Shown here: in pieces, positions 1 through 64,000 of the stretch | Layout: every line of letters begins with the position of its first letter | How positions within the stretch are numbered: the stretch's first letter is position 1 | NCBI RefSeq assembly: GCF_004768785.1 | Contig: NZ_SRMQ01000005.1 | Coordinates: 62,001 to 126,000 of the forward strand | Length of the DNA stretch: 64,000 nucleotides | Source of the DNA: Caproiciproducens galactitolivorans | Lineage (GTDB): Bacteria; Bacillota; Clostridia; Oscillospirales; Acutalibacteraceae | Reading direction: 5' to 3' | Notes under the pieces: model-generated | What the model saw: only the letters and a program-made list of their open reading frames with translations | What the model was told of the DNA's origin: nothing | Databases searched by the model: none | Translations under genes and position numbers: made by a program

Positions 1-2
1 CG

Positions 3-365
3 AAAACGGTTATTGTGACCTATGGAAGATTGTTTTCCTTTGTATGTAAAGCAATTTCCGATTTAAAACAGCATGGGATTTCGGTTCGAATTATTAAGCT
101 GAACCGGATTATACCGGTTGACCCGGGCGCAGTTGCAAGTGCTGCAGACGCAGAAATGGTCTTTTTCTTCGAAGAAGGAATTCAGCATGGAGGAATTGGG
201 GAGCATTTCAGCTACCTGCTGAATAAATTTGGATATAAAGGTAAATATTTTCTGCGGGCAATTACCAATTTTGTCCCGCATGCAACTATGCTACAGTCGC
301 TTAACGCGCTTGGGCTTGACGACAAGGGCATGGTAAATATGATTCTAACGGAGTGCAAAAATTGA
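3..365 (+). CDS. dxs: 1-deoxy-D-xylulose-5-phosphate synthase, C-terminal part (5' end outside window)
   Basis: Last ~120 residues of DXS, the thiamine-diphosphate enzyme that joins pyruvate and glyceraldehyde-3-phosphate in the first step of the MEP isoprenoid pathway. The frame is open from the left edge, so the start lies outside the window. The residues fit the transketolase C-terminal domain: VTYGR near the edge, IIPVDP, then EEGIQHGGIGEHF. The final TGA overlaps the TTG start of tlyA. Order dxs-tlyA-nadK-argR-recN is a common Firmicutes cluster, which supports the call. Confidence 0.9.
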   Translation, partial: KTVIVTYGRLFSFVCKAISDLKQHGISVRIIKLNRIIPVDPGAVASAADAEMVFFFEEGIQHGGIGEHFSYLLNKFGYKGKYFLRAITNFVPHATMLQSLNALGLDDKGMVNMILTECKN

Positions 366-1174
366 TAGAGAAAAAAAGGCTTGACTGTCTGCTTTTGGAC
401 CTTGGACTTGCTGAAAGCAGGGAAAAAGCAAAAGCCATGATTATGTTGGGCAATGTATATGTAAATAACCAAAAATTCGACAAGCCGGGCACAATGTTGC
501 CAATCGATACGAAAGTGGAAATCCGCGGAGAAAAGATGCCTTACGTCAGCCGGGGCGGCTGGAAGCTGGAAAAGGCGCTGTCTGTTTTCCCAATTGATTT
601 GAAGGGGAAAATTGCGATGGACATCGGGGCTTCTACCGGAGGCTTTACCGATTGCATGCTGCAAAACGGAGCGAAAAAGGTATATTCGATTGACGTAGGC
701 TACGGGCAGCTTGCGTGGAAACTGCGGACCGATCCCAGGGTAGTTAACTTGGAACGCACAAATGTACGGTATATCACGACGGAACAGGTACCGGATAAAG
801 TGGACTTTTTCAGCGTGGATGTTTCTTTCATCTCGCTTTGTCTCGTCCTTCCGCCAGCAAGGGCCTTGCTGGCGGAGAATGCGCAGGCGGTCTGCCTGAT
901 TAAACCGCAATTCGAGGCGGGACGCGGAAAGGTCGGCAAAAAAGGCGTTGTAAGGGATAAAGGCGTCCATACAGAAGTGATTGATAAGATCGTCCATTTC
1001 GTATTAGAAAACGGTTTTTCCATATTGGGGCTGACGTATTCACCGATAAAAGGGCCGGAAGGAAATATTGAATATCTGATCTTTCTACAAAAATCCGACG
1101 AACCGGCTAGTGTCGAATTGGATATAAAAGGGATCGTGGAAGAGTCGCATAAGCAATTAAGTGGTGGTGACTAA
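362..1174 (+). CDS. tlyA: TlyA family RNA (cytidine 2'-O) methyltransferase
   Basis: 270 residues. An N-terminal S4 RNA-binding domain (about residues 3-60) is followed by an FtsJ-like SAM-dependent methyltransferase fold with [11 protein letters not shown] (87-97). Characterised TlyA proteins 2'-O-methylate rRNA; older annotation calls them hemolysins. I chose TTG at 362 because GGAG (350-353) lies 8 bases upstream; the earlier in-frame GTG at 353 overlaps that ribosome binding site. Translationally coupled to dxs by overlap, and its stop lies just before the nadK start. Confidence 0.9.
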
Positions 1175-1175
1175 T

Positions 1176-2033
1176 TTGAAAGTAGCCCTCATTCCGAATT
1201 TAAGCAAACATAACGCTCAGCTCCACACACTGGAGGTCGTTCATAAGCTTCATAAATTTGGGGCGGAAGTCTTTATGCGTTCGAATTTGAAAAGTTGTTT
1301 TGCAAATTCAAGGATCACATTTTACGATGATTTTGACAAAATGATGTTCGACTGCGACGTGGTGATTGCCGTAGGCGGCGACGGAACGATTATTCATTGT
1401 TCCAGACATGCGGCGGTGGCGGGAAAACCGATTTTAGGCATTAATGTTGGACGGCTCGGATTTGTGGCCGAATTGGAAACGAATGAATTGGACAGGCTGA
1501 AGGATTTGGTCGATGGCGATTATGAAATCGAAAACCGGATGCTTCTGGAAATCCGGCTTGAAAATAACGGCCATAAAGAAACCTATTACGCATTAAATGA
1601 CGCGGTAATCGCGCGGGGGGCGCTGTCCAGAATATTGGATTTTACCGTGCATTTCAACCGCAAGAATGTTTGCAATTACCGTGCGGACGGGTTGATAGTC
1701 TCGACGCCTACCGGCTCGACCGCCTATTCTCTTTCCGCCGGCGGACCGATCATCGATCCGAGTATCTGCTGTATTTTGCTTACGCCGATTTGCCCTCATT
1801 CCCTGTTAACCCGACCGGTTGTTTTCGGTCCGGATGCAAAATTGAGCGTTACGGCTACTTCCAACTATAACAGCGAGATTTTTCTTACCATTGACGGGGA
1901 CACTTTTATTCAGATAGAGGATAACCAAAAAATTGATTTTTGCCGTTCCGAGCGTTCGGCAGGTATTATAAAATTAAAGGATAACAATTTCTATGAGGTT
2001 GTTAATAAAAAATTAACAGAAAGGAGAATTTGA
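1176..2033 (+). CDS. nadK: NAD kinase
   Basis: 285 residues. Phosphorylates NAD to NADP in the cytoplasm. Diagnostic motifs are VGGDGTIIH (GGDG at 67-70) and [21 protein letters not shown] in the catalytic core. I prefer TTG at 1176, giving an N-terminus [11 protein letters not shown] typical of the family, with GGTGG (1163-1167) 8 bases upstream. The in-frame GTGs from 1161 are the ribosome binding site itself. It starts two bases after the tlyA stop and ends one base before argR, so it sits in the middle of an operon. Confidence 0.93.
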
Positions 2034-2034
2034 T

Positions 2035-2484
2035 TTGAAAGCACGACGACACGCAAAGATTCTTGAGCTGATCAATGCCTATACGATTGATACGCAGGAA
2101 GAACTGTTGCGACGCCTGCGGGAGAATGGGTTTGAAGTAACTCAGGCTACGGTCTCCCGCGATATAAAAGAATTAAGGCTGATTAAAACATTGTCCCCGG
2201 ATGGGAAATATAAATATTCCGTAGGGCAGGAGAATACAAGGGACTATCCCACGAAGCTGTATTCCCTTTTGTCCGATTCTGCGGTACAGATTAATTTCGC
2301 CGGTAACATGGTTATTGTTAAGTGCTTAACCGGTATGGCACAGGCTGTCTGCGTGGCAATCGACTCCATGCACTTGCCGAACATTATCGGTACTCTTGCG
2401 GGCGATGATACAATCTTTATTGCTGTAAAAAATGAAGAACAGGCACAGCAAATGGTAGCCGAATTGAAAAAAATGGTTGGGTGA
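2035..2484 (+). CDS. argR: Arginine repressor ArgR/AhrC
   Basis: 149 residues, the usual length. The N-terminal winged helix-turn-helix includes TQATVSRDIKELRLIK (about 38-53), which reads operator DNA. The C-terminal half forms the hexamerisation and arginine-binding domain (GTLAGDDTIFIA). It senses arginine to control arginine metabolism. Start is TTG at 2035 behind AAGGAG. The gene lies between nadK and recN, as in many Firmicutes. No arginine genes are in the window, so its targets are elsewhere. Confidence 0.93.
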   Translation: MKARRHAKILELINAYTIDTQEELLRRLRENGFEVTQATVSRDIKELRLIKTLSPDGKYKYSVGQENTRDYPTKLYSLLSDSAVQINFAGNMVIVKCLTGMAQAVCVAIDSMHLPNIIGTLAGDDTIFIAVKNEEQAQQMVAELKKMVG

Positions 2485-2488
2485 TTGC

Positions 2489-4165
2489 ATGTTGTCTCAG
2501 CTTTATATTGAAAATATTGCAGTGATTGAAAAAACCGGAATTGATTTTCATGAAGGATTGAATGTCTTAACGGGTGAAACCGGCGCGGGCAAATCCATTG
2601 TGATCGATTCCATTAACGCTATACTTGGCGTGAGAACGTCGCGCGAATTAATCCGTACCGGCGCTCATTCCGCCAATGTCACCGCGATTTTTTTGAATAT
2701 AGGGGAACAGGCAGTACGACAGATGAACGAGCTTGGGTATGCGCCGGAGGAAGACGGGAGCGTCATGATCCAGCGTGAACTCCATATGGACGGCAAAGCC
2801 GTCTGCCGCATAAACAGCCGCCCGGCAACCGTATCGGTTTTAAAGGCAATCGGACCGTTTCTGATCAATATCCATGGTCAGCACGAAAGCTACGATTTGC
2901 TTTCTCCCGATTTACATATCCACTATATTGACCGGATGGGCGTGCCGGAAGATCTCATCCAAAGCTATCAGGATGCTTTTGAAGCCATGAATGAAATCAA
3001 AAAGAAACTGGACTCCACTCAAATGGATGAAGCGCAGAAAGCAAGGCAAATAGACTTATTAGCTTACCAAATACAGGAACTGGAAGCCGCCGACCTGCGC
3101 GCCGGGGAGCAGGAGGAGCTGAACCAGACGCGGACCAGATATTTGAATATGGAGAAGATTGTGGACTCGGTCAATACTGCAAAAGTCGCTCTGCATGGGG
3201 ATGAAAATAGTGAAGGTGCTTTGGCCGCTGTTTCCGCCGCGGCGGGCGCTCTGGCCGAAGCGGAACGATATTATCCGGAACTCCATGAGCTAACGGAAAG
3301 AATCACGAATATTCAATATGAGCTGGAAGACTGCGGCGACGAAATCCGAAATCTAACGGACGGACTGGAATATGACCCGGGTGAACTTGACAGAATAGAA
3401 ACAAGACTGGATGTTCTGTACCGGCTGGGGTTGAAATACGGCAGTACCGTTGAGGAAATGCTTGCATTCCTTGAAAATTCCAAAAAGCAGATGGAGGATA
3501 TTCAGCTTTCCGATGAAAGAACGGCTCAATTGACAAAGAAATATAACGAAAGGAAAGCACAGGCCGAAAAATATGCGGAGGAAATTTCGGCCTGCCGTAA
3601 AAAGACTGCGGATGCTTTTGTTATGAAAGTAAAAAAGGAATTGTGCTTCCTTGATATGCCGAACATTGATTTTAAGGTGGAACAGGAACGCTGCGAACTG
3701 AATTCTCTTGGCTGCGACAAGCTGCAGTTTTTAATATCGACAAATCCGGGCGAACCCGCAAAGCCGATTGCAAAAATTGCCTCCGGCGGCGAACTGTCGC
3801 GTATTATGCTTGCAATTAAAACGGTTTTGGCCGATAAAGACGATATTGATACACTGATTTTCGACGAAGTGGATACTGGCGTCAGCGGAAGTGCCGCCCA
3901 AAAGGTTGGGCTGAAGCTCCGCGAGGTTTCCAGAAACCGTCAGGTGATCTGTGTTACGCATTTGCCTCAGATCGCCGCTTTGGCAAATACACAATATCTC
4001 ATTAAAAAGCATGTGAAGGATAATAAAACCTTTACCAATGTAACGGAATTGGATTTTGAAGGCAGAAAGCAGGAATTGGCACGGATAATGGGTGGCTCTC
4101 AGATTACGCCGCTTCTGCTGCAGAATGCCGAAGAAATGCTTGAAATGGCGCAGAAACAGGAATGA
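2489..4165 (+). CDS. recN: DNA repair protein RecN
   Basis: 558 residues, SMC-like ATPase acting early in double-strand break repair. Walker A GETGAGKS at 29-36 is followed by two long coiled-coil arms (roughly 150-380, rich in E/K/L). The ABC signature ASGGELSRIMLAIK and Walker B TLIFDEVDTGVSG lie in the C-terminal half, then THLPQIAA. I start at ATG 2489; an in-frame TTG at 2477 would overlap argR. In Bacillus recN is followed by spoIVB; here it is followed by the tyrS T-box leader. Confidence 0.94.
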   Translation: MLSQLYIENIAVIEKTGIDFHEGLNVLTGETGAGKSIVIDSINAILGVRTSRELIRTGAHSANVTAIFLNIGEQAVRQMNELGYAPEEDGSVMIQRELHMDGKAVCRINSRPATVSVLKAIGPFLINIHGQHESYDLLSPDLHIHYIDRMGVPEDLIQSYQDAFEAMNEIKKKLDSTQMDEAQKARQIDLLAYQIQELEAADLRAGEQEELNQTRTRYLNMEKIVDSVNTAKVALHGDENSEGALAAVSAAAGALAEAERYYPELHELTERITNIQYELEDCGDEIRNLTDGLEYDPGELDRIETRLDVLYRLGLKYGSTVEEMLAFLENSKKQMEDIQLSDERTAQLTKKYNERKAQAEKYAEEISACRKKTADAFVMKVKKELCFLDMPNIDFKVEQERCELNSLGCDKLQFLISTNPGEPAKPIAKIASGGELSRIMLAIKTVLADKDDIDTLIFDEVDTGVSGSAAQKVGLKLREVSRNRQVICVTHLPQIAALANTQYLIKKHVKDNKTFTNVTELDFEGRKQELARIMGGSQITPLLLQNAEEMLEMAQKQE

Positions 4166-4168
4166 GGC

Positions 4169-4197
4169 TTGACAGAAGCAATTTGATTCGATATAAT
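4169..4197 (+). promoter_or_regulatory. Sigma-A promoter for the tyrS leader
   Basis: Perfect consensus: TTGACA at 4169-4174, 17-base spacer, TATAAT at 4192-4197. It begins four bases after the recN stop and fires straight into the T-box leader, making tyrS an independent unit with a strong core promoter gated by attenuation. Confidence 0.88.
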
Positions 4198-4204
4198 GCA
4201 TATT

Positions 4205-4466
4205 AACAGCGATGAAGGGAAGAAGTACTCCGACCAAACGGCAAAGAGAGCCTGCGGGTGGTGTAAGCAGGAGCGTCAATCGGACGAAATACATCCCGGA
4301 GCTGCCGGGCTGAACGGTATCCATTAGGTCCGGCCGTGATAGCGCACGTTACAAGCGCGTGGGTATTATTTGTACCCGTGAGGCCGCATCTGTGAAGCTG
4401 CGGCGAACTGAGGTGGTACCGCGGTTATTTCCGCCCTCTGCAAATAAGCAGGGGGTGTTTTTTTAC
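4205..4466 (+). ncRNA. T-box riboswitch leader, tyrosine specifier
   Basis: Transcription-attenuating leader of tyrS. The stem I apical region carries GAGAGCC and GGGTGGTG. The likely specifier codon is TAC (4290-4292, Tyr) in the context GAAATACATC, followed by a purine-rich strand. The conserved T-box AGGTGGTACCGCGG (4411-4424) pairs with uncharged tRNA CCA ends to form the antiterminator. A terminator follows. The codon matches the downstream gene, which makes this assignment firm. Confidence 0.94.
4432..4464 (+). terminator. T-box terminator hairpin
   Basis: CCCTCTGC pairs with GCAGGGGG across a short loop and is followed by a run of seven Ts. Its 5' arm overlaps the stretch used by the antiterminator, as expected for T-box attenuation. 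Confidence 0.88.
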
Positions 4467-4493
4467 CCCCTGAAGAAAAATGGAGGAAAAAAC

Positions 4494-5723
4494 ATGGGAG
4501 TATTTGAAGAACTCAGAGAGAGGGGCTTAATTGCCCAAATGACGGACGAGGAGAAAATTCGGGATCTTCTTGACAATCACAAAACGACCTTTTACATCGG
4601 TTTTGACCCGACGGCGGACAGCCTTCATGTCGGCCATTTCGTGCAGATAATGGTCATGGCCCATATGCAGCGCGCCGGGCATACGCCGATTGCCTTGTTC
4701 GGCGGCGGAACCGGCATGATCGGCGACCCGTCCGGAAAATCCGATATGCGAAAAATGCTGACAAAAGAGGAAATCGACCATAATATCGAATGTTTCCAAA
4801 AGCAGATGTCCCGACTGATCGATTTTTCCGATGGCAAAGCAATTATGGCAAACAACGGAGACTGGCTGTTGAATTTGAATTATATCGAATTCTTACGCGA
4901 TATTGGCGTGCATTTCTCCGTAAACCGCATGCTTGCCGCAGAATGCTACAAACAGCGCATGGAAAGGGGTCTCTCTTTCTTTGAACTGAACTATATGATT
5001 ATGCAGAGCTATGATTTCCTGGAATTGAACCACAGATACAACTGCCAGTTGGAGCTCGGCGGGGATGATCAGTGGAGCAACATTATCGGCGGCGTGGAGC
5101 TTCTCCGCCGTAAGGAAGGCAAGGAAGCTTACGGCATGACCTTTACCCTTCTGACTACCAGCGAAGGCAAGAAGATGGGCAAAACGGAAAAGGGTGCGGT
5201 TTGGCTCGATCCAGAAAAGACATCGCCGTTCGACTTTTACCAGTACTGGCGCAATATCGGGGACGCCGATGTGATCAAGTGCCTGAAAATCCTCACTTTC
5301 CTGCCGCTGTCACAAATCAATGAGCTTGCAAAGCTGCAGGGCGGTGAACTGAATAAAGCGAAGGAAATCTTAGCCTATGAAGTTACCAAGCTGATTCACG
5401 GCGAAGAAGAAGCGAACAAGGCGCAGGAAGGCGCGCGCGCGCTGTTCGGCTCCGGTGAGAATACGGATAACATGCCTTCCACCGATCTTACCGCCGCAGA
5501 TTTTACAAATGGCGAAATCGGTGTTCTGGATCTTCTGGTAAAAACAAAGCTTGCTCCGTCAAAGGGAGAGGGGAGACGCCTGATTACGCAGGGCGGTATT
5601 TCTATAGATAATGAAAAAGTTTCCGAAACAACAGCAAAATTGACTTCCAAGGATTTTGAAAAGAAATATATTATTATTAAAAAAGGCAAGAAAATCTTTC
5701 ATAAAGTAAATCTGGTTGACTGA
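4494..5723 (+). CDS. tyrS: Tyrosyl-tRNA synthetase
   Basis: 409 residues, class I aminoacyl-tRNA synthetase charging tRNA-Tyr. Visible motifs are the HIGH-like HVGH (45-48), the tyrosine pocket region GGDDQWSNI, and KMSKS-like KMGKT (227-231). A C-terminal S4 domain covers about residues 345-409. Start ATG 4494 has TGGAGG upstream; the reading frame stays open farther upstream only because it runs through the T-box leader. Expression should rise when tRNA-Tyr is uncharged. Confidence 0.95.
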
Positions 5724-5749
5724 TTTCGAATCCAAGTAAAAAAGAAGCA

Positions 5750-5781
5750 GGTCCGCGCCTGGAACCAGGTGCGGGCCTTTT
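5750..5781 (+). terminator. Rho-independent terminator after tyrS
   Basis: GGTCCGCGCCTGG and CCAGGTGCGGGCC form a long hairpin with a two-base loop, followed by TTTT. Confidence 0.85.
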
Positions 5782-5783
5782 GA

Positions 5784-5812
5784 TTGATTTTATGTAATTT
5801 TTTCCTTATAAT
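5784..5812 (+). promoter_or_regulatory. Sigma-A-type promoter for the YfhO-family gene
   Basis: TTGATT (5784-5789), 17-base spacer, TATAAT (5807-5812), directly after the tyrS terminator and 32 bases ahead of the next start codon. Confidence 0.7.
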
Positions 5813-5844
5813 AAGAGTATTGATTGTACGGAGGAAAACACAGA

Positions 5845-8505
5845 ATGAAGAGAAAATGCGACTATCTGGCCGCGCCCGCAGCGGTAATGCTTCTAATGCT
5901 GTCCGTATTTTGTGTTTGCCAGATGTATCCCTTTGGAATGAATTCCCTTTCTTGGTGCGATATGAACCAGCAGGTAATTCCGTTTTTATTGGATTTTAAG
6001 GATATTTTAGCCGGCAAAGCAAATATGTTCCTGAACATGCAAAATTGCGGGGGCATGAACTTCTGGTGCGTTTTTCTCTTTTTTATTTCCAGCCCTTTCA
6101 CATTTTTGGTGGCTTTGGTCGACAAGGCAAGCATTTACCAATTTGTCAATATTCTTGTCCTCTTGAAAATGATGACATGCGCGCTTACTGCGGAAATCTT
6201 TTTCAGGTACCGTTTTAAAAACCTCACGCCGATGCAGAGCACGGCCTTATCGGTCATGTATGCATTCTGCGGGTATACAATGTTCTATTACCAGAATCAC
6301 GTATGGCTCGATATGATGTATCTGTTCCCGATTCTTTTAATCGGGCTGGACAGGCTGATCCAGAAGGAAAGGGTAGGGCTTTACATTTTCTCCTATACCG
6401 CCATGCTGACGGTTAATTTTTATTTGAGTTATATGGTCACGATTTTTCTCGTGCTCGCCTTTGGCCTATATATCTATTTTTTTGCACCGCGGGAGCGCAG
6501 CAGAAAAATCCTGCTGCTGTTTGAAATTTCCACGCTGCTGGTTGCGCTGCTTACGGCTGTCGTCTGGCTTCCGGCTTTGATGCAGTATGTTCAATCTGCA
6601 AGGACAGAGAATTTGTTTACCAGCCTCCGCGTGGGAACCTTCTTTACCCGGTTCGACACAACTCTGGTGGTAATCCTTTGCACAAGCGCCGTGTTTTCAG
6701 CGGTAGTAATGTATCTTCTGTTTGTAAAGAAGCAGACGGAAACTGCGGCTTTCTCCTTTTATATTTTCCTGCTTATGATGACTCCTGTCTTTATTGAACC
6801 GATCAATAAAATGTGGCATACGGGCAACTATCAGGCCTTTCCTGTGCGTTACGGATATATAACCGTTTTTTTCGGTCTGATCCTGCTTGCTGCCGTTATA
6901 TCCGGTATCAATGAGGATATCCGTTTTTCCCATAGCCGCATGCTTCCCTTGTTTGGCGCCATGCTGGCGGTCGCGGCCGTATTTATCGCGGAATGTCTGA
7001 TCCTTTACAAGGATTATCACACGGTCACGGTTTATACTAGAACCCTATGGGGGAATAGTGAAAGCCTGCGCTTGCTGCTCGCATTTTTCCTTACGGCGGC
7101 GCTCGCATACCTCGTCCTGCTCCTTCTTTACCGTTACCGGCAGATCAGCAAGACGGCCTTTTCCGTGTTGCTTTGCATGCTTGTGCTGCTTGAAGCGGTT
7201 TTTCATTCCAGCGTTTATATCGCCTCCGCCGCACACAGCGAAAGAAACGCTCTGCCGGTTATTGATCTGGACGGCAAAATTCAGGATGACACACTTTACC
7301 GCGTAAAAACAGAGAAAAAGTACTTTGACGTTAATCTTGTCGGCGGGATAGGGTATAATACACTAAGCCATTATACATCGCTGACAAACGAAAGCTTCCT
7401 GTATACGATGAAAAAGCTGGGCTACTCCTCTTATTGGATGGAAGTAAATTCAAACGGGGGAACAAAGCTGACGGATGCGATTTTAGGAAATAAATACACG
7501 ATTTTTCAACCTATCGATTTACAGGGGATGAGTGACATCGTGTATGAAAATGATAAGTACGTAATCGTAAAAAATGAGATGACGCTCCCGGTTGGATTTG
7601 TAATGGATTCCAATTCAATAGAAACCCTGAAAAAATTGCCGGACACTTCCCGGCTGAACCTTCAGCAAACAATTTTCCAATCCGTTTTTCATACCAATGA
7701 AAAGCTTTTTGTAAATTACCAACCGTCGGTCAAAACGAACATCGAATATCAATACAATAAGAATCGATACAGCCTGACATTTCAGGACAACAGTAAGGCC
7801 GGCATGCTGATTTACCGCATTCCGGTCAAAGAGAAACAAACCTTATATTTTGACTGCTTCGACAAGCTTTCCAATAATTTGATTGAGCATATCAATTCTA
7901 GCTTCAATGTTTTTGTAAACGGGAAGCTGGTTGAGGAAAATTACCCCAGTCAGCCGAACAATGGCCTTTTGGCGCTCGGAACCTTCCAAGATGAAATGGT
8001 GGAAGTGGTAATCGAAGTATTAAAAGAAGTTGACGCGAAGTCCTTTGGCCTTTCCGGATTAAAGGACGATGTGTTAAAACAGGCGGTCGGCAGAACCACG
8101 GCGGCACAACTGAAGCAATACGGGAATCAAATTGTCGGAACTGCAACCGCAAACGACGATCATTCCTGGCTTTTTCTGCCGATTACCGACGATGCCGGTT
8201 TTACTGCGGAGGTAAATCATAAAAATACGGAAATTCAGCGTGTGTTGGGTTCTTGGATGGCTGTGAAGCTGCAAAAAGGGGAGAACCAGATTGTTCTTTC
8301 CTATCTTCCGACTGGTTTTAAGACCGGTTTGCTCCTGTCCGCAGCGGGAACCCTCTTATGCATTGTTTGGTACCGTTTTCTGAAAAACGGCAGCTACCGC
8401 CGGATACAGTTTCTGGAGCTTTCGGGGGCTTTTGCGTTTATACTGCTCCTGTTTGCCGTTCTGTTTGCCGTCTACTTGTTCCCGTTGGGTGTTTACTTTT
8501 CCTAA
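5845..8505 (+). CDS. YfhO family polytopic membrane protein
   Basis: 886 residues, mostly hydrophobic. An N-terminal signal-anchor-like helix (about 8-28) is followed by a dozen or so membrane spans to about residue 465, a large soluble domain (about 470-820), and two final spans. The N-terminal SWCDMNQQVIPFLLDF pattern and overall layout match YfhO proteins, GT-C-like membrane glycosyltransferases linked to lipoteichoic acid glycosylation in Bacillus. Start ATG 5845 follows GGAGG. It stands alone between two terminators. The substrate here is unknown. Confidence 0.75.
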   Translation: MKRKCDYLAAPAAVMLLMLSVFCVCQMYPFGMNSLSWCDMNQQVIPFLLDFKDILAGKANMFLNMQNCGGMNFWCVFLFFISSPFTFLVALVDKASIYQFVNILVLLKMMTCALTAEIFFRYRFKNLTPMQSTALSVMYAFCGYTMFYYQNHVWLDMMYLFPILLIGLDRLIQKERVGLYIFSYTAMLTVNFYLSYMVTIFLVLAFGLYIYFFAPRERSRKILLLFEISTLLVALLTAVVWLPALMQYVQSARTENLFTSLRVGTFFTRFDTTLVVILCTSAVFSAVVMYLLFVKKQTETAAFSFYIFLLMMTPVFIEPINKMWHTGNYQAFPVRYGYITVFFGLILLAAVISGINEDIRFSHSRMLPLFGAMLAVAAVFIAECLILYKDYHTVTVYTRTLWGNSESLRLLLAFFLTAALAYLVLLLLYRYRQISKTAFSVLLCMLVLLEAVFHSSVYIASAAHSERNALPVIDLDGKIQDDTLYRVKTEKKYFDVNLVGGIGYNTLSHYTSLTNESFLYTMKKLGYSSYWMEVNSNGGTKLTDAILGNKYTIFQPIDLQGMSDIVYENDKYVIVKNEMTLPVGFVMDSNSIETLKKLPDTSRLNLQQTIFQSVFHTNEKLFVNYQPSVKTNIEYQYNKNRYSLTFQDNSKAGMLIYRIPVKEKQTLYFDCFDKLSNNLIEHINSSFNVFVNGKLVEENYPSQPNNGLLALGTFQDEMVEVVIEVLKEVDAKSFGLSGLKDDVLKQAVGRTTAAQLKQYGNQIVGTATANDDHSWLFLPITDDAGFTAEVNHKNTEIQRVLGSWMAVKLQKGENQIVLSYLPTGFKTGLLLSAAGTLLCIVWYRFLKNGSYRRIQFLELSGAFAFILLLFAVLFAVYLFPLGVYFS

Positions 8506-8540
8506 TAAAAACAGCCTGCATTTTGCAGGCTGTTTTTATT
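8504..8540. terminator. Perfect bidirectional terminator between convergent genes
   Basis: A 17-base perfect inverted repeat, AATAAAAACAGCCTGCA and its complement, with a TTT loop. The palindrome carries the TAA stops of both the YfhO-family gene and the convergent ACT gene, so a single element ends both transcripts. Confidence 0.88.
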
Positions 8541-9003
8541 TAGTAATATGCATGACCTTTTCGATTTCATGAAGAGTCTGGTCAAAATCTGCTGCGGTAA
8601 TCAGCAGGGAAATATCCACCTCAGACGTTGTAATCAAGCGAATATCCGTATCGATTTTTGCGGCGGCATCGAACACCTTCGCGGCCACGCCGGGGGTTTC
8701 CTTCATTTTCTGATCATAAACGGATATTTTACAGTTACCGCTGCTTACAATCGTTTTAATATTGGAAGTATCGCGCAAATTGGATGTAAAAGACAGGATT
8801 TTATCCAAGTCATTATCGGAAATCGTAAAGGAAATGGATGTGAACGCTCCTTGTGTCGGGGCAAGCGAAATCATATCCACATTTACGCCGCAGTCCGAAA
8901 TTTTTTGGAACAAATCCGCTATAAAGGAAAATTCCGACGGGCAATTCTGCAGGGTGACTAGTGTAATGTCATTGACGGTGGTAATAACCGGCTCTAAATT
9001 CAT
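8536..9003 (-). CDS. Stand-alone tandem ACT-domain protein, aspartokinase regulatory type
   Basis: 155 residues with two ACT-like repeats (about 1-75 and 80-155) and no kinase domain. The second repeat has TPGVAAKVFDAAAK and ITTSEVDISLLI, close to the end of lysine-sensitive aspartokinases (consensus TSE-x-x-IS). The first has VNVDMISLAPTQGAFTSISFTI, the usual first-ACT pattern. Last gene of the asd-dapA-dapB operon, overlapping dapB by 4 bases (ATGA). I infer an amino-acid-binding regulatory subunit, possibly acting on an aspartokinase encoded elsewhere. A general ACT sensor is the alternative. Confidence 0.75.
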   Translation of the reverse strand: MNLEPVITTVNDITLVTLQNCPSEFSFIADLFQKISDCGVNVDMISLAPTQGAFTSISFTISDNDLDKILSFTSNLRDTSNIKTIVSSGNCKISVYDQKMKETPGVAAKVFDAAAKIDTDIRLITTSEVDISLLITAADFDQTLHEIEKVMHITK

Positions 9004-9767
9004 GAGGAACCCTCCTTTTTCAGTAAATCAGACATATTATAAAGTCCTGCGGGCTTACCGACCAAATAAACGGCTGCGTTGACCGCGCCCGCCGCAAAAA
9101 TGCCCTTGGATTGGGCCGAATGCGATAGTGTGATAATCTCCTGATCCCCGGCAAAAATCACTTCGTGTTCACCGACAATCGTTCCTCCGCGGATGGAATG
9201 AATCCCGATTTCCGAGGGATCCCTCTTTTTGCGCTGTGAATGCCGGTCGTACATATAATGCGTGTTTTCTTTTAAAACGGAGGAAATCCCATCGGCAATC
9301 ATTAACGCGGTACCGCTCGGGGCGTCGATTTTCTGGTTATGGTGTTTTTCAACGATTTCAATATCAAACCGGCCGCCCAAAGCTTTCGCTGCCATTTTGG
9401 AAAGTTCAATGAGCAAATTCACTCCGAGCGACATATTGCCTGAATAGAATACAGGAACCTCTGCGGACACACGTTTCAGCGCTTCCACCTGTGCGTTGTT
9501 ATAGCCGGTTGTACACAGGACGAGCGGCGTTTTGTGAATCTGTGCAAATTGGAGAAGAGAGGACAGGAGCGCCGGATTTGAAAAATCAATAATTACGTCC
9601 ACATCCACGTTAATATCCGCTGGTTTTGCGAATACCGGAAAATCATGTTTTACTTCTGTATTTATATCTATTCCGCCGACGATTTCGCAATCATCTCGCT
9701 GGGCCGCGCAGGAAGCGACTTCGCGGCCCATTTTCCCATTGCATCCGCCGACAATTATCCTTGTCAT
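9000..9767 (-). CDS. dapB: 4-hydroxy-tetrahydrodipicolinate reductase
   Basis: 255 residues. Reduces the DapA product with NAD(P)H in lysine/diaminopimelate synthesis. N-terminal dinucleotide motif GGCNGKMG (7-14); the substrate-binding and catalytic region includes EKHHNQKIDAPSGTA, with the conserved HH and the Lys. Start ATG behind CGGAGG. Downstream of dapA and coupled by ATGA overlap to the ACT gene. Expected to be controlled by the lysine riboswitch upstream of asd. In a spore former the pathway also supplies dipicolinate and cell-wall DAP. Confidence 0.94.
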   Translation of the reverse strand: MTRIIVGGCNGKMGREVASCAAQRDDCEIVGGIDINTEVKHDFPVFAKPADINVDVDVIIDFSNPALLSSLLQFAQIHKTPLVLCTTGYNNAQVEALKRVSAEVPVFYSGNMSLGVNLLIELSKMAAKALGGRFDIEIVEKHHNQKIDAPSGTALMIADGISSVLKENTHYMYDRHSQRKKRDPSEIGIHSIRGGTIVGEHEVIFAGDQEIITLSHSAQSKGIFAAGAVNAAVYLVGKPAGLYNMSDLLKKEGSS

Positions 9768-9792
9768 TTTAACGTTCCTCCGAACAGGTGTT

Positions 9793-10683
9793 TTATTTTA
9801 CCAAATTATATTTTTTCATGATCGCGGTCAGTTTCAAAAGCGCCTCATCGCTCATAACTGTTAACGGCAAACGGCAGTCGCCGCTCTTAAATCCGAGTAT
9901 CTTCATAGCCGCCTTTACCGGAATCGGGTTCACATCCATAAACATGGCCTGCATCAGTTCGATATTCTTCAGAAAAGCGTCGCGGCTGGAAGCAATATTG
10001 CCCGCGAAATAGTCGGCGCACAGTTTGTGCATAACGCCGGGAAGGATATTTGCCAGCACGGAAATGACCCCCTTACCACCTAAAGCCAGCATCGGCAATG
10101 TCTGGTCGTCGTTTCCGGAGTAAACATGCAAATTGTCCTCGCAAAGGGCAATTGTGCGCGCGACGGAGGAAATGTCCCCGTTGGCCTCTTTGGTCGCGTT
10201 GATATTAGGATGCTTGGAAAGCTCCAGATAGGTTTCCGGTTTGATATTGCAACCGGTGCGCGACGGAACGTTGTAAACAATGATCGGAAGATCAACCCGG
10301 TCTGCAATATAAGTGTAATGCTTTACAAGCCCGGCCTGAGACGTTTTGTTGTAATAAGGAGTAACCATCAGAAGCCCATCCGCGCCAAGCTCCTGCATAG
10401 AGCGGGAAAGCTCAAGCGCATAACGGGTATCATTGCTGCCGGAGCTTGCGATAACCGGAATCCTTTTATTTACCTTATCGATAATGAACTTTACAACATC
10501 GCAATGCTCGTCATGGCTTAGAACCGCACATTCTCCTGTTGTACCGCAAGCAATGATTGCGTCCGTTCCGTTTGCAATGTGAAATTCAATCAATTCATCC
10601 AATACTTCGTAATCTACGGAACCGTCGTCCTTCATTGGCGTGACCAGCGCGACACCGGATCCCTCAAATATCAGTTTTTTCAT
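9793..10683 (-). CDS. dapA: 4-hydroxy-tetrahydrodipicolinate synthase
   Basis: 296 residues, TIM-barrel class I aldolase that condenses aspartate semialdehyde with pyruvate. GTTGE at 47-51, YNVPSRTG with Tyr137, and Schiff-base Lys165 in NATKEANGD are all present. GGAGG precedes the ATG. Follows asd by about 48 bases in the same lysine-riboswitch-controlled operon, so the enzymes of two consecutive branch steps plus DapB are made together. Confidence 0.95.
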   Translation of the reverse strand: MKKLIFEGSGVALVTPMKDDGSVDYEVLDELIEFHIANGTDAIIACGTTGECAVLSHDEHCDVVKFIIDKVNKRIPVIASSGSNDTRYALELSRSMQELGADGLLMVTPYYNKTSQAGLVKHYTYIADRVDLPIIVYNVPSRTGCNIKPETYLELSKHPNINATKEANGDISSVARTIALCEDNLHVYSGNDDQTLPMLALGGKGVISVLANILPGVMHKLCADYFAGNIASSRDAFLKNIELMQAMFMDVNPIPVKAAMKILGFKSGDCRLPLTVMSDEALLKLTAIMKKYNLVK

Positions 10684-10731
10684 GAAATAACCTCCAAATT
10701 CGCAAGGATTGTTAATATTTGCAAGGATTGT

Positions 10732-11811
10732 TTAATCAAGATAGCCCTTTGCGCAAAGAAGCTCTGCCATTAAAACAGCGCCACCCGCCGCTCCACGCAG
10801 CGTATTATGGGAGAGGCATACGAACTTGATGTCGTATTGCGTGTCCGGACGCAGCCGCCCGATGGAAACAGCCATGCCATTTTCCAGGTTGCGGTCAAGC
10901 TTGGATTGCGGACGGTCTTCCTCGCGGAAATAATGTAGGAACTGCTTTGGCGCGCTTGGAAGCTGAAGCTCTTGCGGAACACCCTTGTAATTTTCCCATC
11001 TTGAAATAATTTCTTCCATTTCCAGCTTTTTGTCGAAGGAAACAAACACCGCAGCCGTGTGTCCGTCGGAAACCGGCACGCGCAGGCACTGTGAGGTAAT
11101 GCAGGGGGAAGAGGCGTTTACAATTACGCCGTTTTCCACGTGGCCCCAGATTTTGAGCGGCTCATTTTCAGATTTTCCTTCTTCACCGCCGATAAAGGGA
11201 ATCACGTTATCCACGCTTTCCGGCCATGTCTGGAAGGTTTTTCCTGCACCGGAAATCGCTTGATAGGTACAGGCAAGTACTTTGGTAACATTTCGATCCA
11301 TTAATGGGTGGATTGCAGGAACATAGCTTTGCAACGAGCAGTTTGATTTTACGGCGATGAAGCCGCGTTTTGTTCCCAGCCTTTTGCGCTGAGCGTCAAT
11401 AACAGCTATGTGGTCGGCGTTAATTTCGGGGATAATCATCGGTACGTCGGGCGTCATGCGGTGTGCGCTGTTGTTCGACATAACCGGGCACTCTGCTTTT
11501 GCGTAAGCTTCCTCCAGCGCTTTGATTTCCTCTTTTTTCATATTGACGGCACAGAAGACAAAGTCAACTAAGGACGCAACCTTTTCCACGTCTTCCTCCG
11601 CGTTCAAAATCACCATGTTTTCCATGGACTTCGGCATGGGGGTTGCCATCAACCAATGATCGCCGACTGCTTCTTTATATGTTTTACCGGCAGAACGCGA
11701 GCTGGCCGCGAGAGCGGTAACCGTAAACCACGGATGCTTCTCAAGTAAAGTCGCAAATCTTTGACCAACCATGCCGGTCGCACCTATTATACCTACCCTA
11801 TACTGTTTCAT
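10732..11811 (-). CDS. asd: Aspartate-semialdehyde dehydrogenase
   Basis: 359 residues, converts aspartyl phosphate to aspartate semialdehyde with NADPH. The N-terminal GIIGATGMVGQRF (7-19) is the cofactor loop; catalytic Cys158 lies in VKSNCSLQSY. The length and the motif SNCSLQ match the archaeal/fungal-like Asd subgroup rather than the enterobacterial form. First gene of the operon, start ATG behind AGGAGG, 60 bases downstream of the riboswitch terminator. Confidence 0.93.
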   Translation of the reverse strand: MKQYRVGIIGATGMVGQRFATLLEKHPWFTVTALAASSRSAGKTYKEAVGDHWLMATPMPKSMENMVILNAEEDVEKVASLVDFVFCAVNMKKEEIKALEEAYAKAECPVMSNNSAHRMTPDVPMIIPEINADHIAVIDAQRKRLGTKRGFIAVKSNCSLQSYVPAIHPLMDRNVTKVLACTYQAISGAGKTFQTWPESVDNVIPFIGGEEGKSENEPLKIWGHVENGVIVNASSPCITSQCLRVPVSDGHTAAVFVSFDKKLEMEEIISRWENYKGVPQELQLPSAPKQFLHYFREEDRPQSKLDRNLENGMAVSIGRLRPDTQYDIKFVCLSHNTLRGAAGGAVLMAELLCAKGYLD

Positions 11812-11863
11812 TGGTGTTCCTCCTGTAATTATATGATAAAACTTAGAAAAAATAGAATGATAT

Positions 11864-11888
11864 TAAAAAAACCGGTTGAAAACCGGTC
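11864..11888 (-). terminator. Expression-platform terminator of the lysine riboswitch
   Basis: On the minus strand ACCGGTTTTCAACCGGT folds as a hairpin followed by seven Ts. A second CCGG-containing segment (11922-11932) between aptamer and hairpin could form the alternative antiterminator pairing. Confidence 0.82.
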
Positions 11889-11959
11889 ATCAAGTAAAAT
11901 ATAATGTAACTATTCGACTTTTACCGGCCTAAATTCATAACATACAATCCGGTCTTGTC

Positions 11960-12126
11960 GATAGCGCTCCATCACAAAAACATGATGACAGTTGCAATGT
12001 TATTCACAATAGCAACCAGGTGAATTTCTGCCCTGAAATCCCCTTCGGCGAGTTTACCTTTCACGGAAAATCAACAGCTCTGGCAGCTTCCGTCCCGCTA
12101 CTCTTTAAATTCGCGCCTCTATCTTA
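11960..12126 (-). ncRNA. Lysine riboswitch (L-box) aptamer upstream of asd
   Basis: Minus-strand RNA with the L-box signature elements in order: GATAGAGGCGCG (12112-12123) at the 5' end, AAAGAGTAG, GTGAAAGG, CGCCGAAGG, then GACTGTCATC and a closing GGAGCGCTATC (ends at 11960) that pairs with the 5' strand to close P1. A terminator follows. It controls asd-dapA-dapB-ACT, exactly the genes whose product pathway makes lysine, so binding of lysine should stop transcription early. Confidence 0.94.
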
Positions 12127-12143
12127 TAACAATAATTTAATTA

Positions 12144-12173
12144 ATAATAGCATGACTTGCTATTACTTGTCAA
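12144..12173 (-). promoter_or_regulatory. Sigma-A promoter of the asd/lysine operon
   Basis: Minus strand TTGACA (12168-12173), 18-base spacer, TATTAT (12144-12149), placing the start just ahead of the riboswitch aptamer. It overlaps the divergent queA promoter. Confidence 0.82.
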
Positions 12174-12185
12174 TTTATTTATAAT
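12157..12185 (+). promoter_or_regulatory. Sigma-A-type promoter of queA
   Basis: TTGCTA (12157-12162), 17-base spacer, TATAAT (12180-12185), about 36 bases before the queA start. Its -35 box lies within the spacer of the divergent asd promoter. Confidence 0.65.
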
Positions 12186-12220
12186 AAACATTTGTAATAT
12201 AATAAGTAGGAGATTAAAAA

Positions 12221-13267
12221 ATGGAATTGGATTTGCAAAATTTACAGACAAAAGATTTTTATTATGATCTTCCGAAGGAACTGATCGCCCAGACGCCTTT
12301 GGAACCGCGCGATTCCTCCCGCCTTTTAACCTTAAATAGGAAGACGGGTGAAATATCCCATAAACATTTTTACGATATTATCGACTGTTTGAATCCCGGC
12401 GACTGCCTTGTTTTAAATGATTCCCGTGTTTTACCCGCGAGGCTTTACGGAGTAAAAGAGGACACAGGCGCAAAAGTGGAATTTTTGCTTTTAACACACC
12501 GGGAAGGGGACGTATGGGAAGTCCTCTGCGGTCCCGGAAAACGGGCCAAACCGGGAACTCGCTTTTCTTTCGGCGACGACCTTTTAAAAGCAGAAGTGCT
12601 GGAAATCATTGAAGACGGGAACCGTCTTGCCCGTTTTATTTATGACGGGAATTTCTATGAAATCCTTGATAAAATCGGGCAAATGCCGCTTCCTCACTAT
12701 ATTACAAAGCCTTTGGAAAACAACGAACGCTACCAGACGGTTTATTCCAAAGAAATCGGTTCTGCTGCCGCGCCGACCGCCGGGCTGCATTTTACGCCTG
12801 AATTGCTGGAAAGGGTGAAGCAGAAAGGCGTAAAGGTTGCCTTTGTAACCCTGCATGTCGGCCTTGGCACCTTTCGTCCCGTAACCGCTGAAAGGGTTGT
12901 TGATCATAAAATGCATTCCGAGCATTACTACCTGCCCAAGGAAACGGCAGACTGCATTAATGCAACAAAAAAGAACGGCGGCCGGGTGATTGCGGTTGGA
13001 ACCACGAGTTGCCGCACTTTGGAAACGGTTGGGACAAAGGAAGGCTGCATTAAGGAAAGCTCTGGCTGGACAGATATTTTTATTTACCCCGGATACCAAT
13101 ATAAAGTACTTGACGGCCTGATCACCAATTTCCATCTTCCGGAAAGTACACTGATCATGCTTGTCTCCGCTTTTGCGGGGTACGACCATATCATGAACGC
13201 ATATAAAGTTGCCGTGCAAGAAAAATACCGGTTTTTCAGCTTTGGCGACGCAATGTTTATCTATTGA
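12221..13267 (+). CDS. queA: S-adenosylmethionine:tRNA ribosyltransferase-isomerase
   Basis: 348 residues. Transfers the ribosyl part of SAM to preQ1 at the wobble base of GUN-anticodon tRNAs, forming epoxyqueuosine. Family sequences include [24 protein letters not shown] near the N-terminus, [20 protein letters not shown] and [18 protein letters not shown] precedes ATG 12221. Directly coupled to tgt, which installs the preQ1 that QueA modifies, so the pair forms a queuosine operon. Confidence 0.95.
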
Positions 13268-13281
13268 AAGGCGGATATGGA

Positions 13282-14412
13282 ATGTATAAATTAATCCGGA
13301 ATGAAGGAACAGCCCGCAGGGGAGAATTGGTTACCCCGCACGGCACCGTACAGACACCAGCGTTTATGAATGTGGCAACCTGCGGCGCGATCAAAGGCGG
13401 CCTTTCCGCATTGGATTTAAAAGAATTGAAATGTCAGGTACAGCTTTGCAATACCTACCATCTGCACCTGAGGCCCGGCGATGAAACGGTAAAAAAACTC
13501 GGCGGCCTGCACCGTTTTACCCGATGGGACGGCCCCATCCTTACCGACAGCGGAGGGTTTCAGGTCTTTTCGCTTGCCAAACTGCGGAATATTCAGGAAG
13601 AAGGCGTTACGTTCGCCTCGCATATCGACGGCCACAGGATTTTTATGGGCCCGGAAGAAAGCATGCGGATTCAGTCAAATCTTGCTTCCACAATTGCGAT
13701 GGCCTTTGATGAATGCGTAGAAAATCCCGCGGAATACGACTATGCGCGGAAATCCTGCCAAAGGACGGTCCGGTGGCTCTACCGCTGCAAGGCGGAGATG
13801 GACAGGCTGAATTCGCTGCCCGATACCATCAACCGAAAGCAAATGCTGTGGGGAATTAACCAGGGGAGCACGTATGAGGACCTGCGTATTGAAAATATGC
13901 GTCAGATTCGGGAGCTTGACCTTGACGGCTACGCCATCGGCGGGCTTGCGGTAGGGGAGAGCACCGAAGAAATGTACTGCATCATTGAAGCGGTGGAACC
14001 GGAAATGCCGAAGGACAAGCCCCGCTACTTAATGGGCGTCGGCACCCCCGAGAATATCTTGGAAGCAGTTAAGCGGGGGGTTGATATTTTCGACTGCGTA
14101 ATGCCGTCCCGCAACGCGCGCCACGGTCATGTTTTCACATGGGAAGGTTGCCGCAACCTGTTTAACGCGAAGTATACGCTGGACGAAGCGCCGCTGGATG
14201 AATCCTGTGACTGTCCGACTTGCCGTGATTTTTCCCGCGCGTATATCCACCATCTGTTCAAGAGCGGCGAAATGCTTGCTATGCGGCTTTGTGTGACGCA
14301 CAACATCTATTTTTACAATACGCTTCTGGAACGAATCCGAAAATCCTTGGACGAGGGGAATTTTCAGGAATTCTATAACAACAATATACGCAAATTGGAC
14401 ACCAGAATCTAA
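13282..14412 (+). CDS. tgt: Queuine/preQ1 tRNA-guanine transglycosylase
   Basis: 376 residues. Swaps guanine-34 for preQ1 in Asp, Asn, His and Tyr tRNAs. The nucleophile region DSGGFQVFSL, the GGLAVGE loop, the second catalytic region DIFDCVMPSRNARHG and the zinc site CDCPTC with a later His are all visible. I prefer ATG 13282 (N-terminus MYKLIRNEG), preceded by AGGCGG; a TTG at 13264 would overlap queA and add six unlikely residues. The tRNA-Asp at 27346 is one of its expected substrates. Confidence 0.95.
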   Translation: MYKLIRNEGTARRGELVTPHGTVQTPAFMNVATCGAIKGGLSALDLKELKCQVQLCNTYHLHLRPGDETVKKLGGLHRFTRWDGPILTDSGGFQVFSLAKLRNIQEEGVTFASHIDGHRIFMGPEESMRIQSNLASTIAMAFDECVENPAEYDYARKSCQRTVRWLYRCKAEMDRLNSLPDTINRKQMLWGINQGSTYEDLRIENMRQIRELDLDGYAIGGLAVGESTEEMYCIIEAVEPEMPKDKPRYLMGVGTPENILEAVKRGVDIFDCVMPSRNARHGHVFTWEGCRNLFNAKYTLDEAPLDESCDCPTCRDFSRAYIHHLFKSGEMLAMRLCVTHNIYFYNTLLERIRKSLDEGNFQEFYNNNIRKLDTRI

Positions 14413-14418
14413 AAAACC

Positions 14419-14447
14419 TTGCAACATGTCTGAAATATTGGTATAAT
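14419..14447 (+). promoter_or_regulatory. Sigma-A promoter of yajC
   Basis: TTGCAA (14419-14424), 17-base spacer, TATAAT (14442-14447), in the 65-base gap after tgt. Confidence 0.75.
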
Positions 14448-14477
14448 CAAAACATTAACATGGAGGTGTAGTGTTCA

Positions 14478-14774
14478 ATGAACGCATCAGAATCAAGCAA
14501 CTGGATTATTGTTATCCTGTATATTGCAATTTTTGCCGGTTTTTACTTCTTCTTAATACGGCCGCAGTCCAAGAAAAAGAAGAATGAAGATAAAATGCGC
14601 AAAAGTGTGCAGGTCGGGGACGAGATTACAACCATCGGCGGCATTGTCGGCCGCGTCGTAGGAATTAAAGAAGATGACAGTCTTATCATCGAAACCGGTT
14701 CCGACCGCGCGAAAATGCGTATCCGCCGCTGGGCAATCGGCAGCATTGATAATGCGCGTGAAGAAGCGGAATAA
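14478..14774 (+). CDS. yajC: Preprotein translocase subunit YajC
   Basis: 98 residues. One membrane span (about 9-28) is followed by FFLIRPQSKKKK and a small cytoplasmic domain with VGDEITTIGGIVGRVV, the YajC signature. Accessory factor of the Sec translocon with SecDF. GGAGGTG precedes ATG 14478. It lies after queA-tgt, the classic tgt-yajC neighbourhood, but has its own promoter here. Confidence 0.93.
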   Translation: MNASESSNWIIVILYIAIFAGFYFFLIRPQSKKKKNEDKMRKSVQVGDEITTIGGIVGRVVGIKEDDSLIIETGSDRAKMRIRRWAIGSIDNAREEAE

Positions 14775-14834
14775 TTAGTATATCTTCGCCGCGCCCTGAA
14801 TATCTATTACTAGATTATGGAGGGGGCGCAGGAT

Positions 14835-15245
14835 ATGAAGGGTAAAAAGCATACAGCAGGAAATCCGATTCTGGAAGCGATAAAGGCCATTGTGATCGGT
14901 TCCGTAACCGGAGCTTTGCTCAGCGCGATCCTGTTGGGTCTTGCCGCGTTAGGGTTTGTATCGGCGGGGAACTTTTCCCATAATGTGATTTCTCCCATGA
15001 TGATCGCACTTTCCGTATTGGCGGCTTTTGCGGCCGGATTTTTGACCGCGAAGGTTTCCCGTAAACGGGGTTTGGCTTACGGCGCCCTGTCCGGGCTGCT
15101 GCTTTTTATTCTGTATCTGATCGCCGGACTGGTCGCGTCGAACGAACCGGTTTCCTTTACGGCGGGCATGCGGATGATCGTAATGATTCTTTCCGGCGCA
15201 ATTGGCGGCTTACTTGGGGTTAACAAAAAATCGAAAGTAAAATAA
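14835..15245 (+). CDS. TIGR04086-type small membrane protein beside the ranthipeptide locus
   Basis: 136 residues with four predicted membrane spans (about 17-40, 48-70, 76-98, 106-130) and a basic tail. Size, span number and position between yajC and a SCIFF peptide match the TIGR04086 family, known from clostridial genomes near SCIFF genes. Function unknown. I choose ATG 14835 with GGAGGGGGC in front; ATG 14817 is upstream of that ribosome binding site. It could export or protect against the peptide, but nothing in the sequence proves this. Confidence 0.65.
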   Translation: MKGKKHTAGNPILEAIKAIVIGSVTGALLSAILLGLAALGFVSAGNFSHNVISPMMIALSVLAAFAAGFLTAKVSRKRGLAYGALSGLLLFILYLIAGLVASNEPVSFTAGMRMIVMILSGAIGGLLGVNKKSKVK

Positions 15246-15249
15246 ACCC

Positions 15250-15278
15250 TTTTCTTATGAATTATCGTGTGATATAAT
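15250..15278 (+). promoter_or_regulatory. Weak candidate promoter for the SCIFF precursor
   Basis: TATAAT (15273-15278) with a poor -35 (TTTTCT) 17 bases upstream. Only the -10 box is convincing. Confidence 0.4.
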
Positions 15279-15326
15279 AGCTAAGGTTTTTGAAAAAGTT
15301 TACAGAGGAAACGGAGGTTTTTAAGA

Positions 15327-15473
15327 ATGAAGCAGATTAAGACTTTGAATAAAGCCAATTTGAAAGAGAGTGCAGCAAAGGGCGGCTGCGGTGAGTGCCA
15401 GGCGTCCTGCCAGTCGGCTTGCAAAACTTCCTGCACAGTTGCAAATCAAAAGTGCGAGAATGCCGATAGATAA
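15327..15473 (+). CDS. scfA: SCIFF ranthipeptide precursor (six cysteines in forty-five residues)
   Basis: 48-residue peptide. A leader (MKQIKTLNKANLKESAAKGG) is followed by a core with six Cys in the spacing C-x2-C-x3-C-x3-C-x3-C-x6-C (GCGEC, ASC, SAC, TSC, NQKC), the hallmark of SCIFF precursors. A radical SAM enzyme forms thioether crosslinks from these Cys to nearby residues, often Thr. CGGAGG precedes ATG 15327. The partner maturase follows 68 bases downstream, past a hairpin. SCIFF is nearly universal in Clostridia; its role is still unclear, with signalling suggested for ranthipeptides. Confidence 0.93.
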   Translation: MKQIKTLNKANLKESAAKGGCGECQASCQSACKTSCTVANQKCENADR

Positions 15474-15492
15474 CAAATAACGAGATCACCAC

Positions 15493-15522
15493 TAAGGGAC
15501 AGAAATCTGTCCCTTAAATTTT
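15493..15522 (+). terminator. Hairpin between the SCIFF precursor and its maturase
   Basis: TAAGGGACAG, loop AAAT, CTGTCCCTTA, then TTTT. A leaky terminator here would give much more peptide mRNA than maturase mRNA, a usual stoichiometry in such loci. Confidence 0.75.
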
Positions 15523-15541
15523 GTGTTAAACGGAGTATATC

Positions 15542-16903
15542 ATGATTCACAAGTATTCCCTAAATGGATTCAACATTGTGCTGGATACCAACAGCGGCGC
15601 GGTGCACCTTTTTGACGAGGTACCTTTTGCCATGCTAGATTATTTACAGGACGATGTTCCGGATCAAGCGCCGCAGGATATGCTGGACGCTCTGTGCAGA
15701 AAATATGATCGGAAAACTGTCGAAGAAGCGTATGACGAGCTGAAGGAGCTGTACCGCCTGGGGCAGCTTTTTTCTCCGGATGAGTACGAAAAATTTGCGG
15801 GGATGATGAAAGACGCCCCGCTGAAGTCCATGTGTCTGAATGTTGCGCATGACTGTAATCTTCGGTGCGAGTACTGCTTTGCGGCTAAGGGCGACTTTGG
15901 CCGGGGACGAATGCTGATGCCCTTTGAGGTCGGTAAAAAAGCAATCGATTTCCTGATTGAAAAATCAGAGGGCAGGCATAATCTGGAGGTGGATTTTTTC
16001 GGCGGCGAACCGCTGATGAATTTCGAAGTCGTTAAGCAGATCGTAGCCTATGCCCGTGGAATTGAGAAGGAACATAATAAAAACTTCCGCTTTACGATTA
16101 CAACCAACGGAATTCTTTTAACAGATGATAAAATTGATTATATTAATAAAGAGATGTCGAACTGCGTGCTGTCGATTGACGGCAGGAAGAGTGTGAACGA
16201 CTTGCTGCGCGTACGTGCAGACGGTTCGGGAAGCTACGATACAATTGTACCCAAATTCCAAAAGCTGGTTGCTTCGCGCGGGGACAAGGACTATTACGCA
16301 CGCGGCACATTTACAAAGCACAATCTTGATTTTACTGAAGATGTGCTCCATATGGCGGAGCTTGGCTTTGAACAGATTTCCATTGAGCCGGTTGTTTCCG
16401 ACGAAAAGCTTGACTATTCCATAAAAGAAGAGGATCTGCCGCGCGTTTTCGAAGAATATGAGCGCTTATCCAAAGTAATTATAGAGCGGAAAAAAGCAGG
16501 GAAGGACTTTCATTTCTTCCATTTCATGATTGACCTGAACCAGGGCCCATGCGCCGTTAAACGCCTGCGCGGCTGCAGCTGCGGCAACGAATACATAGCC
16601 GTTACGCCCGAAGGGGACATTTTCCCCTGCCATCAGTTCGTTGGGGATGACAGCTTTAAAATGGGCAATGTGTTGGACGGTACATTCGACGAAGCCATAA
16701 AGCATACGTTTGCGCTTGCCAATATCTATTCTAAACCGGAATGTAAAAACTGCTGGGCGAAATTCTATTGCAGCGGCGGATGCAATGCAAATAACCAGCA
16801 ATACGAAGGGGATATTCATAAGGCGCACAAAATCTCTTGCGAGCTTGAGAAAAAGCGGCTGGAGTGCTCGATTATGATTCAGGCGGCATTAGCGGAAGCC
16901 TGA
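15542..16903 (+). CDS. scfB: SCIFF radical SAM maturase (thioether bond formation)
   Basis: 453 residues. An N-terminal RiPP-recognition-like region (about 1-90) is followed by the radical SAM cluster motif CNLRCEYC (Cys 105, 109, 112), then FFGGEPLMNF. The C-terminal SPASM-like part has many Cys for auxiliary clusters (GPC, GCSCGNE, FPCHQF, CKNCWAKFYCSGGCNAN). It matures the six-Cys peptide encoded just upstream. The pairing and the motif set make the assignment strong. Confidence 0.93.
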   Translation: MIHKYSLNGFNIVLDTNSGAVHLFDEVPFAMLDYLQDDVPDQAPQDMLDALCRKYDRKTVEEAYDELKELYRLGQLFSPDEYEKFAGMMKDAPLKSMCLNVAHDCNLRCEYCFAAKGDFGRGRMLMPFEVGKKAIDFLIEKSEGRHNLEVDFFGGEPLMNFEVVKQIVAYARGIEKEHNKNFRFTITTNGILLTDDKIDYINKEMSNCVLSIDGRKSVNDLLRVRADGSGSYDTIVPKFQKLVASRGDKDYYARGTFTKHNLDFTEDVLHMAELGFEQISIEPVVSDEKLDYSIKEEDLPRVFEEYERLSKVIIERKKAGKDFHFFHFMIDLNQGPCAVKRLRGCSCGNEYIAVTPEGDIFPCHQFVGDDSFKMGNVLDGTFDEAIKHTFALANIYSKPECKNCWAKFYCSGGCNANNQQYEGDIHKAHKISCELEKKRLECSIMIQAALAEA

Positions 16904-16913
16904 TCAAACCATA

Positions 16914-16953
16914 AAATACATGTTCCTATCACAATGCATAGGCTTGTATTTTT
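16914..16953 (+). terminator. Candidate terminator after the maturase gene
   Basis: AAATACA and TGTATTT enclose a second CCTAT/ATAGG stem with unequal bulges, followed by Ts. AT-rich but well placed 10 bases after the stop. Confidence 0.5.
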
Positions 16954-16985
16954 ATTCACTTGGTTTACATAATATAATTTACATA

Positions 16986-17028
16986 AAAAATATTCATTTG
17001 TATAAAGCTGAATGAAATGAATATTTTT
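16986..17028. repeat. AT-rich 14-bp perfect inverted repeat upstream of proC
   Basis: Arms AAAAATATTCATTT (16986-16999) and AAATGAATATTTTT (17015-17028) around a 15-base loop. It sits between scfB and proC. The left arm and the bases after it resemble half of the palindrome near 20570. Confidence 0.7.
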
Positions 17029-17084
17029 ATATTGCGAAGCGGCTGGAAATGGTTTATAGTATTATTTACAAGGCGGTGTTTGAA

Positions 17085-17894
17085 TTGGAAGAAAAAGGAT
17101 TGGGATTTATTGGCGCCGGCAATATGGCCGGGGCAATCATAAACGGAATCGTCGGTACAAAAACGTTCCCTGCGCAAAAGATTTACGTTTATGATATCAA
17201 CACGGAAAAGAGCGAGGCTTTAAAGAAAAAAGCAGGAATTCAGAGTGTGCCTTCCCTTGACGAGCTGGTGAAAAACTGCAGCATTCTTTTTCTGGCGGTA
17301 AAACCTCAGAATTTTTCTGAAGTCTTAGCGGATCTGAAACCTTTTGTAAATGACCGGATTTTATTTGTTTCGATCGCTGCGGGTATTTCCACGAGTTACA
17401 TTACAAGAGAGCTTGGCTGCAACTGTCCGGTCATCCGGACGATGCCGAACACGCCGCTCCTGGTCGGAAAAGGCGCTACGGCCATGTGCAAAACAGCCAA
17501 TGTTGCCGATGAGGACTTTCAGTTGGTGCAGTCTCTTTTTGCCGCGTGCGGTACCGTAACCGTATTGGATGAAAAGCAAATGAACGCAGTCATTTCCGTA
17601 AACAGCAGCAGTCCTGCCTATGTTTACCTGTTTGCCAAAGCGATGATGGACAGCGCGGTGAAGCAGGGGATTGATGCCGCAACAGCGTTGGAGCTGATCT
17701 GCCAGACATTTGAAGGGAGTGCGGAAATGCTGCGCCAGCCGGGTCTAACGCCGGAATCGCTGATAAAGATGGTATCGTCGCCGGGGGGCACCACTTTAAA
17801 AGCGCTGGATGTGTTTTATGCGCATCATTTTGAAGGAATCGTGGACGAGGCAATGAAAGCCTGTACAAAAAGAGCCGAAGAGCTGGGGAAATAA
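17085..17894 (+). CDS. proC: Pyrroline-5-carboxylate reductase
   Basis: 269 residues. Last step of proline synthesis: NAD(P)H reduction of pyrroline-5-carboxylate. Rossmann motif GFIGAGNMAGAI near the start; FLAVKPQ, RTMPNTPLLVGKGATA and the C-terminal SPGGTTLKAL are family hallmarks. I prefer TTG 17085 with AAGGCGG 8 bases upstream; ATG 17049 would add 12 residues over that site. No proA/proB in the window. Confidence 0.93.
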   Translation: MEEKGLGFIGAGNMAGAIINGIVGTKTFPAQKIYVYDINTEKSEALKKKAGIQSVPSLDELVKNCSILFLAVKPQNFSEVLADLKPFVNDRILFVSIAAGISTSYITRELGCNCPVIRTMPNTPLLVGKGATAMCKTANVADEDFQLVQSLFAACGTVTVLDEKQMNAVISVNSSSPAYVYLFAKAMMDSAVKQGIDAATALELICQTFEGSAEMLRQPGLTPESLIKMVSSPGGTTLKALDVFYAHHFEGIVDEAMKACTKRAEELGK

Positions 17895-17943
17895 TCATAT
17901 AAGACAGTTTGTACTCATACACTTTTTAAGGGGGTGCATGAGT

Positions 17944-18594
17944 ATGGCTGTAAACGCAGATAGACTGAAACAAAATGCTGCTGCAAACGGCAGAATTTTT
18001 ATGGATTCTTTACGCGAGAACCGGGAATTGGTATTCTTTTCTGTATTTTTAATCTGCGGTATGGCATTCGGCGCAGTTTTTGCCAGAAACGCGGATATGA
18101 TTACACTGAAAAAACTGGATTTTCTATTTTACAGTAATTTTCAATCAAGGGCCGGACAACCAATGTCTACTGTTTTTTCAGCGTCTTTTGCTTCCTCATT
18201 CCTTTTTATATTTGTTTGTTTTCTTTGCGGCCTTTCCATGTGGGGCATGCTTTTTATTCCTGCGGTCCTTTTCTTCCGCGGATTCGGGCTGGGCTTGACA
18301 TCGGGCTATTTATATGCGGCTTACGGAGGAAAAGGAGTGCTTTTCAATTTATCAGTTATTTTACCGGGAGCGTTTGTCTGCTGCATTGCGATTTTGCTTG
18401 CGGCGAAGGAAGGAGCCCGATTTTCCCGCGTGATCGCTTCATGCAGCGCCGGGGCCGGAAAAAAGGCAATCGGCCCGCCAAAAATGAAGCCCTATGTCTT
18501 GCGTTTCGGCGCGATTTTGACGGTGGCATTTTCGGCAGCTGTTTTTGACGTCCTGTTTTCGGGATGTTTTGCGGGTATGTTTTCTTTTAAATAG
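17944..18594 (+). CDS. spoIIM: Stage II sporulation protein M-like membrane protein
   Basis: 216 residues with about five membrane spans (near 33-52, 78-105, 108-130, 133-158, 185-210). The central FFRGFGLGLTSGYL stretch is the most conserved-looking element and fits the SpoIIM (DUF95) fold. SpoIIM works with SpoIID and SpoIIP in septal peptidoglycan remodelling during engulfment. Of two ATGs six bases apart, 17944 has better spacing to AAGGGGG. It directly precedes xerD, close to the Bacillus spoIIM-xerD neighbourhood. Confidence 0.85.
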   Translation: MAVNADRLKQNAAANGRIFMDSLRENRELVFFSVFLICGMAFGAVFARNADMITLKKLDFLFYSNFQSRAGQPMSTVFSASFASSFLFIFVCFLCGLSMWGMLFIPAVLFFRGFGLGLTSGYLYAAYGGKGVLFNLSVILPGAFVCCIAILLAAKEGARFSRVIASCSAGAGKKAIGPPKMKPYVLRFGAILTVAFSAAVFDVLFSGCFAGMFSFK

Positions 18595-18609
18595 AGGGGA
18601 TAGAACAAG

Positions 18610-19503
18610 ATGAACGACTACTGTGCAGATTACAGCGATTATCTAATCAATAAAAAAGCGGTGTCTGCAAACACACTGGATTCTTATATTCGCGATGTGG
18701 AACATTTTTTATCTTTTCTGGAGGAAAACGGGCTGAGCGACCCATGCAAAGTAGATACGGAATGGATGAACGCCTATGTGAAAAGGCTGATTGAAACAAA
18801 GAAATCAAACGCCACAATCACGCGTAATGTTGCTTCCATCCGTAGCTTTTTTCAGTTTTTGATGATCAACAATAAGATGACGAGTAATCCCGCGAAAGCG
18901 ATACACGTGGCAAAACCGGTCAAAAAACTGCCGCAAATATTGAGCGGCAAGGAAATCGAGCTGCTTTTGGCGCAGCCGGATCGATACGAACCAAAGGGCT
19001 GCCGCGACAAGGCCATGCTGGAACTGCTGTACGCAACCGGAATCCGGGTTTCCGAGCTGGTTGATTTGAATTTAGAGGATATGAACTTACATAACGGATT
19101 ACTGAAATGCTGCAGCGGGAAAAACGAAAGATTGATTCCGGTATATCCTGCGGCAGTAAATGCCGTTGCGGAATATATACAGAATGTCAGAAGCCTGATT
19201 ATCACGCCGGATGGGGGACATGCCCTGTTCACCAATTTGAACGGGCGCAGGCTTACACGCCAGGGCTTCTGGAAAATTGTAAAGGGCTACGCGGAAAGCG
19301 CGGGGATTGTAAAGGAAATTACACCGCATACGCTCCGCCATTCTTTTGCGCTGCATTTGCTGGAAAACGGCGCCGAACTGAAGGATATTCAGCTAATGCT
19401 TGGACATGCGGATATTTCATCGACACAGGTATATGTGCATTTGTTAAACGACCATTTTAAAAAAGTTTATAACAGTTGCCATCCCAGGGCAAAACTGGGG
19501 TAG
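18610..19503 (+). CDS. xerD: Tyrosine recombinase XerD
   Basis: 297 residues. N-terminal SAM-like core-binding domain (1-95), C-terminal catalytic domain with R146 (GIRVSEL), K171, H240-x2-R243 (HTLRHS), H266 (LGHADIS) and nucleophile Y275 (QVYVHLL). It resolves chromosome dimers at dif with a partner. AGAGGGG precedes the ATG, 15 bases after spoIIM. A second Xer-type gene lies convergently 20 bases away. Confidence 0.9.
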   Translation: MNDYCADYSDYLINKKAVSANTLDSYIRDVEHFLSFLEENGLSDPCKVDTEWMNAYVKRLIETKKSNATITRNVASIRSFFQFLMINNKMTSNPAKAIHVAKPVKKLPQILSGKEIELLLAQPDRYEPKGCRDKAMLELLYATGIRVSELVDLNLEDMNLHNGLLKCCSGKNERLIPVYPAAVNAVAEYIQNVRSLIITPDGGHALFTNLNGRRLTRQGFWKIVKGYAESAGIVKEITPHTLRHSFALHLLENGAELKDIQLMLGHADISSTQVYVHLLNDHFKKVYNSCHPRAKLG

Positions 19504-19509
19504 AACATT

Positions 19510-19540
19510 AAAAAAGGATCGGTTATACCGGTCCTTTTTT
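19510..19540. terminator. Bidirectional terminator between the two recombinase genes
   Basis: AAAAAAGGA pairs with TCCTTTTTT around CGG/CCG and a short loop. T runs lie on both strands. The TAA stop of the minus-strand recombinase is inside the loop, so its last codons are part of the hairpin. Confidence 0.82.
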
Positions 19541-20536
19541 GTTCTTTATCTGGATTTTCAGCGGCTCTCGCTGTTTAACATGCGAAAGGGGATTTGCCTC
19601 CGACGCATTCGCCATCTGTTCGTTGGAAAGATGCGTATAGATTTCGGTAGTGCCTAAATTTTCGTGGCCCAAAATGTCCTTTAAAACGCGAATATCGACG
19701 TGCCCGTGCTGGTACATCAATGTGGCGGCCGTGTGTCTGAGCTTATGTACGGAATAATCCTCCAGTTCAATTTCAGAAAGATATTTTTTTACAAGATACT
19801 GGACGGTTTTCGGGCTGATCCGTTTCCTTTGCTTACTGATAAATAGTGCGTTCTTGTCAATCAGCGCATCTTTCGGGCGTACTGTAATATAACGGTTAAT
19901 GGCGTCAATACAGGCTTCGTTCAGATAGACAATCCGTTCTTTATTTCCCTTTCCGACGATGCGTATTGTTTTTTTATTATGGTTTACATCGTTTAAATTC
20001 AGGCTGACAAGCTCCGAAAGACGCATTCCGCAATTTAAAAAAAGCACTAGAATACAGTAATCCCGTTCTTTTGTTGACCCGTCCACTTTAGAAAGCAGTT
20101 CCAGGCATTGTTCCAGCGTAAGGTATTTTGGGAGGGATTTTTTCGCTTTCGGCGTTTCCAGTTCTTGGACCGGGTTGGTATCCAGTTTTCCGGTCTTATT
20201 TGTTAGATATTTAAAAAAAGTCCGGAGACTGGATACTTTCCTCGATCTGGTTGAAGCTAGGTTATTTCGCTCTGTTGCCAGAAAGTTCATGTATTCGTAA
20301 ACATTGGTCAGCGTAATGGTCTTAATTAAAGCAAGGTCTACGTCAGAAATACGGATTTCTTCGAATTTGGTATTGGGCGGTACCAGATTCCGCTTTTGCT
20401 TGATATAGCGGAAAAAAGTACGCAGATCAAAATAATATTCTTCGACCGTTTTCGGAGATTTTCCTCTGATCGTTCCCATATATCCTAAAAATTCCTTGAT
20501 GATCGGCGGAGCTTCCGCTAAAAGTTCGGGCTTCAT
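19523..20536 (-). CDS. xerC: Second Xer-type tyrosine recombinase
   Basis: 337 residues, about 40 longer than a typical XerC. Core-binding domain 10-120; catalytic residues R172 (CGMRLSEL), K197, H264-x2-R267 (HKLRHT), H291 (LGHENLG) and Y300 (TEIYTHL) are all present. It has an N-terminal extension and a basic tail KIQIKNKKGPV after the tyrosine. It may be the XerC partner of XerD at dif, or a separate integrase-like enzyme. The strong promoter overlapped by a palindrome suggests regulated expression, unusual for a housekeeping XerC. Confidence 0.8.
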   Translation of the reverse strand: MKPELLAEAPPIIKEFLGYMGTIRGKSPKTVEEYYFDLRTFFRYIKQKRNLVPPNTKFEEIRISDVDLALIKTITLTNVYEYMNFLATERNNLASTRSRKVSSLRTFFKYLTNKTGKLDTNPVQELETPKAKKSLPKYLTLEQCLELLSKVDGSTKERDYCILVLFLNCGMRLSELVSLNLNDVNHNKKTIRIVGKGNKERIVYLNEACIDAINRYITVRPKDALIDKNALFISKQRKRISPKTVQYLVKKYLSEIELEDYSVHKLRHTAATLMYQHGHVDIRVLKDILGHENLGTTEIYTHLSNEQMANASEANPLSHVKQREPLKIQIKNKKGPV

Positions 20537-20568
20537 AATTCAGTCAACTCCATTTTTGCACCCACCCT

Positions 20569-20598
20569 AATTATACAAAATATTCATTTTGTATAATT
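20569..20598. promoter_or_regulatory. 30-bp palindrome at the recombinase promoter (candidate operator)
   Basis: Perfect 12-base arms AATTATACAAAA and TTTTGTATAATT with centre TATTCA. It overlaps the end of the -10 box (20596-20601) and covers the likely transcription start, a classic place for a repressor site. The AT-rich arms and lack of a T-run beyond make a terminator unlikely. Confidence 0.65.
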
Positions 20599-20624
20599 GT
20601 ATTGTTTTTTTTTAGGAATGTCAA
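20596..20624 (-). promoter_or_regulatory. Sigma-A promoter of the Xer-type recombinase
   Basis: Minus strand TTGACA (20619-20624), 17-base spacer, TACAAT (20596-20601), 60 bases before the start codon. Confidence 0.8.
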
Positions 20625-20649
20625 GAACTCCTACTCCATTTCTTCCTTT

Positions 20650-20874
20650 TTACAGTCCGAACTTTAAATTTTTAGCAAGCCCTGTATATTTATCATACTG
20701 TGCGTGGTTTTGGCAAAAGCATGGATAACTCATTTTATATTTGGGGCATCCGTCCGTGGTCTGTTCTAATCCGGCCCCGCAGATTCTGCAATTCAATTCG
20801 GCATCGTATCTACTATAGTCACAGGTATCACATCCCGTTAACACTCTTCCATTCTCAATCATACTATCATCCAT
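20650..20874 (-). CDS. Small Cys-rich hypothetical protein
   Basis: 74 residues with eight Cys, six of them in three pairs: CDTC, CRIC, CFC, plus single Cys in CPKY and GC positions. The pairing suggests a zinc-ribbon or knuckle. A run DAELNCRICGAG resembles rubredoxin-like knuckles. The start is uncertain: no clear ribosome binding site precedes the first ATG, and a GTG at the VLTGCDTC segment with GGAAGA in front is possible. It lies between the palindrome and the DUF6873-like gene, same strand. Function not recognised. Confidence 0.55.
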   Translation of the reverse strand: MDDSMIENGRVLTGCDTCDYSRYDAELNCRICGAGLEQTTDGCPKYKMSYPCFCQNHAQYDKYTGLAKNLKFGL

Positions 20875-21007
20875 CTATTCAAATTATTGATTATGAAAGA
20901 ATTCTATTCCCATCCTTTCAAAAAGATCACTATAAAATTAATTTTACCCCTGCAAAGACATTCTATTCTAACGATTCTTTGGCAGAAAATGTGGTAAACT
21001 TTATGCG

Positions 21008-21757
21008 CTATCCGAATGTTTTTAACGGAAGAATCCCGCCGACATCGGTTAAAGGATCTTTTGTAAGAGAGATTAACTGCACATTCTTATGGTTACAAAA
21101 TGCTTTGATCTTCAAATAATCGGGATGCGCTTCAATAGTGCCGGCAAACGCAAGCCTGTTTTTCCCAATCATACCGCATGCGCCGCCAAGGAAGCCGTAT
21201 TCATACCCCGGTAGCGCAACAAAACCGGGTCTGATTTTCAGGACCTCCATGTTTGCGTGGGCCGCCGAAGCCGCTATGGAGGCATCTTCTGTAATGATTG
21301 CATTTTCACTAACAATAACCGAAGAACATTTTGCGTATCCTTGTTTTGCAGAAAGGATTGCAATTTGCTTTTTGCCGCAATAATCCACGATCACAGCATC
21401 CAATGTCTTTGAATTTGCGATTAATTTTGCGCCGATGCGGGCGGCATTTAAAGCTACGTCTTTGGGGTAGTTTTTTTCAAGATTCGAATGGGAATATACG
21501 GGATAAAATCCGTAATGCTCCAATGCTGTTTTTAGATATTCCTCTCCCTTCGCGACAACGATGGCGGTATCTCCTAAAGGATGGCAGAGCATATCTGCAT
21601 GGGTGCAAACCGGTAAACTCAAATTTTTACATGGCCTTACCGGTAAAACAGTAATATTCCGTTTGCGAAGCGCATCGATTATTTTCGGATATGTACCGGA
21701 CATGGCCGCCAGCGCCACGTCCGCTTCAGGTAAATTCGGAGAATGGATAAAACGCAT
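21008..21757 (-). CDS. DUF6873-like GME-fold protein
   Basis: 249 residues, no signal peptide or membrane span. An internally repetitive alpha/beta layout with YPKDVALNAARIGAKLIAN, QGYAKCSSVIV, the segment ending GYEYGFLGGACGMIG, and DVGGILPL recalls the clostridial DUF6873 family, whose fold is compared with guanidino-modifying enzymes. No catalytic role is known to me. AGAGGA precedes the ATG and lies across the end of the permease gene, so these are probably cotranscribed. Confidence 0.6.
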   Translation of the reverse strand: MRFIHSPNLPEADVALAAMSGTYPKIIDALRKRNITVLPVRPCKNLSLPVCTHADMLCHPLGDTAIVVAKGEEYLKTALEHYGFYPVYSHSNLEKNYPKDVALNAARIGAKLIANSKTLDAVIVDYCGKKQIAILSAKQGYAKCSSVIVSENAIITEDASIAASAAHANMEVLKIRPGFVALPGYEYGFLGGACGMIGKNRLAFAGTIEAHPDYLKIKAFCNHKNVQLISLTKDPLTDVGGILPLKTFG

Positions 21758-21769
21758 ATCTTTTTTCCT

Positions 21770-22957
21770 CTATTCCTGTCTGAGCGCGTCAACCGGCTTC
21801 ATATTCGACGCCTTATAAGCCGGATAAATCCCGAAAATCGTTCCGGAAAGAATGGAAAACGCTAACACCGGCAAAACCGCATCCCCCCGTATATTCAGCG
21901 CCATGCCGAAATAATTTGCACCGGCATAGGATATAAGATAACCTGCGGCTAAACCGAAGATACAGCCGATGAAGGAAATCAGGACTGCCTCGAACATAAA
22001 TTCCAGCATAATAGAGCTGCGTTTTGCGCCAATTGCTTTTTTTATGCCGATTTCCCGCGTCCTCTCGTTGACAGATACCAGCATGACCGTCATAATGCTC
22101 AGGCTGGCCACAAATAACGAAATCGAACCGACCGCTGTAAGAATTAAAGTGATGATATCCAGCATATTCGTCAGGCTGTCCTTTTGTTTTGCCAGATTAT
22201 TGGAAACAAACGCACCCGTTGAACACTTGTTTCGATCCAGTTTATCAACAATCGCTTGCCCTATGCGGTCAACGTTTCCGCCGGATTTAATCTTTACCGC
22301 AATTTGGTCAAAATAATCCTTGCCCGAAGCCTTTTGAACGGTGGTATAAGGTACGTACACAAAAGTTGGAATGTAATTTCCGATAATATTTTGCAGCAGA
22401 CCGCTGCCAGTCTTTATAATACCGATTACCTTATAATTCTCTTCCGCTCCCCCGCACAGAATGGTGACTGTTTTCCCGATAATATTGCTTCTGAAATACG
22501 TACTTTTTGAAAAAGCTTCGTCCACAAGGCACACATTTGCGCCATCCCGGATATCTTCGTTATTAAACATCCGTCCGTAAAGCAGATGAATGGAAATAAT
22601 CTGATTTGCTTTTGTGTCGATTCCCCACAAAATCGCTTTCGTACGGATTTTTCTTGCCGTTACCTCTGTACTTTCTACCAGGATGGGTGTCGCCTGCTCA
22701 ACCTGGTCACAGCGTTTAATAATATTCAAATCGGTTTCATTTAGGGAAACGGAACCGGCGTCCTGGGATGCCGATATTGTCAGGCCGCTCAAGCCTAGGC
22801 TTTCCAATTCCGTGCTGAGCGCCGTTGTGCCGCATCGACTGATATTTCCGACAATAATTACGGAGGAAACACCAATTGCGATCCCGAATATGGTTAAGGA
22901 AGTCCGGACGCGTTTCCTTTGAAGGTTCCGGAACGCGGATTTAACATAATCAATCAC
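21770..22957 (-). CDS. MacB-like ABC transporter permease (FtsX fold)
   Basis: 395 residues. One N-terminal span (about 21-40), an extracytoplasmic MacB-type domain (about 45-265), then three spans (about 270-295, 318-345, 355-382). RERTREIGIKKAIGAKRSSIMLEF is the cytoplasmic coupling motif that meets an ATPase; PVDALRQE is the standard C-terminus. It overlaps the adaptor gene by 8 bases. No ABC ATPase gene lies next to it, so the ATPase must be supplied from elsewhere. Confidence 0.88.
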   Translation of the reverse strand: MIDYVKSAFRNLQRKRVRTSLTIFGIAIGVSSVIIVGNISRCGTTALSTELESLGLSGLTISASQDAGSVSLNETDLNIIKRCDQVEQATPILVESTEVTARKIRTKAILWGIDTKANQIISIHLLYGRMFNNEDIRDGANVCLVDEAFSKSTYFRSNIIGKTVTILCGGAEENYKVIGIIKTGSGLLQNIIGNYIPTFVYVPYTTVQKASGKDYFDQIAVKIKSGGNVDRIGQAIVDKLDRNKCSTGAFVSNNLAKQKDSLTNMLDIITLILTAVGSISLFVASLSIMTVMLVSVNERTREIGIKKAIGAKRSSIMLEFMFEAVLISFIGCIFGLAAGYLISYAGANYFGMALNIRGDAVLPVLAFSILSGTIFGIYPAYKASNMKPVDALRQE

Positions 22958-23915
22958 CCGAATTCACCGTCCCTCTTTTGACTGGTACTACATAAGAGCC
23001 GTTGGAAACGGAATCCGGGTTATTTATAATTTCATCATTTTTTGAGATGCCGCTTGTTATTTCAAAGCCTTTGTCAAACTCTCTGTTTGTTTTTACAGGC
23101 GTTTTTACGGCCTTTTTCCCGTTTAACTTGAAAACATACTCATTCCCGTCTTTATCCGCTCTGACAGCTTCGTATGGGGCAATAAGAACCCCTTCGTTTT
23201 CAGAAGTAATAATCTTTGCCTTTGCGGTGTAGCCGGGTTTAATTTCACCGCCCGCTTTGTCTACGCTTACAATTACTTCTACAACGGTTTCTTCGCCGCT
23301 TTTTGAAAGGACCTGCTTTGCATCGGAAGAAATTTCTTTGACAACGCCGGTATAAGCGGTATTTTTAAAACCGACGCCGGTAATAATTGCCTTCTGCCCT
23401 GTCTTTATATCGGATATCTGGGATTCATTTACGGAAAGCCGGATCTGGAGCTGAGCGGGGTTGTCTGAAATAATCGCAACCGGCTGGCCGGTCTGAATAT
23501 AGCTTTGTTCTAAAGCGTTTAGCGATAGGATTTCTCCAGCATAGGGCGATGTAACGGTCTTTGTTTTGATATTTTGCTGAAACCCACCGGAAAAGTCTGT
23601 TTCAGACTGCAATTCGTCTTCAACTCCGCAGAGATCGCTGTCCAAAGTCTGGACTTCCATTAACGGTTGTCCAGCGGAAACGACGTCCCCGGTTTTTACA
23701 AAAATCCGGCTGACATATGCTGCGGATGGTGAAAAGACATGGTGTTCGGAAACCCTTTCTACCCTGCCGCTACAGATTACGGAATCATCAACTGTAAGTG
23801 GATATACCTTTACAACACTTACTGGAATGGCGGAATTACGGGAAATTTCGCCCCAAGTGAAGATAGCGGCAAGGGTTAATGTTGTAAAGGCAATTAACAT
23901 TACATTTCTTTTCAT
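22950..23915 (-). CDS. MacA/HlyD-like efflux adaptor protein
   Basis: 321 residues. N-terminal signal anchor (about 5-18), then a biotinyl-lipoyl-like half-motif (VSAGQPLMEVQT), a second half (VTSPYAGEILSLNA), and beta-barrel domains (KTGQKAIITGVGF, IKPGYTAKAKI). It lacks the long alpha hairpin of tripartite adaptors: only ~20 residues separate the two halves. That fits Gram-positive MacA-like partners of a MacB-type permease. GGGGGG precedes the ATG. Confidence 0.85.
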   Translation of the reverse strand: MKRNVMLIAFTTLTLAAIFTWGEISRNSAIPVSVVKVYPLTVDDSVICSGRVERVSEHHVFSPSAAYVSRIFVKTGDVVSAGQPLMEVQTLDSDLCGVEDELQSETDFSGGFQQNIKTKTVTSPYAGEILSLNALEQSYIQTGQPVAIISDNPAQLQIRLSVNESQISDIKTGQKAIITGVGFKNTAYTGVVKEISSDAKQVLSKSGEETVVEVIVSVDKAGGEIKPGYTAKAKIITSENEGVLIAPYEAVRADKDGNEYVFKLNGKKAVKTPVKTNREFDKGFEITSGISKNDEIINNPDSVSNGSYVVPVKRGTVNSGD

Positions 23916-24036
23916 TGATTTCCCCCCGTTCCAACTTATTTTGTGAAATCGGGGAAGAAAATATTAGTATCAATTCTCGGAATCCTGTGAATAATTTTCG
24001 CTCATGTTCCCCAAAATATTGCTGAGGTGAACATAT

Positions 24037-24216
24037 ATGAGCATCATACAATGTGATGAAGATTGCCTTTATCAGCATGACGGCTATTGCAGCCTTGAAA
24101 TGCCATCTGCGATCACAAATTATACCGGGGACGGCTGTGTGCACTGCATTAAGGTCACTCCGCGAAACTCGGTTACAAATCCGATGAAGCCTCAAACGCC
24201 TCCCTCACGTTTTTAA
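24037..24216 (+). CDS. Short Cys-rich clostridial protein (59 residues)
   Basis: 59 residues. Starts MSIIQCDEDCLYQHDGYCSL, then GDGCVHCIKV: Cys spacing C-x3-C-x7-C ... C-x2-C. Short Clostridia proteins with this pattern are common and are often mislabelled hydroxymyristoyl-ACP dehydratase; they look like small metal-binding proteins. GAGGTGA precedes ATG 24037 at good spacing. The tail, rich in Pro and basic residues, overlaps the convergent radA end by 44 bases. Function unknown. Confidence 0.7.
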   Translation: MSIIQCDEDCLYQHDGYCSLEMPSAITNYTGDGCVHCIKVTPRNSVTNPMKPQTPPSRF

Positions 24217-25543
24217 CCCCGATCAGCCGGATGCTTTTTGGCTGGGAATGCAGTTGTTTCAGGCTGTGGTAAGGCAAAATGCATTTGGTAAAACCGAGCC
24301 GTTCCGCTTCGTTGATCCGCGCTTCCGCGTGGGTTACGGAGCGGATTTCTCCTGCAAGGCCAATTTCACCGAATACAATCGCGTTGTCGCTGATCGGAAC
24401 ATCCTTTAAGCTGGAAACCAGCGCCATGGCTACCGCAAGATCAGCCGCAGGTTCATCCAGCCTTAATCCGCCAACCACGTTGATATACGCGTCCAAATTC
24501 GAAAAATAGAAACCTGCGCGTTTTTCTAAAACAGCGAGAAGCAATGACATCCGATTGTAGTCAAAGCCGGTAGACATTCTCCTTGGATTGCCAAACCCCG
24601 TAGTTGTGGCCAGCCCCTGTATTTCCGCAAGAATCGGTCGGGATCCTTCCAGAATACTGGTAACGCAGGTTCCGGATACATGTTTAGGTCTCCCCGAAAG
24701 AAGGGCGAGCGAAGGGTTGTCCACCTGATGCAGCCCTTGGTCGTCCATATCGAAAACGCCGATTTCATTCGTTGAACCGTAACGGTTTTTGACAGCACGC
24801 AGAATCCGGTAGGACATCTGACGGTCACCTTCAAAATAAAGAACAGCATCCACAATGTGCTCAAGCACCTTAGGCCCGGCGATCGCGCCGTCCTTATTGA
24901 CATGGCCGACAAGGATAGTAGGGATTTCCAAAGACTTTGCGGCGCGCATGTAAGCGTTTGTGCATTCGCGCACCTGTGTAACGCTGCCGGGAGACGAGTT
25001 CAAATCGATATAGTTCATTGTCTGAATGGAGTCAATCATCACTAAATCCGGTTTGTGCGTCCGCATTTGTTCGATAACACATTGTACATCCGTCTCGGTT
25101 AAAATATAAAGGTTTTCGCTTTTTACGCCCAAACGGGCGGCACGAAGCTTAATTTGTCTGCTTGACTCTTCGCCGGATACATACAGTATTTTTAACGAGC
25201 GACCAAGGTATTCGCAGATCTGTAAAAGGATCGTCGATTTTCCGATTCCCGGCTCACCGCTGATGAGAATCAGCGAACCCTTTACAATTCCACCGCCGAG
25301 TACTCTGTCCAACTCGCTCAACCCGGTGTGGTAACGCTCTTCATCTGTGGTACTGATTTCATTAATGGAAATGGGCTTGTTTAGGCTGTGTACCACAGAT
25401 GTTCCGGCGTTTTTTGAAGCGGCGGGTTCCCGGAATTCCTCATTCATGCTGTTCCACTGGCCACAGCCGGGGCATTTGCCATACCATTTTGCCGACTCAA
25501 AACCGCATTCTGAACAAATATAGATACTTTTTGATTTCGCCAT
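24173..25543 (-). CDS. radA: DNA repair protein RadA (Sms)
   Basis: 456 residues. N-terminal zinc finger CSECGFESAKWYGKCPGC, RecA-like ATPase with GEPGIGKST, the RadA-specific KNRYG motif (usual KNRFG), and a C-terminal Lon-like domain (DAYINVVGGLRLDEPAADLAVAMAL). Branch migration helicase acting in recombinational repair. Start ATG at 25543. The last 15 codons overlap a convergent small gene. Confidence 0.94.
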   Translation of the reverse strand: MAKSKSIYICSECGFESAKWYGKCPGCGQWNSMNEEFREPAASKNAGTSVVHSLNKPISINEISTTDEERYHTGLSELDRVLGGGIVKGSLILISGEPGIGKSTILLQICEYLGRSLKILYVSGEESSRQIKLRAARLGVKSENLYILTETDVQCVIEQMRTHKPDLVMIDSIQTMNYIDLNSSPGSVTQVRECTNAYMRAAKSLEIPTILVGHVNKDGAIAGPKVLEHIVDAVLYFEGDRQMSYRILRAVKNRYGSTNEIGVFDMDDQGLHQVDNPSLALLSGRPKHVSGTCVTSILEGSRPILAEIQGLATTTGFGNPRRMSTGFDYNRMSLLLAVLEKRAGFYFSNLDAYINVVGGLRLDEPAADLAVAMALVSSLKDVPISDNAIVFGEIGLAGEIRSVTHAEARINEAERLGFTKCILPYHSLKQLHSQPKSIRLIGVKNVREAFEASSDL

Positions 25544-25611
25544 ATTTTAATCCTCGTTTTTCTGATTCTATATCTAAAATTATAGACGATGCGAATACCA
25601 ATTACAAGCTG

Positions 25612-26334
25612 TTACAGCTTTGAATGATAGTAATCAAGGAAGCCGCTGTAGATGGCAAAGGCCATTTGCTTTTGGTAAACCGGATTGTTGAGTTTTTCCG
25701 CCTCCGATTCATTGGAAAGAAACCCACATTCAACCATTACGGCAGTTACCTTTGAATTCCATAACAGATAGATTGAGCTTGTGGCCGGTTTTGTTTCGCG
25801 CTTATTTTCCGGTTGCAACAGTTCGACAATGCGGCTTTTTATACTTTCCGCAAGCTCTTTGCTTCCCTCATTTTTTTGCGAATAAAAAATCTGCGCGCCA
25901 CTATAGCGGCTGCTGGTAAAATGATTCTGGTGGATGCTTAAAAAAATACAGTTTCGTTGCGCTTCAATGATTTTCAGTCGGTTATGAATGTCGCTTACCT
26001 TCCGCTCCCTCACCGTATCTAAATTTTCGTCACAGATCGATTCGTCGGTTGTTCTTGTCATAACAACATGGAAACCGGAGGCTTTGAAAAGCTGTTCCAA
26101 TTGCAGTGCGATCTTCAGGTTGATGTCCTTTTCCAACGTTTTTGATTTGCCGACGGCCCCTCCATCTTCCCCTCCATGTCCCGCGTCAATGACAATAGTC
26201 GGATTTCGCTTTTCAGCTAGCGCAGACGCCATTTTATCTATTTTATCATAAGAGATGTAGGATAATAATAAAAATACGAGGCAGCTTAAAATTAAAATAG
26301 CGATCGGGACAAAATAATTTTTGGACGATTTCAA
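25612..26334 (-). CDS. cwlD: N-acetylmuramoyl-L-alanine amidase, CwlD-like
   Basis: 240 residues. One N-terminal signal anchor (about 8-26) then an amidase_3 domain: IVIDAGHGGEDGGAVG (first zinc His and Glu), LSIHQNHF (zinc His), AVMVECGFLSN (catalytic Glu). Size and single anchor without SPOR or SH3 domains fit CwlD, which cuts peptide stems to make muramic-delta-lactam in spore cortex. I choose TTG 26334, with GGGGTGA just upstream; ATG 26355 would add seven residues. Confidence 0.82.
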   Translation of the reverse strand: MKSSKNYFVPIAILILSCLVFLLLSYISYDKIDKMASALAEKRNPTIVIDAGHGGEDGGAVGKSKTLEKDINLKIALQLEQLFKASGFHVVMTRTTDESICDENLDTVRERKVSDIHNRLKIIEAQRNCIFLSIHQNHFTSSRYSGAQIFYSQKNEGSKELAESIKSRIVELLQPENKRETKPATSSIYLLWNSKVTAVMVECGFLSNESEAEKLNNPVYQKQMAFAIYSGFLDYYHSKL

Positions 26335-26405
26335 GACAATCACCCCATGCGACATCTATATGCAAGGGATGATTTTGGATATGTATGAAATAAGTTGCCG
26401 GGCCT

Positions 26406-26448
26406 AAAAAGTCCGCCTTTTCTGACACAAATCCAGAAAAGGCGGACT
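26406..26448 (-). terminator. Terminator after the coiled-coil gene
   Basis: 15-base perfect arms AGTCCGCCTTTTCTG and CAGAAAAGGCGGACT with a nine-base loop; on the minus strand it is followed by TTTTT. Confidence 0.88.
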
Positions 26449-26454
26449 GAAAAT

Positions 26455-26880
26455 TTATTTTGCTTTTTTAAAGAGTGGTGTTGTCTGAATACTGGGATCT
26501 TCCGCCCAGTCGAGAATCGTATTTACTGCGGTGCGGGTAATTTTTGTATCTTCTTGAACCTCTGCAAGCTGTTCTTCCACATTGGAGAGCCGCTCCTCCA
26601 CACCAGAAAGTCTCCCTTCCACGCCGGTAAGCCGTTCTTCCATACCGGAAAGTTGTCCTTCCACACCGGTAAGCCGCTCCTCCATACCGGAAAGTCGCCC
26701 TTCTACGCCGGTAAGCCGTCCTTCCACATTGGAAAGCCGTTCTTGCACATTGGAAAGCTGCCCCTCCATGCTGGAGAGTCGTCCTTCCATACCGGTAAGC
26801 CGTATATCGACAGAATGAACTTGCGTTTTCACGCCCTGCATATCTTCGTAAATTTTTATAAGTAATTCGTGGTCATTCAA
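26455..26880 (-). CDS. Heptad-repeat coiled-coil protein of unknown function
   Basis: 141 residues. After a 26-residue N-terminus come twelve near-perfect seven-residue repeats (residues 27-110) of the form RLSGMEE / RLTGVEG, with L and V/M at a/d positions, a textbook parallel coiled coil. A short helical tail (TRTAVNTILDWAED) ends it. Start TTG 26880 has AAGGTGGTGA upstream. The repeats are also visible in DNA as 21-base units. Short proteins of this kind occur in Firmicutes without assigned role. Confidence 0.75.
   Translation of the reverse strand: MNDHELLIKIYEDMQGVKTQVHSVDIRLTGMEGRLSSMEGQLSNVQERLSNVEGRLTGVEGRLSGMEERLTGVEGQLSGMEERLTGVEGRLSGVEERLSNVEEQLAEVQEDTKITRTAVNTILDWAEDPSIQTTPLFKKAK
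26551..26802 (-). repeat. Twelve 21-base tandem repeats inside the coiled-coil gene
   Basis: Each unit encodes one heptad; units alternate between two versions (RLSGMEE and RLTGVEG), giving a 42-base higher-order period in the middle of the array. The phase is kept in whole codons. This layout favours slippage or unequal exchange that changes rod length by seven residues. Confidence 0.85.
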
Positions 26881-26905
26881 TTCATATCACCACCTTATTG
26901 TTAGC

Positions 26906-26934
26906 AGTATAACATTATATTTAAAATCTTTCAA
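26906..26934 (-). promoter_or_regulatory. Sigma-A promoter of the coiled-coil gene
   Basis: Minus strand TTGAAA (26929-26934), 17-base spacer, TATACT (26906-26911), followed by AAGGTGGTGA and the TTG start. Confidence 0.7.
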
Positions 26935-27055
26935 GGTTCTACTTCACAAAAATAAAGTAAAATAGTATCCCCTCCGACTGTACCCGAAAGGCGAATCATC
27001 ATCGCGAATAGGCGATTTTTAGCAGTACTGCGTTCATACGAGAATATGCAAAAAT

Positions 27056-27092
27056 AATCACCAATGACACTTTATTGCAATCATTGGTGATT
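27056..27092 (-). terminator. Terminator of the tRNA operon
   Basis: 12-base perfect arms AATCACCAATGA and TCATTGGTGATT, then ATTTTT on the minus strand, 13 bases after tRNA-Cys. Confidence 0.85.
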
Positions 27093-27104
27093 ATTTAATA
27101 ATTC

Positions 27105-27179
27105 TGGAGGCGTCACCCAGATTCGAACTGGGGAATCAGGGTTTTGCAGACCCATGCCTTACCACTTGGCTATGACGCC
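27105..27179 (-). tRNA. tRNA-Cys (anticodon GCA)
   Basis: 75 bases with encoded CCA. Acceptor GGCGTCA/TGACGCC, T-loop GTTCGAATC, anticodon loop CTGCAAA. Last tRNA of the five-gene operon. Confidence 0.95.
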
Positions 27180-27185
27180 AATTTT

Positions 27186-27261
27186 TGGAGCGAACGACGA
27201 GGCTCGAACTCGCTACCTCCACCTTGGCAAGGTGGCGCTCTACCAGATGAGCTACGTTCGC
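27186..27261 (-). tRNA. tRNA-Gly (anticodon GCC)
   Basis: 76 bases with encoded CCA. Acceptor GCGAACG/CGTTCGC, D-arm AGCTCATCTGGTAGAGC, anticodon loop TTGCCAA, T-loop GTTCGAGCC. Confidence 0.95.
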
Positions 27262-27266
27262 GTGTT

Positions 27267-27342
27267 TGGTGCCTCCGGGCGGAATCGAACCACCGACACG
27301 GGGATTTTCAGTCCCCTGCTCTACCAACTGAGCTACAGAGGC
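27267..27342 (-). tRNA. tRNA-Phe (anticodon GAA)
   Basis: 76 bases with encoded CCA. Acceptor GCCTCTG pairs with CGGAGGC with one G-U pair; anticodon loop CTGAAAA; T-loop GTTCGATTC. Confidence 0.95.
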
Positions 27343-27345
27343 AAA

Positions 27346-27422
27346 TGGCGACTCGGATCGGGATCGAACCGACGACCTCTAGCGTGACAGGCTAGCGTTC
27401 TAACCAGCTGAACTACCGAGCC
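27346..27422 (-). tRNA. tRNA-Asp (anticodon GTC)
   Basis: 77 bases with encoded CCA. Anticodon loop CTGTCAC, T-loop GTTCGATCC. A GUN anticodon, so a predicted substrate of the Tgt/QueA queuosine enzymes at 12221-14412. Confidence 0.94.
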
Positions 27423-27428
27423 ATCCTA

Positions 27429-27505
27429 TGGTGGGAGCAATAGGACTCGAACCTATGACCCCCTGCTTGTAAGGCAGGTGCTCTAACCAGCTGAGCTATG
27501 CTCCC
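27429..27505 (-). tRNA. tRNA-Val (anticodon TAC)
   Basis: 77 bases with encoded CCA. Acceptor GGGAGCA/TGCTCCC, anticodon loop CTTACAA, T-loop GTTCGAGTC. First tRNA after the promoter. Confidence 0.95.
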
Positions 27506-27537
27506 ATTCTGTGTCGCAGTTATCAGCGACGTGTTAT

Positions 27538-27566
27538 ATAATACTATATCTTGTAGCAATTGTCAA
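27538..27566 (-). promoter_or_regulatory. Sigma-A promoter of the tRNA operon
   Basis: Minus strand TTGACA (27561-27566), 17-base spacer, TATTAT (27538-27543), about 33 bases before tRNA-Val. Confidence 0.82.
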
Positions 27567-27585
27567 CACTTTGCCTGCAATTTTT

Positions 27586-28473
27586 TCATTTTTTTGTTTT
27601 CTGAGCGGCAATGCGGTTTAAATCCTGCTCCGTTAACGGATACGCATGACCGCAATATTGGCACTTTACTTCTGCAGTCCCATCCTCCCCTGCGAGAGAA
27701 AGAATTTCCTCAGCAGGCAATGTGGAAATCGCACGTTCCACCCGTTCCAAACTACAGTTACAGACGTAACTGACCGGGAACTCGTCAAGAATCTCCATTT
27801 CAAAACCATGTAAAGCCGTTCTGCACATTTCTTCAATGCCCATTCCCTTTGCCAGCATGGAAGTAACGGGTTCCAGATCCTGAACGTTCTTTTCCAGTCT
27901 GTCGATATCTTCCGGATTTGCTCCGGGCAGCACCTGAATCAGCATTCCGCCGGCTAAAATCCGGCGAATGTCTTTTTTATCAATCAAAACGCCCAATGCG
28001 CAGACAGTAGGGATTTGTTCGCTGACCGCATAGTAATTTGTAATATCTTCTGCAATTTCCCCTGATTGAATCTCTACCTGTCCGATATAAGGCCTGCCCT
28101 CCCCGTAATCACGGATAACACCCAAAATACCGTTATTCCCTACAGCTCCGCCGACATCCAGCTTTCCATTTGCTTTCAGCGGCAACTCCACTTCGGGATG
28201 GTCAACGTATCCACGGCAGTTTCCTTTGCTGTCAGCAACAGCGACAACACTTCCGAGCGGGCCTTTTCCATTTATTTTGAGCGTTACCGTAGCGTTTTCC
28301 TTTTTTAACATGGAACCCATAATGGAAGTCCCGGTAAGCAGCCTTCCCAGTGCGGCTGTAGCAACCGCGCTGGTTTTGTGAATTTGCTGGGCGGTAGCAA
28401 CAAGGTAAGTCGAATCAATTGCCGCCGCCATAATTCCTCCGTCGGAAGTGAGACATCTGATAATTCGATCCAT
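27586..28473 (-). CDS. hslO: Hsp33 redox-regulated chaperone
   Basis: 295 residues. Holdase activated by oxidation and unfolding. The C-terminal zinc switch has Cys238 and Cys240 (CNC) and Cys271 and Cys274 (CQYC). The N-terminal domain shows LTGTSIMGSMLKKE and the central GYVDHPEVELP. AAGGA precedes ATG 28473. It follows the methyltransferase gene by 14 bases, so transcription is probably shared. Confidence 0.94.
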   Translation of the reverse strand: MDRIIRCLTSDGGIMAAAIDSTYLVATAQQIHKTSAVATAALGRLLTGTSIMGSMLKKENATVTLKINGKGPLGSVVAVADSKGNCRGYVDHPEVELPLKANGKLDVGGAVGNNGILGVIRDYGEGRPYIGQVEIQSGEIAEDITNYYAVSEQIPTVCALGVLIDKKDIRRILAGGMLIQVLPGANPEDIDRLEKNVQDLEPVTSMLAKGMGIEEMCRTALHGFEMEILDEFPVSYVCNCSLERVERAISTLPAEEILSLAGEDGTAEVKCQYCGHAYPLTEQDLNRIAAQKTKK

Positions 28474-28487
28474 ATAAACAAATCCTT

Positions 28488-29228
28488 TTAAACTTTTTTT
28501 GCCACAACGACTATCCGTTCCGCCTGATCACCCGGCTTTTCAAAACTGAGGTCGTCAAATAAACCAACGGTTTCCAATCCTGCCTGTGTCAGCATGGAAA
28601 GAATCTTTTGTATATCGTAGGCTCGTTCGTAAAAATGTTCGGAAGCCCTTCGGTATGTGCAGCCGTCCCGTTCGAAAAAGTCCAGCATGATACCTACGCG
28701 GCCTGTTTTTTCGTCAAAGCTGTTTTGCCAGACGCAGTAAACCTCGTCCGTATCGTAAACAAAGGTATGATTTCCCAGTACGTATTGATGTTTATACAAT
28801 GTATTGATATCAAACAGAAAATACCCGCCCGGGTTTAAAAAGAGCGATACGCGCGAAAAAGTTTTCTGTACGTCGCGTTCCGATGTTAAATGATTAATAC
28901 TGTCAAGCATACAGATTACCGTATCTACGGTGCCGTACAGGTCGATATTTTGCATTTTCTGGCAAAGGAACAGAAGTTGTAAACCATTTTCCGCCGCCTT
29001 TTGCTGCGCAACAGAAAGCATGGAGGCAGAGGCGTCAATCCCATACACGTCTATCTTGCGTTTGGCAAGCTCAATGGTAAGACTGCCCGTGCCGCAGGCT
29101 AAATCAAGCGTTAGCCCGGCATCATGTTTAAACCTTTTCAGCAAAGCACAAATATAGTCCGCCCTTTCCGAATAGCCAACATTTTGCGTAAGGTTGTCAT
29201 AATAACGGGCAAAGGCAGAATAACTCAT
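28488..29228 (-). CDS. Class I SAM-dependent methyltransferase
   Basis: 246 residues. Motif I LTLDLACGTGSLTIELAKR (about 39-57), acidic loop VYGIDASASML, motif IV region TVICMLDSINHL. C-terminal half has FYERAYDIQKILSMLTQAGLE. The substrate is not evident; it is one of the general YqeM-like small-molecule or tRNA methyltransferases. It overlaps the TrpR-like gene by 4 bases and precedes hslO. Confidence 0.85.
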   Translation of the reverse strand: MSYSAFARYYDNLTQNVGYSERADYICALLKRFKHDAGLTLDLACGTGSLTIELAKRKIDVYGIDASASMLSVAQQKAAENGLQLLFLCQKMQNIDLYGTVDTVICMLDSINHLTSERDVQKTFSRVSLFLNPGGYFLFDINTLYKHQYVLGNHTFVYDTDEVYCVWQNSFDEKTGRVGIMLDFFERDGCTYRRASEHFYERAYDIQKILSMLTQAGLETVGLFDDLSFEKPGDQAERIVVVAKKV

Positions 29229-29527
29229 TCTGACTCCGTACCGTTTTCCAGCCGATTAAAGACAAGCGCATACCCGTCGCATCCATAATTCAGGGAACGG
29301 TTTACACGGCTGATCGTGGCGGTTGAAGCACCGGTTTGCGCGACAATATCGCTATATACTTTTTTTGTGCTCAGCATATGGGCAACCAGAAGGCGCTGGG
29401 ACATTGCTTTAATTTCCGGAACCGTACATAAATCTTCGAAAAAATTATAACATTCGTCTACTGTTTTTAAAGTAAGAATTGCTTTAAATAGAAAGTCAAC
29501 ACTATCATCCTTAATTTTAGAATTCAA
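29225..29527 (-). CDS. TrpR-like YerC/YecD family regulator
   Basis: 100 residues, all helical. The DNA-binding element YSDIVAQTGASTATISRVNRSL (about 58-79) and preceding VPEIKAMSQRLLVAHML match YerC/YecD TrpR-related proteins, short Firmicutes regulators. Ligand and operators unknown. First gene of a unit with the methyltransferase and hslO. AGAGGTG precedes ATG 29527. Confidence 0.88.
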   Translation of the reverse strand: MNSKIKDDSVDFLFKAILTLKTVDECYNFFEDLCTVPEIKAMSQRLLVAHMLSTKKVYSDIVAQTGASTATISRVNRSLNYGCDGYALVFNRLENGTESE

Positions 29528-29561
29528 ACAGTTTCACCTCTTAATCTTTTAGTAAGACATG

Positions 29562-29590
29562 ATTTTAGCACACGAAAGCGTAAAAGTAAA
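29562..29590 (-). promoter_or_regulatory. Candidate promoter of the TrpR-like regulator
   Basis: Minus strand TTTACT (29585-29590), 17-base spacer, TAAAAT (29562-29567). Modest match. Confidence 0.4.
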
Positions 29591-29708
29591 GTAACCATCA
29601 TCTTTTAATAGTAAAATAAAGAAATTAAATTTTCATAAATTTTTTATGCTTATTCTGTAAAAATTGTTAAGTATTTTAATTTTACTAGAAAAAAGATGCT
29701 TTTTCTTC

Positions 29709-30296
29709 TTATAGTTCATATTCGCTGCAGGCAGCGGTAATTCTGGCTCGAATTTCTTCAACCCCTTCGCCGTTAACCGCTGAAAACGGAATAAATTCCA
29801 GTTGTTGATTAAAAATTTCATCGAGCAATTGGAGCTGCGTTTCCCGTTCTGTTTTATTCAGCTTATCGCTTTTGGTTGCGACAATCAGAAAAGGAAAACC
29901 GGAATCCCGCAAAAAATCGATCATATGTATATCGTCGTCTGTCGGCTTATGGCGCATATCAATAATTTGCAGCACAAGCGCAATTTTTCGCTGCGCGTGA
30001 AAATAGCCCTCAACCAACTCGGCCCAACGAATTTTTTCAGATTGCGAAACGCGGGCATATCCGTATCCGGGCAGATCAACCAGTCGGCATTCTGGAGTCC
30101 TATAAAAATTAATCGTTCCGGTTTTCCCCGGCTTTGCGCTGGTTCTGGCAAGAGATTTACGATTGAGAACTTTATTAATCAAGGAAGATTTTCCAACATT
30201 TGAACGGCCGGAAAATACAATTTCCGGTAGGGTGGAAGATGGCAGCTGGTTTAATAATCCAGCCGCCGATTCAAATTCCGCTTTTCCAAAATTCAC
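29709..30296 (-). CDS. engB: Ribosome biogenesis GTPase EngB (YsxC)
   Basis: 195 residues. P-loop GRSNVGKSS (30-38), G2/G3 with KPGKTGTINFYRT and DLPGYGYA, G4 TKSDK, G5 SAVNGEG. Essential GTPase for large-subunit maturation. It follows lon by 12 bases, the conserved lon-engB arrangement of Firmicutes. A 180-base AT-rich gap separates it from the TrpR-like gene. Confidence 0.95.
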   Translation of the reverse strand: MNFGKAEFESAAGLLNQLPSSTLPEIVFSGRSNVGKSSLINKVLNRKSLARTSAKPGKTGTINFYRTPECRLVDLPGYGYARVSQSEKIRWAELVEGYFHAQRKIALVLQIIDMRHKPTDDDIHMIDFLRDSGFPFLIVATKSDKLNKTERETQLQLLDEIFNQQLEFIPFSAVNGEGVEEIRARITAACSEYEL

Positions 30297-30308
30297 ATTG
30301 TCACCCCG

Positions 30309-32741
30309 TTACTGAGGAATGCCGGACGACAAAACGCCCGATTGATTTTTTATTTTTTGCATAGGAATCTCGGTATCCGTCTCTACGTTCTGCTTTGGCT
30401 CGGGAAGTTTACACAGAGCGGCTTCCAAAACCTGATCAATTTTTTCCACCGGCAGGAAATCAACCGAATCCTTTACTGCCGAGTCAATTTCCGCCAGATC
30501 GGATATATTATCTGCCGGGATAATAACCGTTTTGATCCCCGAACGGTAAGCCGCCATGGTTTTTTCCTTAAGGCCGCCGATAGGAAGGACTCTACCAAGC
30601 AAAGTGATTTCCCCGGTCATTGCAACATCATGCCGTACCGGAATATTCGTCAATGCCGACGTAATTGCTGTCGCCATTGCCGTTCCGGCGGACGGACCGT
30701 CTTTGGGAATCGCACCCTCCGGTGCATGGATATGAATATCATATTTACTATAGAAGTCGTTGCTGATTCCGAGGGAAGCCGCCCGCGTCCGGATACAGCT
30801 GATAGCCGTTCTCGCGGACTCCTTCATTACATCGCCAAGCGAACCCGTGAGCTCAATTTTGCCCGTGCCATCCATTATGGCAACCTCGATCGGCAGTAAT
30901 TCGCCGCCGACGCTGGTCCATGCAAGGCCATTGACAAGGCCGACCATATCGGATTTTGTTAATACATCCTTTTTAAATTTTTTCGGTCCCAACAATTCTT
31001 CTAATTTGTCAGGAGTTATCGTTATTTTCGAACTGCTGTCTTCAACAATTTTTTTGGCGCATTTCCTGCAGATAGCAGCAATCTGGCGCTCCAGATTCCG
31101 GACACCCGCTTCCCTTGTATAACCGTCAATCAGTTCGTGAATCGCCTTCGGAGTAATTCGCAGCATTTTTGCATTCATTCCGTGCTTTTTCAATTGTTTC
31201 GGGATCAAATGCTTTGAGGCGATATGATATTTTTCTTCGTGGGTATAACTGCCTAATGTGATCACATCCATACGGTCGAGCAAAGGCTCCGGTATGGCGG
31301 TGTAATCATTTGCGGTTGTAATAAACATAACCTTACTCAAATCAAAGGGCATATCGATGTAATGATCGAAGAAGGAAGAATTTTGCTCCGAATCCAGAAC
31401 CTCCAGCAAAGCGGACGCAGGGTCCCCGCGGAAATCGTTGCCCAGCTTATCAATCTCATCCAGAAGGATCAGCGGGTTATTGGTACCGGCCTGCTTCAGC
31501 GCAGCAATAATCCGGCCCGGCATAGAGCCCACATATGTTTTACGGTGGCCCATGATGTCGGATTCGTCCCGGACGCCGCCGAGGGATACGCGCACATAAT
31601 TGCGGCCGATTGCTTTTGCAATGGAACGGGCAATGGATGTTTTACCGACACCCGGAGGGCCGACTAAACAGATAATCTGACCCTTAATATCGGGCGAAAG
31701 TTTTTTCACCGCTAAAATTTCGATAATTCGTTCTTTGACCTTGGTCAGACCATAATGATCACGGTCAAGCGTTCTTTGTGCCCACTTTAAGTCGATACGT
31801 TCGCGGCTGCTGGTATTCCATGGAAGCTCCAGGCAGGTTTCCACATAACTTATGATAACGCTCGCCTCGTGGGAACCATACGGCATTTTTGCAAGGCGGT
31901 CGCATTCCTTCATGAGTTTATCATTTTGAAGTTTGGGAAGCTTCATTTTGGCGATCCGTTCCCGGAGTTCATCTGCTTCTCCCTGCGGGTTATCATCCTC
32001 GCCAAGCTCGTTGGAGATGGCACGCATTTGCTCCCGCAGGAAATATTCGCGCTGGTTTTCATCAATCTGTTCTTTGGCTTTCTCGCTGATCTGGCTTTCA
32101 ATGGAGAGGATCTGAATTTCGTTCTTTAAAATTTCATTCAGCTTTTCCAGCCGTTTAACCGGATGAAGTTCCTCTAAAATCTGCTGTTTTCTTTCATAAT
32201 CCAAGCTGATATTCGCGGTAATGTAATCCGCAAGTTCGCCGCAGTCCTTCTTCTGAACAACACCGATAATAATATCCGGTGGGATACGGACATAATTTTG
32301 AATATATTCCTCAAACAGGGACTGTGTGTAGCGGATTAACGCCTCTGTCTTGTGGGTTTCCTTATAGGTTATGTTTTCCGTTGGAGAAACTTCCACAAGA
32401 ATAAAGGGATTTTCGTTCACAACAGATTGTATTTTTGCCCGGTACATTCCTTCTGCAAAAAGCCGGATTCCTTCATCGGTATGACGAATGACCTGCTTGA
32501 TTTTTGCGACAATACCAATTTTGTAAATTTCCTCTCCAGTCGGCTCGTTGTCGTTCAGGCTTTTTTGAGCAACCAGAAAAATCTGCTGGTCTTCCTCCAT
32601 TGCTTTCGACAACGCCAATATGGATTTTTTTCTGCCGACATCAAATTGCAGCAGCATCCCCGGGAATATAACCAGTCCTCTTAACGCGAGCACCGGAATT
32701 GTAATTTTTTCAATTTTCTCGAGTTCAAGGTTATTATTCAT
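30309..32741 (-). CDS. lon: ATP-dependent protease La (Lon)
   Basis: 810 residues. N-terminal substrate-binding domain from [12 protein letters not shown], a coiled linker, AAA+ domain with [15 protein letters not shown] and Walker [12 protein letters not shown], and a C-terminal Ser-Lys protease with [13 protein letters not shown] and the Lys in [13 protein letters not shown]. Cytoplasmic quality-control protease. I use ATG 32741 with AAGGAG upstream; the frame stays open farther upstream to 32804 but that lacks a family-like N-terminus. Lies between clpX and engB. Confidence 0.94.
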
Positions 32742-32821
32742 AGCATGTGTTGCTCCTTCAGCAGAAATGGCTGCTGCAAGTGATAACAAGTCTACCACGT
32801 GCAACAGCCAAGATACTTATA

Positions 32822-34132
32822 TTACGACGCGGTATCTTTTCGGCCGCGCTTTCTTGGAGTTGTTATCTTTATTTTTACAGGCTTGCGGTCGGGATTGTAC
32901 ACTATTTCCGGTTCCGCACCCTTCTCCACCGTATCCGCAGTTATAGTAACTTTTTCTACAGTGTAGTCAGACGGAACTTTATACATAAGGTCTGTTAATA
33001 AATCTTCCATGATAGACCGAAGGCCTCGCGCGCCTGTACGGCGTTCAATTGTCTTTTTAGCTATGGCCTTCAATGCTTCCGGCTTGAAATCAAGCTCGAC
33101 TTTATCCAGTTGGAACAGTTTTTTGTATTGATTTATTAAACAGTTTTTCGGTTCCGTTAGAATACGAACCAACGCGTCCTCATCCAGTCCATTAAGAGCC
33201 GCAATGACTGGCAAACGGCCAACCAGTTCGGGAATCAGACCATATTTCACAAGATCATGCGGAACAACGCTTTGCATCCATGCGGTAGAATCCAACTCGG
33301 CTTTGCTCCGCACCTGTGCGCCGAATCCCATGGCAGAAGATGCCGTGCGCTTTTCAACGATTTTATTTAACCCGTCGAAAGCACCGCCGCAGATAAACAG
33401 GATATTGGAGGTATCGATTTGTAAAAATTCCTGCTGCGGATGCTTTCTTCCGCCCTGTGGAGGAACATTGGAAATAGTACCTTCCAGAATTTTCAAAAGA
33501 GCCTGCTGAACGCCCTCGCCGCTTACATCACGTGTAATCGACGGATTTTCGGACTTTCTGGCAATTTTATCAATCTCGTCGATGTAGATAATCCCTCGTT
33601 CGGCTTTTTCAATATCGAAATCAGCCGCCTGTATCAAACGGAGAAGGATATTTTCCACGTCTTCGCCCACATAACCGGCTTCCGTCAGAGTCGTAGCGTC
33701 CGCAATTGCAAACGGTACATCCAATATTTTCGCCAGCGTCTGTGCTAAAAGCGTTTTGCCGACACCGGTCGGACCAAGCAACAGAACATTGCTTTTTGTC
33801 AGTTCGACATCATCTTTTCCATAATAAATACGCTTATAATGGTTGTATACGGCAACAGAAAGCGCGATCTTCGCATTTTCCTGTCCAATGACATATTCAT
33901 CAAGCTGCTTTTTTATTTCAGAAGGTTTCGGCAACTCGGCTGTGGATTCCCCATAGGTCGATTTTCGGTTGGATAAGTTTTTTTCATCGTCAAGAATTGA
34001 CATGCAAAGTTCAATGCACTCATCACAAATATAGACACCGGGACCCGCAATCAAGCGGCGCGCTTCACTCTGTGGTTTACCGCAGAATGAGCAGCTTACT
34101 CCTCTGTCCTTGTTATCGTCGTTACTGGACAT
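32822..34132 (-). CDS. clpX: ClpX ATPase subunit of ClpXP protease
   Basis: 436 residues. Zinc-binding domain with Cys14, 17, 36, 39 (CSFC, CDEC), Walker A GPTGVGKT (120-127), Walker [10 protein letters not shown], and sensor region [11 protein letters not shown]. Unfolds substrates for ClpP. The basic tail [12 protein letters not shown] is longer than in Bacillus. It is preceded by clpP and followed by lon. Confidence 0.95.
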
Positions 34133-34152
34133 TTATTTATCACCAACCTCAA

Positions 34153-34734
34153 TTATCGATTGTAAATAACCTTGTCAACCAAGCCGTATTCAACGGCGGC
34201 TTCCGCTGTCATAAAATTGTCCCGCTCGGTATCCCTTTGGATTACCTCAAGAGGCTGGCCCGTTTTCTCAGCAAGAATCTGGTTCAGCTTCTTTTTCGTG
34301 GCAATAATATGATCCGCGTGAATCATGATGTCGGTTGCCTGACCCTGCGCTCCGCCGCTTGGCTGATGAATCATAATATCGCTGTTCGGGAGGGCAAACC
34401 GTTTCCCTTTTGCGCCGGCAGCGAGTAAAAACGCTCCCATGCTGGCGGCCATGCCCATGCAAATGGTGGACACGTCGCATTTTATATATTGCATGGTATC
34501 ATAAATCGCCATACCGGCCGTAACGGATCCGCCGGGGCTGTTAATGTATAAGCTGATATCTTTGGACGGGTCCTGCCCCTCCAGATATAAAAGCTGTGCA
34601 ACCACCAGGCTTGCGGTGGTGTTATTCACTTCTTCAGTAAGCATTACAATTCTGTCATTCAGCAAACGGGAAAAGATATCATACGAACGTTCTCCGCGGT
34701 TTGTCTGTTCAATGACATAGGGGACTAAACTCAT
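34153..34734 (-). CDS. clpP: ClpP proteolytic subunit
   Basis: 193 residues. Nucleophile Ser98 in [12 protein letters not shown] and His123 in MIHQPSGG, plus the acidic residue in the RDTERDNFM region, complete the triad. Forms the tetradecameric barrel with ClpX. TTGGAGG precedes the ATG. Order tig-clpP-clpX-lon places folding and degradation genes in one block. Confidence 0.96.
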
Positions 34735-34791
34735 TGTCGCGTACCTCCAATAAACTTACAATAAAATGAGCATTGGCAGGATTGGCTTTTC

Positions 34792-36093
34792 TTATTCAGC
34801 TTTTTCCGTACCTTCCGAAATTATGGCGCTGTCGCGTACAAGATCAATTGCTTTTTGAACCGCAATATCTTTAACAAGCTCTTCCTTCGGAATAAAGGCT
34901 TTTACTTTTTCAGCGTCAATATCATAGCTCTTTGCAAGCTTTGCGAATTCTTCTTCGATTTCTTCATCTGTTGGATGAATGTTTTCTAATTTTGCAATTT
35001 GCTCGAGTGCAAGGCGTACTTTTACCTGGCGTTCCGCCTGAGGCAGGAATTGTTTGCGGAATGCGTCCTTGTCCATACCTGTATATTTCAAATATGTTTC
35101 AAGGTTCAGGCCCTGTGACTGTAAGCGGTAACTGAATTCACGAATATCTTCATTAATGCGGTTTTCGTACATAGCCTGCGGAATTTCAGCTTTTACGTTT
35201 TCCACCAGCTTGTCGATGAGCTGATTTTCCACATCGTCTTTCGCGCTTCTTTCTTTCGCGTCTGTCAGCCTTTTCCTGATATCTTCCTTGTATTTATCGA
35301 GGGTGTCAAAATCGCTGACATCCTTTACAAAGTCGTCGTCTACTTCAGGAAGCTCTTTCATCTTGATTTCATGCAGCTTGATTTTGAAAACAGCATCCTT
35401 GCCCGCCAGATTTTCAGCATGGTAATCCTCCGGAAACTTTACGTTCACATCAAATTCGTCGCCGGTTTTGTGGCCTACAACCTGCTCCTCGAAACCCGGA
35501 ATGAACTGGCCGGAGCCGAGCGTAAGGCTGTAATTGTCCGCTTTGCCGCCATCGAAAGCAACGCCGTCTACATAGCCGTCAAAATCAATCACAACAATAT
35601 CGCCGTTCTGAGCCTCACGGTCCTCAACGGTAATCATTCTGGAGTTGCGCTCCTGAACCTTTTTAATCTCCGCGTCAATATCCTCGTCGGTTACAACAAC
35701 CGGCTTCTTTGTAACGGCGATTCCCTTATAATTGTCAATCTCTACTTCCGGCTTGGTTGTGATGGTTGCTTTGAAAACAACGCCGTCCTTACCAGCGGAA
35801 ACCAGATCAAAATCAATTTTATCTTCAACCATCTCAAGCTGTGCTTCCTTAATCGCCTGCTCAAGCGCATCAGGATAAACAGCATTGATCGCGTCTTCAT
35901 AGAAAACCTGTTCGCCGTAATATTTTTCTACAAACGCACGGGGTGCCTTGCCCTTGCGGAAACCGGGAATGGAAATTTTTTTATTTTCTCTACGATATGC
36001 CTGTTCAAGCGCTTTTTCAAATATCGTAGCGTCTACTCCTACCTCAAGTTGATAACGATTCGTCGCAACCTTATTAGACGACTTTAAACTCAT
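34792..36093 (-). CDS. tig: Trigger factor
   Basis: 433 residues. N-terminal ribosome-binding domain containing GFRKGKAPRAFVEKYYG (the GFRxGKxP signature), a central FKBP-type prolyl isomerase domain (NGDIVVIDFDGYVDG ... FIPGFEEQVVG), and a helical C-terminal cradle. Ribosome-bound chaperone. I use ATG 36093 with AGGAGG seven bases upstream. A TGCTATAAT extended -10 lies at 36131-36139 on this strand. Confidence 0.94.
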   Translation of the reverse strand: MSLKSSNKVATNRYQLEVGVDATIFEKALEQAYRRENKKISIPGFRKGKAPRAFVEKYYGEQVFYEDAINAVYPDALEQAIKEAQLEMVEDKIDFDLVSAGKDGVVFKATITTKPEVEIDNYKGIAVTKKPVVVTDEDIDAEIKKVQERNSRMITVEDREAQNGDIVVIDFDGYVDGVAFDGGKADNYSLTLGSGQFIPGFEEQVVGHKTGDEFDVNVKFPEDYHAENLAGKDAVFKIKLHEIKMKELPEVDDDFVKDVSDFDTLDKYKEDIRKRLTDAKERSAKDDVENQLIDKLVENVKAEIPQAMYENRINEDIREFSYRLQSQGLNLETYLKYTGMDKDAFRKQFLPQAERQVKVRLALEQIAKLENIHPTDEEIEEEFAKLAKSYDIDAEKVKAFIPKEELVKDIAVQKAIDLVRDSAIISEGTEKAE

Positions 36094-36190
36094 TTTTACT
36101 TCCTCCTGCAAATTGCAAATTATCTAAAATATTATAGCACATGAATAATAAATATTCTATATATAAGATAAAATATTCAAAATTTGTTCA

Positions 36191-36877
36191 TTATACTAAA
36201 ACTGGCATAAAATTCAGGTAATCACAGGAAATTAGAACCATTTTAATCCCTTCATACTCGCCGGTAATCGCCCGGCGCGCCGCCTGACTTCCATGGATAT
36301 GCCCAAAATAGCATTTTTGAATGCCGCGCTCCTTCAAAACATCAAGGATCTCTTTACATACCGCCCCGTCATAAACGGGAGGGTAATGCAAAAACACCAC
36401 CGGTTTGGCGCCTTGTCTTTCTGCGTCGTCGATGGAAGCGTTCAGACGGCCTACCTCGCGGTTCACAATCTTTACATCTTCGTCCGTTTCCGCATTGTAC
36501 AGCCATCCGCGGGTGCCGCAAACCGCAATATCACCGACTACAACCGCATTGTTGTGGATGATTTGGATGGTATCCAGCCCGTTTCGTTCCAAAAATTCTA
36601 CTATTTTCTTTCTGGTTGACCACCAATAGTCATGGTTCCCTTTTAATATTAATTTTTTGCCGGGCAAAGAATGGATAAACGAGAAATCATTCACCGCTTC
36701 CTCCAAATTCATTGCCCACGAAATATCTCCGGCAATAACGACGGTGTCGTCCCGACCGACGACGGCGCGCCAGTTTTTTTCAAGCCGCTCCGTGTAATTC
36801 TGCCAGCCCGAAAAAACGTCCATCGGTTTGTCGCAGCCCAATGACAGATGCAAATCGGCGATAGCAAATAGTGACAT
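36191..36877 (-). CDS. Calcineurin-like metallophosphoesterase
   Basis: 228 residues. Metal-binding motifs in order: ADLHLS, GDISWAMN, GNHDYWW, FLHYPP and GHIHGSQ. No membrane span or signal. Small cytoplasmic phosphoesterase of the YkuE/YpbG-like range; the substrate cannot be told. Its start lies 11 bases from the thrC stop, and it is probably cotranscribed with thrC. Confidence 0.85.
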   Translation of the reverse strand: MSLFAIADLHLSLGCDKPMDVFSGWQNYTERLEKNWRAVVGRDDTVVIAGDISWAMNLEEAVNDFSFIHSLPGKKLILKGNHDYWWSTRKKIVEFLERNGLDTIQIIHNNAVVVGDIAVCGTRGWLYNAETDEDVKIVNREVGRLNASIDDAERQGAKPVVFLHYPPVYDGAVCKEILDVLKERGIQKCYFGHIHGSQAARRAITGEYEGIKMVLISCDYLNFMPVLV

Positions 36878-36888
36878 GGTTCCCTCTC

Positions 36889-38403
36889 TTAGGCCTGAGG
36901 CTCAATTTTTGCTGTTTTTAAAACGATTTCCTTCATGTTTTCCCTTGAACAAATTGTGCGGAAGCGAACCGCCTTCGTCTGAAGCTCGGCAATCTGCGGC
37001 GGGACAGCCACACCGGTTAGGTTGGACAGCTCTTGAATTTTGTCGAATTCGGACGCATCCTCTCGGTATTGCTCCGATACGGCGCTTAATACGCTGTCTG
37101 CAAATTTATATGGACTGGCGGTAGAAACAATTACGGAAGGGGTTTCCGTATCCTTGCTGGCTTTTACATATTGCTCATAAACATTTACTGCAACGGCAGT
37201 ATGCGTGTCACAAAGGTAATGTTCGGATTCGTAAAGCTGCTTAATGACTTTTTGGGTTTCCTCATCGTTGCAATAACCTGCGAAAAACAGTTCGTGAAGC
37301 GAGTGTAGAACATCTTCCCCAACCTGATACCTGCCGTTTGACGCAAGCTCGTTCATCCAGCCCGCTACCCGGTCGCAGTCTTTTCCGGTGAGATCGTAAA
37401 GCAGTCGTTCCAGATTGCTCGACACCAGAATATCCATGGAAGGGGAAATGGTAGTATAGAACTCCCGTTTACGGTTGTAAACGCCCGTGTTGATAAATTC
37501 GGTCAGCACATTATTGGAGTTGGACGCGCAGATCAGCTTGTGAACCGGTAACCCCATTTTTTTAGCGTAGTACGCGGCAAGGATATTTCCAAAGTTGCCG
37601 GTCGGAACCACTATGTTGATCTTTTCTCCCGCACATTGCAATTTTCCATTGGCGAGCAAATCGCAGTACGCGGAAAAATAATATACGATCTGCGGCAGGA
37701 GCCTGCCCCAGTTAATGGAGTTCGCGCTGGAAAACATCAGCTTATTCTGTTCCAAAAGCCGCTTGATTTCCGGATCGGTAAAGATTTTTTTCACGCCGGT
37801 CTGGGCATCGTCAAAATTTCCCTCAATTGCACAGACGGCCACGTTATTTCCTTCCTGCGTACACATCTGGCGCTTCTGCATGGGGCTTACGCCGTTTTGC
37901 GGATAAAAAACCTGAATCAGGGTGCCGTCCACATCTTTAAAGCCTTCCAGCGCCGCTTTTCCCGTATCCCCGGAGGTTGCGACAAGAATCAGAGCGGTTT
38001 TGGAAGAATGGATTTTCTGCAGGGATTTCGTCAAAAGATGTGGCAGCAGCTGCAGCGCCATATCTTTAAAGGCGCAGGTGGGACCGTGCCAAAGTTCCAA
38101 CATTTGTATGCCGTTCTTTAACGAAGTAACCGGAGCAGGAATATCTTTTTCGAATTTCCCATTGGTATAGGCGGCCGTAACGCACTCATGAATTTCTTCC
38201 GCCGTAAAATCAGAAAGAAACGCGGATAAAATTCGCTCCGCACGTTCCGTATAACTGCATCTGGCAAGCTCCAGCAAATCTGTATGGGAATAATGCGGAA
38301 AATCTTCCGGAACAAAAAGACCGCCTTCCGTACTGATTCCCTGCGCAATCGCCTGTGATACCGAAACGCAGATGCTGCTGTTTCGTGTGGATTTATAATG
38401 CAA
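36889..38403 (-). CDS. thrC: Threonine synthase
   Basis: 504 residues. PLP enzyme converting phosphohomoserine to threonine. N-terminal YKSTRN and GLFVPEDFP are typical of the larger (group 1) type; the PLP lysine lies in GPTCAFKDMALQLLP, followed by ATSGDTGKAAL and PTGNFGNILAAYYAK. I choose TTG 38403 with AAGGGGG upstream; the frame is open further to 38523 but that part has no family character. It draws on the same aspartate semialdehyde made by Asd. Confidence 0.93.
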   Translation of the reverse strand: MHYKSTRNSSICVSVSQAIAQGISTEGGLFVPEDFPHYSHTDLLELARCSYTERAERILSAFLSDFTAEEIHECVTAAYTNGKFEKDIPAPVTSLKNGIQMLELWHGPTCAFKDMALQLLPHLLTKSLQKIHSSKTALILVATSGDTGKAALEGFKDVDGTLIQVFYPQNGVSPMQKRQMCTQEGNNVAVCAIEGNFDDAQTGVKKIFTDPEIKRLLEQNKLMFSSANSINWGRLLPQIVYYFSAYCDLLANGKLQCAGEKINIVVPTGNFGNILAAYYAKKMGLPVHKLICASNSNNVLTEFINTGVYNRKREFYTTISPSMDILVSSNLERLLYDLTGKDCDRVAGWMNELASNGRYQVGEDVLHSLHELFFAGYCNDEETQKVIKQLYESEHYLCDTHTAVAVNVYEQYVKASKDTETPSVIVSTASPYKFADSVLSAVSEQYREDASEFDKIQELSNLTGVAVPPQIAELQTKAVRFRTICSRENMKEIVLKTAKIEPQA

Positions 38404-38525
38404 AGGTTTTTCCCCCTTCTTTATTAACTTTATGACTTTATCATACCATAAATGACTGCAAAGGGAAACATAAAAAACGTACGCATTTCCGTAAAAAATT
38501 GAAAAATTTTTAAAGGAAATCACCT

Positions 38526-38891
38526 TTAAAATTCCTTTATCATGAATGCGTTTTCAATATGTTCAATGGAAAGGATCCTGTTGCCGGCATCCGTCGTCAT
38601 TCCGATCACATCAAAGCGGGGCTGCAAATCAGACGGATTCGATTGCAGATACAAAATCGCCGTTTTCCCTATCTTTTTTTGTTTCCCAAGAGAAACCGCT
38701 TCCAGAGGGCTGACTTCGTAATTTTTATTCCGGGTCTTCACTTCCACAAACACGATAAATTCTTTGTTTTCCGCGATAATATCGATTTCTCCGAAACGGG
38801 AATGGTAATTCCTCGCTGTAATTTGGAATCCCATATCCTCTAAATAGCGAGCCGCAAAGTCTTCACCGGTTTTTCCGGAAGCATTGTTCAT
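38526..38891 (-). CDS. yraN: YraN family (UPF0102) putative nuclease
   Basis: 121 residues. A PD-(D/E)xK nuclease-like core: [39 protein letters not shown]. Resembles Holliday junction resolvase folds; role unproven. ATG 38891 overlaps the rnhB end by 4 bases and has AGGAG upstream. rnhB-yraN is a conserved pair. Confidence 0.9.
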
Positions 38892-39499
38892 GAACCAGTA
38901 TCTCCTAAAATTTTTTTCAAAAATGTTTTCCGGTGCACCGGACACGGCCCGTATTCTTTTAACCGTGCAATATGTAATGCCGTCCCGTAGCCTTTATGTT
39001 TCGCGAACTGATACTGCGGATAAATCCGGTTGATTTCCACCATCAGGCGGTCACGGCTGACCTTGGCCAGAATGGAGGCGGCGGCAATGCTCGCGGAAAG
39101 CGAATCCCCCTTTACAATCGTATGCGCCTTTACACTGAGACAGGGCATTCGATTTCCGTCCACCAAAGCCAAATCCGGGCGAACGTCTAATCCGTCGCAG
39201 GCACGCTTCATTGCAAGAAAGGTTGCCTGCAAAATATTGATTTCGTCAATTTCCGCTTCCGTAGCAAACCCAACGGAATAACTTACCGCTTTTTCTTTAA
39301 TGATCTCAAACAGGGTTTCTCTTTTTGCTTCGCTGAGTTTTTTGGAATCATTCAAGCCTTCAATGCTTGTCCCATAGGGCAGAATCACAGCGGCGGCAAA
39401 TACGGGACCGGCTAAAGGTCCGCGGCCTGCCTCATCGATGCCGCAAACGGTAGAATAGCCTTTTTCCCGTGCCATTTTTTCATAAGCAAACCAATCCAT
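38888..39499 (-). CDS. rnhB: Ribonuclease HII
   Basis: 203 residues. Cleaves RNA in RNA-DNA hybrids, including single ribonucleotides. Catalytic acidic residues in [14 protein letters not shown] (Asp-Glu) and LALVDGN; KHKGYGT near the end. ATG 39499 starts right after the ylqF stop. Order rplS-lepB-ylqF-rnhB is the standard Firmicutes cluster. Confidence 0.94.
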
Positions 39500-39500
39500 T

Positions 39501-40370
39501 TTATTTTCCAACCTGTTCCAATGAGATTCGGCCGAGCTTGGCGCTTCGGAATTCATCCAAAATCATAATGGACGCCCGTTCTGTATCCACTTCGCCGCCG
39601 GAAATCAGCATTCCGCGCTTTTTGCCTATCAATTCCAGCAATTCGTATCCCTTTTGCCCGGAAATATCGATTTCTCCCAATTTATACCGCCGCTTTACGT
39701 CGTTCGGATAACTGTCCCGCAGCACCTCCAGCAGACGTCCCGCCAAATATTCCGTATCGACTACCTCGTCCTTTACGGCTCCCGTAAAAGCAAGATGCTC
39801 CCCGACGGTTTTATCGTCAAATTTTGGCCAGAGTACGCCGGGGGTATCCAGAAGGTCAAACCCCTTGGCGATTGAGAACCACTGATTTGCCCTTGTGACA
39901 CCCGGCCTGTCCTCAACATTGGCCTTGCTGTTTTTTGAAAGGCGGTTAATCAGCGAGGACTTCCCGACATTCGGGATGCCGACAACCATCACTCGGATCT
40001 GCCTGCCTACCATGCCCTTCGCTTCCCATGTGGCTATGCGGTCGCGCAATACATCTTTCACAAGCGGGATAAACCCGTTTATACCCTTGCCGCTGCGGCA
40101 GTCAATGGCGATTGCGCGTATATTGTTTTGTTTGTAATAATCGATCCAACGCGCCGTTTGAACCGGATCAGCCATATCGCTCTTATTCAATAAAATAACA
40201 CGCGGTTTATTTTGTATCAGCTTGTTTAAATCCGGGTTGCGGCTGCTGACGGGTATTCTTGCGTCCACAATTTCCGCAACCGCGTCAACCAGCTTCAAGC
40301 TTTTTTCAATTTGTCTTTTTGTCCTGGTCATATGACCGGGAAACCATTGTATTGTTTGTGCTTCGCTCAT
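39501..40370 (-). CDS. ylqF: Ribosome biogenesis GTPase YlqF/RbgA
   Basis: 289 residues. Circularly permuted GTPase: G4 NKSDMADP precedes the P-loop [14 protein letters not shown], then DTPGVLWP. N-terminal [17 protein letters not shown] is the family signature. Acts late in 50S assembly. C-terminal ANTAR-like helices. It lies between the signal peptidases and rnhB. Confidence 0.95.
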
Positions 40371-40397
40371 TTCTTCATCCTTAAACTGAACTTACTT

Positions 40398-40982
40398 TTA
40401 TTTTATCCTTCCAACTCTGTTGAAGGGAAATACGACCATTTCCGCTTTTCCCAGAATATTCCTTACGTCAACCATACCTACGTCGCTGAAGCGGCTATCG
40501 TTGGATACGGCACGGTTGTCCCCCAGCACAAAAATATGCCCCGCAGGGACGGTCAGCGGAAATTTAAAATCCGTAGGCTGATCCGTAATGCCGTTCTGAA
40601 TGTAGGCGGATTCATCGAGAGGAACGCCGTCCACCGACACGATCCCCTTTTCAAAATCAATATCTACTTTTTGATTTTCAAGGGCAATCACGCGTTTGAT
40701 AATGGGTTCCCGTAACTTCTGCGTATGGGAAATAACAACAACATCCCCTTGGCGGGGTTTGTAAAAGCAGCTGGAAAGAACCACCCTGTCGTTGGATTGC
40801 AAGGTTGGAAGCATAGAAGGCCCGTTTACATTTACAACCCTGAAAAAGAAGGTAAATAGAATGACTACTGCAATCAGGGAAGTAATAAACGCTTCTATCC
40901 ATTCATAGCAGTTTACCGTAAAACGGCTTTGTGATTTTCGGGTCACCGGTTTTATGTAAAGCCGTATGGATTGTTGGTTCAA
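40398..40982 (-). CDS. lepB: Signal peptidase I, first of two tandem copies
   Basis: 194 residues. One N-terminal membrane anchor (about 30-48), then catalytic Ser56 (NGPSMLPTL) and Lys96 (IIKRVIA), and GDNRAVSNDSRFSDVG. Removes signal peptides outside the membrane. It differs from the neighbouring copy mainly in the N-terminal tail and mid-domain, but shares the VNGPSM, IKRVIA and GVPLDESAYI-NGIT segments, showing a gene duplication. Confidence 0.94.
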   Translation of the reverse strand: MNQQSIRLYIKPVTRKSQSRFTVNCYEWIEAFITSLIAVVILFTFFFRVVNVNGPSMLPTLQSNDRVVLSSCFYKPRQGDVVVISHTQKLREPIIKRVIALENQKVDIDFEKGIVSVDGVPLDESAYIQNGITDQPTDFKFPLTVPAGHIFVLGDNRAVSNDSRFSDVGMVDVRNILGKAEMVVFPFNRVGRIK

Positions 40983-41001
40983 CGGAGAAACATCTCCTTT
41001 A

Positions 41002-41589
41002 TCAAAAAGGCTTTTCTGTTTTCATTAATATAAACTCCACTTTTCCGATAATATATCGCTGGTCAATCATGCCAACATCGCTGGAACGGCTGTCGTCGGA
41101 AATCTTGCGGTTATCCCCCAGCACAAAAACATGCCCCGGAGGAACGGTCTGCGGGAAGGAAATATCGTATTGATTTTTCGTGATACCGTTTTCTATGTAA
41201 GCGGATTCGTCCAGCGGAACGCCGTTTACCGACACGACTCCTGTATTAAAATCAATATCGACGGTTTGCCCTTCGGTGGCAATCACCCTTTTGATAAGGG
41301 TTTCGTCACGGGAGGTAGCGCGTCTGTCCACCACCACAATATCGCCGCGGGTAAGCTTCCTGTCGGTGCAAGAAACCAGAACTTTATAACCGTTTTTCAG
41401 ATTCGGCATCATGGAGGGACCGTTAACGGTGATGACCCGGAAGAGAAAGGTAAAGATAACGATAATGATAACCAGCGCCGGAATCAGCGCCTCCACCCAT
41501 TCGTAGCAGCTTAAAGTGAAGTTGTTTTTAGACGGTTCGGCAGGTAATTCCGAGGTTATATTCGGATTCAAAAACGCCACCTCTTTCAA
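41002..41589 (-). CDS. lepB: Signal peptidase I, second of two tandem copies
   Basis: 195 residues. Membrane anchor (about 34-53), catalytic Ser59 (NGPSMMPNL) and Lys100 (LIKRVIA), then GDNRKISDDSRSSDVG. Upstream of the other copy by 19 bases on the same strand. Two expressed copies with intact dyads suggest differing substrate ranges or dosage; multiple SipS/SipT-like enzymes are usual in Firmicutes. Confidence 0.94.
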   Translation of the reverse strand: MKEVAFLNPNITSELPAEPSKNNFTLSCYEWVEALIPALVIIIVIFTFLFRVITVNGPSMMPNLKNGYKVLVSCTDRKLTRGDIVVVDRRATSRDETLIKRVIATEGQTVDIDFNTGVVSVNGVPLDESAYIENGITKNQYDISFPQTVPPGHVFVLGDNRKISDDSRSSDVGMIDQRYIIGKVEFILMKTEKPF

Positions 41590-41608
41590 GTAAGATCAAG
41601 GGGAAAGC

Positions 41609-41634
41609 AAAAAAGGGACACATACATGTCCCTT
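41609..41634 (-). terminator. Terminator after rplS
   Basis: AAGGGACA and TGTCCCTT arms with a six-base loop; TTTTTT on the minus strand. It separates rplS from the downstream lepB-ylqF genes, probably as a partial stop. Confidence 0.8.
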
Positions 41635-41653
41635 AAAATCATGATCAAACGGA

Positions 41654-41998
41654 TTATCTGATCTGCTCTTTTACTTTTGCCGCCTTGCCGACTCTGTCGC
41701 GCAGATAGTAGAGCTTCGCTCTGCGTACACGGCCCTTGCGGACAATTTCTACACCCTTAACATTTGGAGAATGAACCGGGAATACTCTTTCGACACCAAC
41801 GCCGTAAGAAACGCGTCTTACCGTGAAGGTTTCGGAAACGCCGCTGCCCTTGCGAGCGGTAACGGTACCCTCAAAAACCTGAATTCTTTCTCTCTCGCCT
41901 TCTCTGATGTTTACGTTTACCTTTACGGTATCGCCAACTTCAAATTCAGGAATTTCCTTTTTTACGGAATCCTGTGCAATTAATTTCAATGCATCCAT
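41654..41998 (-). CDS. rplS: 50S ribosomal protein L19
   Basis: 114 residues, typical length. [24 protein letters not shown] and [33 protein letters not shown] are the L19 signature. Sits at the 30S/50S interface. AAGGAGG precedes the ATG. A strong promoter and a structured leader lie upstream. Confidence 0.97.
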
Positions 41999-42004
41999 GG
42001 AATA

Positions 42005-42121
42005 AATCCTCCTTATAATTCAGACATTCATGCTGTAGACAGCAGAGGACTGCCCGCTTCAATGTCGCGGTAAAACCGGGCATTGAACCCCACCAATGAA
42101 GTACTGGCGGTATCCAAATGC
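42005..42121 (-). promoter_or_regulatory. Structured leader of rplS (candidate L19 autoregulatory leader)
   Basis: Between the promoter and the rplS start the minus-strand RNA can form TTCAATG/CATTGAA (42058-42087) with an inner CGGT-AAA-ACCG hairpin, a competing GCCCG/CGGGC pairing, and a GCTGT/ACAGC hairpin. Firmicutes rplS genes often carry an L19-binding leader; I cannot confirm this consensus by eye. Confidence 0.5.
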
Positions 42122-42127
42122 CTATAT

Positions 42128-42156
42128 ATCATACCACAATACGCCAAAAAGCGCAA
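42128..42156 (-). promoter_or_regulatory. Sigma-A promoter of rplS
   Basis: Minus strand TTGCGC (42151-42156), 17-base spacer, TATGAT (42128-42133), just after the preceding gene. Confidence 0.7.
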
Positions 42157-42170
42157 TAACTTTTTTACAG

Positions 42171-42830
42171 TTATACAAAGATTTGAAAATCAGCGTTATA
42201 AAGGTTGGTTCTCTTTATATCCGCATAGAAGTCCAGCTTTAAATAGGTCTTGATCGCGTCGCAAATCAGCAAGGGGTTCACATTCATGTTGCTTCCGGCC
42301 GGAAGCACGGTCTGGATTTCAATAAGCCCCGTTTTCGGTGCGATCTCCGTCTTTCTCAGAAAAGGCTTAATGTCAAGGTCCACGATTCCGCTTTTTGTAT
42401 GCTTCGGCACGATGATATTTTCCTGTTCCAGCATCCCTTTTATTCGGGAAACCGCTTCTTCCGCACAAATATTCTCTGTTTCCAGTTCCATAATAAAGGA
42501 AGCATAGGCGATTTCGCCCGGCTTCATAACCGGTTCGGTTGCATCAAATACGGGAATATCGTCCGGAAGGGCTGCGTTTAGCCGGCTGATAAGTTCCTCC
42601 CGGGTCAGTTCCGTATCCTCCAGTCGGATATCCATACTCTCCCGTTCCCCCGCAATCCCAAGGGAAAGCGGCAATGCAAAAGTAATAAATGCGTGAGGAT
42701 TAAATCCCTGCGTATACCACAGCGGTATTTTCGCCTTATGGATTGCCCGCAGCATACAGCGGTTTAAATCCAGATGTGAAATGAAACGGGCGGTTCCAAT
42801 CTTCTTAAACCAGATTCGGACGTTTTTCAA
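42171..42830 (-). CDS. TIGR03936-type radical SAM-associated protein (DUF2344)
   Basis: 219 residues. No radical SAM cysteines. N-terminal RIWFKKIGTARFISHLDLNRCMLRAIHKAKIPLWYTQGFNPH is the conserved element of DUF2344 proteins, which occur beside or fused to a TIGR03960 enzyme. I choose TTG 42830 with AGGAGG eight bases upstream. It overlaps the TIGR03960 gene by 26 bases. Biochemical role unknown; tRNA or ribosome modification has been guessed from context. Confidence 0.88.
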   Translation of the reverse strand: MKNVRIWFKKIGTARFISHLDLNRCMLRAIHKAKIPLWYTQGFNPHAFITFALPLSLGIAGERESMDIRLEDTELTREELISRLNAALPDDIPVFDATEPVMKPGEIAYASFIMELETENICAEEAVSRIKGMLEQENIIVPKHTKSGIVDLDIKPFLRKTEIAPKTGLIEIQTVLPAGSNMNVNPLLICDAIKTYLKLDFYADIKRTNLYNADFQIFV

Positions 42831-44661
42831 CACAGATTCCTCCTTTAAAGCAAGCTGCGCCGCAGGAGGAACATTGTTCCCGGCAATTGGGCGTCGTCTG
42901 ATTGGCATACGCTCTCTTGCACTCCTCAATCAGAAAAGATTTTTTTACCCCGCAGTCAATATGGTCCCATGGCAGAACCTCGTCAAAGCTTCTTCTACGG
43001 TTTGCATAAAATGCCGGATCAATCCCGCATTTCCGGAACGCTTCCAGCCATTTCGCAAGGGAAAAACAATCCTGCCAGCCGTCCATTTTGCAACCGATTT
43101 TATGCGCTTCCAGCAGGACGTTGCAAAGGCGGCGGTCTCCGCGCGCAAAAACAGCTTCCAAAAAACTGACATCCGCGTCGTGATAGTTCGGCTCCACTTT
43201 GCGAGTTCTTACAGAAGAGACCAGATGGCGCTGTTTCCGGTGCAGCGTTTCGATCGTGTCCTGTGGTTCCCATTGGAAGGGTGTAAACGGCTTTGGAACA
43301 AAGGAAGAAGCGCTGACGGTTACCTTCACGCTTTTCCCCTTCGGCTTGTCCGGGTTTTCATAAAAGGCATCCACAACCTTCTGTCCCAGTTCCGCAATGC
43401 CCGCGACATCGTCCATGGTTTCCGTCGGCAGACCGATCATAAAATACAATTTGATCGTGGTCCATCCGCCCTTAAAGGCGGTTTTTACCGTTTTAAGGAG
43501 TTCTTCCTCTGTTACATTTTTATTAATAACATCCCGAAGGCGCTGAGTGCCTGCCTCCGGCGCAAAGGTAAGGCCGCTCCGGCGCACCGACTTGATCTTT
43601 GACATCAGCTCCGTCGAAAAATTGTCAACACGTAAGGAAGGAAGGGACACGCCAGTTTTTTCTTCCTTTGTCCACGTTAAAAGCTGGTTCAGCAATTCAT
43701 TGATTCGCGAGTAATCGCTTGTACTAAGCGAGGACAGAGAAATTTCATCGTATCCTGTATTGTCGCAAAGGTCGTGGCATTGTTTATCAATGACGGCGAC
43801 CGATTTTTCGCGGAAGGGTCTGTAAAGGAATCCTGCTTGACAGAACCGGCACCCCCGGATACAGCCGCGCAAAACTTCCGCCACCGCCCGGTCGTGGACA
43901 ATTCCAATATAGGGAACGACAAATTTGTCCGGGAAATAAGACTTGTCCATATCGATCATAACGCGTTTTCTAATTTTTTCCGGAGCGCCGCATTTAGGAA
44001 GAATGGCTTTTATGGTGCCGTTGTCGTTATAGGTTACATCATACAGGGAAGGAACATACACGCCTGGAATCTGCGCGGCGGCAATCAGGAATTCTTCTTT
44101 GGAGCGGTTTTCTTTTTTATATCTCCTGTAAAGCTCTATAACTTCACAATCCATCTCTTCCCCTTCGCCAATAAAGAATAAATCAAAAAAGTCGGCGAGG
44201 GGTTCGGAATTGCATGTGCAGGGACCCCCGGCCACCACGAGCGGGGAAAGTCCATGCCGGTCGCTTGCTTTCAGCGGGATTCCCGCCAAATCAAGCATAT
44301 TTAATACATTCGTAAAGCTAAGTTCATATTGGAGCGTAAAAGCGATGAAATCAAAGCCGGCAATGCTGTCCCCGCTTTCCAAAGCGTAAAGCGGAACATT
44401 GTTTTTCCGCATCTGCTCTTCCATATCCATCCACGGCGCAAAAACCCGCTCACACCAGACGTACGGCAGGGTGTTTAATTGGCTGTATAAAATTTTCATT
44501 CCTAAATGCGACATACCGACTTCGTAAACATCCGGAAAGCAGAAAGCAAAACGAACATCCACCTGATCCGGATTTTTTACAATACTATTCAATTCCCCGC
44601 CGACGTAACGGCCGGGCTTCTGAACATTCGCAAGCATTTTTTCGATCTTCTTTGTAATCAT
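42805..44661 (-). CDS. TIGR03960-type B12-binding/radical SAM protein
   Basis: 618 residues. An N-terminal Rossmann-like B12-binding-type domain (about 20-190), then the radical SAM motif CIRGCRFC and the core to about residue 520, and a C-terminal Cys-rich tail (CREQCSSCGAACFKGGIC). Together with the DUF2344 partner it forms a widespread clostridial pair whose substrate is unknown. It starts its own unit; upstream is the M50 protease gene. Confidence 0.9.
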   Translation of the reverse strand: MITKKIEKMLANVQKPGRYVGGELNSIVKNPDQVDVRFAFCFPDVYEVGMSHLGMKILYSQLNTLPYVWCERVFAPWMDMEEQMRKNNVPLYALESGDSIAGFDFIAFTLQYELSFTNVLNMLDLAGIPLKASDRHGLSPLVVAGGPCTCNSEPLADFFDLFFIGEGEEMDCEVIELYRRYKKENRSKEEFLIAAAQIPGVYVPSLYDVTYNDNGTIKAILPKCGAPEKIRKRVMIDMDKSYFPDKFVVPYIGIVHDRAVAEVLRGCIRGCRFCQAGFLYRPFREKSVAVIDKQCHDLCDNTGYDEISLSSLSTSDYSRINELLNQLLTWTKEEKTGVSLPSLRVDNFSTELMSKIKSVRRSGLTFAPEAGTQRLRDVINKNVTEEELLKTVKTAFKGGWTTIKLYFMIGLPTETMDDVAGIAELGQKVVDAFYENPDKPKGKSVKVTVSASSFVPKPFTPFQWEPQDTIETLHRKQRHLVSSVRTRKVEPNYHDADVSFLEAVFARGDRRLCNVLLEAHKIGCKMDGWQDCFSLAKWLEAFRKCGIDPAFYANRRRSFDEVLPWDHIDCGVKKSFLIEECKRAYANQTTPNCREQCSSCGAACFKGGICVEKRPNLV

Positions 44662-44720
44662 CGCAACCTCCGTGCAGCATATGTTTTATTATTATACCGC
44701 TCGGAAACAAATATTGCAAA

Positions 44721-45320
44721 TCATTCATACCTTCCCTTCTTGAATACCAGGAGGAAGATTAAGTAAATGGATACGGCCAGCAAGGAATAGTTGCCATAGG
44801 AATGGAAGAGGACTAAAAAACTGACAATTGCAAGAGGCGTTACAACAATGAAAGATACAACAGAAACGATTTTCAACGCCTGATCCGAGCAGTATTTCGC
44901 GCAAAGAAGCGAATAAAGCGCCTGCCCCCCGTCCAGCGGTTCGATTGGCAGCAGATTGAAGGCTGCCAAAACCAGATTGGCGAAAAGAAAAGCCACATGG
45001 CTTTTCCTGAAGATATATAAGAGCATCACACAGGCAAGATTTGCCCACGGGCCGGCAAGAGATATCAGCGCGTCACGCCCGTAACCGCTGGAAAGCAGCG
45101 GTGGTTTGACAATATCAATTCCAAAGGGCGTAAATTTCATTTCTACGGGCGCGGCGCCGAATGCATGCATTACGAGAATATGGCCTGCTTCGTGAACCGC
45201 CGCCGCGAATATCCAGAATACTGCCGTATTGCTGGCATCGCACAGCAGAAATGCGGTAAATACGGCCAGAAACAGGAACCCGATGGAAATACGGCAGTTG
45301 TGAATTGTAAAGGAAATCAT
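44721..45320 (-). CDS. Site-2 protease, SpoIVFB-like M50 family
   Basis: 199 residues, six membrane spans. Zinc motif HEAGH (43-47) within the second span and a later NLLPIEPLDGGQAL with the third metal-binding Asp. This is the compact SpoIVFB type, without CBS domain. In spore formers SpoIVFB cleaves pro-sigmaK. It overlaps the upstream one-span gene by 4 bases, as spoIVFA/spoIVFB do in Bacillus. Sigma-K function is inferred only from architecture. Confidence 0.8.
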   Translation of the reverse strand: MISFTIHNCRISIGFLFLAVFTAFLLCDASNTAVFWIFAAAVHEAGHILVMHAFGAAPVEMKFTPFGIDIVKPPLLSSGYGRDALISLAGPWANLACVMLLYIFRKSHVAFLFANLVLAAFNLLPIEPLDGGQALYSLLCAKYCSDQALKIVSVVSFIVVTPLAIVSFLVLFHSYGNYSLLAVSIYLIFLLVFKKGRYE

Positions 45321-45697
45321 CCGGCTTTCGGGGAATCGGAATTTGCCTGCGAGGCCTGCTGGGAAGCTGTGCCGCCCTTAGGCTGTTCACTACTTGCGGA
45401 CTCTGTGCCGGATTTCGGAAGCAAGCTGGTAACCGGCGGGAAAAACTCCACGACGGTATGTTTCACGTTTTCAATATCCTCTTCGGCTACGATCGAATTA
45501 TTAAGAGTTTGCTGATACCAGCTTTTTACAACCATATACGCATTTCCGCCGATCAGCCGTACGAATACTACCGTCAGCAAAATGATGGAGCATACGGTGA
45601 TCTGGATGATGGTTAAAAGGCGAGTGCTGATAATTCTTTCTTTTTTCGTAAGCCTTTCCTGTCTATTTGCGGAACTTTTTTGATGATATTCACCCAA
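45317..45697 (-). CDS. One-span membrane protein paired with the site-2 protease
   Basis: 126 residues. Short basic cytoplasmic N-terminus, one span (about 30-50), then about 75 residues outside with YQQTLNNSIVAEEDIENVKHTVVEFF and a Ser/Gln/Gly-rich tail. Not a recognised family. Its place upstream of, and overlapping, the SpoIVFB-like gene matches SpoIVFA, but the M23 domain of Bacillus SpoIVFA is absent. May be a minimal regulator of the protease. Confidence 0.6.
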   Translation of the reverse strand: MGEYHQKSSANRQERLTKKERIISTRLLTIIQITVCSIILLTVVFVRLIGGNAYMVVKSWYQQTLNNSIVAEEDIENVKHTVVEFFPPVTSLLPKSGTESASSEQPKGGTASQQASQANSDSPKAG

Positions 45698-45766
45698 TAT
45701 TCTTCCTCCTTTATGATTTTGTCCTCCATAATCATATGAAGGAGGAAGGCGGAAGATGACGGAACA

Positions 45767-45798
45767 AACAAAAAACCGCCGCGGCTGGCGGCGGTTTT
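45767..45798 (-). terminator. Terminator after nfnB
   Basis: Eleven-base stem with AAAACCGCCGC and GCGGCGGTTTT and a five-base loop; TTTTTTG follows on the minus strand. Confidence 0.85.
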
Positions 45799-45805
45799 AA
45801 ATGAT

Positions 45806-47203
45806 TTATTTAGAGTGCTTTGACTGGATATATTTGTCAATGGAGCGCGCAGCCTCTTTTCCGCCGCCCATAGCCAAAATAACCGTTGCGGCGCCGCTGA
45901 CGGCGTCGCCCGCGGCATAAACGCCTTCGCGGGTGGTCGCCATTGTTGTGTCGTCTACAACAATGCATCCATGACTGTTTGCTTCCAGGCCCTCCGTGGT
46001 TGAACGGATCAGCGGGTTCGGTGAATTGCCGATCGCCATGACCACACTATCAACCGGGATTTCAAAATTCGATCCTTCCTTGGCAATGGGTCTGCGTCTT
46101 CCGGAAGCATCCGGCTCGCCAAGCTCCATTTCAACGCATTCAATCGCCTTTACCCTGCCGTCATCGTCACCATGGATGGCAATGGGATTGCACAAAAGTT
46201 TGAAGATAATTCCTTCTTCCTTCGCGTGATGAATCTCTTCTTTTCGCGCGGGCATCTGTTCCTCAGCGCGGCGGTAAATAATGTACACGTTTTCCGCGCC
46301 CAAGCGCTTCGCTGTTCTTGCGGCGTCCATTGCAACGTTGCCGCCGCCGACAACCGCGACATTCTTCGGGCGGATAATCGGGGTATCGTATTCATCCAGG
46401 TAAGCCTTCATCAGGTTTACCCTGGTTAAAAATTCATTGGCGGAATAAGTACCGATCAGGCCTTCGCCGGGAATGTTCATAAAGTTCGGCAGACCCGCGC
46501 CGGTTCCAATGAAAACCGCCTCAAAGCCCATTTCGAACAATTCGTCCACAGAAAGCACCTTGCCCATTACCATGTCGGTTTTAATTTTAACGCCCTTTTC
46601 CTTCAGGGCATCGATTTCCTTCTGGACAATTTCCTTCGGAAGACGGAACTGCGGAATTCCGTACATCAGTACGCCGCCGGCAGTATGAAGCGCTTCGTAC
46701 ACCGTTACAGAATACCCCATGGCAGCCAAGTCGCCGGCACAAGTCAATCCGGCAGGGCCGGCGCCGATTACGGCAACCTTGTGGCCATTGGGCTTTACAT
46801 CAAACTCCTCCGGAGCGCCATGCTTCATATGCCAGTCGGCTACATAGCGTTCCAGACGGCCGATGCCGACCGGTTCGCCCTTAATGCCGCGCACGCATTT
46901 CTGCTCACATTGGGACTCCTGCGGGCAAACGCGCCCGCAAACCGCCGGAAGGGAATTTGTTGTCTTAATGATCTGATAAGCGCCTTCCATGTCGCCTTCG
47001 GCAACGCGCTGGATAAATTCGGGGATTCGAACGCCCACGGGGCATCCGCTTACGCAGGGCTTATTTTTGCAATTTAAGCATCTTTTTGCTTCCTCAGCCG
47101 CCATTTCATCCGTATAGCCAAGGGCAACCTCTTCAAAGTTTTTATTGCGTACATTCGGTTCCTGCTCCGGCATCGGAGTCTTTACCGGTGACATATTAGG
47201 CAT
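45806..47203 (-). CDS. nfnB: NfnB (GltA-like) subunit of NADH-dependent ferredoxin:NADP oxidoreductase
   Basis: 465 residues. N-terminal [4Fe-4S] Cys region (CLNCKNKPCVSGCPVG, CGRVCPQESQCEQKCVRG), two dinucleotide folds (VIGAGPAGLTCAGDLA, VVGGGNVAMDAAR) and YRRAEEQMPARKEE. GltD family shape, but there is no glutamate synthase large subunit here; it lies directly downstream of an NfnA-like gene. Electron-bifurcating NfnAB couples NADH, NADPH and ferredoxin in Clostridia. ATG 47203 with GGAGGG upstream is preferred to GTG 47212. Confidence 0.87.
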   Translation of the reverse strand: MPNMSPVKTPMPEQEPNVRNKNFEEVALGYTDEMAAEEAKRCLNCKNKPCVSGCPVGVRIPEFIQRVAEGDMEGAYQIIKTTNSLPAVCGRVCPQESQCEQKCVRGIKGEPVGIGRLERYVADWHMKHGAPEEFDVKPNGHKVAVIGAGPAGLTCAGDLAAMGYSVTVYEALHTAGGVLMYGIPQFRLPKEIVQKEIDALKEKGVKIKTDMVMGKVLSVDELFEMGFEAVFIGTGAGLPNFMNIPGEGLIGTYSANEFLTRVNLMKAYLDEYDTPIIRPKNVAVVGGGNVAMDAARTAKRLGAENVYIIYRRAEEQMPARKEEIHHAKEEGIIFKLLCNPIAIHGDDDGRVKAIECVEMELGEPDASGRRRPIAKEGSNFEIPVDSVVMAIGNSPNPLIRSTTEGLEANSHGCIVVDDTTMATTREGVYAAGDAVSGAATVILAMGGGKEAARSIDKYIQSKHSK

Positions 47204-48044
47204 TTTTCGCACCCTCCATTAAACGACAGTTGTATTCGCGTGTTGCTTCTTTTTCCAAATCGAAATATGTTTTCGATCTTTTAATTGCTTCGTCAAAATC
47301 GACCTCGTGACCGTCAAAATCCGGTCCGTCCACACAGGCAAATTTGGTTTTGCCTCCGACGGTCAGCCGGCAACCGCCGCACATACCGGTGCCGTCGATC
47401 ATAATAGGGTTCATGCTGATTAAGGTTTTGATATTGTATTCCTTTGTAAGATTGCAAATCGCACGCATCATGACAAGCGGCCCGATGGCGATTACCAGAT
47501 CGTATTTCGCGCCTTCCTCAATGCATTTACGGAGAGCATCGGTAACAAAGCCCTTGTTTCCGTTGGAACCGTCATCCGTGGTAATAATCAGACGGTCGCT
47601 TACTGCTTTCATTTCCTCTTCCAGGATGATAATATCCTTGCTGCGGAAACCGGCGATCATGTCCACTTTCGCGCCCATGCCGTGCAGGGCCTTTGCCTGC
47701 GGATAAGCGATTGCGCAGCCGGCACCCCCGCCGACTACGGCTACATTTTTATAGCCTTCCAACTCAGTTGCTTTTCCCAGAGGCCCGATAAAGTCAAGAA
47801 TCGCGTCGCCTTCGTTTAACTGGTCAAGCATCAGCGTAGTCTTTCCAACCTTTTGGTAAATGATCGTGACAGTTCCCTTTTCCCGGTCGTAATCCGCCAC
47901 GGTTAATGGGATCCTCTCCCCAAATTCATTTACGCGCAATATAATGAACTGGCCAGCTTTAGCCTTTTTTGCAATGTATGGCGCCTCTACTGCCATCAAA
48001 GTCATGGAATCATTCAATATGCGCTTTTCGACAATCTTAAACAT
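47196..48044 (-). CDS. nfnA: NfnA subunit (ferredoxin-NADP reductase-like, PyrK/SudB family)
   Basis: 282 residues. FAD-binding beta-barrel then NAD-binding fold with AVVGGGAGCAIAYPQAKAL, and a C-terminal [2Fe-2S] site CGGCRLTVGGKTKFACVDGPDFDGHEV. Overlaps nfnB by 8 bases, giving a tight two-gene unit. PyrK-like proteins are the alternative, but the GltA-like partner makes NfnA more likely. Confidence 0.87.
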   Translation of the reverse strand: MFKIVEKRILNDSMTLMAVEAPYIAKKAKAGQFIILRVNEFGERIPLTVADYDREKGTVTIIYQKVGKTTLMLDQLNEGDAILDFIGPLGKATELEGYKNVAVVGGGAGCAIAYPQAKALHGMGAKVDMIAGFRSKDIIILEEEMKAVSDRLIITTDDGSNGNKGFVTDALRKCIEEGAKYDLVIAIGPLVMMRAICNLTKEYNIKTLISMNPIMIDGTGMCGGCRLTVGGKTKFACVDGPDFDGHEVDFDEAIKRSKTYFDLEKEATREYNCRLMEGAKNA

Positions 48045-48113
48045 GAATACACTTCCTTACTTTCAGAGTTCAGATATACCTTTATTATAAAGGGTTACAC
48101 CAGATTTATCAAT

Positions 48114-48149
48114 AAAAAAATGATCCGGTTATTTTAACCGAATCATTTA
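48114..48149 (-). terminator. Terminator after spoIVA
   Basis: Arms AAATGATCCGGTT and AACCGAATCATTT (one G-U pair) with TTTTTTT on the minus strand. Confidence 0.85.
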
Positions 48150-48156
48150 ATCTATT

Positions 48157-49635
48157 TTATAGAATAATGCATATCAAACCGTTGCAGCCTTCATTAATAA
48201 TACGCTCGATGGTTTCGCGTACTTTATCGCGCGCGTCGTTAGGCATGCGGTACAATTTATTATGCAACCCTTCGTTCACCAGCTCGTGCAGGCTTTTTCC
48301 GAAAATATTGGATTCCCATATCTTGGAAGGATTCTCTTCGAATTCTTTCAGCAGATAGGTAATCAGCTCCTGCGACTGCTGTTCGGATCCGACAATTGGC
48401 GTCAGTTCCGCTGTAATTCTTGTCTTCAACATATGTACGGACGGCGCGGCCGCCTTTAACCGGATGCCATATTTCCCGCCCTGCTTGATGATTTCCGGCT
48501 CCTCGAGCGAAAGCTCCTCCATATCCGGCATAACAATGCCGTACCCGTTTTCCTGTACATCCTGATAGGCGTCCTTGATTTTGTCGAACTGTGCCTTCAT
48601 TTTCGAAAGATTCAGCATATTTTCCATCAGGCTGCCTTCATCTTCAATGTCAATTCCTGTTTTTTCACCCAGAATTTTATAAAAAAGATTTTGATTCAAG
48701 GATACGGCCATCCGGGCGCATCCGGTTCCTAAATCAATGGATACGGTATTGGCGCCGTTGACAAATTCACATTTTTTGATGTCATCAACAATCGAATTGA
48801 TTTCGCGGATTCTGGAAATTTTCGAGGCGGACTCCTGTAGTGCACCGTAAACGGCGAAACGGAGCCAATGATTTTTTTCAAGGTTGGAAATCCAGCGCGG
48901 CATTTCCACCTTAATAGATTTCACCGGGAACTCGAATAAAATCTTGGAAAGAATATTGCGAATTTCCTCTTCCTCTAATTCCAGACAATTGATCGGAAGG
49001 ACGGGAACGCCGTATTTTTCCTGAAGCTGCGCAGACAGGTTCGCGGCGTAATTGGATCGCGGTTCCGTACAATTCAGCAGGACGATAAACGGCTTATTGA
49101 TCTCCTTGAGCTCGTTGACTACCCTTTCCTCCGCTTCTTCATATTCTTCGCGGGGAATATCGCTTATGCTACCGTCCGTCGTAACCACCAGACCAATGGT
49201 CGAATGCTCGGTTATTACTTTTTTCGTGCCTAGCTCTGCAGCCATATTAAAGGGAATCGGCTCCTGATACCAGGGTGTCATAACCATCCGTGGCATGTCG
49301 TCCTCAATATAGCCAAGCGCGCTTGGAACGATGTAGCCGACGCAGTCAATCATGCGAACCGAAAACGTCGCGCTGTCGTCGATTTTTACGGTTACAGCCT
49401 GTTCCGGAATAAATTTCGGCTCCGTTGTCATAATTGTGCGGCCCGCGGCAGACTGAGGCATTTCATCGATCGCCCGGTCACGGCTGTAAGTGGATTCCAT
49501 ATTGGGAATGACGACGGCATCCATGAATTTTTTTATAAAAGTGGATTTTCCGGTGCGTACCGGTCCAACCACTCCTACATAAATATCGCCGTTTGTACGC
49601 TGGGAAATATCACTATAAATATTGCGTTCTTCCAT
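48157..49635 (-). CDS. spoIVA: Stage IV sporulation protein A
   Basis: 492 residues, full length. N-terminal GTPase-like ATPase with Walker A GPVRTGKS (24-31), DCVGYIVPSALGY and the TDGSISDIPREEY segment; middle and C-terminal domains end with GCNGLICIIL. It polymerises around the forespore as the base of the spore coat. Downstream of the SipL-like gene on the same strand, about 55 bases apart. In Bacillus SpoVM anchors SpoIVA; a SpoVM gene is 1.7 kb away. Confidence 0.96.
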   Translation of the reverse strand: MEERNIYSDISQRTNGDIYVGVVGPVRTGKSTFIKKFMDAVVIPNMESTYSRDRAIDEMPQSAAGRTIMTTEPKFIPEQAVTVKIDDSATFSVRMIDCVGYIVPSALGYIEDDMPRMVMTPWYQEPIPFNMAAELGTKKVITEHSTIGLVVTTDGSISDIPREEYEEAEERVVNELKEINKPFIVLLNCTEPRSNYAANLSAQLQEKYGVPVLPINCLELEEEEIRNILSKILFEFPVKSIKVEMPRWISNLEKNHWLRFAVYGALQESASKISRIREINSIVDDIKKCEFVNGANTVSIDLGTGCARMAVSLNQNLFYKILGEKTGIDIEDEGSLMENMLNLSKMKAQFDKIKDAYQDVQENGYGIVMPDMEELSLEEPEIIKQGGKYGIRLKAAAPSVHMLKTRITAELTPIVGSEQQSQELITYLLKEFEENPSKIWESNIFGKSLHELVNEGLHNKLYRMPNDARDKVRETIERIINEGCNGLICIIL

Positions 49636-49690
49636 TTTACCTCCCCCTCAGGCAGAGAATTTTTTATTAGCGGTTTTCCTTTTGTAAAAC

Positions 49691-51223
49691 TCACATTGGG
49701 ATCAACAGCATCCCCCTGTTCTCAACGAAATCACCAGTAAGCTCATTTTCCAGCTTAATCGCATCAACGGAGGTACCGTATTCCCGTGCAATGTTCCAAA
49801 GGTTTTCGCCCGCGTCCGCGTAGTATATACTGAGCACCGCGGATTTGTCTTGCACCCTGGGTTTGGTTTCATCGGGTGTAACGTCCGTTATCACTTTGAT
49901 ATTCAATTGGCTGTATACTCCCGTATTTAGTTTCAGCTCGGCTTTTATGTCGATTCCGCTGCCCGTAATACGGTAGCTGATACCGGCTACTGTCATGGTC
50001 GCGCTGCATTTGGTGCCGTCCGCCCCCGGATAGGGACGGATGTAATCAAAATCAAGCATGCGTTCAAAATAGACTGGCTTGTTTTCCGCGTTTCGCGCCA
50101 ATATGCAAACATTTAATTTGCCTTTGTACTGAATTTCCCCGTTGACATAGTCGGCGGAAACCGTATTCATTTCATTCCAGATATCAATGACTTTCGAAAC
50201 AGGTGTATCGTCCAGCGCAACCGTTGTTTTATGGATATAGGTGTCGTTGATGAATTCAATCAAATTATCAAGGGATTTCTGCTTGCTGCTGATGTTCATT
50301 TCACACAGCTTGGAATAAGCGTCGGTTACAAGCGTTACCTCTTTGTTTTCAAAAGCTGTGGCGCTCGCAAGCACTTTCGCGTTCACTTCAAAATAGGTTT
50401 GGTCGCCGGAATAATCGTTTTTGATCTGCGTATCCAATCCCGTTACGGTAAGTTGGACGTTATAGGCACAGTTTTCGCTGATTCCGTCACAGTCCAACAA
50501 TTCGCTGAACGGGATTGCATATTCCATAACTTCCAACGCCATTTCGTCGTCTATGGAGGAGTACACGAATTTAATACAGACCTCGCCCTTGATCATCAGT
50601 TTATTTCCAACGGCACTGTAATCCTGCACCGTTGCAAAGGCATCCGCGCGTACAATGCTGTCGGCGGCTGGTTTGCCCTGTCCAAGCTCTAAAACTTCAT
50701 CGACATTGAATTGCTGCTGCCTGAATCCCGCCACCTTATTCAAGGTTATTTTGTTTTTTTGTTGTTCTACCCCTTCGCCGTCGATATTCGAAATCACTTC
50801 GTTTTCCGTTTGGGCGGTTACCCGCGCACATACGGAAAAGGATCCATGAATATCGAGCCGGCGTGGGCTGGTTGCACGGCAATTGATATATTCTACACGG
50901 GTAAACGCATATATCTGTGCGTTATCGGCATTTTGCTTCAAATTAATAACAGTAGAGAAAGATTGATTGCTTTCATAGCAGCGAACGGCCATGCCGCCGG
51001 AATCCAGATAGAGGATTGTGAGCGTGTAATTTCCGTCGAGTTCCAACCGGTCGCCCGTAATATTGCGGGAAGCAATGCGGGGATAGACCTGGCATTTTAA
51101 TATGCGCTGTATATCGGGGCAGTAATCCGGCAGGTTAATGTCGAGATCTACCGGCTGCTCCTGGCAGCCGTCATAAATGATTTCATTGGCCGCCAATGCC
51201 TCACGGCTAAGCATATATTCCAT
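49691..51223 (-). CDS. sipL: DUF3794 plus LysM protein, SipL-like
   Basis: 510 residues. Repeated DUF3794 beta-rich domains (about 30-420, with DINLPDYCPDIQRILKCQ at the start) and a C-terminal LysM (about 463-509, GENLWNIAREYGTSVDAI). In Clostridioides difficile, SipL (CD3567) has this architecture and binds SpoIVA through LysM. Here the gene is immediately upstream of spoIVA on the same strand, so partner proteins are probably made together. Confidence 0.9.
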   Translation of the reverse strand: MEYMLSREALAANEIIYDGCQEQPVDLDINLPDYCPDIQRILKCQVYPRIASRNITGDRLELDGNYTLTILYLDSGGMAVRCYESNQSFSTVINLKQNADNAQIYAFTRVEYINCRATSPRRLDIHGSFSVCARVTAQTENEVISNIDGEGVEQQKNKITLNKVAGFRQQQFNVDEVLELGQGKPAADSIVRADAFATVQDYSAVGNKLMIKGEVCIKFVYSSIDDEMALEVMEYAIPFSELLDCDGISENCAYNVQLTVTGLDTQIKNDYSGDQTYFEVNAKVLASATAFENKEVTLVTDAYSKLCEMNISSKQKSLDNLIEFINDTYIHKTTVALDDTPVSKVIDIWNEMNTVSADYVNGEIQYKGKLNVCILARNAENKPVYFERMLDFDYIRPYPGADGTKCSATMTVAGISYRITGSGIDIKAELKLNTGVYSQLNIKVITDVTPDETKPRVQDKSAVLSIYYADAGENLWNIAREYGTSVDAIKLENELTGDFVENRGMLLIPM

Positions 51224-51292
51224 AGGGCTCTCTCCTTTTCCTGTTTCTACCTAATTGTTATTCTAATCTTGTACGATTTATACCAACTGCGC

Positions 51293-51324
51293 AAAAAAAT
51301 ACCGGCTGCTGCTGCAGCCGGTAT
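51293..51324 (-). terminator. Terminator after spoVM
   Basis: ATACCGGCTGC and GCAGCCGGTAT arms with a four-base loop, followed on the minus strand by seven Ts. It begins 8 bases after the spoVM stop. Confidence 0.86.
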
Positions 51325-51331
51325 GCATTGT

Positions 51332-51412
51332 TTATTCTTCCTTTTTAATATGGAATACCTTCCTAAGTACAAATCCCCAGAATTTGGAGCTCCTGACAAC
51401 GACTACTTTCAT
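51332..51412 (-). CDS. spoVM: SpoVM, 26-residue spore-coat anchoring peptide
   Basis: 26 codons, the exact length of Bacillus SpoVM. Aligns without gaps: K2, K10, F11, G13 and R17 agree, and residue 7 is basic in both (R for K). It is an amphipathic helix with a Lys-rich end. GGGAGG lies 8 bases before the ATG. A strong terminator follows. The place, after thiN in the rsgA-thiN region, is where spoVM sits in Bacillus. Residue 9 is Ser instead of the Bacillus Pro9. SpoVM marks the convex forespore membrane and holds SpoIVA. Confidence 0.85.
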   Translation of the reverse strand: MKVVVVRSSKFWGFVLRKVFHIKKEE

Positions 51413-51427
51413 AATAAAGACCTCCCA

Positions 51428-51592
51428 TTATGTTCCACACCTTAAAAGTGTGATCCCTAATATGACCAGTATGGTCGCTACTATAAACAGGATTAATCCC
51501 GTTGGGCAAAAACCAGAGACAGCCAAACCGAGCCCGAATGCAACCGCTAATTGTCCTGGGGGGCATCTATTTTTTCTGCAATTGCACCTCAC
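51428..51592 (-). CDS. 54-residue Cys-rich single-span membrane peptide
   Basis: About 54 codons from GTG 51592, with GGTGA five bases upstream; a TTG at 51604 is an alternative start. N-terminal MRCNCRKNRCPPGQ has three Cys within ten residues; one hydrophobic span (about 15-48) and a Cys near the end follow. Stop lies 15 bases before spoVM, whose ribosome binding site falls in that gap, so they share a transcript. Not recognised. Reading frame with long hydrophobic run and no interruption makes it likely real. Confidence 0.65.
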   Translation of the reverse strand: MRCNCRKNRCPPGQLAVAFGLGLAVSGFCPTGLILFIVATILVILGITLLRCGT

Positions 51593-51672
51593 TGCCGTCA
51601 CCAACCATCACTGCATAATTCTTTTCCTGTTCTTATATCCCAGTATATTCCGTGAGGGGCAAATTGGTTCAT

Positions 51673-52302
51673 TTATGAAAGTAAAAAAATAAGGGCGTTT
51701 CCGCTATGTACAATAATCTGTGCACGGTTCGTAAGAATCACATTACTGATGCCAATCGGGTTTACGGAAGAGATGCAGGCGTCACGCAGCGGATATTTCA
51801 TCCCTACATAGCTGACTGTGCAAAAAGCGGACCCAAACGGAAATACGGATACCGTACAGCCCTTTAAATCGCTCAAAGTCATCCTGCCGTCGCTCAGAAG
51901 AAAAACGCGGCAGCCATCGTCCGCAATTTCCGCCCTGTATCCCTGTGAAACAAGAAACTGTAACGCGCACAGGTTCGCATAGGAATGATCCATGCGCCCG
52001 CCTAAGGAGCAGAGAAGGGTAAACGAATTGTATCCCCTCCTCAGGGCTTCCCGTATCGCCGCCATCATGTCCGTATCGTCCTTTTCCGTTTGCAGCCGGA
52101 TGGTCTCAACTCCTTGCGGCAGATCCGATTGAAGCGAATCGAAATCGCCGATAAGCAAATCCGGAACGATATTGTTTTGCTTTGCAATATCTAGTCCACC
52201 GTCGGCGCAGATGACGTAAGAATCGTTAAAATCCACATCAGCCGGAATACGGCTGCCCGGCGAGGAGCCGATTATAATACATTTCTTTATTTCAGGTTCC
52301 AT
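51673..52302 (-). CDS. thiN: Thiamine pyrophosphokinase
   Basis: 209 residues. Adds pyrophosphate to thiamine. N-terminal CADGGLDIAKQN and LIGDFDSL are the family catalytic segments; later LLCSLGGRMDHSYANL. It overlaps rsgA by 16 bases. In Bacillus an rpe gene separates rsgA and thiN; here rpe is absent. Confidence 0.93.
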   Translation of the reverse strand: MEPEIKKCIIIGSSPGSRIPADVDFNDSYVICADGGLDIAKQNNIVPDLLIGDFDSLQSDLPQGVETIRLQTEKDDTDMMAAIREALRRGYNSFTLLCSLGGRMDHSYANLCALQFLVSQGYRAEIADDGCRVFLLSDGRMTLSDLKGCTVSVFPFGSAFCTVSYVGMKYPLRDACISSVNPIGISNVILTNRAQIIVHSGNALIFLLS

Positions 52303-53174
52303 TCCTTCAGATCCTTCACTTCCTGATACATCGCTACGTAACTCTCGTGACGGGATTTACTGATTATGCCCTCTTGCACGGCCTGCAATACGGCGCAGCC
52401 TTTTTCACAGGTGTGCGAGCAGGTCGAAAATTTACACTGATTTAAATAAGGGATAAACTCGCGAAAGCAATAGGGAAGCCTTTCTTTTTTAATGAGGTCA
52501 TACCGTTCCAGGCTGATGGACGAAAACCCAGGCGTATCCGCAACATAGGTTTCACCGCTCAGCTTCAGCAAAGCCACCTGCCTTGTCGTATGCCGGCCGC
52601 GCCCCAGCTTTTGGCTGATTTCTCCGGTTTCCAGATGAAAACGGCTGTCGATCTGATTCAGAAGGGAGGTTTTTCCAACTCCCGAATTGCCCGTAAAGGC
52701 AGAAATTTTCCCTTTAAGCAATTCCCGAACCGCCTCAACGCCCTCACCGGTAACGGATGAGACCGTAAGCAGTAGTATTCCTGTCGTCCGGTAAATGTCG
52801 ATCAGCCAGCCACCATCCTGCAAATCGGTTTTCGACAGCACAATAACCGGCTCAATGCCCCGTGCCTCCGCTGCGGCAATCGTCTTGTCAATAATCAGCG
52901 TGTTGGGAGATGGGTCACAGACCGACACAACCAAGATAAGCTGATCAATATTGGCGATCGGCGGGCGGATCAGGTAGTTTGCACGCGGCAGGATTTCTTC
53001 GATTGTGCTTGTCCCGTCGTTTTCCAAGCGGATCGTGACATGGTCGCCGACATAGGGAGTCACTTTCTTTTTTCGGAACAGTCCTCTTGCTTTGCATTCA
53101 TAGAGAGAACCGGCGGCTTCCACATAATAAAAGCCGCCAATCCCCCTTACAATCATTCCGTTTAATTGACTCAT
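52287..53174 (-). CDS. rsgA: Ribosome small-subunit-dependent GTPase RsgA
   Basis: 295 residues. N-terminal OB fold, then circularly permuted GTPase with SKTDL (G4) ahead of the P-loop GNSGVGKTSLLNQ and DTPGFSS, and a C-terminal zinc site (CSHTCEKGC). 30S assembly factor and PrkC substrate in Bacillus. It starts 4 bases after prkC ends. Confidence 0.95.
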   Translation of the reverse strand: MSQLNGMIVRGIGGFYYVEAAGSLYECKARGLFRKKKVTPYVGDHVTIRLENDGTSTIEEILPRANYLIRPPIANIDQLILVVSVCDPSPNTLIIDKTIAAAEARGIEPVIVLSKTDLQDGGWLIDIYRTTGILLLTVSSVTGEGVEAVRELLKGKISAFTGNSGVGKTSLLNQIDSRFHLETGEISQKLGRGRHTTRQVALLKLSGETYVADTPGFSSISLERYDLIKKERLPYCFREFIPYLNQCKFSTCSHTCEKGCAVLQAVQEGIISKSRHESYVAMYQEVKDLKEWNLK

Positions 53175-53178
53175 AGCA

Positions 53179-55188
53179 TCAATCAGCAGGAGTGATCGGC
53201 CCGCTTACCGATTCACTCGATGAATTGTTTTCCGTATAAGGATAGCTTTCTTCCTGTTTAAAAGTACCCTCGCTAAAATCAAGGGTGTATACCTGATATT
53301 TGTTTCCGTCCAGCTGGATTGTCAGCTTCTTTTGTCCGCTTGAGCCAGTAAAAGTAAGCGGGCATACGTCATTATACGACGGATTAACGGTTTTCTCCGT
53401 TTGCAGCTCGTTTCCAAGATAAACCTTCAGGTTGATATCGTGGGTTACATTCTTTGGAAGGTGGACATAAATTTCAATGGTTTTTTCCGATTTCTTACCG
53501 GAGCTGACAATAATGGATACGGAGCTGCCCTTTGCAACCTGCACACCTGGCAGCGGCGAAGTTTCAATAACGATATCCTTTGCCTTATTGGTATCGTCTT
53601 TCGTAGTGATTTTCCCAACCACTAATCCGGCTGCAAGAATATCTTTTTTTGCGGCTTCCAATGTTTCATCAATGACGGCAGGTACAGCCACTTTTTCCGT
53701 TTTGCCGCCGGTGCTTACGTACACGCTTACCTTTGTCCCTTCAGAAACCTGTGTTCCAGCAGGAGGATCGGTATTCTGTACATAGCCCTTGATCACATTC
53801 GTGTCCTCAACCGGCAGAATTTCGTACGTAAGATTCAGTTGTTTCAAAATGCTGATTGCTTCATCCTGCGTATTTTTGGTCAGGTCAGGAATCGTAACCA
53901 TTTTCCCGCCGGCGTTGATGGTAAGGGTGACTTCCGTATCGGGTTTCACCATTGTCCCGGCCGGAGGGTTCTGGCTGAGAATGATGCCCGCCTTTTGTGT
54001 CGTATCATTTTTGGTTTCCGTTACGAATTTAAAGTTCTTGTATTGCGGATCGCTTTTTACTTCGTCATAGGTTTTGCCGACAAAGTTCGGAAGCGGCACA
54101 TCGTTTGCACTACTGTTGCAACTGTGAAAAAGAGCAGCTAATCCAAACCCGATGGCTACTATAACAAACGCGGCGGCGATTCCGCTGATAACCAGCGAAG
54201 CAGTAGATTTTTTCTTCTTTTTGGGATTTCTGACCGGTTCCTCTTCATACTCATAATTATCATTATAGACCGGCTGCTCGGCTCCTCTTACCGTGTTAAT
54301 CGCATCAATGTATTTTGTCGGCTTTTCATCAATAAAATATTTATACTGAAAACGGATACTCGGATTTCTGCGAAATTCTTCAATATCGCGAAGCATTTCG
54401 GCAGCCGACTGATACCGCTGCACAGGGTTTTTCTGCATTGCTTTTAAGGTGATTTCTTCAAGGCCGTCTGGAATACCGGGATTAATCTCCTTCGGCGGCT
54501 TCGGGTCCGCCTGAAGCTGCATGATCGCGACGGAAACGGCGCTGTCCGCTTCGAAAGGAAGCTGCCCGGTTATCATTTCATACAGCATGACGCCGACGGA
54601 ATAAATATCCGCCTTTTCGTCCGTTAAATCCCCTCTCGCCTGTTCAGGGGCAATATAATGTACGGAACCGATTGCTTTATCGGTCATAGTGCGTGTTTCG
54701 CTTCTTGAAAAGCGCGCAATACCGAAGTCCGTCACCTTGATGGTTCCGTCCTGCAGCAGCATGATGTTTTGCGGTTTAATATCGCGGTGGACAATGCCCT
54801 TTTCATGGGCATGCTGAAGCGCGCGCAGGATTTGGATGGTAAAATGGATTGCTTCCTTCCATTTAATTTCCTTTTGCTGATCAAGGTATTCTTTTAATGT
54901 GATTCCATCGATATATTCTTCTACGATATATTGGATGCGGTCGCCGAAGCTAACGTCAAAAACCTTGACGATATTCGGGTGTGACAGAACCGCAATTGCC
55001 TTGGATTCGTTTTTAAAACGCCGAATAAATTCATCGTTGCCTAAAAACTCGTCTTTTAATATTTTTATGGCAACAGTACGGTCGTCAATCTCGTCGTATG
55101 CGCGGTAAACCAGCGCCATTCCGCCGGAGCCGATCAGTTCATGTATTTCATAGCGTCCGTCAAGCCTTTTTCCGGTGTATTTATCCAT
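53179..55188 (-). CDS. prkC: Ser/Thr protein kinase PrkC with three PASTA domains
   Basis: 669 residues. Kinase domain with GSGGMA (20-25), K42, HRDIKPQN (134-141), DFG (154-156), APE (180-182); a juxtamembrane KKKKK; one span (about 331-354); PASTA domains at about 364-427, 430-494 and 501-565; a further beta domain to the end. Senses muropeptides or lipid II and signals germination or wall state. Forms a pair with PrpC just upstream. Confidence 0.96.
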   Translation of the reverse strand: MDKYTGKRLDGRYEIHELIGSGGMALVYRAYDEIDDRTVAIKILKDEFLGNDEFIRRFKNESKAIAVLSHPNIVKVFDVSFGDRIQYIVEEYIDGITLKEYLDQQKEIKWKEAIHFTIQILRALQHAHEKGIVHRDIKPQNIMLLQDGTIKVTDFGIARFSRSETRTMTDKAIGSVHYIAPEQARGDLTDEKADIYSVGVMLYEMITGQLPFEADSAVSVAIMQLQADPKPPKEINPGIPDGLEEITLKAMQKNPVQRYQSAAEMLRDIEEFRRNPSIRFQYKYFIDEKPTKYIDAINTVRGAEQPVYNDNYEYEEEPVRNPKKKKKSTASLVISGIAAAFVIVAIGFGLAALFHSCNSSANDVPLPNFVGKTYDEVKSDPQYKNFKFVTETKNDTTQKAGIILSQNPPAGTMVKPDTEVTLTINAGGKMVTIPDLTKNTQDEAISILKQLNLTYEILPVEDTNVIKGYVQNTDPPAGTQVSEGTKVSVYVSTGGKTEKVAVPAVIDETLEAAKKDILAAGLVVGKITTKDDTNKAKDIVIETSPLPGVQVAKGSSVSIIVSSGKKSEKTIEIYVHLPKNVTHDINLKVYLGNELQTEKTVNPSYNDVCPLTFTGSSGQKKLTIQLDGNKYQVYTLDFSEGTFKQEESYPYTENNSSSESVSGPITPAD

Positions 55189-55208
55189 AAAATCACTCCT
55201 GTCAGCAG

Positions 55209-55940
55209 TTAGTTCTCAATGATGACAACGGTTATATTGTCACCACCGCCGCAGTCCTTTGCAAGCATAACGAGTTTCTCGGTCAGACTTTCTGCATTCA
55301 TTGTGCCGGAAAGCTGGTAAATTTGCTCGGCGTCAACGTAATTAGTCAATCCATCCGTACAAATCAAAAGCAAATCACCTGCAAGAAATTCCTTTTCGCA
55401 ATAGTCGATTAAAATGGAGGGTTCCACACCCAAAGCCCGCGTGATAATATTTTTTTGAGGATGTATTTTTGCCTGTTGTTCTGTCAAGTCACCGTTATTT
55501 ACCATCTCCTGCACCATCGAATGGTCTACGGTCAACTGTTTTATTCCGTCTTTGCCCAAAAGATACGCCCTGCTGTCGCCTGCATGCGCAATATGTGCCA
55601 GCCCATTGGAAAGAATCGCAGCCACCACCGTGGTTCCCATTCCGTTCAGTTCCGCGTCTCCTTTCGCTTTCTCGTGTATGGTGAGGTTCGCGTTATAAAT
55701 TGCTGTTGTGATTAAATCCTTAATTGCGTTATCGGACATACCCGGAGTATAAGATGACTGCATCTGATCTGAAATACAGTCTACGGCAATACTGCTTGCG
55801 ATGTTGCCTCCGTTTACACCGCCCATCCCGTCGCATACAACGGCCCATGCGGCCCCATCCGGAAATATTCCGCTTTTGCAGGCATCCTGGTTTGTTTGTC
55901 TGATTAGGCCAATATCACTTTTACTGTAAATTTTCAACAT
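55209..55940 (-). CDS. prpC: PP2C-type protein phosphatase PrpC
   Basis: 243 residues. Metal-binding motifs GMGGVNGGNIAS, HAGDSRAYLL, CTDGLTNYVD and GGGDNITVVII. Reverses PrkC phosphorylation. Overlaps rlmN by 20 bases and is followed 20 bases later by prkC. Confidence 0.95.
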   Translation of the reverse strand: MLKIYSKSDIGLIRQTNQDACKSGIFPDGAAWAVVCDGMGGVNGGNIASSIAVDCISDQMQSSYTPGMSDNAIKDLITTAIYNANLTIHEKAKGDAELNGMGTTVVAAILSNGLAHIAHAGDSRAYLLGKDGIKQLTVDHSMVQEMVNNGDLTEQQAKIHPQKNIITRALGVEPSILIDYCEKEFLAGDLLLICTDGLTNYVDAEQIYQLSGTMNAESLTEKLVMLAKDCGGGDNITVVIIEN

Positions 55941-56985
55941 TGGCCACCTCCTCCTTATACCTGCGCCTTAGCTGTCCGCAGGAAGCGTTTATGTCTGAGC
56001 CGAGCGTCCTTCTAACCGTAGCCGTTATCCCCTTATTGGAAAGGATCCGGATGAATTTCTGTAACCGTTCGTTCGAACTCTTTTTGAAGCCGATCCCGTT
56101 CACGGCATTTACCGGAATCAAATTGACATGGCTGAGGGAGCCGCTCAGTTTTTCAGCAAGCTCCGCCGCACAGGCGTCGCTGTCGTTTACGCCGCTAATC
56201 ATTGCGTATTCATAAGAAACGCGGCGCCCTGTTATTTTCGCATAATAACGGCACGCTTTTAAAAGCTCGTCAACACCCCATTTACGGTTTACCGGCATGG
56301 TCCTGGCACGGATCGAATCATTTGGCGCGTGCAGAGAAACGGATAGGGTAAGCTGCAGTTTCCTTTCCGCCAAATCATAGATTTTGTCCACGATGCCGCA
56401 GGTAGAAAGTGAGATATGCCTCATCCCGATATTCATTCCGTCGTCGGAGGTAACCAGTTCCAGAAAGCGAAGAACCTGTTCGTAATTATCCAGCGGTTCC
56501 CCCATACCCATCATCACGACGTTCGAAATGCGGATTCCGATATCCTTTTGAGCCGCCTGTATCTGTGCAAGCATTTCGGAAGCCTTCAGGTTCCGGGAAA
56601 AACCGCTTTTCCCGGTGGCGCAAAAGGAACAGTTCATTTTACAGCCGACCTGAGTGGAAATGCAAATCGTATGTCCATGGTGATAATCCATTAATACGCT
56701 TTCGACATGCTCGCCGTCGTTTAGGCGGAACAAATATTTGATGGTGCCATCCAGTTTTGATTCCAGTTTTTTTTCAATCACAGCATTCGCTATGTAATAT
56801 CTTTCTGAAAGTCTTTGCCGGAATGCCTTCGATTGATCGGACATTTCTTCAAAATCGAATACTCCGCGATGAACCCATTTATAAACCTGCAATGCGCGAA
56901 AAGCCGGTTGGCCGTCGGCGGCAAAATCGGCTTTCAATTCATCCAGAGTCATTGATTTGATATCCTGCTGACTCAAAACATTCAC
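55921..56985 (-). CDS. rlmN: Dual-specificity RNA methyltransferase RlmN
   Basis: 354 residues. Radical SAM enzyme making m2A in 23S rRNA A2503 and tRNA A37. Cluster motif CKMNCSFC, GMGEPLDNY, and the methyl-carrying Cys in GSDINASCGQLRR. The N-terminal accessory domain covers RALQVYKWVHRGVFDFEEMS. Starts 2 bases after rsmB ends. Confidence 0.95.
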   Translation of the reverse strand: MNVLSQQDIKSMTLDELKADFAADGQPAFRALQVYKWVHRGVFDFEEMSDQSKAFRQRLSERYYIANAVIEKKLESKLDGTIKYLFRLNDGEHVESVLMDYHHGHTICISTQVGCKMNCSFCATGKSGFSRNLKASEMLAQIQAAQKDIGIRISNVVMMGMGEPLDNYEQVLRFLELVTSDDGMNIGMRHISLSTCGIVDKIYDLAERKLQLTLSVSLHAPNDSIRARTMPVNRKWGVDELLKACRYYAKITGRRVSYEYAMISGVNDSDACAAELAEKLSGSLSHVNLIPVNAVNGIGFKKSSNERLQKFIRILSNKGITATVRRTLGSDINASCGQLRRRYKEEVANVENLQ

Positions 56986-56987
56986 TC

Positions 56988-58322
56988 CTATTTTTTTCGA
57001 AAAGCCGCAATAAAAAAGCCGTCAGTACCATGAAAATGCGGCATCAGTGTAAGCTGGTTTGCCGGTTCATCCACAGAATGCTGAATCGTGGCGGGCAAAT
57101 GAAGCGGCAACGGTTCGAAATCGTCGTGGTTATTTATAAATCTATTTGTTACTTCGAAATTCTCTCTTGGGTTTAAAGTACAGGTAGAATAAAACAATAT
57201 TCCATTGTCCTTTACCAGTTTTGAAGATTTACACAGAATACCGTACTGCAAATCAGGCAAACTGTCAATAGCTTGCTTCGATTTATATTTAATTTCCGGC
57301 TTGCGGCGGATAATTCCCAATCCGGAGCATGGAACGTCGCAAAGCACCCTGTCGGCAGGAGAAAGTTCCATTTTCGGGTTAGATGCGTCCCGGACCGCAG
57401 CCTGGATAATCGTCAGCTTTAAGCGTTCCGCACCCTGCCGGATTAACTGCACTTTTCCTTTGTATTGGTCAAAAGCGAGAAGCTCGCCCTGATCCTCCAT
57501 CATTTCAGCAATTGTAAATGCTTTGCCGCCGGGCGCGGAGCACACATCGATCACTCTTTCACCCGGTTTCGGGTCAAACAAAAAACAGCAAAGCTGCGAG
57601 GAAAGATCCTGTATATGAAACAGTCCTTCCCGAAAGCTTTTGCAACTACCGATTGAACCGGTATGTTCCAGTTCTAGTGCGTTAATAAACCATGGTACAG
57701 CTTTTGCTTTGATCCCTTCCTGTTCCAGTCTTGCAATTAAGTTTTCCTCGGATATGGAAAGATTATTCACTTTTGCGAATATAGGCGGCTTCTGAAAGGC
57801 GCTTCGCAGCAGACCGGTCATGCAATCGTGCCCGTAGGCTTCCTCCCAAAGTCGGATAATCCATTCCGGACAGGAGTATTGAATGCTTAGAGCCGTTCGC
57901 GGTTCCGTTTGAGCATCCGGCATTTTTATCTGGTCGATGTTCCGAATGAGGGAACGCAGAACCGCATTAATAAAACCGGAAGCTTTTGCGGCCTTGTTGG
58001 CCTTTGCTAGATTTACTGACTCGTTTACCGCCGCAGAATTTGGAATTTTTTCAAGATAAAGAATCTGAAACGCGCCCATCCGAAGGATTTCAAGCACAAC
58101 CGGCGACATTTTCGAAACAGGAGTTTTTGAAAATTGATTTAGAATATAATCGAGCGTCAACCTGCGCTCCAGAACACCGTAAAAAATAGCGGACGCCAGC
58201 GCTTTGTCCCGTTGATCTAGTGAATAGGCTTCCAGCGTTTTATCAAGAACAATGTTGGAATAGCCTTCGTCAACGTTTACATGCAGCAACGCCGCAAGCG
58301 CCGCGGACCTTGCGTTATTCAT
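56988..58322 (-). CDS. rsmB: 16S rRNA m5C967 methyltransferase RsmB
   Basis: 444 residues. NusB-like N-terminal helical domain (1-140) and a Rossmann methyltransferase with CSAPGGKAFTI, catalytic Cys region CDVPCSGLGI and the STCTLNPREN motif. Modifies 16S rRNA C967. The ATG overlaps the protease stop (TAATG). Confidence 0.95.
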   Translation of the reverse strand: MNNARSAALAALLHVNVDEGYSNIVLDKTLEAYSLDQRDKALASAIFYGVLERRLTLDYILNQFSKTPVSKMSPVVLEILRMGAFQILYLEKIPNSAAVNESVNLAKANKAAKASGFINAVLRSLIRNIDQIKMPDAQTEPRTALSIQYSCPEWIIRLWEEAYGHDCMTGLLRSAFQKPPIFAKVNNLSISEENLIARLEQEGIKAKAVPWFINALELEHTGSIGSCKSFREGLFHIQDLSSQLCCFLFDPKPGERVIDVCSAPGGKAFTIAEMMEDQGELLAFDQYKGKVQLIRQGAERLKLTIIQAAVRDASNPKMELSPADRVLCDVPCSGLGIIRRKPEIKYKSKQAIDSLPDLQYGILCKSSKLVKDNGILFYSTCTLNPRENFEVTNRFINNHDDFEPLPLHLPATIQHSVDEPANQLTLMPHFHGTDGFFIAAFRKK

Positions 58323-59026
58323 TAATCCCTACCCCGTCTGTTCCCCGCAAGGACAACCAATCTTAAAAGGGACATGATCGCGGCAAAACTGGCCGCCAGA
58401 TAAGTCATCGCAGCAGCTTTCAATACTTTTTTTGCGCCTTCAAGCTCATCGGGGTACAGAATCCCCGCTTCGTCCAGCGCGCGGATTGCGCGTATGCTTG
58501 CGTTGAATTCAACCGGCAGGGTTACCAGTTGAAACAGCACAGCCAGCCCGAAGAGGGCAATACCCAGATACACGACAAAACTATACCTCACCGGCAGAAT
58601 CAGGCCGATAATCACGAGCGGCATCCCCAAACTGGAGCCGAAATTTGTTATCGGAACCAGAACTGTACGAACTTTATTGGGAAAATAGCCCTGCGCGTGC
58701 TGAATCGCGTGACCGGCCTCATGTGCTGCCACGCCCACAGAAGCAATGCTTGTGGACGAATAAACATCGTCAGATAGACGGATTGTGTTATCGCGCGGGT
58801 CAAAATTGTCCGTAAGTCTGCCCTGGATGCGCTGTATCTGCACACCGGCAGCACCGCCGAACCGCGCGACGCTGTCTGCCGCCTGCGCGCCAGTCATGTT
58901 CCGGATTGTCAAGATGCGGGAATACTTCTCAAATGTGAACTGTACTTTAAACTGAGCATACATAGTGATGATCAGAGCCGGAAGAATAAATATGAAATAT
59001 GTATAGTCAAAATAATAGAATCCCAT
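58322..59026 (-). CDS. Zinc metallopeptidase, YugP family
   Basis: 234 residues. N-terminal span (about 8-27), zinc motif HEAGHAIQHAQGY (about 101-113), then two or three C-terminal spans. Matches neutral zinc metallopeptidase_2 family; role unknown. It sits between fmt and rsmB, a place seen in many Clostridia. Confidence 0.9.
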   Translation of the reverse strand: MGFYYFDYTYFIFILPALIITMYAQFKVQFTFEKYSRILTIRNMTGAQAADSVARFGGAAGVQIQRIQGRLTDNFDPRDNTIRLSDDVYSSTSIASVGVAAHEAGHAIQHAQGYFPNKVRTVLVPITNFGSSLGMPLVIIGLILPVRYSFVVYLGIALFGLAVLFQLVTLPVEFNASIRAIRALDEAGILYPDELEGAKKVLKAAAMTYLAASFAAIMSLLRLVVLAGNRRGRD

Positions 59027-59041
59027 TGAAAAACACCTCGT

Positions 59042-59965
59042 TTATCGTAAAATCTTTTCTTCTCCAATCGGATGCCCGCGCAGAAAATCCTTTCCGCTCA
59101 TTCTTTTTTTGCCTTCATATTGGACTTCCAGCAATTCCAGCGCCGTATTGCCTCCGCAACAAACAATAAACACGCCGTTCGCGTTTACCGGATGCCCTGC
59201 TTCTCCCGAATAGCCATCCACAATTTTGGTTTTGTATATCTTCAAAAGCTTGCCGTGGAAAGTCGTATCCGCAACCGGCCACGGGGACAGGCCCCGCACC
59301 AAATTATGAATTTCCTGCGCCGGTTTGTTCCAGTCGATATGGGAAAGCTCTTTTGTCAGCATAGAAGCATAGCAGGTTTCCGAATCTCCCTGTGGGATTC
59401 GCTGTATGGCGCCTTTTTCAATTCCCTCGAGCGTCTTTATAATCAACTCCGCACCGAGCTGGGAAAGCCGGTCGTGCAGTTCCCCTGCCGTTTCCTCCGA
59501 TCCGATTTCTATTTTTTCCTTTAACAGCATATCGCCGGTATCCAGCCCTTCCGCCATATACATGGTTGTAACGCCGGTTTCCTTTTCTCCGTTGATGACC
59601 GCCCACTGAATCGGCGCCGCCCCGCGGTACTTCGGAAGAAGGGAAGCGTGCACATTAATGCAGCCGTAAGGCGGAACCGCAAGGATCTCTTTGGGCAGAA
59701 TTTTCCCGTAGGCGACGACAACAATCGCATCCGGATGAAGGTCCCTAATCAATTGTGCCGCTTCCTCTGTGCGCAGGGTTTTCGGCTGGTAAACAGGAAT
59801 GTTTTTTTCCTGCGAAAGCACTTTCACCGGCGGCGGGGTTAGTGCATAGCCCCTGCCCTTCGGCTTATCCGGCTGTGTAAAGACCGCGCAGACCGTATGC
59901 TTTTCTATGATGGATTGCAGGCACGGCACGGCAAAATCCGGTGTACCCATAAAAATGATACGCAT
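59042..59965 (-). CDS. fmt: Methionyl-tRNA formyltransferase
   Basis: 307 residues. Formylates initiator Met-tRNA with 10-formyl-THF. FMGTPDFAVP, the catalytic NVHASLLPKYRGAAPIQWA and GLDTGDM are typical; C-terminal OB fold. I use ATG 59965 with GGGTGA upstream rather than TTG 59977. Downstream of def, the enzyme that removes the formyl group. Confidence 0.95.
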   Translation of the reverse strand: MRIIFMGTPDFAVPCLQSIIEKHTVCAVFTQPDKPKGRGYALTPPPVKVLSQEKNIPVYQPKTLRTEEAAQLIRDLHPDAIVVVAYGKILPKEILAVPPYGCINVHASLLPKYRGAAPIQWAVINGEKETGVTTMYMAEGLDTGDMLLKEKIEIGSEETAGELHDRLSQLGAELIIKTLEGIEKGAIQRIPQGDSETCYASMLTKELSHIDWNKPAQEIHNLVRGLSPWPVADTTFHGKLLKIYKTKIVDGYSGEAGHPVNANGVFIVCCGGNTALELLEVQYEGKKRMSGKDFLRGHPIGEEKILR

Positions 59966-59981
59966 TGAATCACCCAATTCA

Positions 59982-60455
59982 TTATTTTAAGTTCGCTAAT
60001 TCTTCTTCACTAAGCATATGGATTACATGGGATTTAAAAAGGATACCGTCGAGATGGTCGATTTCATGGCAGAAAACCGTAGCCAGCAATTTTTCGCCTT
60101 CTATTTCAAAAAACTCGCCTTTTCTATTCTGCGCCCGTACCTTCACGTGCATTGGGCGCTTGGTAATTCCGTATTGCCCGGGGGCGGAAAGGCATCCTTC
60201 TAAGGGTTCCTGTTCTCCACTTTGTTCAAGAAAAACTGGATTAATCAGCTCAATTGGGCCCTCGCCGATATCGACCACAACGGCGCGGCGCAGGATTCCT
60301 ACCTGCGGCGCCGCCAGCCCGACGCCGTCCGCGTCATGCATGGTTTCCTGCAGGTCATCCAACAGCTGCACCAGCTTCTTGTCAAATTTCTCAACAGGAT
60401 GGCTGACTTTATTTAGAAAAGGGTCTCCTTCTTTTATAATGTTTCGAATTGCCAT
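59982..60455 (-). CDS. def: Peptide deformylase
   Basis: 157 residues. Three catalytic motifs: GVGLAAP (44-50), EGCLS (86-90), HEIDH (130-134), giving the metal Cys and two His. Removes N-formyl from nascent chains. GGAGG precedes ATG 60455; priA is upstream, fmt downstream. Confidence 0.96.
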   Translation of the reverse strand: MAIRNIIKEGDPFLNKVSHPVEKFDKKLVQLLDDLQETMHDADGVGLAAPQVGILRRAVVVDIGEGPIELINPVFLEQSGEQEPLEGCLSAPGQYGITKRPMHVKVRAQNRKGEFFEIEGEKLLATVFCHEIDHLDGILFKSHVIHMLSEEELANLK

Positions 60456-60470
60456 AATTATACCTCCATT

Positions 60471-62921
60471 TTATAGAATGCTATTCGGATTCATATCAGC
60501 AAAAACGGTAACGGATTTATATTCACGGTTTTCTGAAAACTGAATCAGCAGACGGGAAATCATTTCCCGTAATTTTGCGTTATTGCGGCATTTAATGATT
60601 AATTTATATCTATATTTATTATTTACCTTACCGATTAATGCGGGTGCCGGATTTAATACCCTCAGCGGCTGTTCGGGGTATTCGCTTTTTGCCAGAAATG
60701 CAAGGTTGCTTAAAAAAGTTTTGCTGGCTTTATGTACCTGATCCTGCATATTTCCCACAAAACCAATAACGCAGATATCGGAATAAGGAGGGTAAAGCAT
60801 CGCTTTCCGGATAGCAATTTCGCCCTTGTAAAACTCCTGATAATCCTGCCGCGCGGCAAGCCGCAAAATAGAATTTTCCGGGGTAAATGTCTGAATGATC
60901 GCCCTTCCGGCAAACTTGCCCCGGCCGGATCGGCCGACAACCTGCGTTATAAGATCAAACGCGCGTTCATAGCTGCGGAAATCATCGCTGTATAATGTCT
61001 GGTCGGCGGAAAGAACACCGACCAGCGTAACGTTTTCAAAATCAAGCCCCTTCGCCACCATCTGCGTTCCCACAATGATATCGTATTCACCCTGCGCAAA
61101 AAGCCGGAGTTTTCTTTCGTAAGCGAAGCGCGTCATGGTGGAATCGGTGTCCAGCCGCAAAATACGCGCATCCGGCAAGAGCTCCTGTAATTGCTGTTCG
61201 GCGCGCTGCGTCCCCCAGCCCGTATAGTAAACCTGATTCTCGTGGCACTGCGGGCATTCCTTGGTAAACGGAATAGAATAACCGCAGTAATGGCACATCA
61301 GACGTTTATTGGCGGAGTGGTATGTAAGAGAGATACTGCAATGCGGGCAAGTAACAACCTGTCCGCATTTTTTACAGGAAACAAAGGTATGGAACCCTCT
61401 TCGGTTCAGCAAGAGAATCGACTGCTTTCCGTTTTTCAAGTTATCGTTTAAAGCGGAAAATAATTCCGCGCTTAAAATCGTATCGTTCCCATTTTCCAAT
61501 TCCCTATTCATATCGACCACCGTCACTTCCGGCAGCTCTGCACAGCCGAAGCGGGTGGAAAGCGTATTCAAGCTGTATCGCCCGTTTTGCGCAAGGTAAT
61601 AGCTCTCGATGGAAGGGGTTGCGGATGACAAAACAAGAAGCGCTTTATGATATGCGCAGCGGAATTTTGCAACTTCGCGCGCATGGTAGCGTGGGGAGGA
61701 TTCCGATTTATAAGTGTATTCCTGTTCCTCATCCACAATAATAATACCGAGATCCTGAAAAGGGGCAAAAACAGCGGAACGGGTACCGACAGCAATTTGC
61801 GCTTCCCCGTTTTTTACTCTTTTCCATTCATCCAAACGTTCGCCCAGCGAAAGCCCACTATGAAAAACGGCTACGCTACGGCCGTACCTTTGGTGGAACA
61901 GGGCGACAGTCTGGGGAGTGAGTGAAATTTCCGGCACCATAACGATAATCCCGCGGCCTTCTCCCTTTACTTCGTCAATCAGCCGCATAAACACGGATGT
62001 CTTTCCGCTTCCGGTTACTCCGTAAAGAAGGGAAACGCCGCCCTTTCCTGACCGGTATTGCTGATAGAGATTCTCGAAGGCCTTCTGCTGCTCGGAAGAA
62101 AGCACGATATCCTCAGCATCTCCGTTTCCCGAAATATGCTCATAAGGGTTCCGGTAAACTTCCATTTCAAAATACTGCACAATGCCCTTTGTCGCAAGCG
62201 TATTTACCACCACGGGGGTCACCCCAGCAAAATAGCAAAGCTCTTTCAGGGAAGCACTGCCGGCTTCGCAAAGAAGATCGTATACATTTTTCTGTTTCTT
62301 TGTAAGCTTCGGCAGATACGAAAGATCGGTTAAGCGCACCATCTTCTGCGCCGCGTCTCCAATCCGGCGTACCGCTCCGCTGCTTTTGACCAGCACATTC
62401 GCGCTGCAAAGCTTTTGCAATACGGAATCGTCGGAAAAACCCATTGCAGAAAGCAACTTGTCCCGGTCAACAGAAGTTCTGGCATGCGCTAAATAGCGAA
62501 TGACCTGCTTCTCCGACTCGCTGAAATCTTCCATGAAAAGCGTGTCCGAATTTACAGCCAAAGAGTATTCCGTTCGGATTTTTAAATTCAAGCCAGCGGG
62601 CAAAAGAAGCTTAACCGCATCAAACAGAGTGCAAAAATAATGTTCCTTCATCCAAGAAACCAGCTGCAAGCCTTCATTTGAAAGAAGCGGCGCCTTGTCA
62701 AGCACCGCCAGAATAGGTTTTAAGCAATCTGCAACCTTTTGTTCAGTAATCGCAAGAATAATCCCCTGACGTTTGCTGTTGGCTCCGCCGAATGGAACGA
62801 TGACGCGGCAGCCCGGCTTTGCATCCGCCAATAGTGTTTCCGGAACGCAATAGTCGAAAGCCTTGTCAAAATGATAAACGGTTTTCTCAACCGCAACTTT
62901 TGCAACGGTAAATTCGGACAT
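60471..62921 (-). CDS. priA: Primosomal helicase PriA
   Basis: 816 residues. N-terminal DNA-binding domain, helicase with Walker A GVTGSGKTS and a motif II that reads VDEEQEY (family usually DEEH), zinc Cys set (CKKCGQVVTCPHC, CHYCGYS, CPQC), and GTQMVAKGLDFENV. Restarts stalled forks. The Gln in place of the usual His in motif II is worth noting but the rest is intact. Confidence 0.94.
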   Translation of the reverse strand: MSEFTVAKVAVEKTVYHFDKAFDYCVPETLLADAKPGCRVIVPFGGANSKRQGIILAITEQKVADCLKPILAVLDKAPLLSNEGLQLVSWMKEHYFCTLFDAVKLLLPAGLNLKIRTEYSLAVNSDTLFMEDFSESEKQVIRYLAHARTSVDRDKLLSAMGFSDDSVLQKLCSANVLVKSSGAVRRIGDAAQKMVRLTDLSYLPKLTKKQKNVYDLLCEAGSASLKELCYFAGVTPVVVNTLATKGIVQYFEMEVYRNPYEHISGNGDAEDIVLSSEQQKAFENLYQQYRSGKGGVSLLYGVTGSGKTSVFMRLIDEVKGEGRGIIVMVPEISLTPQTVALFHQRYGRSVAVFHSGLSLGERLDEWKRVKNGEAQIAVGTRSAVFAPFQDLGIIIVDEEQEYTYKSESSPRYHAREVAKFRCAYHKALLVLSSATPSIESYYLAQNGRYSLNTLSTRFGCAELPEVTVVDMNRELENGNDTILSAELFSALNDNLKNGKQSILLLNRRGFHTFVSCKKCGQVVTCPHCSISLTYHSANKRLMCHYCGYSIPFTKECPQCHENQVYYTGWGTQRAEQQLQELLPDARILRLDTDSTMTRFAYERKLRLFAQGEYDIIVGTQMVAKGLDFENVTLVGVLSADQTLYSDDFRSYERAFDLITQVVGRSGRGKFAGRAIIQTFTPENSILRLAARQDYQEFYKGEIAIRKAMLYPPYSDICVIGFVGNMQDQVHKASKTFLSNLAFLAKSEYPEQPLRVLNPAPALIGKVNNKYRYKLIIKCRNNAKLREMISRLLIQFSENREYKSVTVFADMNPNSIL

Positions 62922-62939
62922 GTTTTAACCTCAAAGATT

Positions 62940-63149
62940 TTATTCCGATGCCTCTTGCTTTGGTTCAACAACAATATATTTATGTTCCATAAGCTCATGA
63001 ACAGCCAGATCCACCGGCTTTTCTGTTAATATTTCCCCTTTTTCTTCCGCTTCGGAAGCAATTTCCCTCGCCCTTTTCGATACGGCAACCACAAGGGAGT
63101 ACCGGCTTTGATCGGGTCCTATAATAAGATCTGCAGATGGTTTAAGCAT
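62940..63149 (-). CDS. rpoZ: RNA polymerase omega subunit
   Basis: 69 residues. [31 protein letters not shown] is the omega core, with EKPVDLAVHELMEHKYIV near the end. Assembly factor for RNA polymerase. Overlaps gmk by 8 bases, the standard gmk-rpoZ order. Confidence 0.94.
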   Translation of the reverse strand: MLKPSADLIIGPDQSRYSLVVAVSKRAREIASEAEEKGEILTEKPVDLAVHELMEHKYIVVEPKQEASE

Positions 63150-63753
63150 GGTTTAAGATCCTTTCAATTAAATTATTATCACGCTGCACTTTATGCTTTT
63201 CGGCATGAAGGATATGAATGATTTCCTCCGCTGCCTGTTCCACCGTATCATTTATAACGGCGTAATCATAATGGACGGCTTGTAATATTTCATCCCGCGC
63301 AACCATAAGCCGCTTCTGAATAACGTCGTCGCTATCCGTACGGCGGTTTCTCAAGCGGTTTTCAAGAACCTTCAGCGATGGAGGCAAAATGAAGATACCG
63401 ACACAGTCCGGGCACTTGCTTTGAACCTGCGCCCCGCCCTGCACTTCAATTTCCAATACCACATCCAAGCCTTCTGAAAGCCATTTCTCAATTGGTTTTT
63501 TTGGGGTTCCGTAAAAATTTCCGCAGTACCCGGCACTTTCGAGCATCTCGCCGTTTTCCGCCATCTCCTGGAATTTTTCCTTCGTTAAAAAATAATAATC
63601 CTTTCCATCGATTTCACCCTCCCTTGGAGGACGTGTTGTCGCGGATACGGAAAGACGGATATTGGGGTCTTTCTCCAGCAAATGTTTCAGTACCGTGTCC
63701 TTCCCAACCCCGGACGGGCCGGAAAAAACAATCAGAAGACCTTTACTCTTCAT
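63142..63753 (-). CDS. gmk: Guanylate kinase
   Basis: 203 residues. P-loop GPSGVGKDT (12-20), [21 protein letters not shown] for GMP binding, LRNRRTDSD in the lid. Converts GMP to GDP. Overlaps remA by 11 bases. Confidence 0.96.
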
Positions 63754-64000
63754 CTTCTTCCAGTTCCTCCTCGGTCAAATCCTCTTCGCGGTCGTTCAGG
63801 CGGTTGGCTACCGTTTCCGGCTGTACGGCCGACAGGATTACATGGTCGCTGTCCGTAATAATAACCGCTCTGGTACGGCGCCCGTAAGTCGCGTCGATCA
63901 AGGTACCCCTTTCTTTTGCATCCTGAATAACGCGTTTAATTGGGGCGGATTCCGGGCTTACAATTGCCACAAGACGATTTGCGGAAACCATATTGCCAAA
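63743..64000 (-). CDS. remA: RemA-type DUF370 regulator (5' end at window edge)
   Basis: 85 visible residues. [47 protein letters not shown] is the RemA core. The frame continues through Phe-Gly-Asn at the edge, so the real start is outside the window and the internal ATG at 63991 is not it. Bacillus RemA activates matrix and osmoprotection genes. The acidic tail ([16 protein letters not shown]) is longer than in Bacillus. Confidence 0.9.

Follow-up and report, generated by a model that had tools for sequence, protein, structure and literature searches.

A spoVM with serine in place of Pro9, and a conserved small gene for a predicted membrane protein, beside sipL and spoIVA in Caproiciproducens galactitolivorans

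The spoVM locus and its neighbours

The window analysed here, a stretch of 64,000 nucleotides from the genome of C. galactitolivorans, carries on its minus strand the gene order prkC-rsgA-thiN-[smORF]-spoVM-sipL-spoIVA, the bracketed small open reading frame (smORF) being unannotated. The spoVM gene itself (51332..51412, minus strand) consists of 26 codons from ATG to TAA and encodes the peptide MKVVVVRSSKFWGFVLRKVFHIKKEE. Its ribosome binding site, GGGAGG (51421..51426, minus strand), is followed after 8 nt by the ATG, and is conserved as GGGAGG in 7/10 same-genus loci besides the window, with other G-rich sequences in 3/10. Terminator search and RNA folding located an intrinsic terminator at 51299..51324 (minus strand), comprising an 11-bp stem with 7 G-C pairs and a TTTTTT tract (-21.1 kcal/mol; z -4.0), where the two strands of the stretch hold four terminator-like sites against 0.3 expected from shuffles; a similar hairpin was seen by eye 3' of spoVM in nine other aligned loci of the genus. 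The first-pass annotation had proposed exactly such an 81-base gene with a GGGAGG site and its own terminator, which the sequence and the curated-model match described next bear out.

The peptide matches the NCBIfam equivalog SpoVM_broad (NF033436.3) over positions 1-26 of 26 with 34.7 bits (cut-off 31; E = 1.2e-8). It has a length of about 26 residues, a lysine at position 2 and a C-terminal amphipathic helix (hydrophobic moment 0.445 for residues 10-23, taken as the helix), and its gene lies near thiN, rsgA and prkC. We take Bacillus subtilis SpoVM to be a peptide of 26 residues with K2, K10, F11, G13 and R17, encoded after thiN in the prkC-rsgA cluster; against that peptide, the window copy keeps all five residues, as had been claimed, together with the amphipathic helix, the chromosomal setting and a SpoIVA partner with Gly486, but has Ser9 for Pro9, Phe14 for Gly14 and Val6 for Ile6. 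The C. galactitolivorans genome (2.58 Mb, 33 contigs) contains a single match to the SpoVM peptide and also encodes Spo0A (279.7 bits, cut-off 200) and a SigE-like factor (334.6 bits, below the 348.6 cut-off). A Pfam scan of the peptide returned no family, a PDB search with it no match, and no clear sigma-E promoter was found. SpoVM-like peptides were recovered from 174 further fetched loci, each of the 10 other congeneric genomes searched has an unbroken 26-codon frame at this position, and the window peptide is identical in two other species (G007 and G009), whose DNA differs by synonymous changes only. The curated model and the synteny, together with the neighbouring sipL and spoIVA and the unbroken frame in congeners, identify the sequence at 51412-51332 as a genuine orthologous spoVM, ordinary in kind, and the identity first assigned to it stands.

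Two further proposals held in part. The gene had been placed directly after thiN (thiamine diphosphokinase; 51673..52302, minus strand; TIGR01378, 138.5 bits), which does lie upstream, but the smORF (51592-51428) intervenes. It had also been expected to escape standard gene callers; this copy passes the NCBI model, but other copies would be missed, since only 42/98 surveyed genomes held a match over the 31-bit cut-off and SpoVM-like peptides were found in 75/98. Galperin et al. 2012 (PMC3533761) likewise describe spoVM as rarely recognised in annotation.

Directly downstream lie a sipL-like gene (49691..51223, minus strand), whose product has the SPOCS domain (PF12673, 118.5 bits) and C-terminal LysM domain (PF01476, 23.9 bits) of SipL, and spoIVA (48157..49635, minus strand; 492 aa; TIGR02836, 728.8 bits over 1-492 of 492). 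Residue 486 of this SpoIVA, counted on the sequence, is Gly, the residue given for B. subtilis SpoIVA in PMC5607322. The three known clostridial basement-layer proteins are thus encoded side by side here, a linkage that, like the second small gene, the first-pass annotation had omitted. The locus differs from that of B. subtilis in having sipL and spoIVA directly downstream of spoVM and the smORF directly upstream, and it resembles Clostridioides difficile in its SPOCS- and LysM-containing SipL and its SpoIVA ATPase, but here the two are encoded side by side just after spoVM.

The run from prkC to spoIVA, smORF included, is present at full or near-full length in 7/10 other loci of the genus and in part in G005 and G009; the G003 region ends before a recognisable sipL. 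Among 175 loci, many of them in regions cut by contig ends, 63 had a sipL match and 47 a spoIVA match downstream of spoVM on the same strand. At four loci of genus g110 (L172, L175, L179 and L232) smORF-spoVM-sipL-spoIVA are kept together, with the prkC, rsgA and thiN matches downstream on the other strand, so that this unit is able to stand apart from the prkC cluster; at L075 (G055), L221 and L229 sipL and spoIVA adjoin spoVM on the opposite strand, the three genes staying close despite inversion. Just upstream of sipL, the alignment of the genus revealed a 45-nt non-coding block (51230..51274, minus strand; GTACAAGATTAGAATAACAATTAGGTAGAAACAGGAAAAGGAGAG) that is nearly invariant in the 10 species aligned, more so than the adjacent non-coding DNA, and is probably the sipL promoter or leader. 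Elsewhere in the window, 58322-59026 encodes, between genes that we take to be fmt and rsmB, a membrane protein of 234 aa whose HEAGH motif looks by eye like that of a zinc peptidase.

Variation at residue 9 of SpoVM

According to a figure legend in Ribis et al. 2017 (PMC5607322), Pro9 is the only completely conserved residue of SpoVM. The window copy, with Ser9, lacks this reported hallmark, and residue 9 varies even within its genus (n = 11: Ser 7, Pro 3, Gly 1). Of the survey of 98 genomes, 84 gave a match and 14 none at E<=1; peptides were taken from 75, and the nine with weak fragments were dropped, although spoVM was afterwards found in one of them, G040. A search of 398 genomes at E<=0.01 left 72 with no match. 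Residue 9 in the 175 loci is Pro in 141, Ser in 29, Thr in three and Gly and Lys in one each. The set grew to 220 peptides, the window's included, when 45 were added from the family, order and class: 25 picked, in part by eye, from the sequence immediately after smORF matches and 20 taken from SpoVM model matches (Pro9 in 20/20). Its residue 9 is Pro in 175, Ser in 31, Gly in 6, Thr in 4, Lys in 3 and His in 1. Pro9 is therefore absent from 45/220, including same-genus orthologs of Pro9 copies, a proportion that is not a frequency because several of the searches behind the set kept the best matches to alignment A1 and so favoured sequences like the window's. Given its absence from these copies, we do not treat Pro9, a functional hallmark that the curated model does not demand, as defining membership.

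The Pro9-less peptides are of two kinds. In thirty-eight, spread over 13 genera within the window's family, position 9 is Ser, Thr, Gly, Lys or His and Pro8 is absent, and all 38 carry Phe14, a residue present in 61/141 Pro9 peptides of the 175-locus set; the substitute for Pro9 is Ser, Thr or Gly in 35 of them. The other seven, from other families of the class (L282, L284, L287, L295, L296, L297 and L298), have Pro8 instead, within the motifs KPGK, QPGK, QPGR, KPSK and KPKK. Across all 45, residues 8-10 read SSK in 19, GSK in 5, SSG in 4, PGK in 4, CKG in 2 and singletons in 11, and by a rule framed after the data were seen, every one has Ser, Thr or Gly at 9, Gly or Pro at 10, or Pro at 8. 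Ser or Asn occupies position 8 in 123/141 Pro9 peptides. Sequencing error at codon 9 was ruled out, the serine codons TCC, TCG, TCA and TCT being seen in many separate assemblies. The missing proline is, as judged from these sequences, real natural variation across a clade and contradicts the description of Pro9 as the only completely conserved residue; the earlier remark on Ser9 in this peptide was right but understated, as non-Pro9 forms recur across a group of genera.

Residue 9 has also changed repeatedly. On a SpoIVA tree (51 of 53 sequences, those over 400 aa, with g110 included), five changes between Pro and non-Pro were counted, at least three of them forced by well-supported branches, and on a concatenated RsgA+PrkC+ThiN tree (50 rows) six, at least four of them forced. 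A first concatenated tree (65 rows; six changes, at least four forced) misplaced genus g110, whose sole prkC and rsgA matches in the fetched regions are non-syntenic; the second dropped the four g110 rows, the long-branched G144 and 10 of 14 non-Phe14 rows. The branch of G009 is oddly long in the concatenated trees, probably because a contig end cuts its prkC. Four Pro9-less genomes with no usable markers (G037, G050, G239 and G281) are in neither tree, and G329 appears in just the SpoIVA tree. Both trees place the Pro9 species G004 in a group with four Ser9 species, and genera g118 and g30, in neither tree, each hold Pro and non-Pro states. A single loss of Pro9 is thus unsupported; position 9 has changed at least three to four times on the two trees, with losses and regains not told apart.

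Nine hand-picked Pro9-less pairs gave 69.7 synonymous against 23.3 non-synonymous changes (pN/pS 0.08), and eight Pro9/Phe14 pairs a pN/pS of 0.07, so that relaxed selection on Pro9-less copies was not seen. The mean hydrophobic moment was 0.43 in Pro9-less, 0.51 in Pro9/Phe14 and 0.58 in other Pro9 peptides. The repeated changes and the equally strong selection show that SpoVM is under constraint, yet that proline is not the sole solution at residue 9.

The small gene upstream of spoVM

The smORF (51428..51592, minus strand) encodes from a GTG start a protein of 54 aa, MRCNCRKNRCPPGQLAVAFGLGLAVSGFCPTGLILFIVATILVILGITLLRCGT, or of 58 aa if a TTG at 51604 is used, and its stop lies 15 nt before the spoVM ATG. 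The protein has a Cys-containing, basic N-terminus and two hydrophobic helices flanking a CPTG turn, and a single-sequence AlphaFold model is a helical hairpin (helices 12-25 and 30-53) of moderate confidence (mean pLDDT 72.7). Searches of Pfam, NCBIfam and PHROGs gave weak, inconsistent matches only, none of those with a shown cut-off reaching it; the smORF is thus predicted to encode a two-helix membrane protein described by no family of these three collections, and it is the least expected and most novel part of the locus.

A model built from 73 loci finds an ORF upstream of spoVM in 158/175 loci at E<=1, of which at least 85 are outside the training set; 17/175 gave no match. At E<=0.01 it was found in 152 of the 174 loci having 250 nt of upstream sequence, and the model matched nothing else in those regions, whose ORFs total 37,076. 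The gap between smORF stop and spoVM start is 10-26 nt in at least 129/158 loci. Searching whole genomes of the class found the family in 45/391 at E<=0.001, and of the 30 highest-ranking loci, nine of which come from the window's family, 29 (all but L302) have a SpoVM-like peptide immediately after the smORF. Seventeen of the 45 smORF-positive genomes also match the SpoVM model (E<=0.01), with the two genes adjacent in 17/17. Conversely, the SpoVM model has a match (E<=0.01) in 130 class genomes, only 17 of which match the smORF alignment (E<=0.001), and at 20 more distant spoVM loci an upstream ORF was matched at E<=0.01 in nine (a lenient test, with few ORFs and filters off), a hydrophobic small ORF was present in three more, and no such ORF was found in eight. 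The smORF family occurs in other clostridial families, though not as a universal partner at every spoVM.

Over 12 pairs taken together, the last 35 codons of the smORF are under purifying selection (pS 0.37, pN 0.044), and across 34 rows the window protein's F19, G22 and P30 show little or no variation; two pairs within the window's genus are uninformative (synonymous against non-synonymous changes 2 vs 5 and 2 vs 3). Upstream of the smORF, all 11 genus members aligned share a GAATAT block (window 51641-51650), a possible promoter element to which no sigma-E assignment is given.

In C. difficile, a 50-aa gene, CD25622, precedes spoVM and is co-transcribed with it, and is reported as apparently unique to Peptostreptococcaceae (PMC5607322); it agrees with the smORF in size and place, and C. 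difficile SpoVM differs from the window copy in keeping Pro9 and in being encoded near rpmB. A full-text literature search for CD25622 returned PMC5607322 only, and the titles and abstract openings of the papers listed for spoVM with small or unannotated membrane proteins mention no gene like the smORF. The smORF is probably co-expressed with spoVM, and its function is probably linked to SpoVM or to the membrane that SpoVM binds.

A SpoVM without Pro9

Our overall reading, to which we assign a probability of about 0.8, is that this is an orthologous and functional spoVM in which Ser9 supplies the helix break, accompanied by a probably co-expressed smORF for a two-helix membrane protein. By analogy with B. 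subtilis and C. difficile, the mother cell would produce SpoVM, whose amphipathic helix (roughly residues 10-24) would lie on the outer forespore membrane; the peptide would bind SpoIVA and help start the basement layer, with SipL then joining. The helix break of Pro9 would be replaced by Ser9 here and by Thr9, Gly9 or Gly10/Pro10 in relatives. Ser, Thr and Gly often cap or break helices, and from the residues always kept at positions 8-10 we infer that a break, made by other means, still separates the N-terminal segment from the amphipathic helix. Ser9 may be tolerated in the Phe14 background, Phe14 offering an extra hydrophobic contact, and forespore targeting is probably kept in this lineage.

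That the 26 codons are a chance ORF behind a ribosome-like site has practically no probability left: such an ORF is short and matches nothing in Pfam, but the curated-model match (E = 1.2e-8), the terminator (z -4.0) and above all the orthologs, with a conserved frame at the same place and mostly synonymous changes, already refute and rule it out. Unlikely, to our minds, is that the smORF is a mere translated leader that couples spoVM translation and whose protein has no function of its own. The short, regular spacing between its stop and the spoVM start would suit such a leader, as would the two window-genus pairs lacking a synonymous excess and the C. difficile upstream-gene insertion mutant, likely polar on spoVM, that is reported to resemble a spoVM mutant (PMC5607322); against it stand the purifying selection over 12 pairs and the near-invariance of F19, G22 and P30.

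A further question is whether Ser9 leaves a real spoVM with a weakened or altered choice of curvature, the coat being placed mainly through SpoIVA-SipL and Pro9 drifting freely. In B. subtilis, P9A is reported to lengthen the helix and to lose localisation (PMC12004969; loss of localisation also in PMC5607322 and PMC4307972), and with Pro9 reported as invariant, Ser9 could impair this choice. The P9A and proline-walk variants resemble the natural forms in lacking Pro9 or having the proline moved, as in the Pro8 peptides, but they are laboratory mutants, and instead of Ala the natural forms have Ser, Thr or Gly at this position or a Gly beside it. C. difficile SpoVM is described as largely dispensable and SipL as needed (PMC5607322), so that conservation need not mean an essential role; together with the repeated changes at residue 9 and the lower mean hydrophobic moment of Pro9-less peptides, this favours weakened sensing. 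Selection on the Pro9-less copies is nevertheless no weaker than on Pro9 copies, and the substitutes, Pro8 forms aside, are nearly all Ser, Thr or Gly. We therefore consider weakened sensing improbable: the alternation of Pro and Ser in one genus, the equal selection and the ever-present helix-breaking or -capping residue lean against the altered curvature sensing that had been suggested for the Ser9 peptide.

SpoVM is a model bacterial sensor of convex membrane, and that model rests on Pro9. A clade that has exchanged Pro9 for Ser, Thr, Gly, Lys or His, in several changes and under strong selection, provides natural variants with which a need for proline itself may be separated from a need for a break before the helix. 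We also raise, with rather more doubt than confidence, the possibility that many clostridial spoVM genes are half of a two-gene unit in which an undescribed helical-hairpin membrane protein of ~50 aa, belonging to the coat basement layer, helps SpoVM to reach or stay on the outer forespore membrane, the SpoVM of the pair in this lineage recognising the forespore although it lacks Pro9. Clostridial coat assembly is described as proceeding without CmpA, SpoVID, SafA and CotE (PMC5607322), and the linked smORF would be a handle on that assembly; it may also serve to flag divergent spoVM copies such as those that escaped Galperin et al. (PMC3533761).
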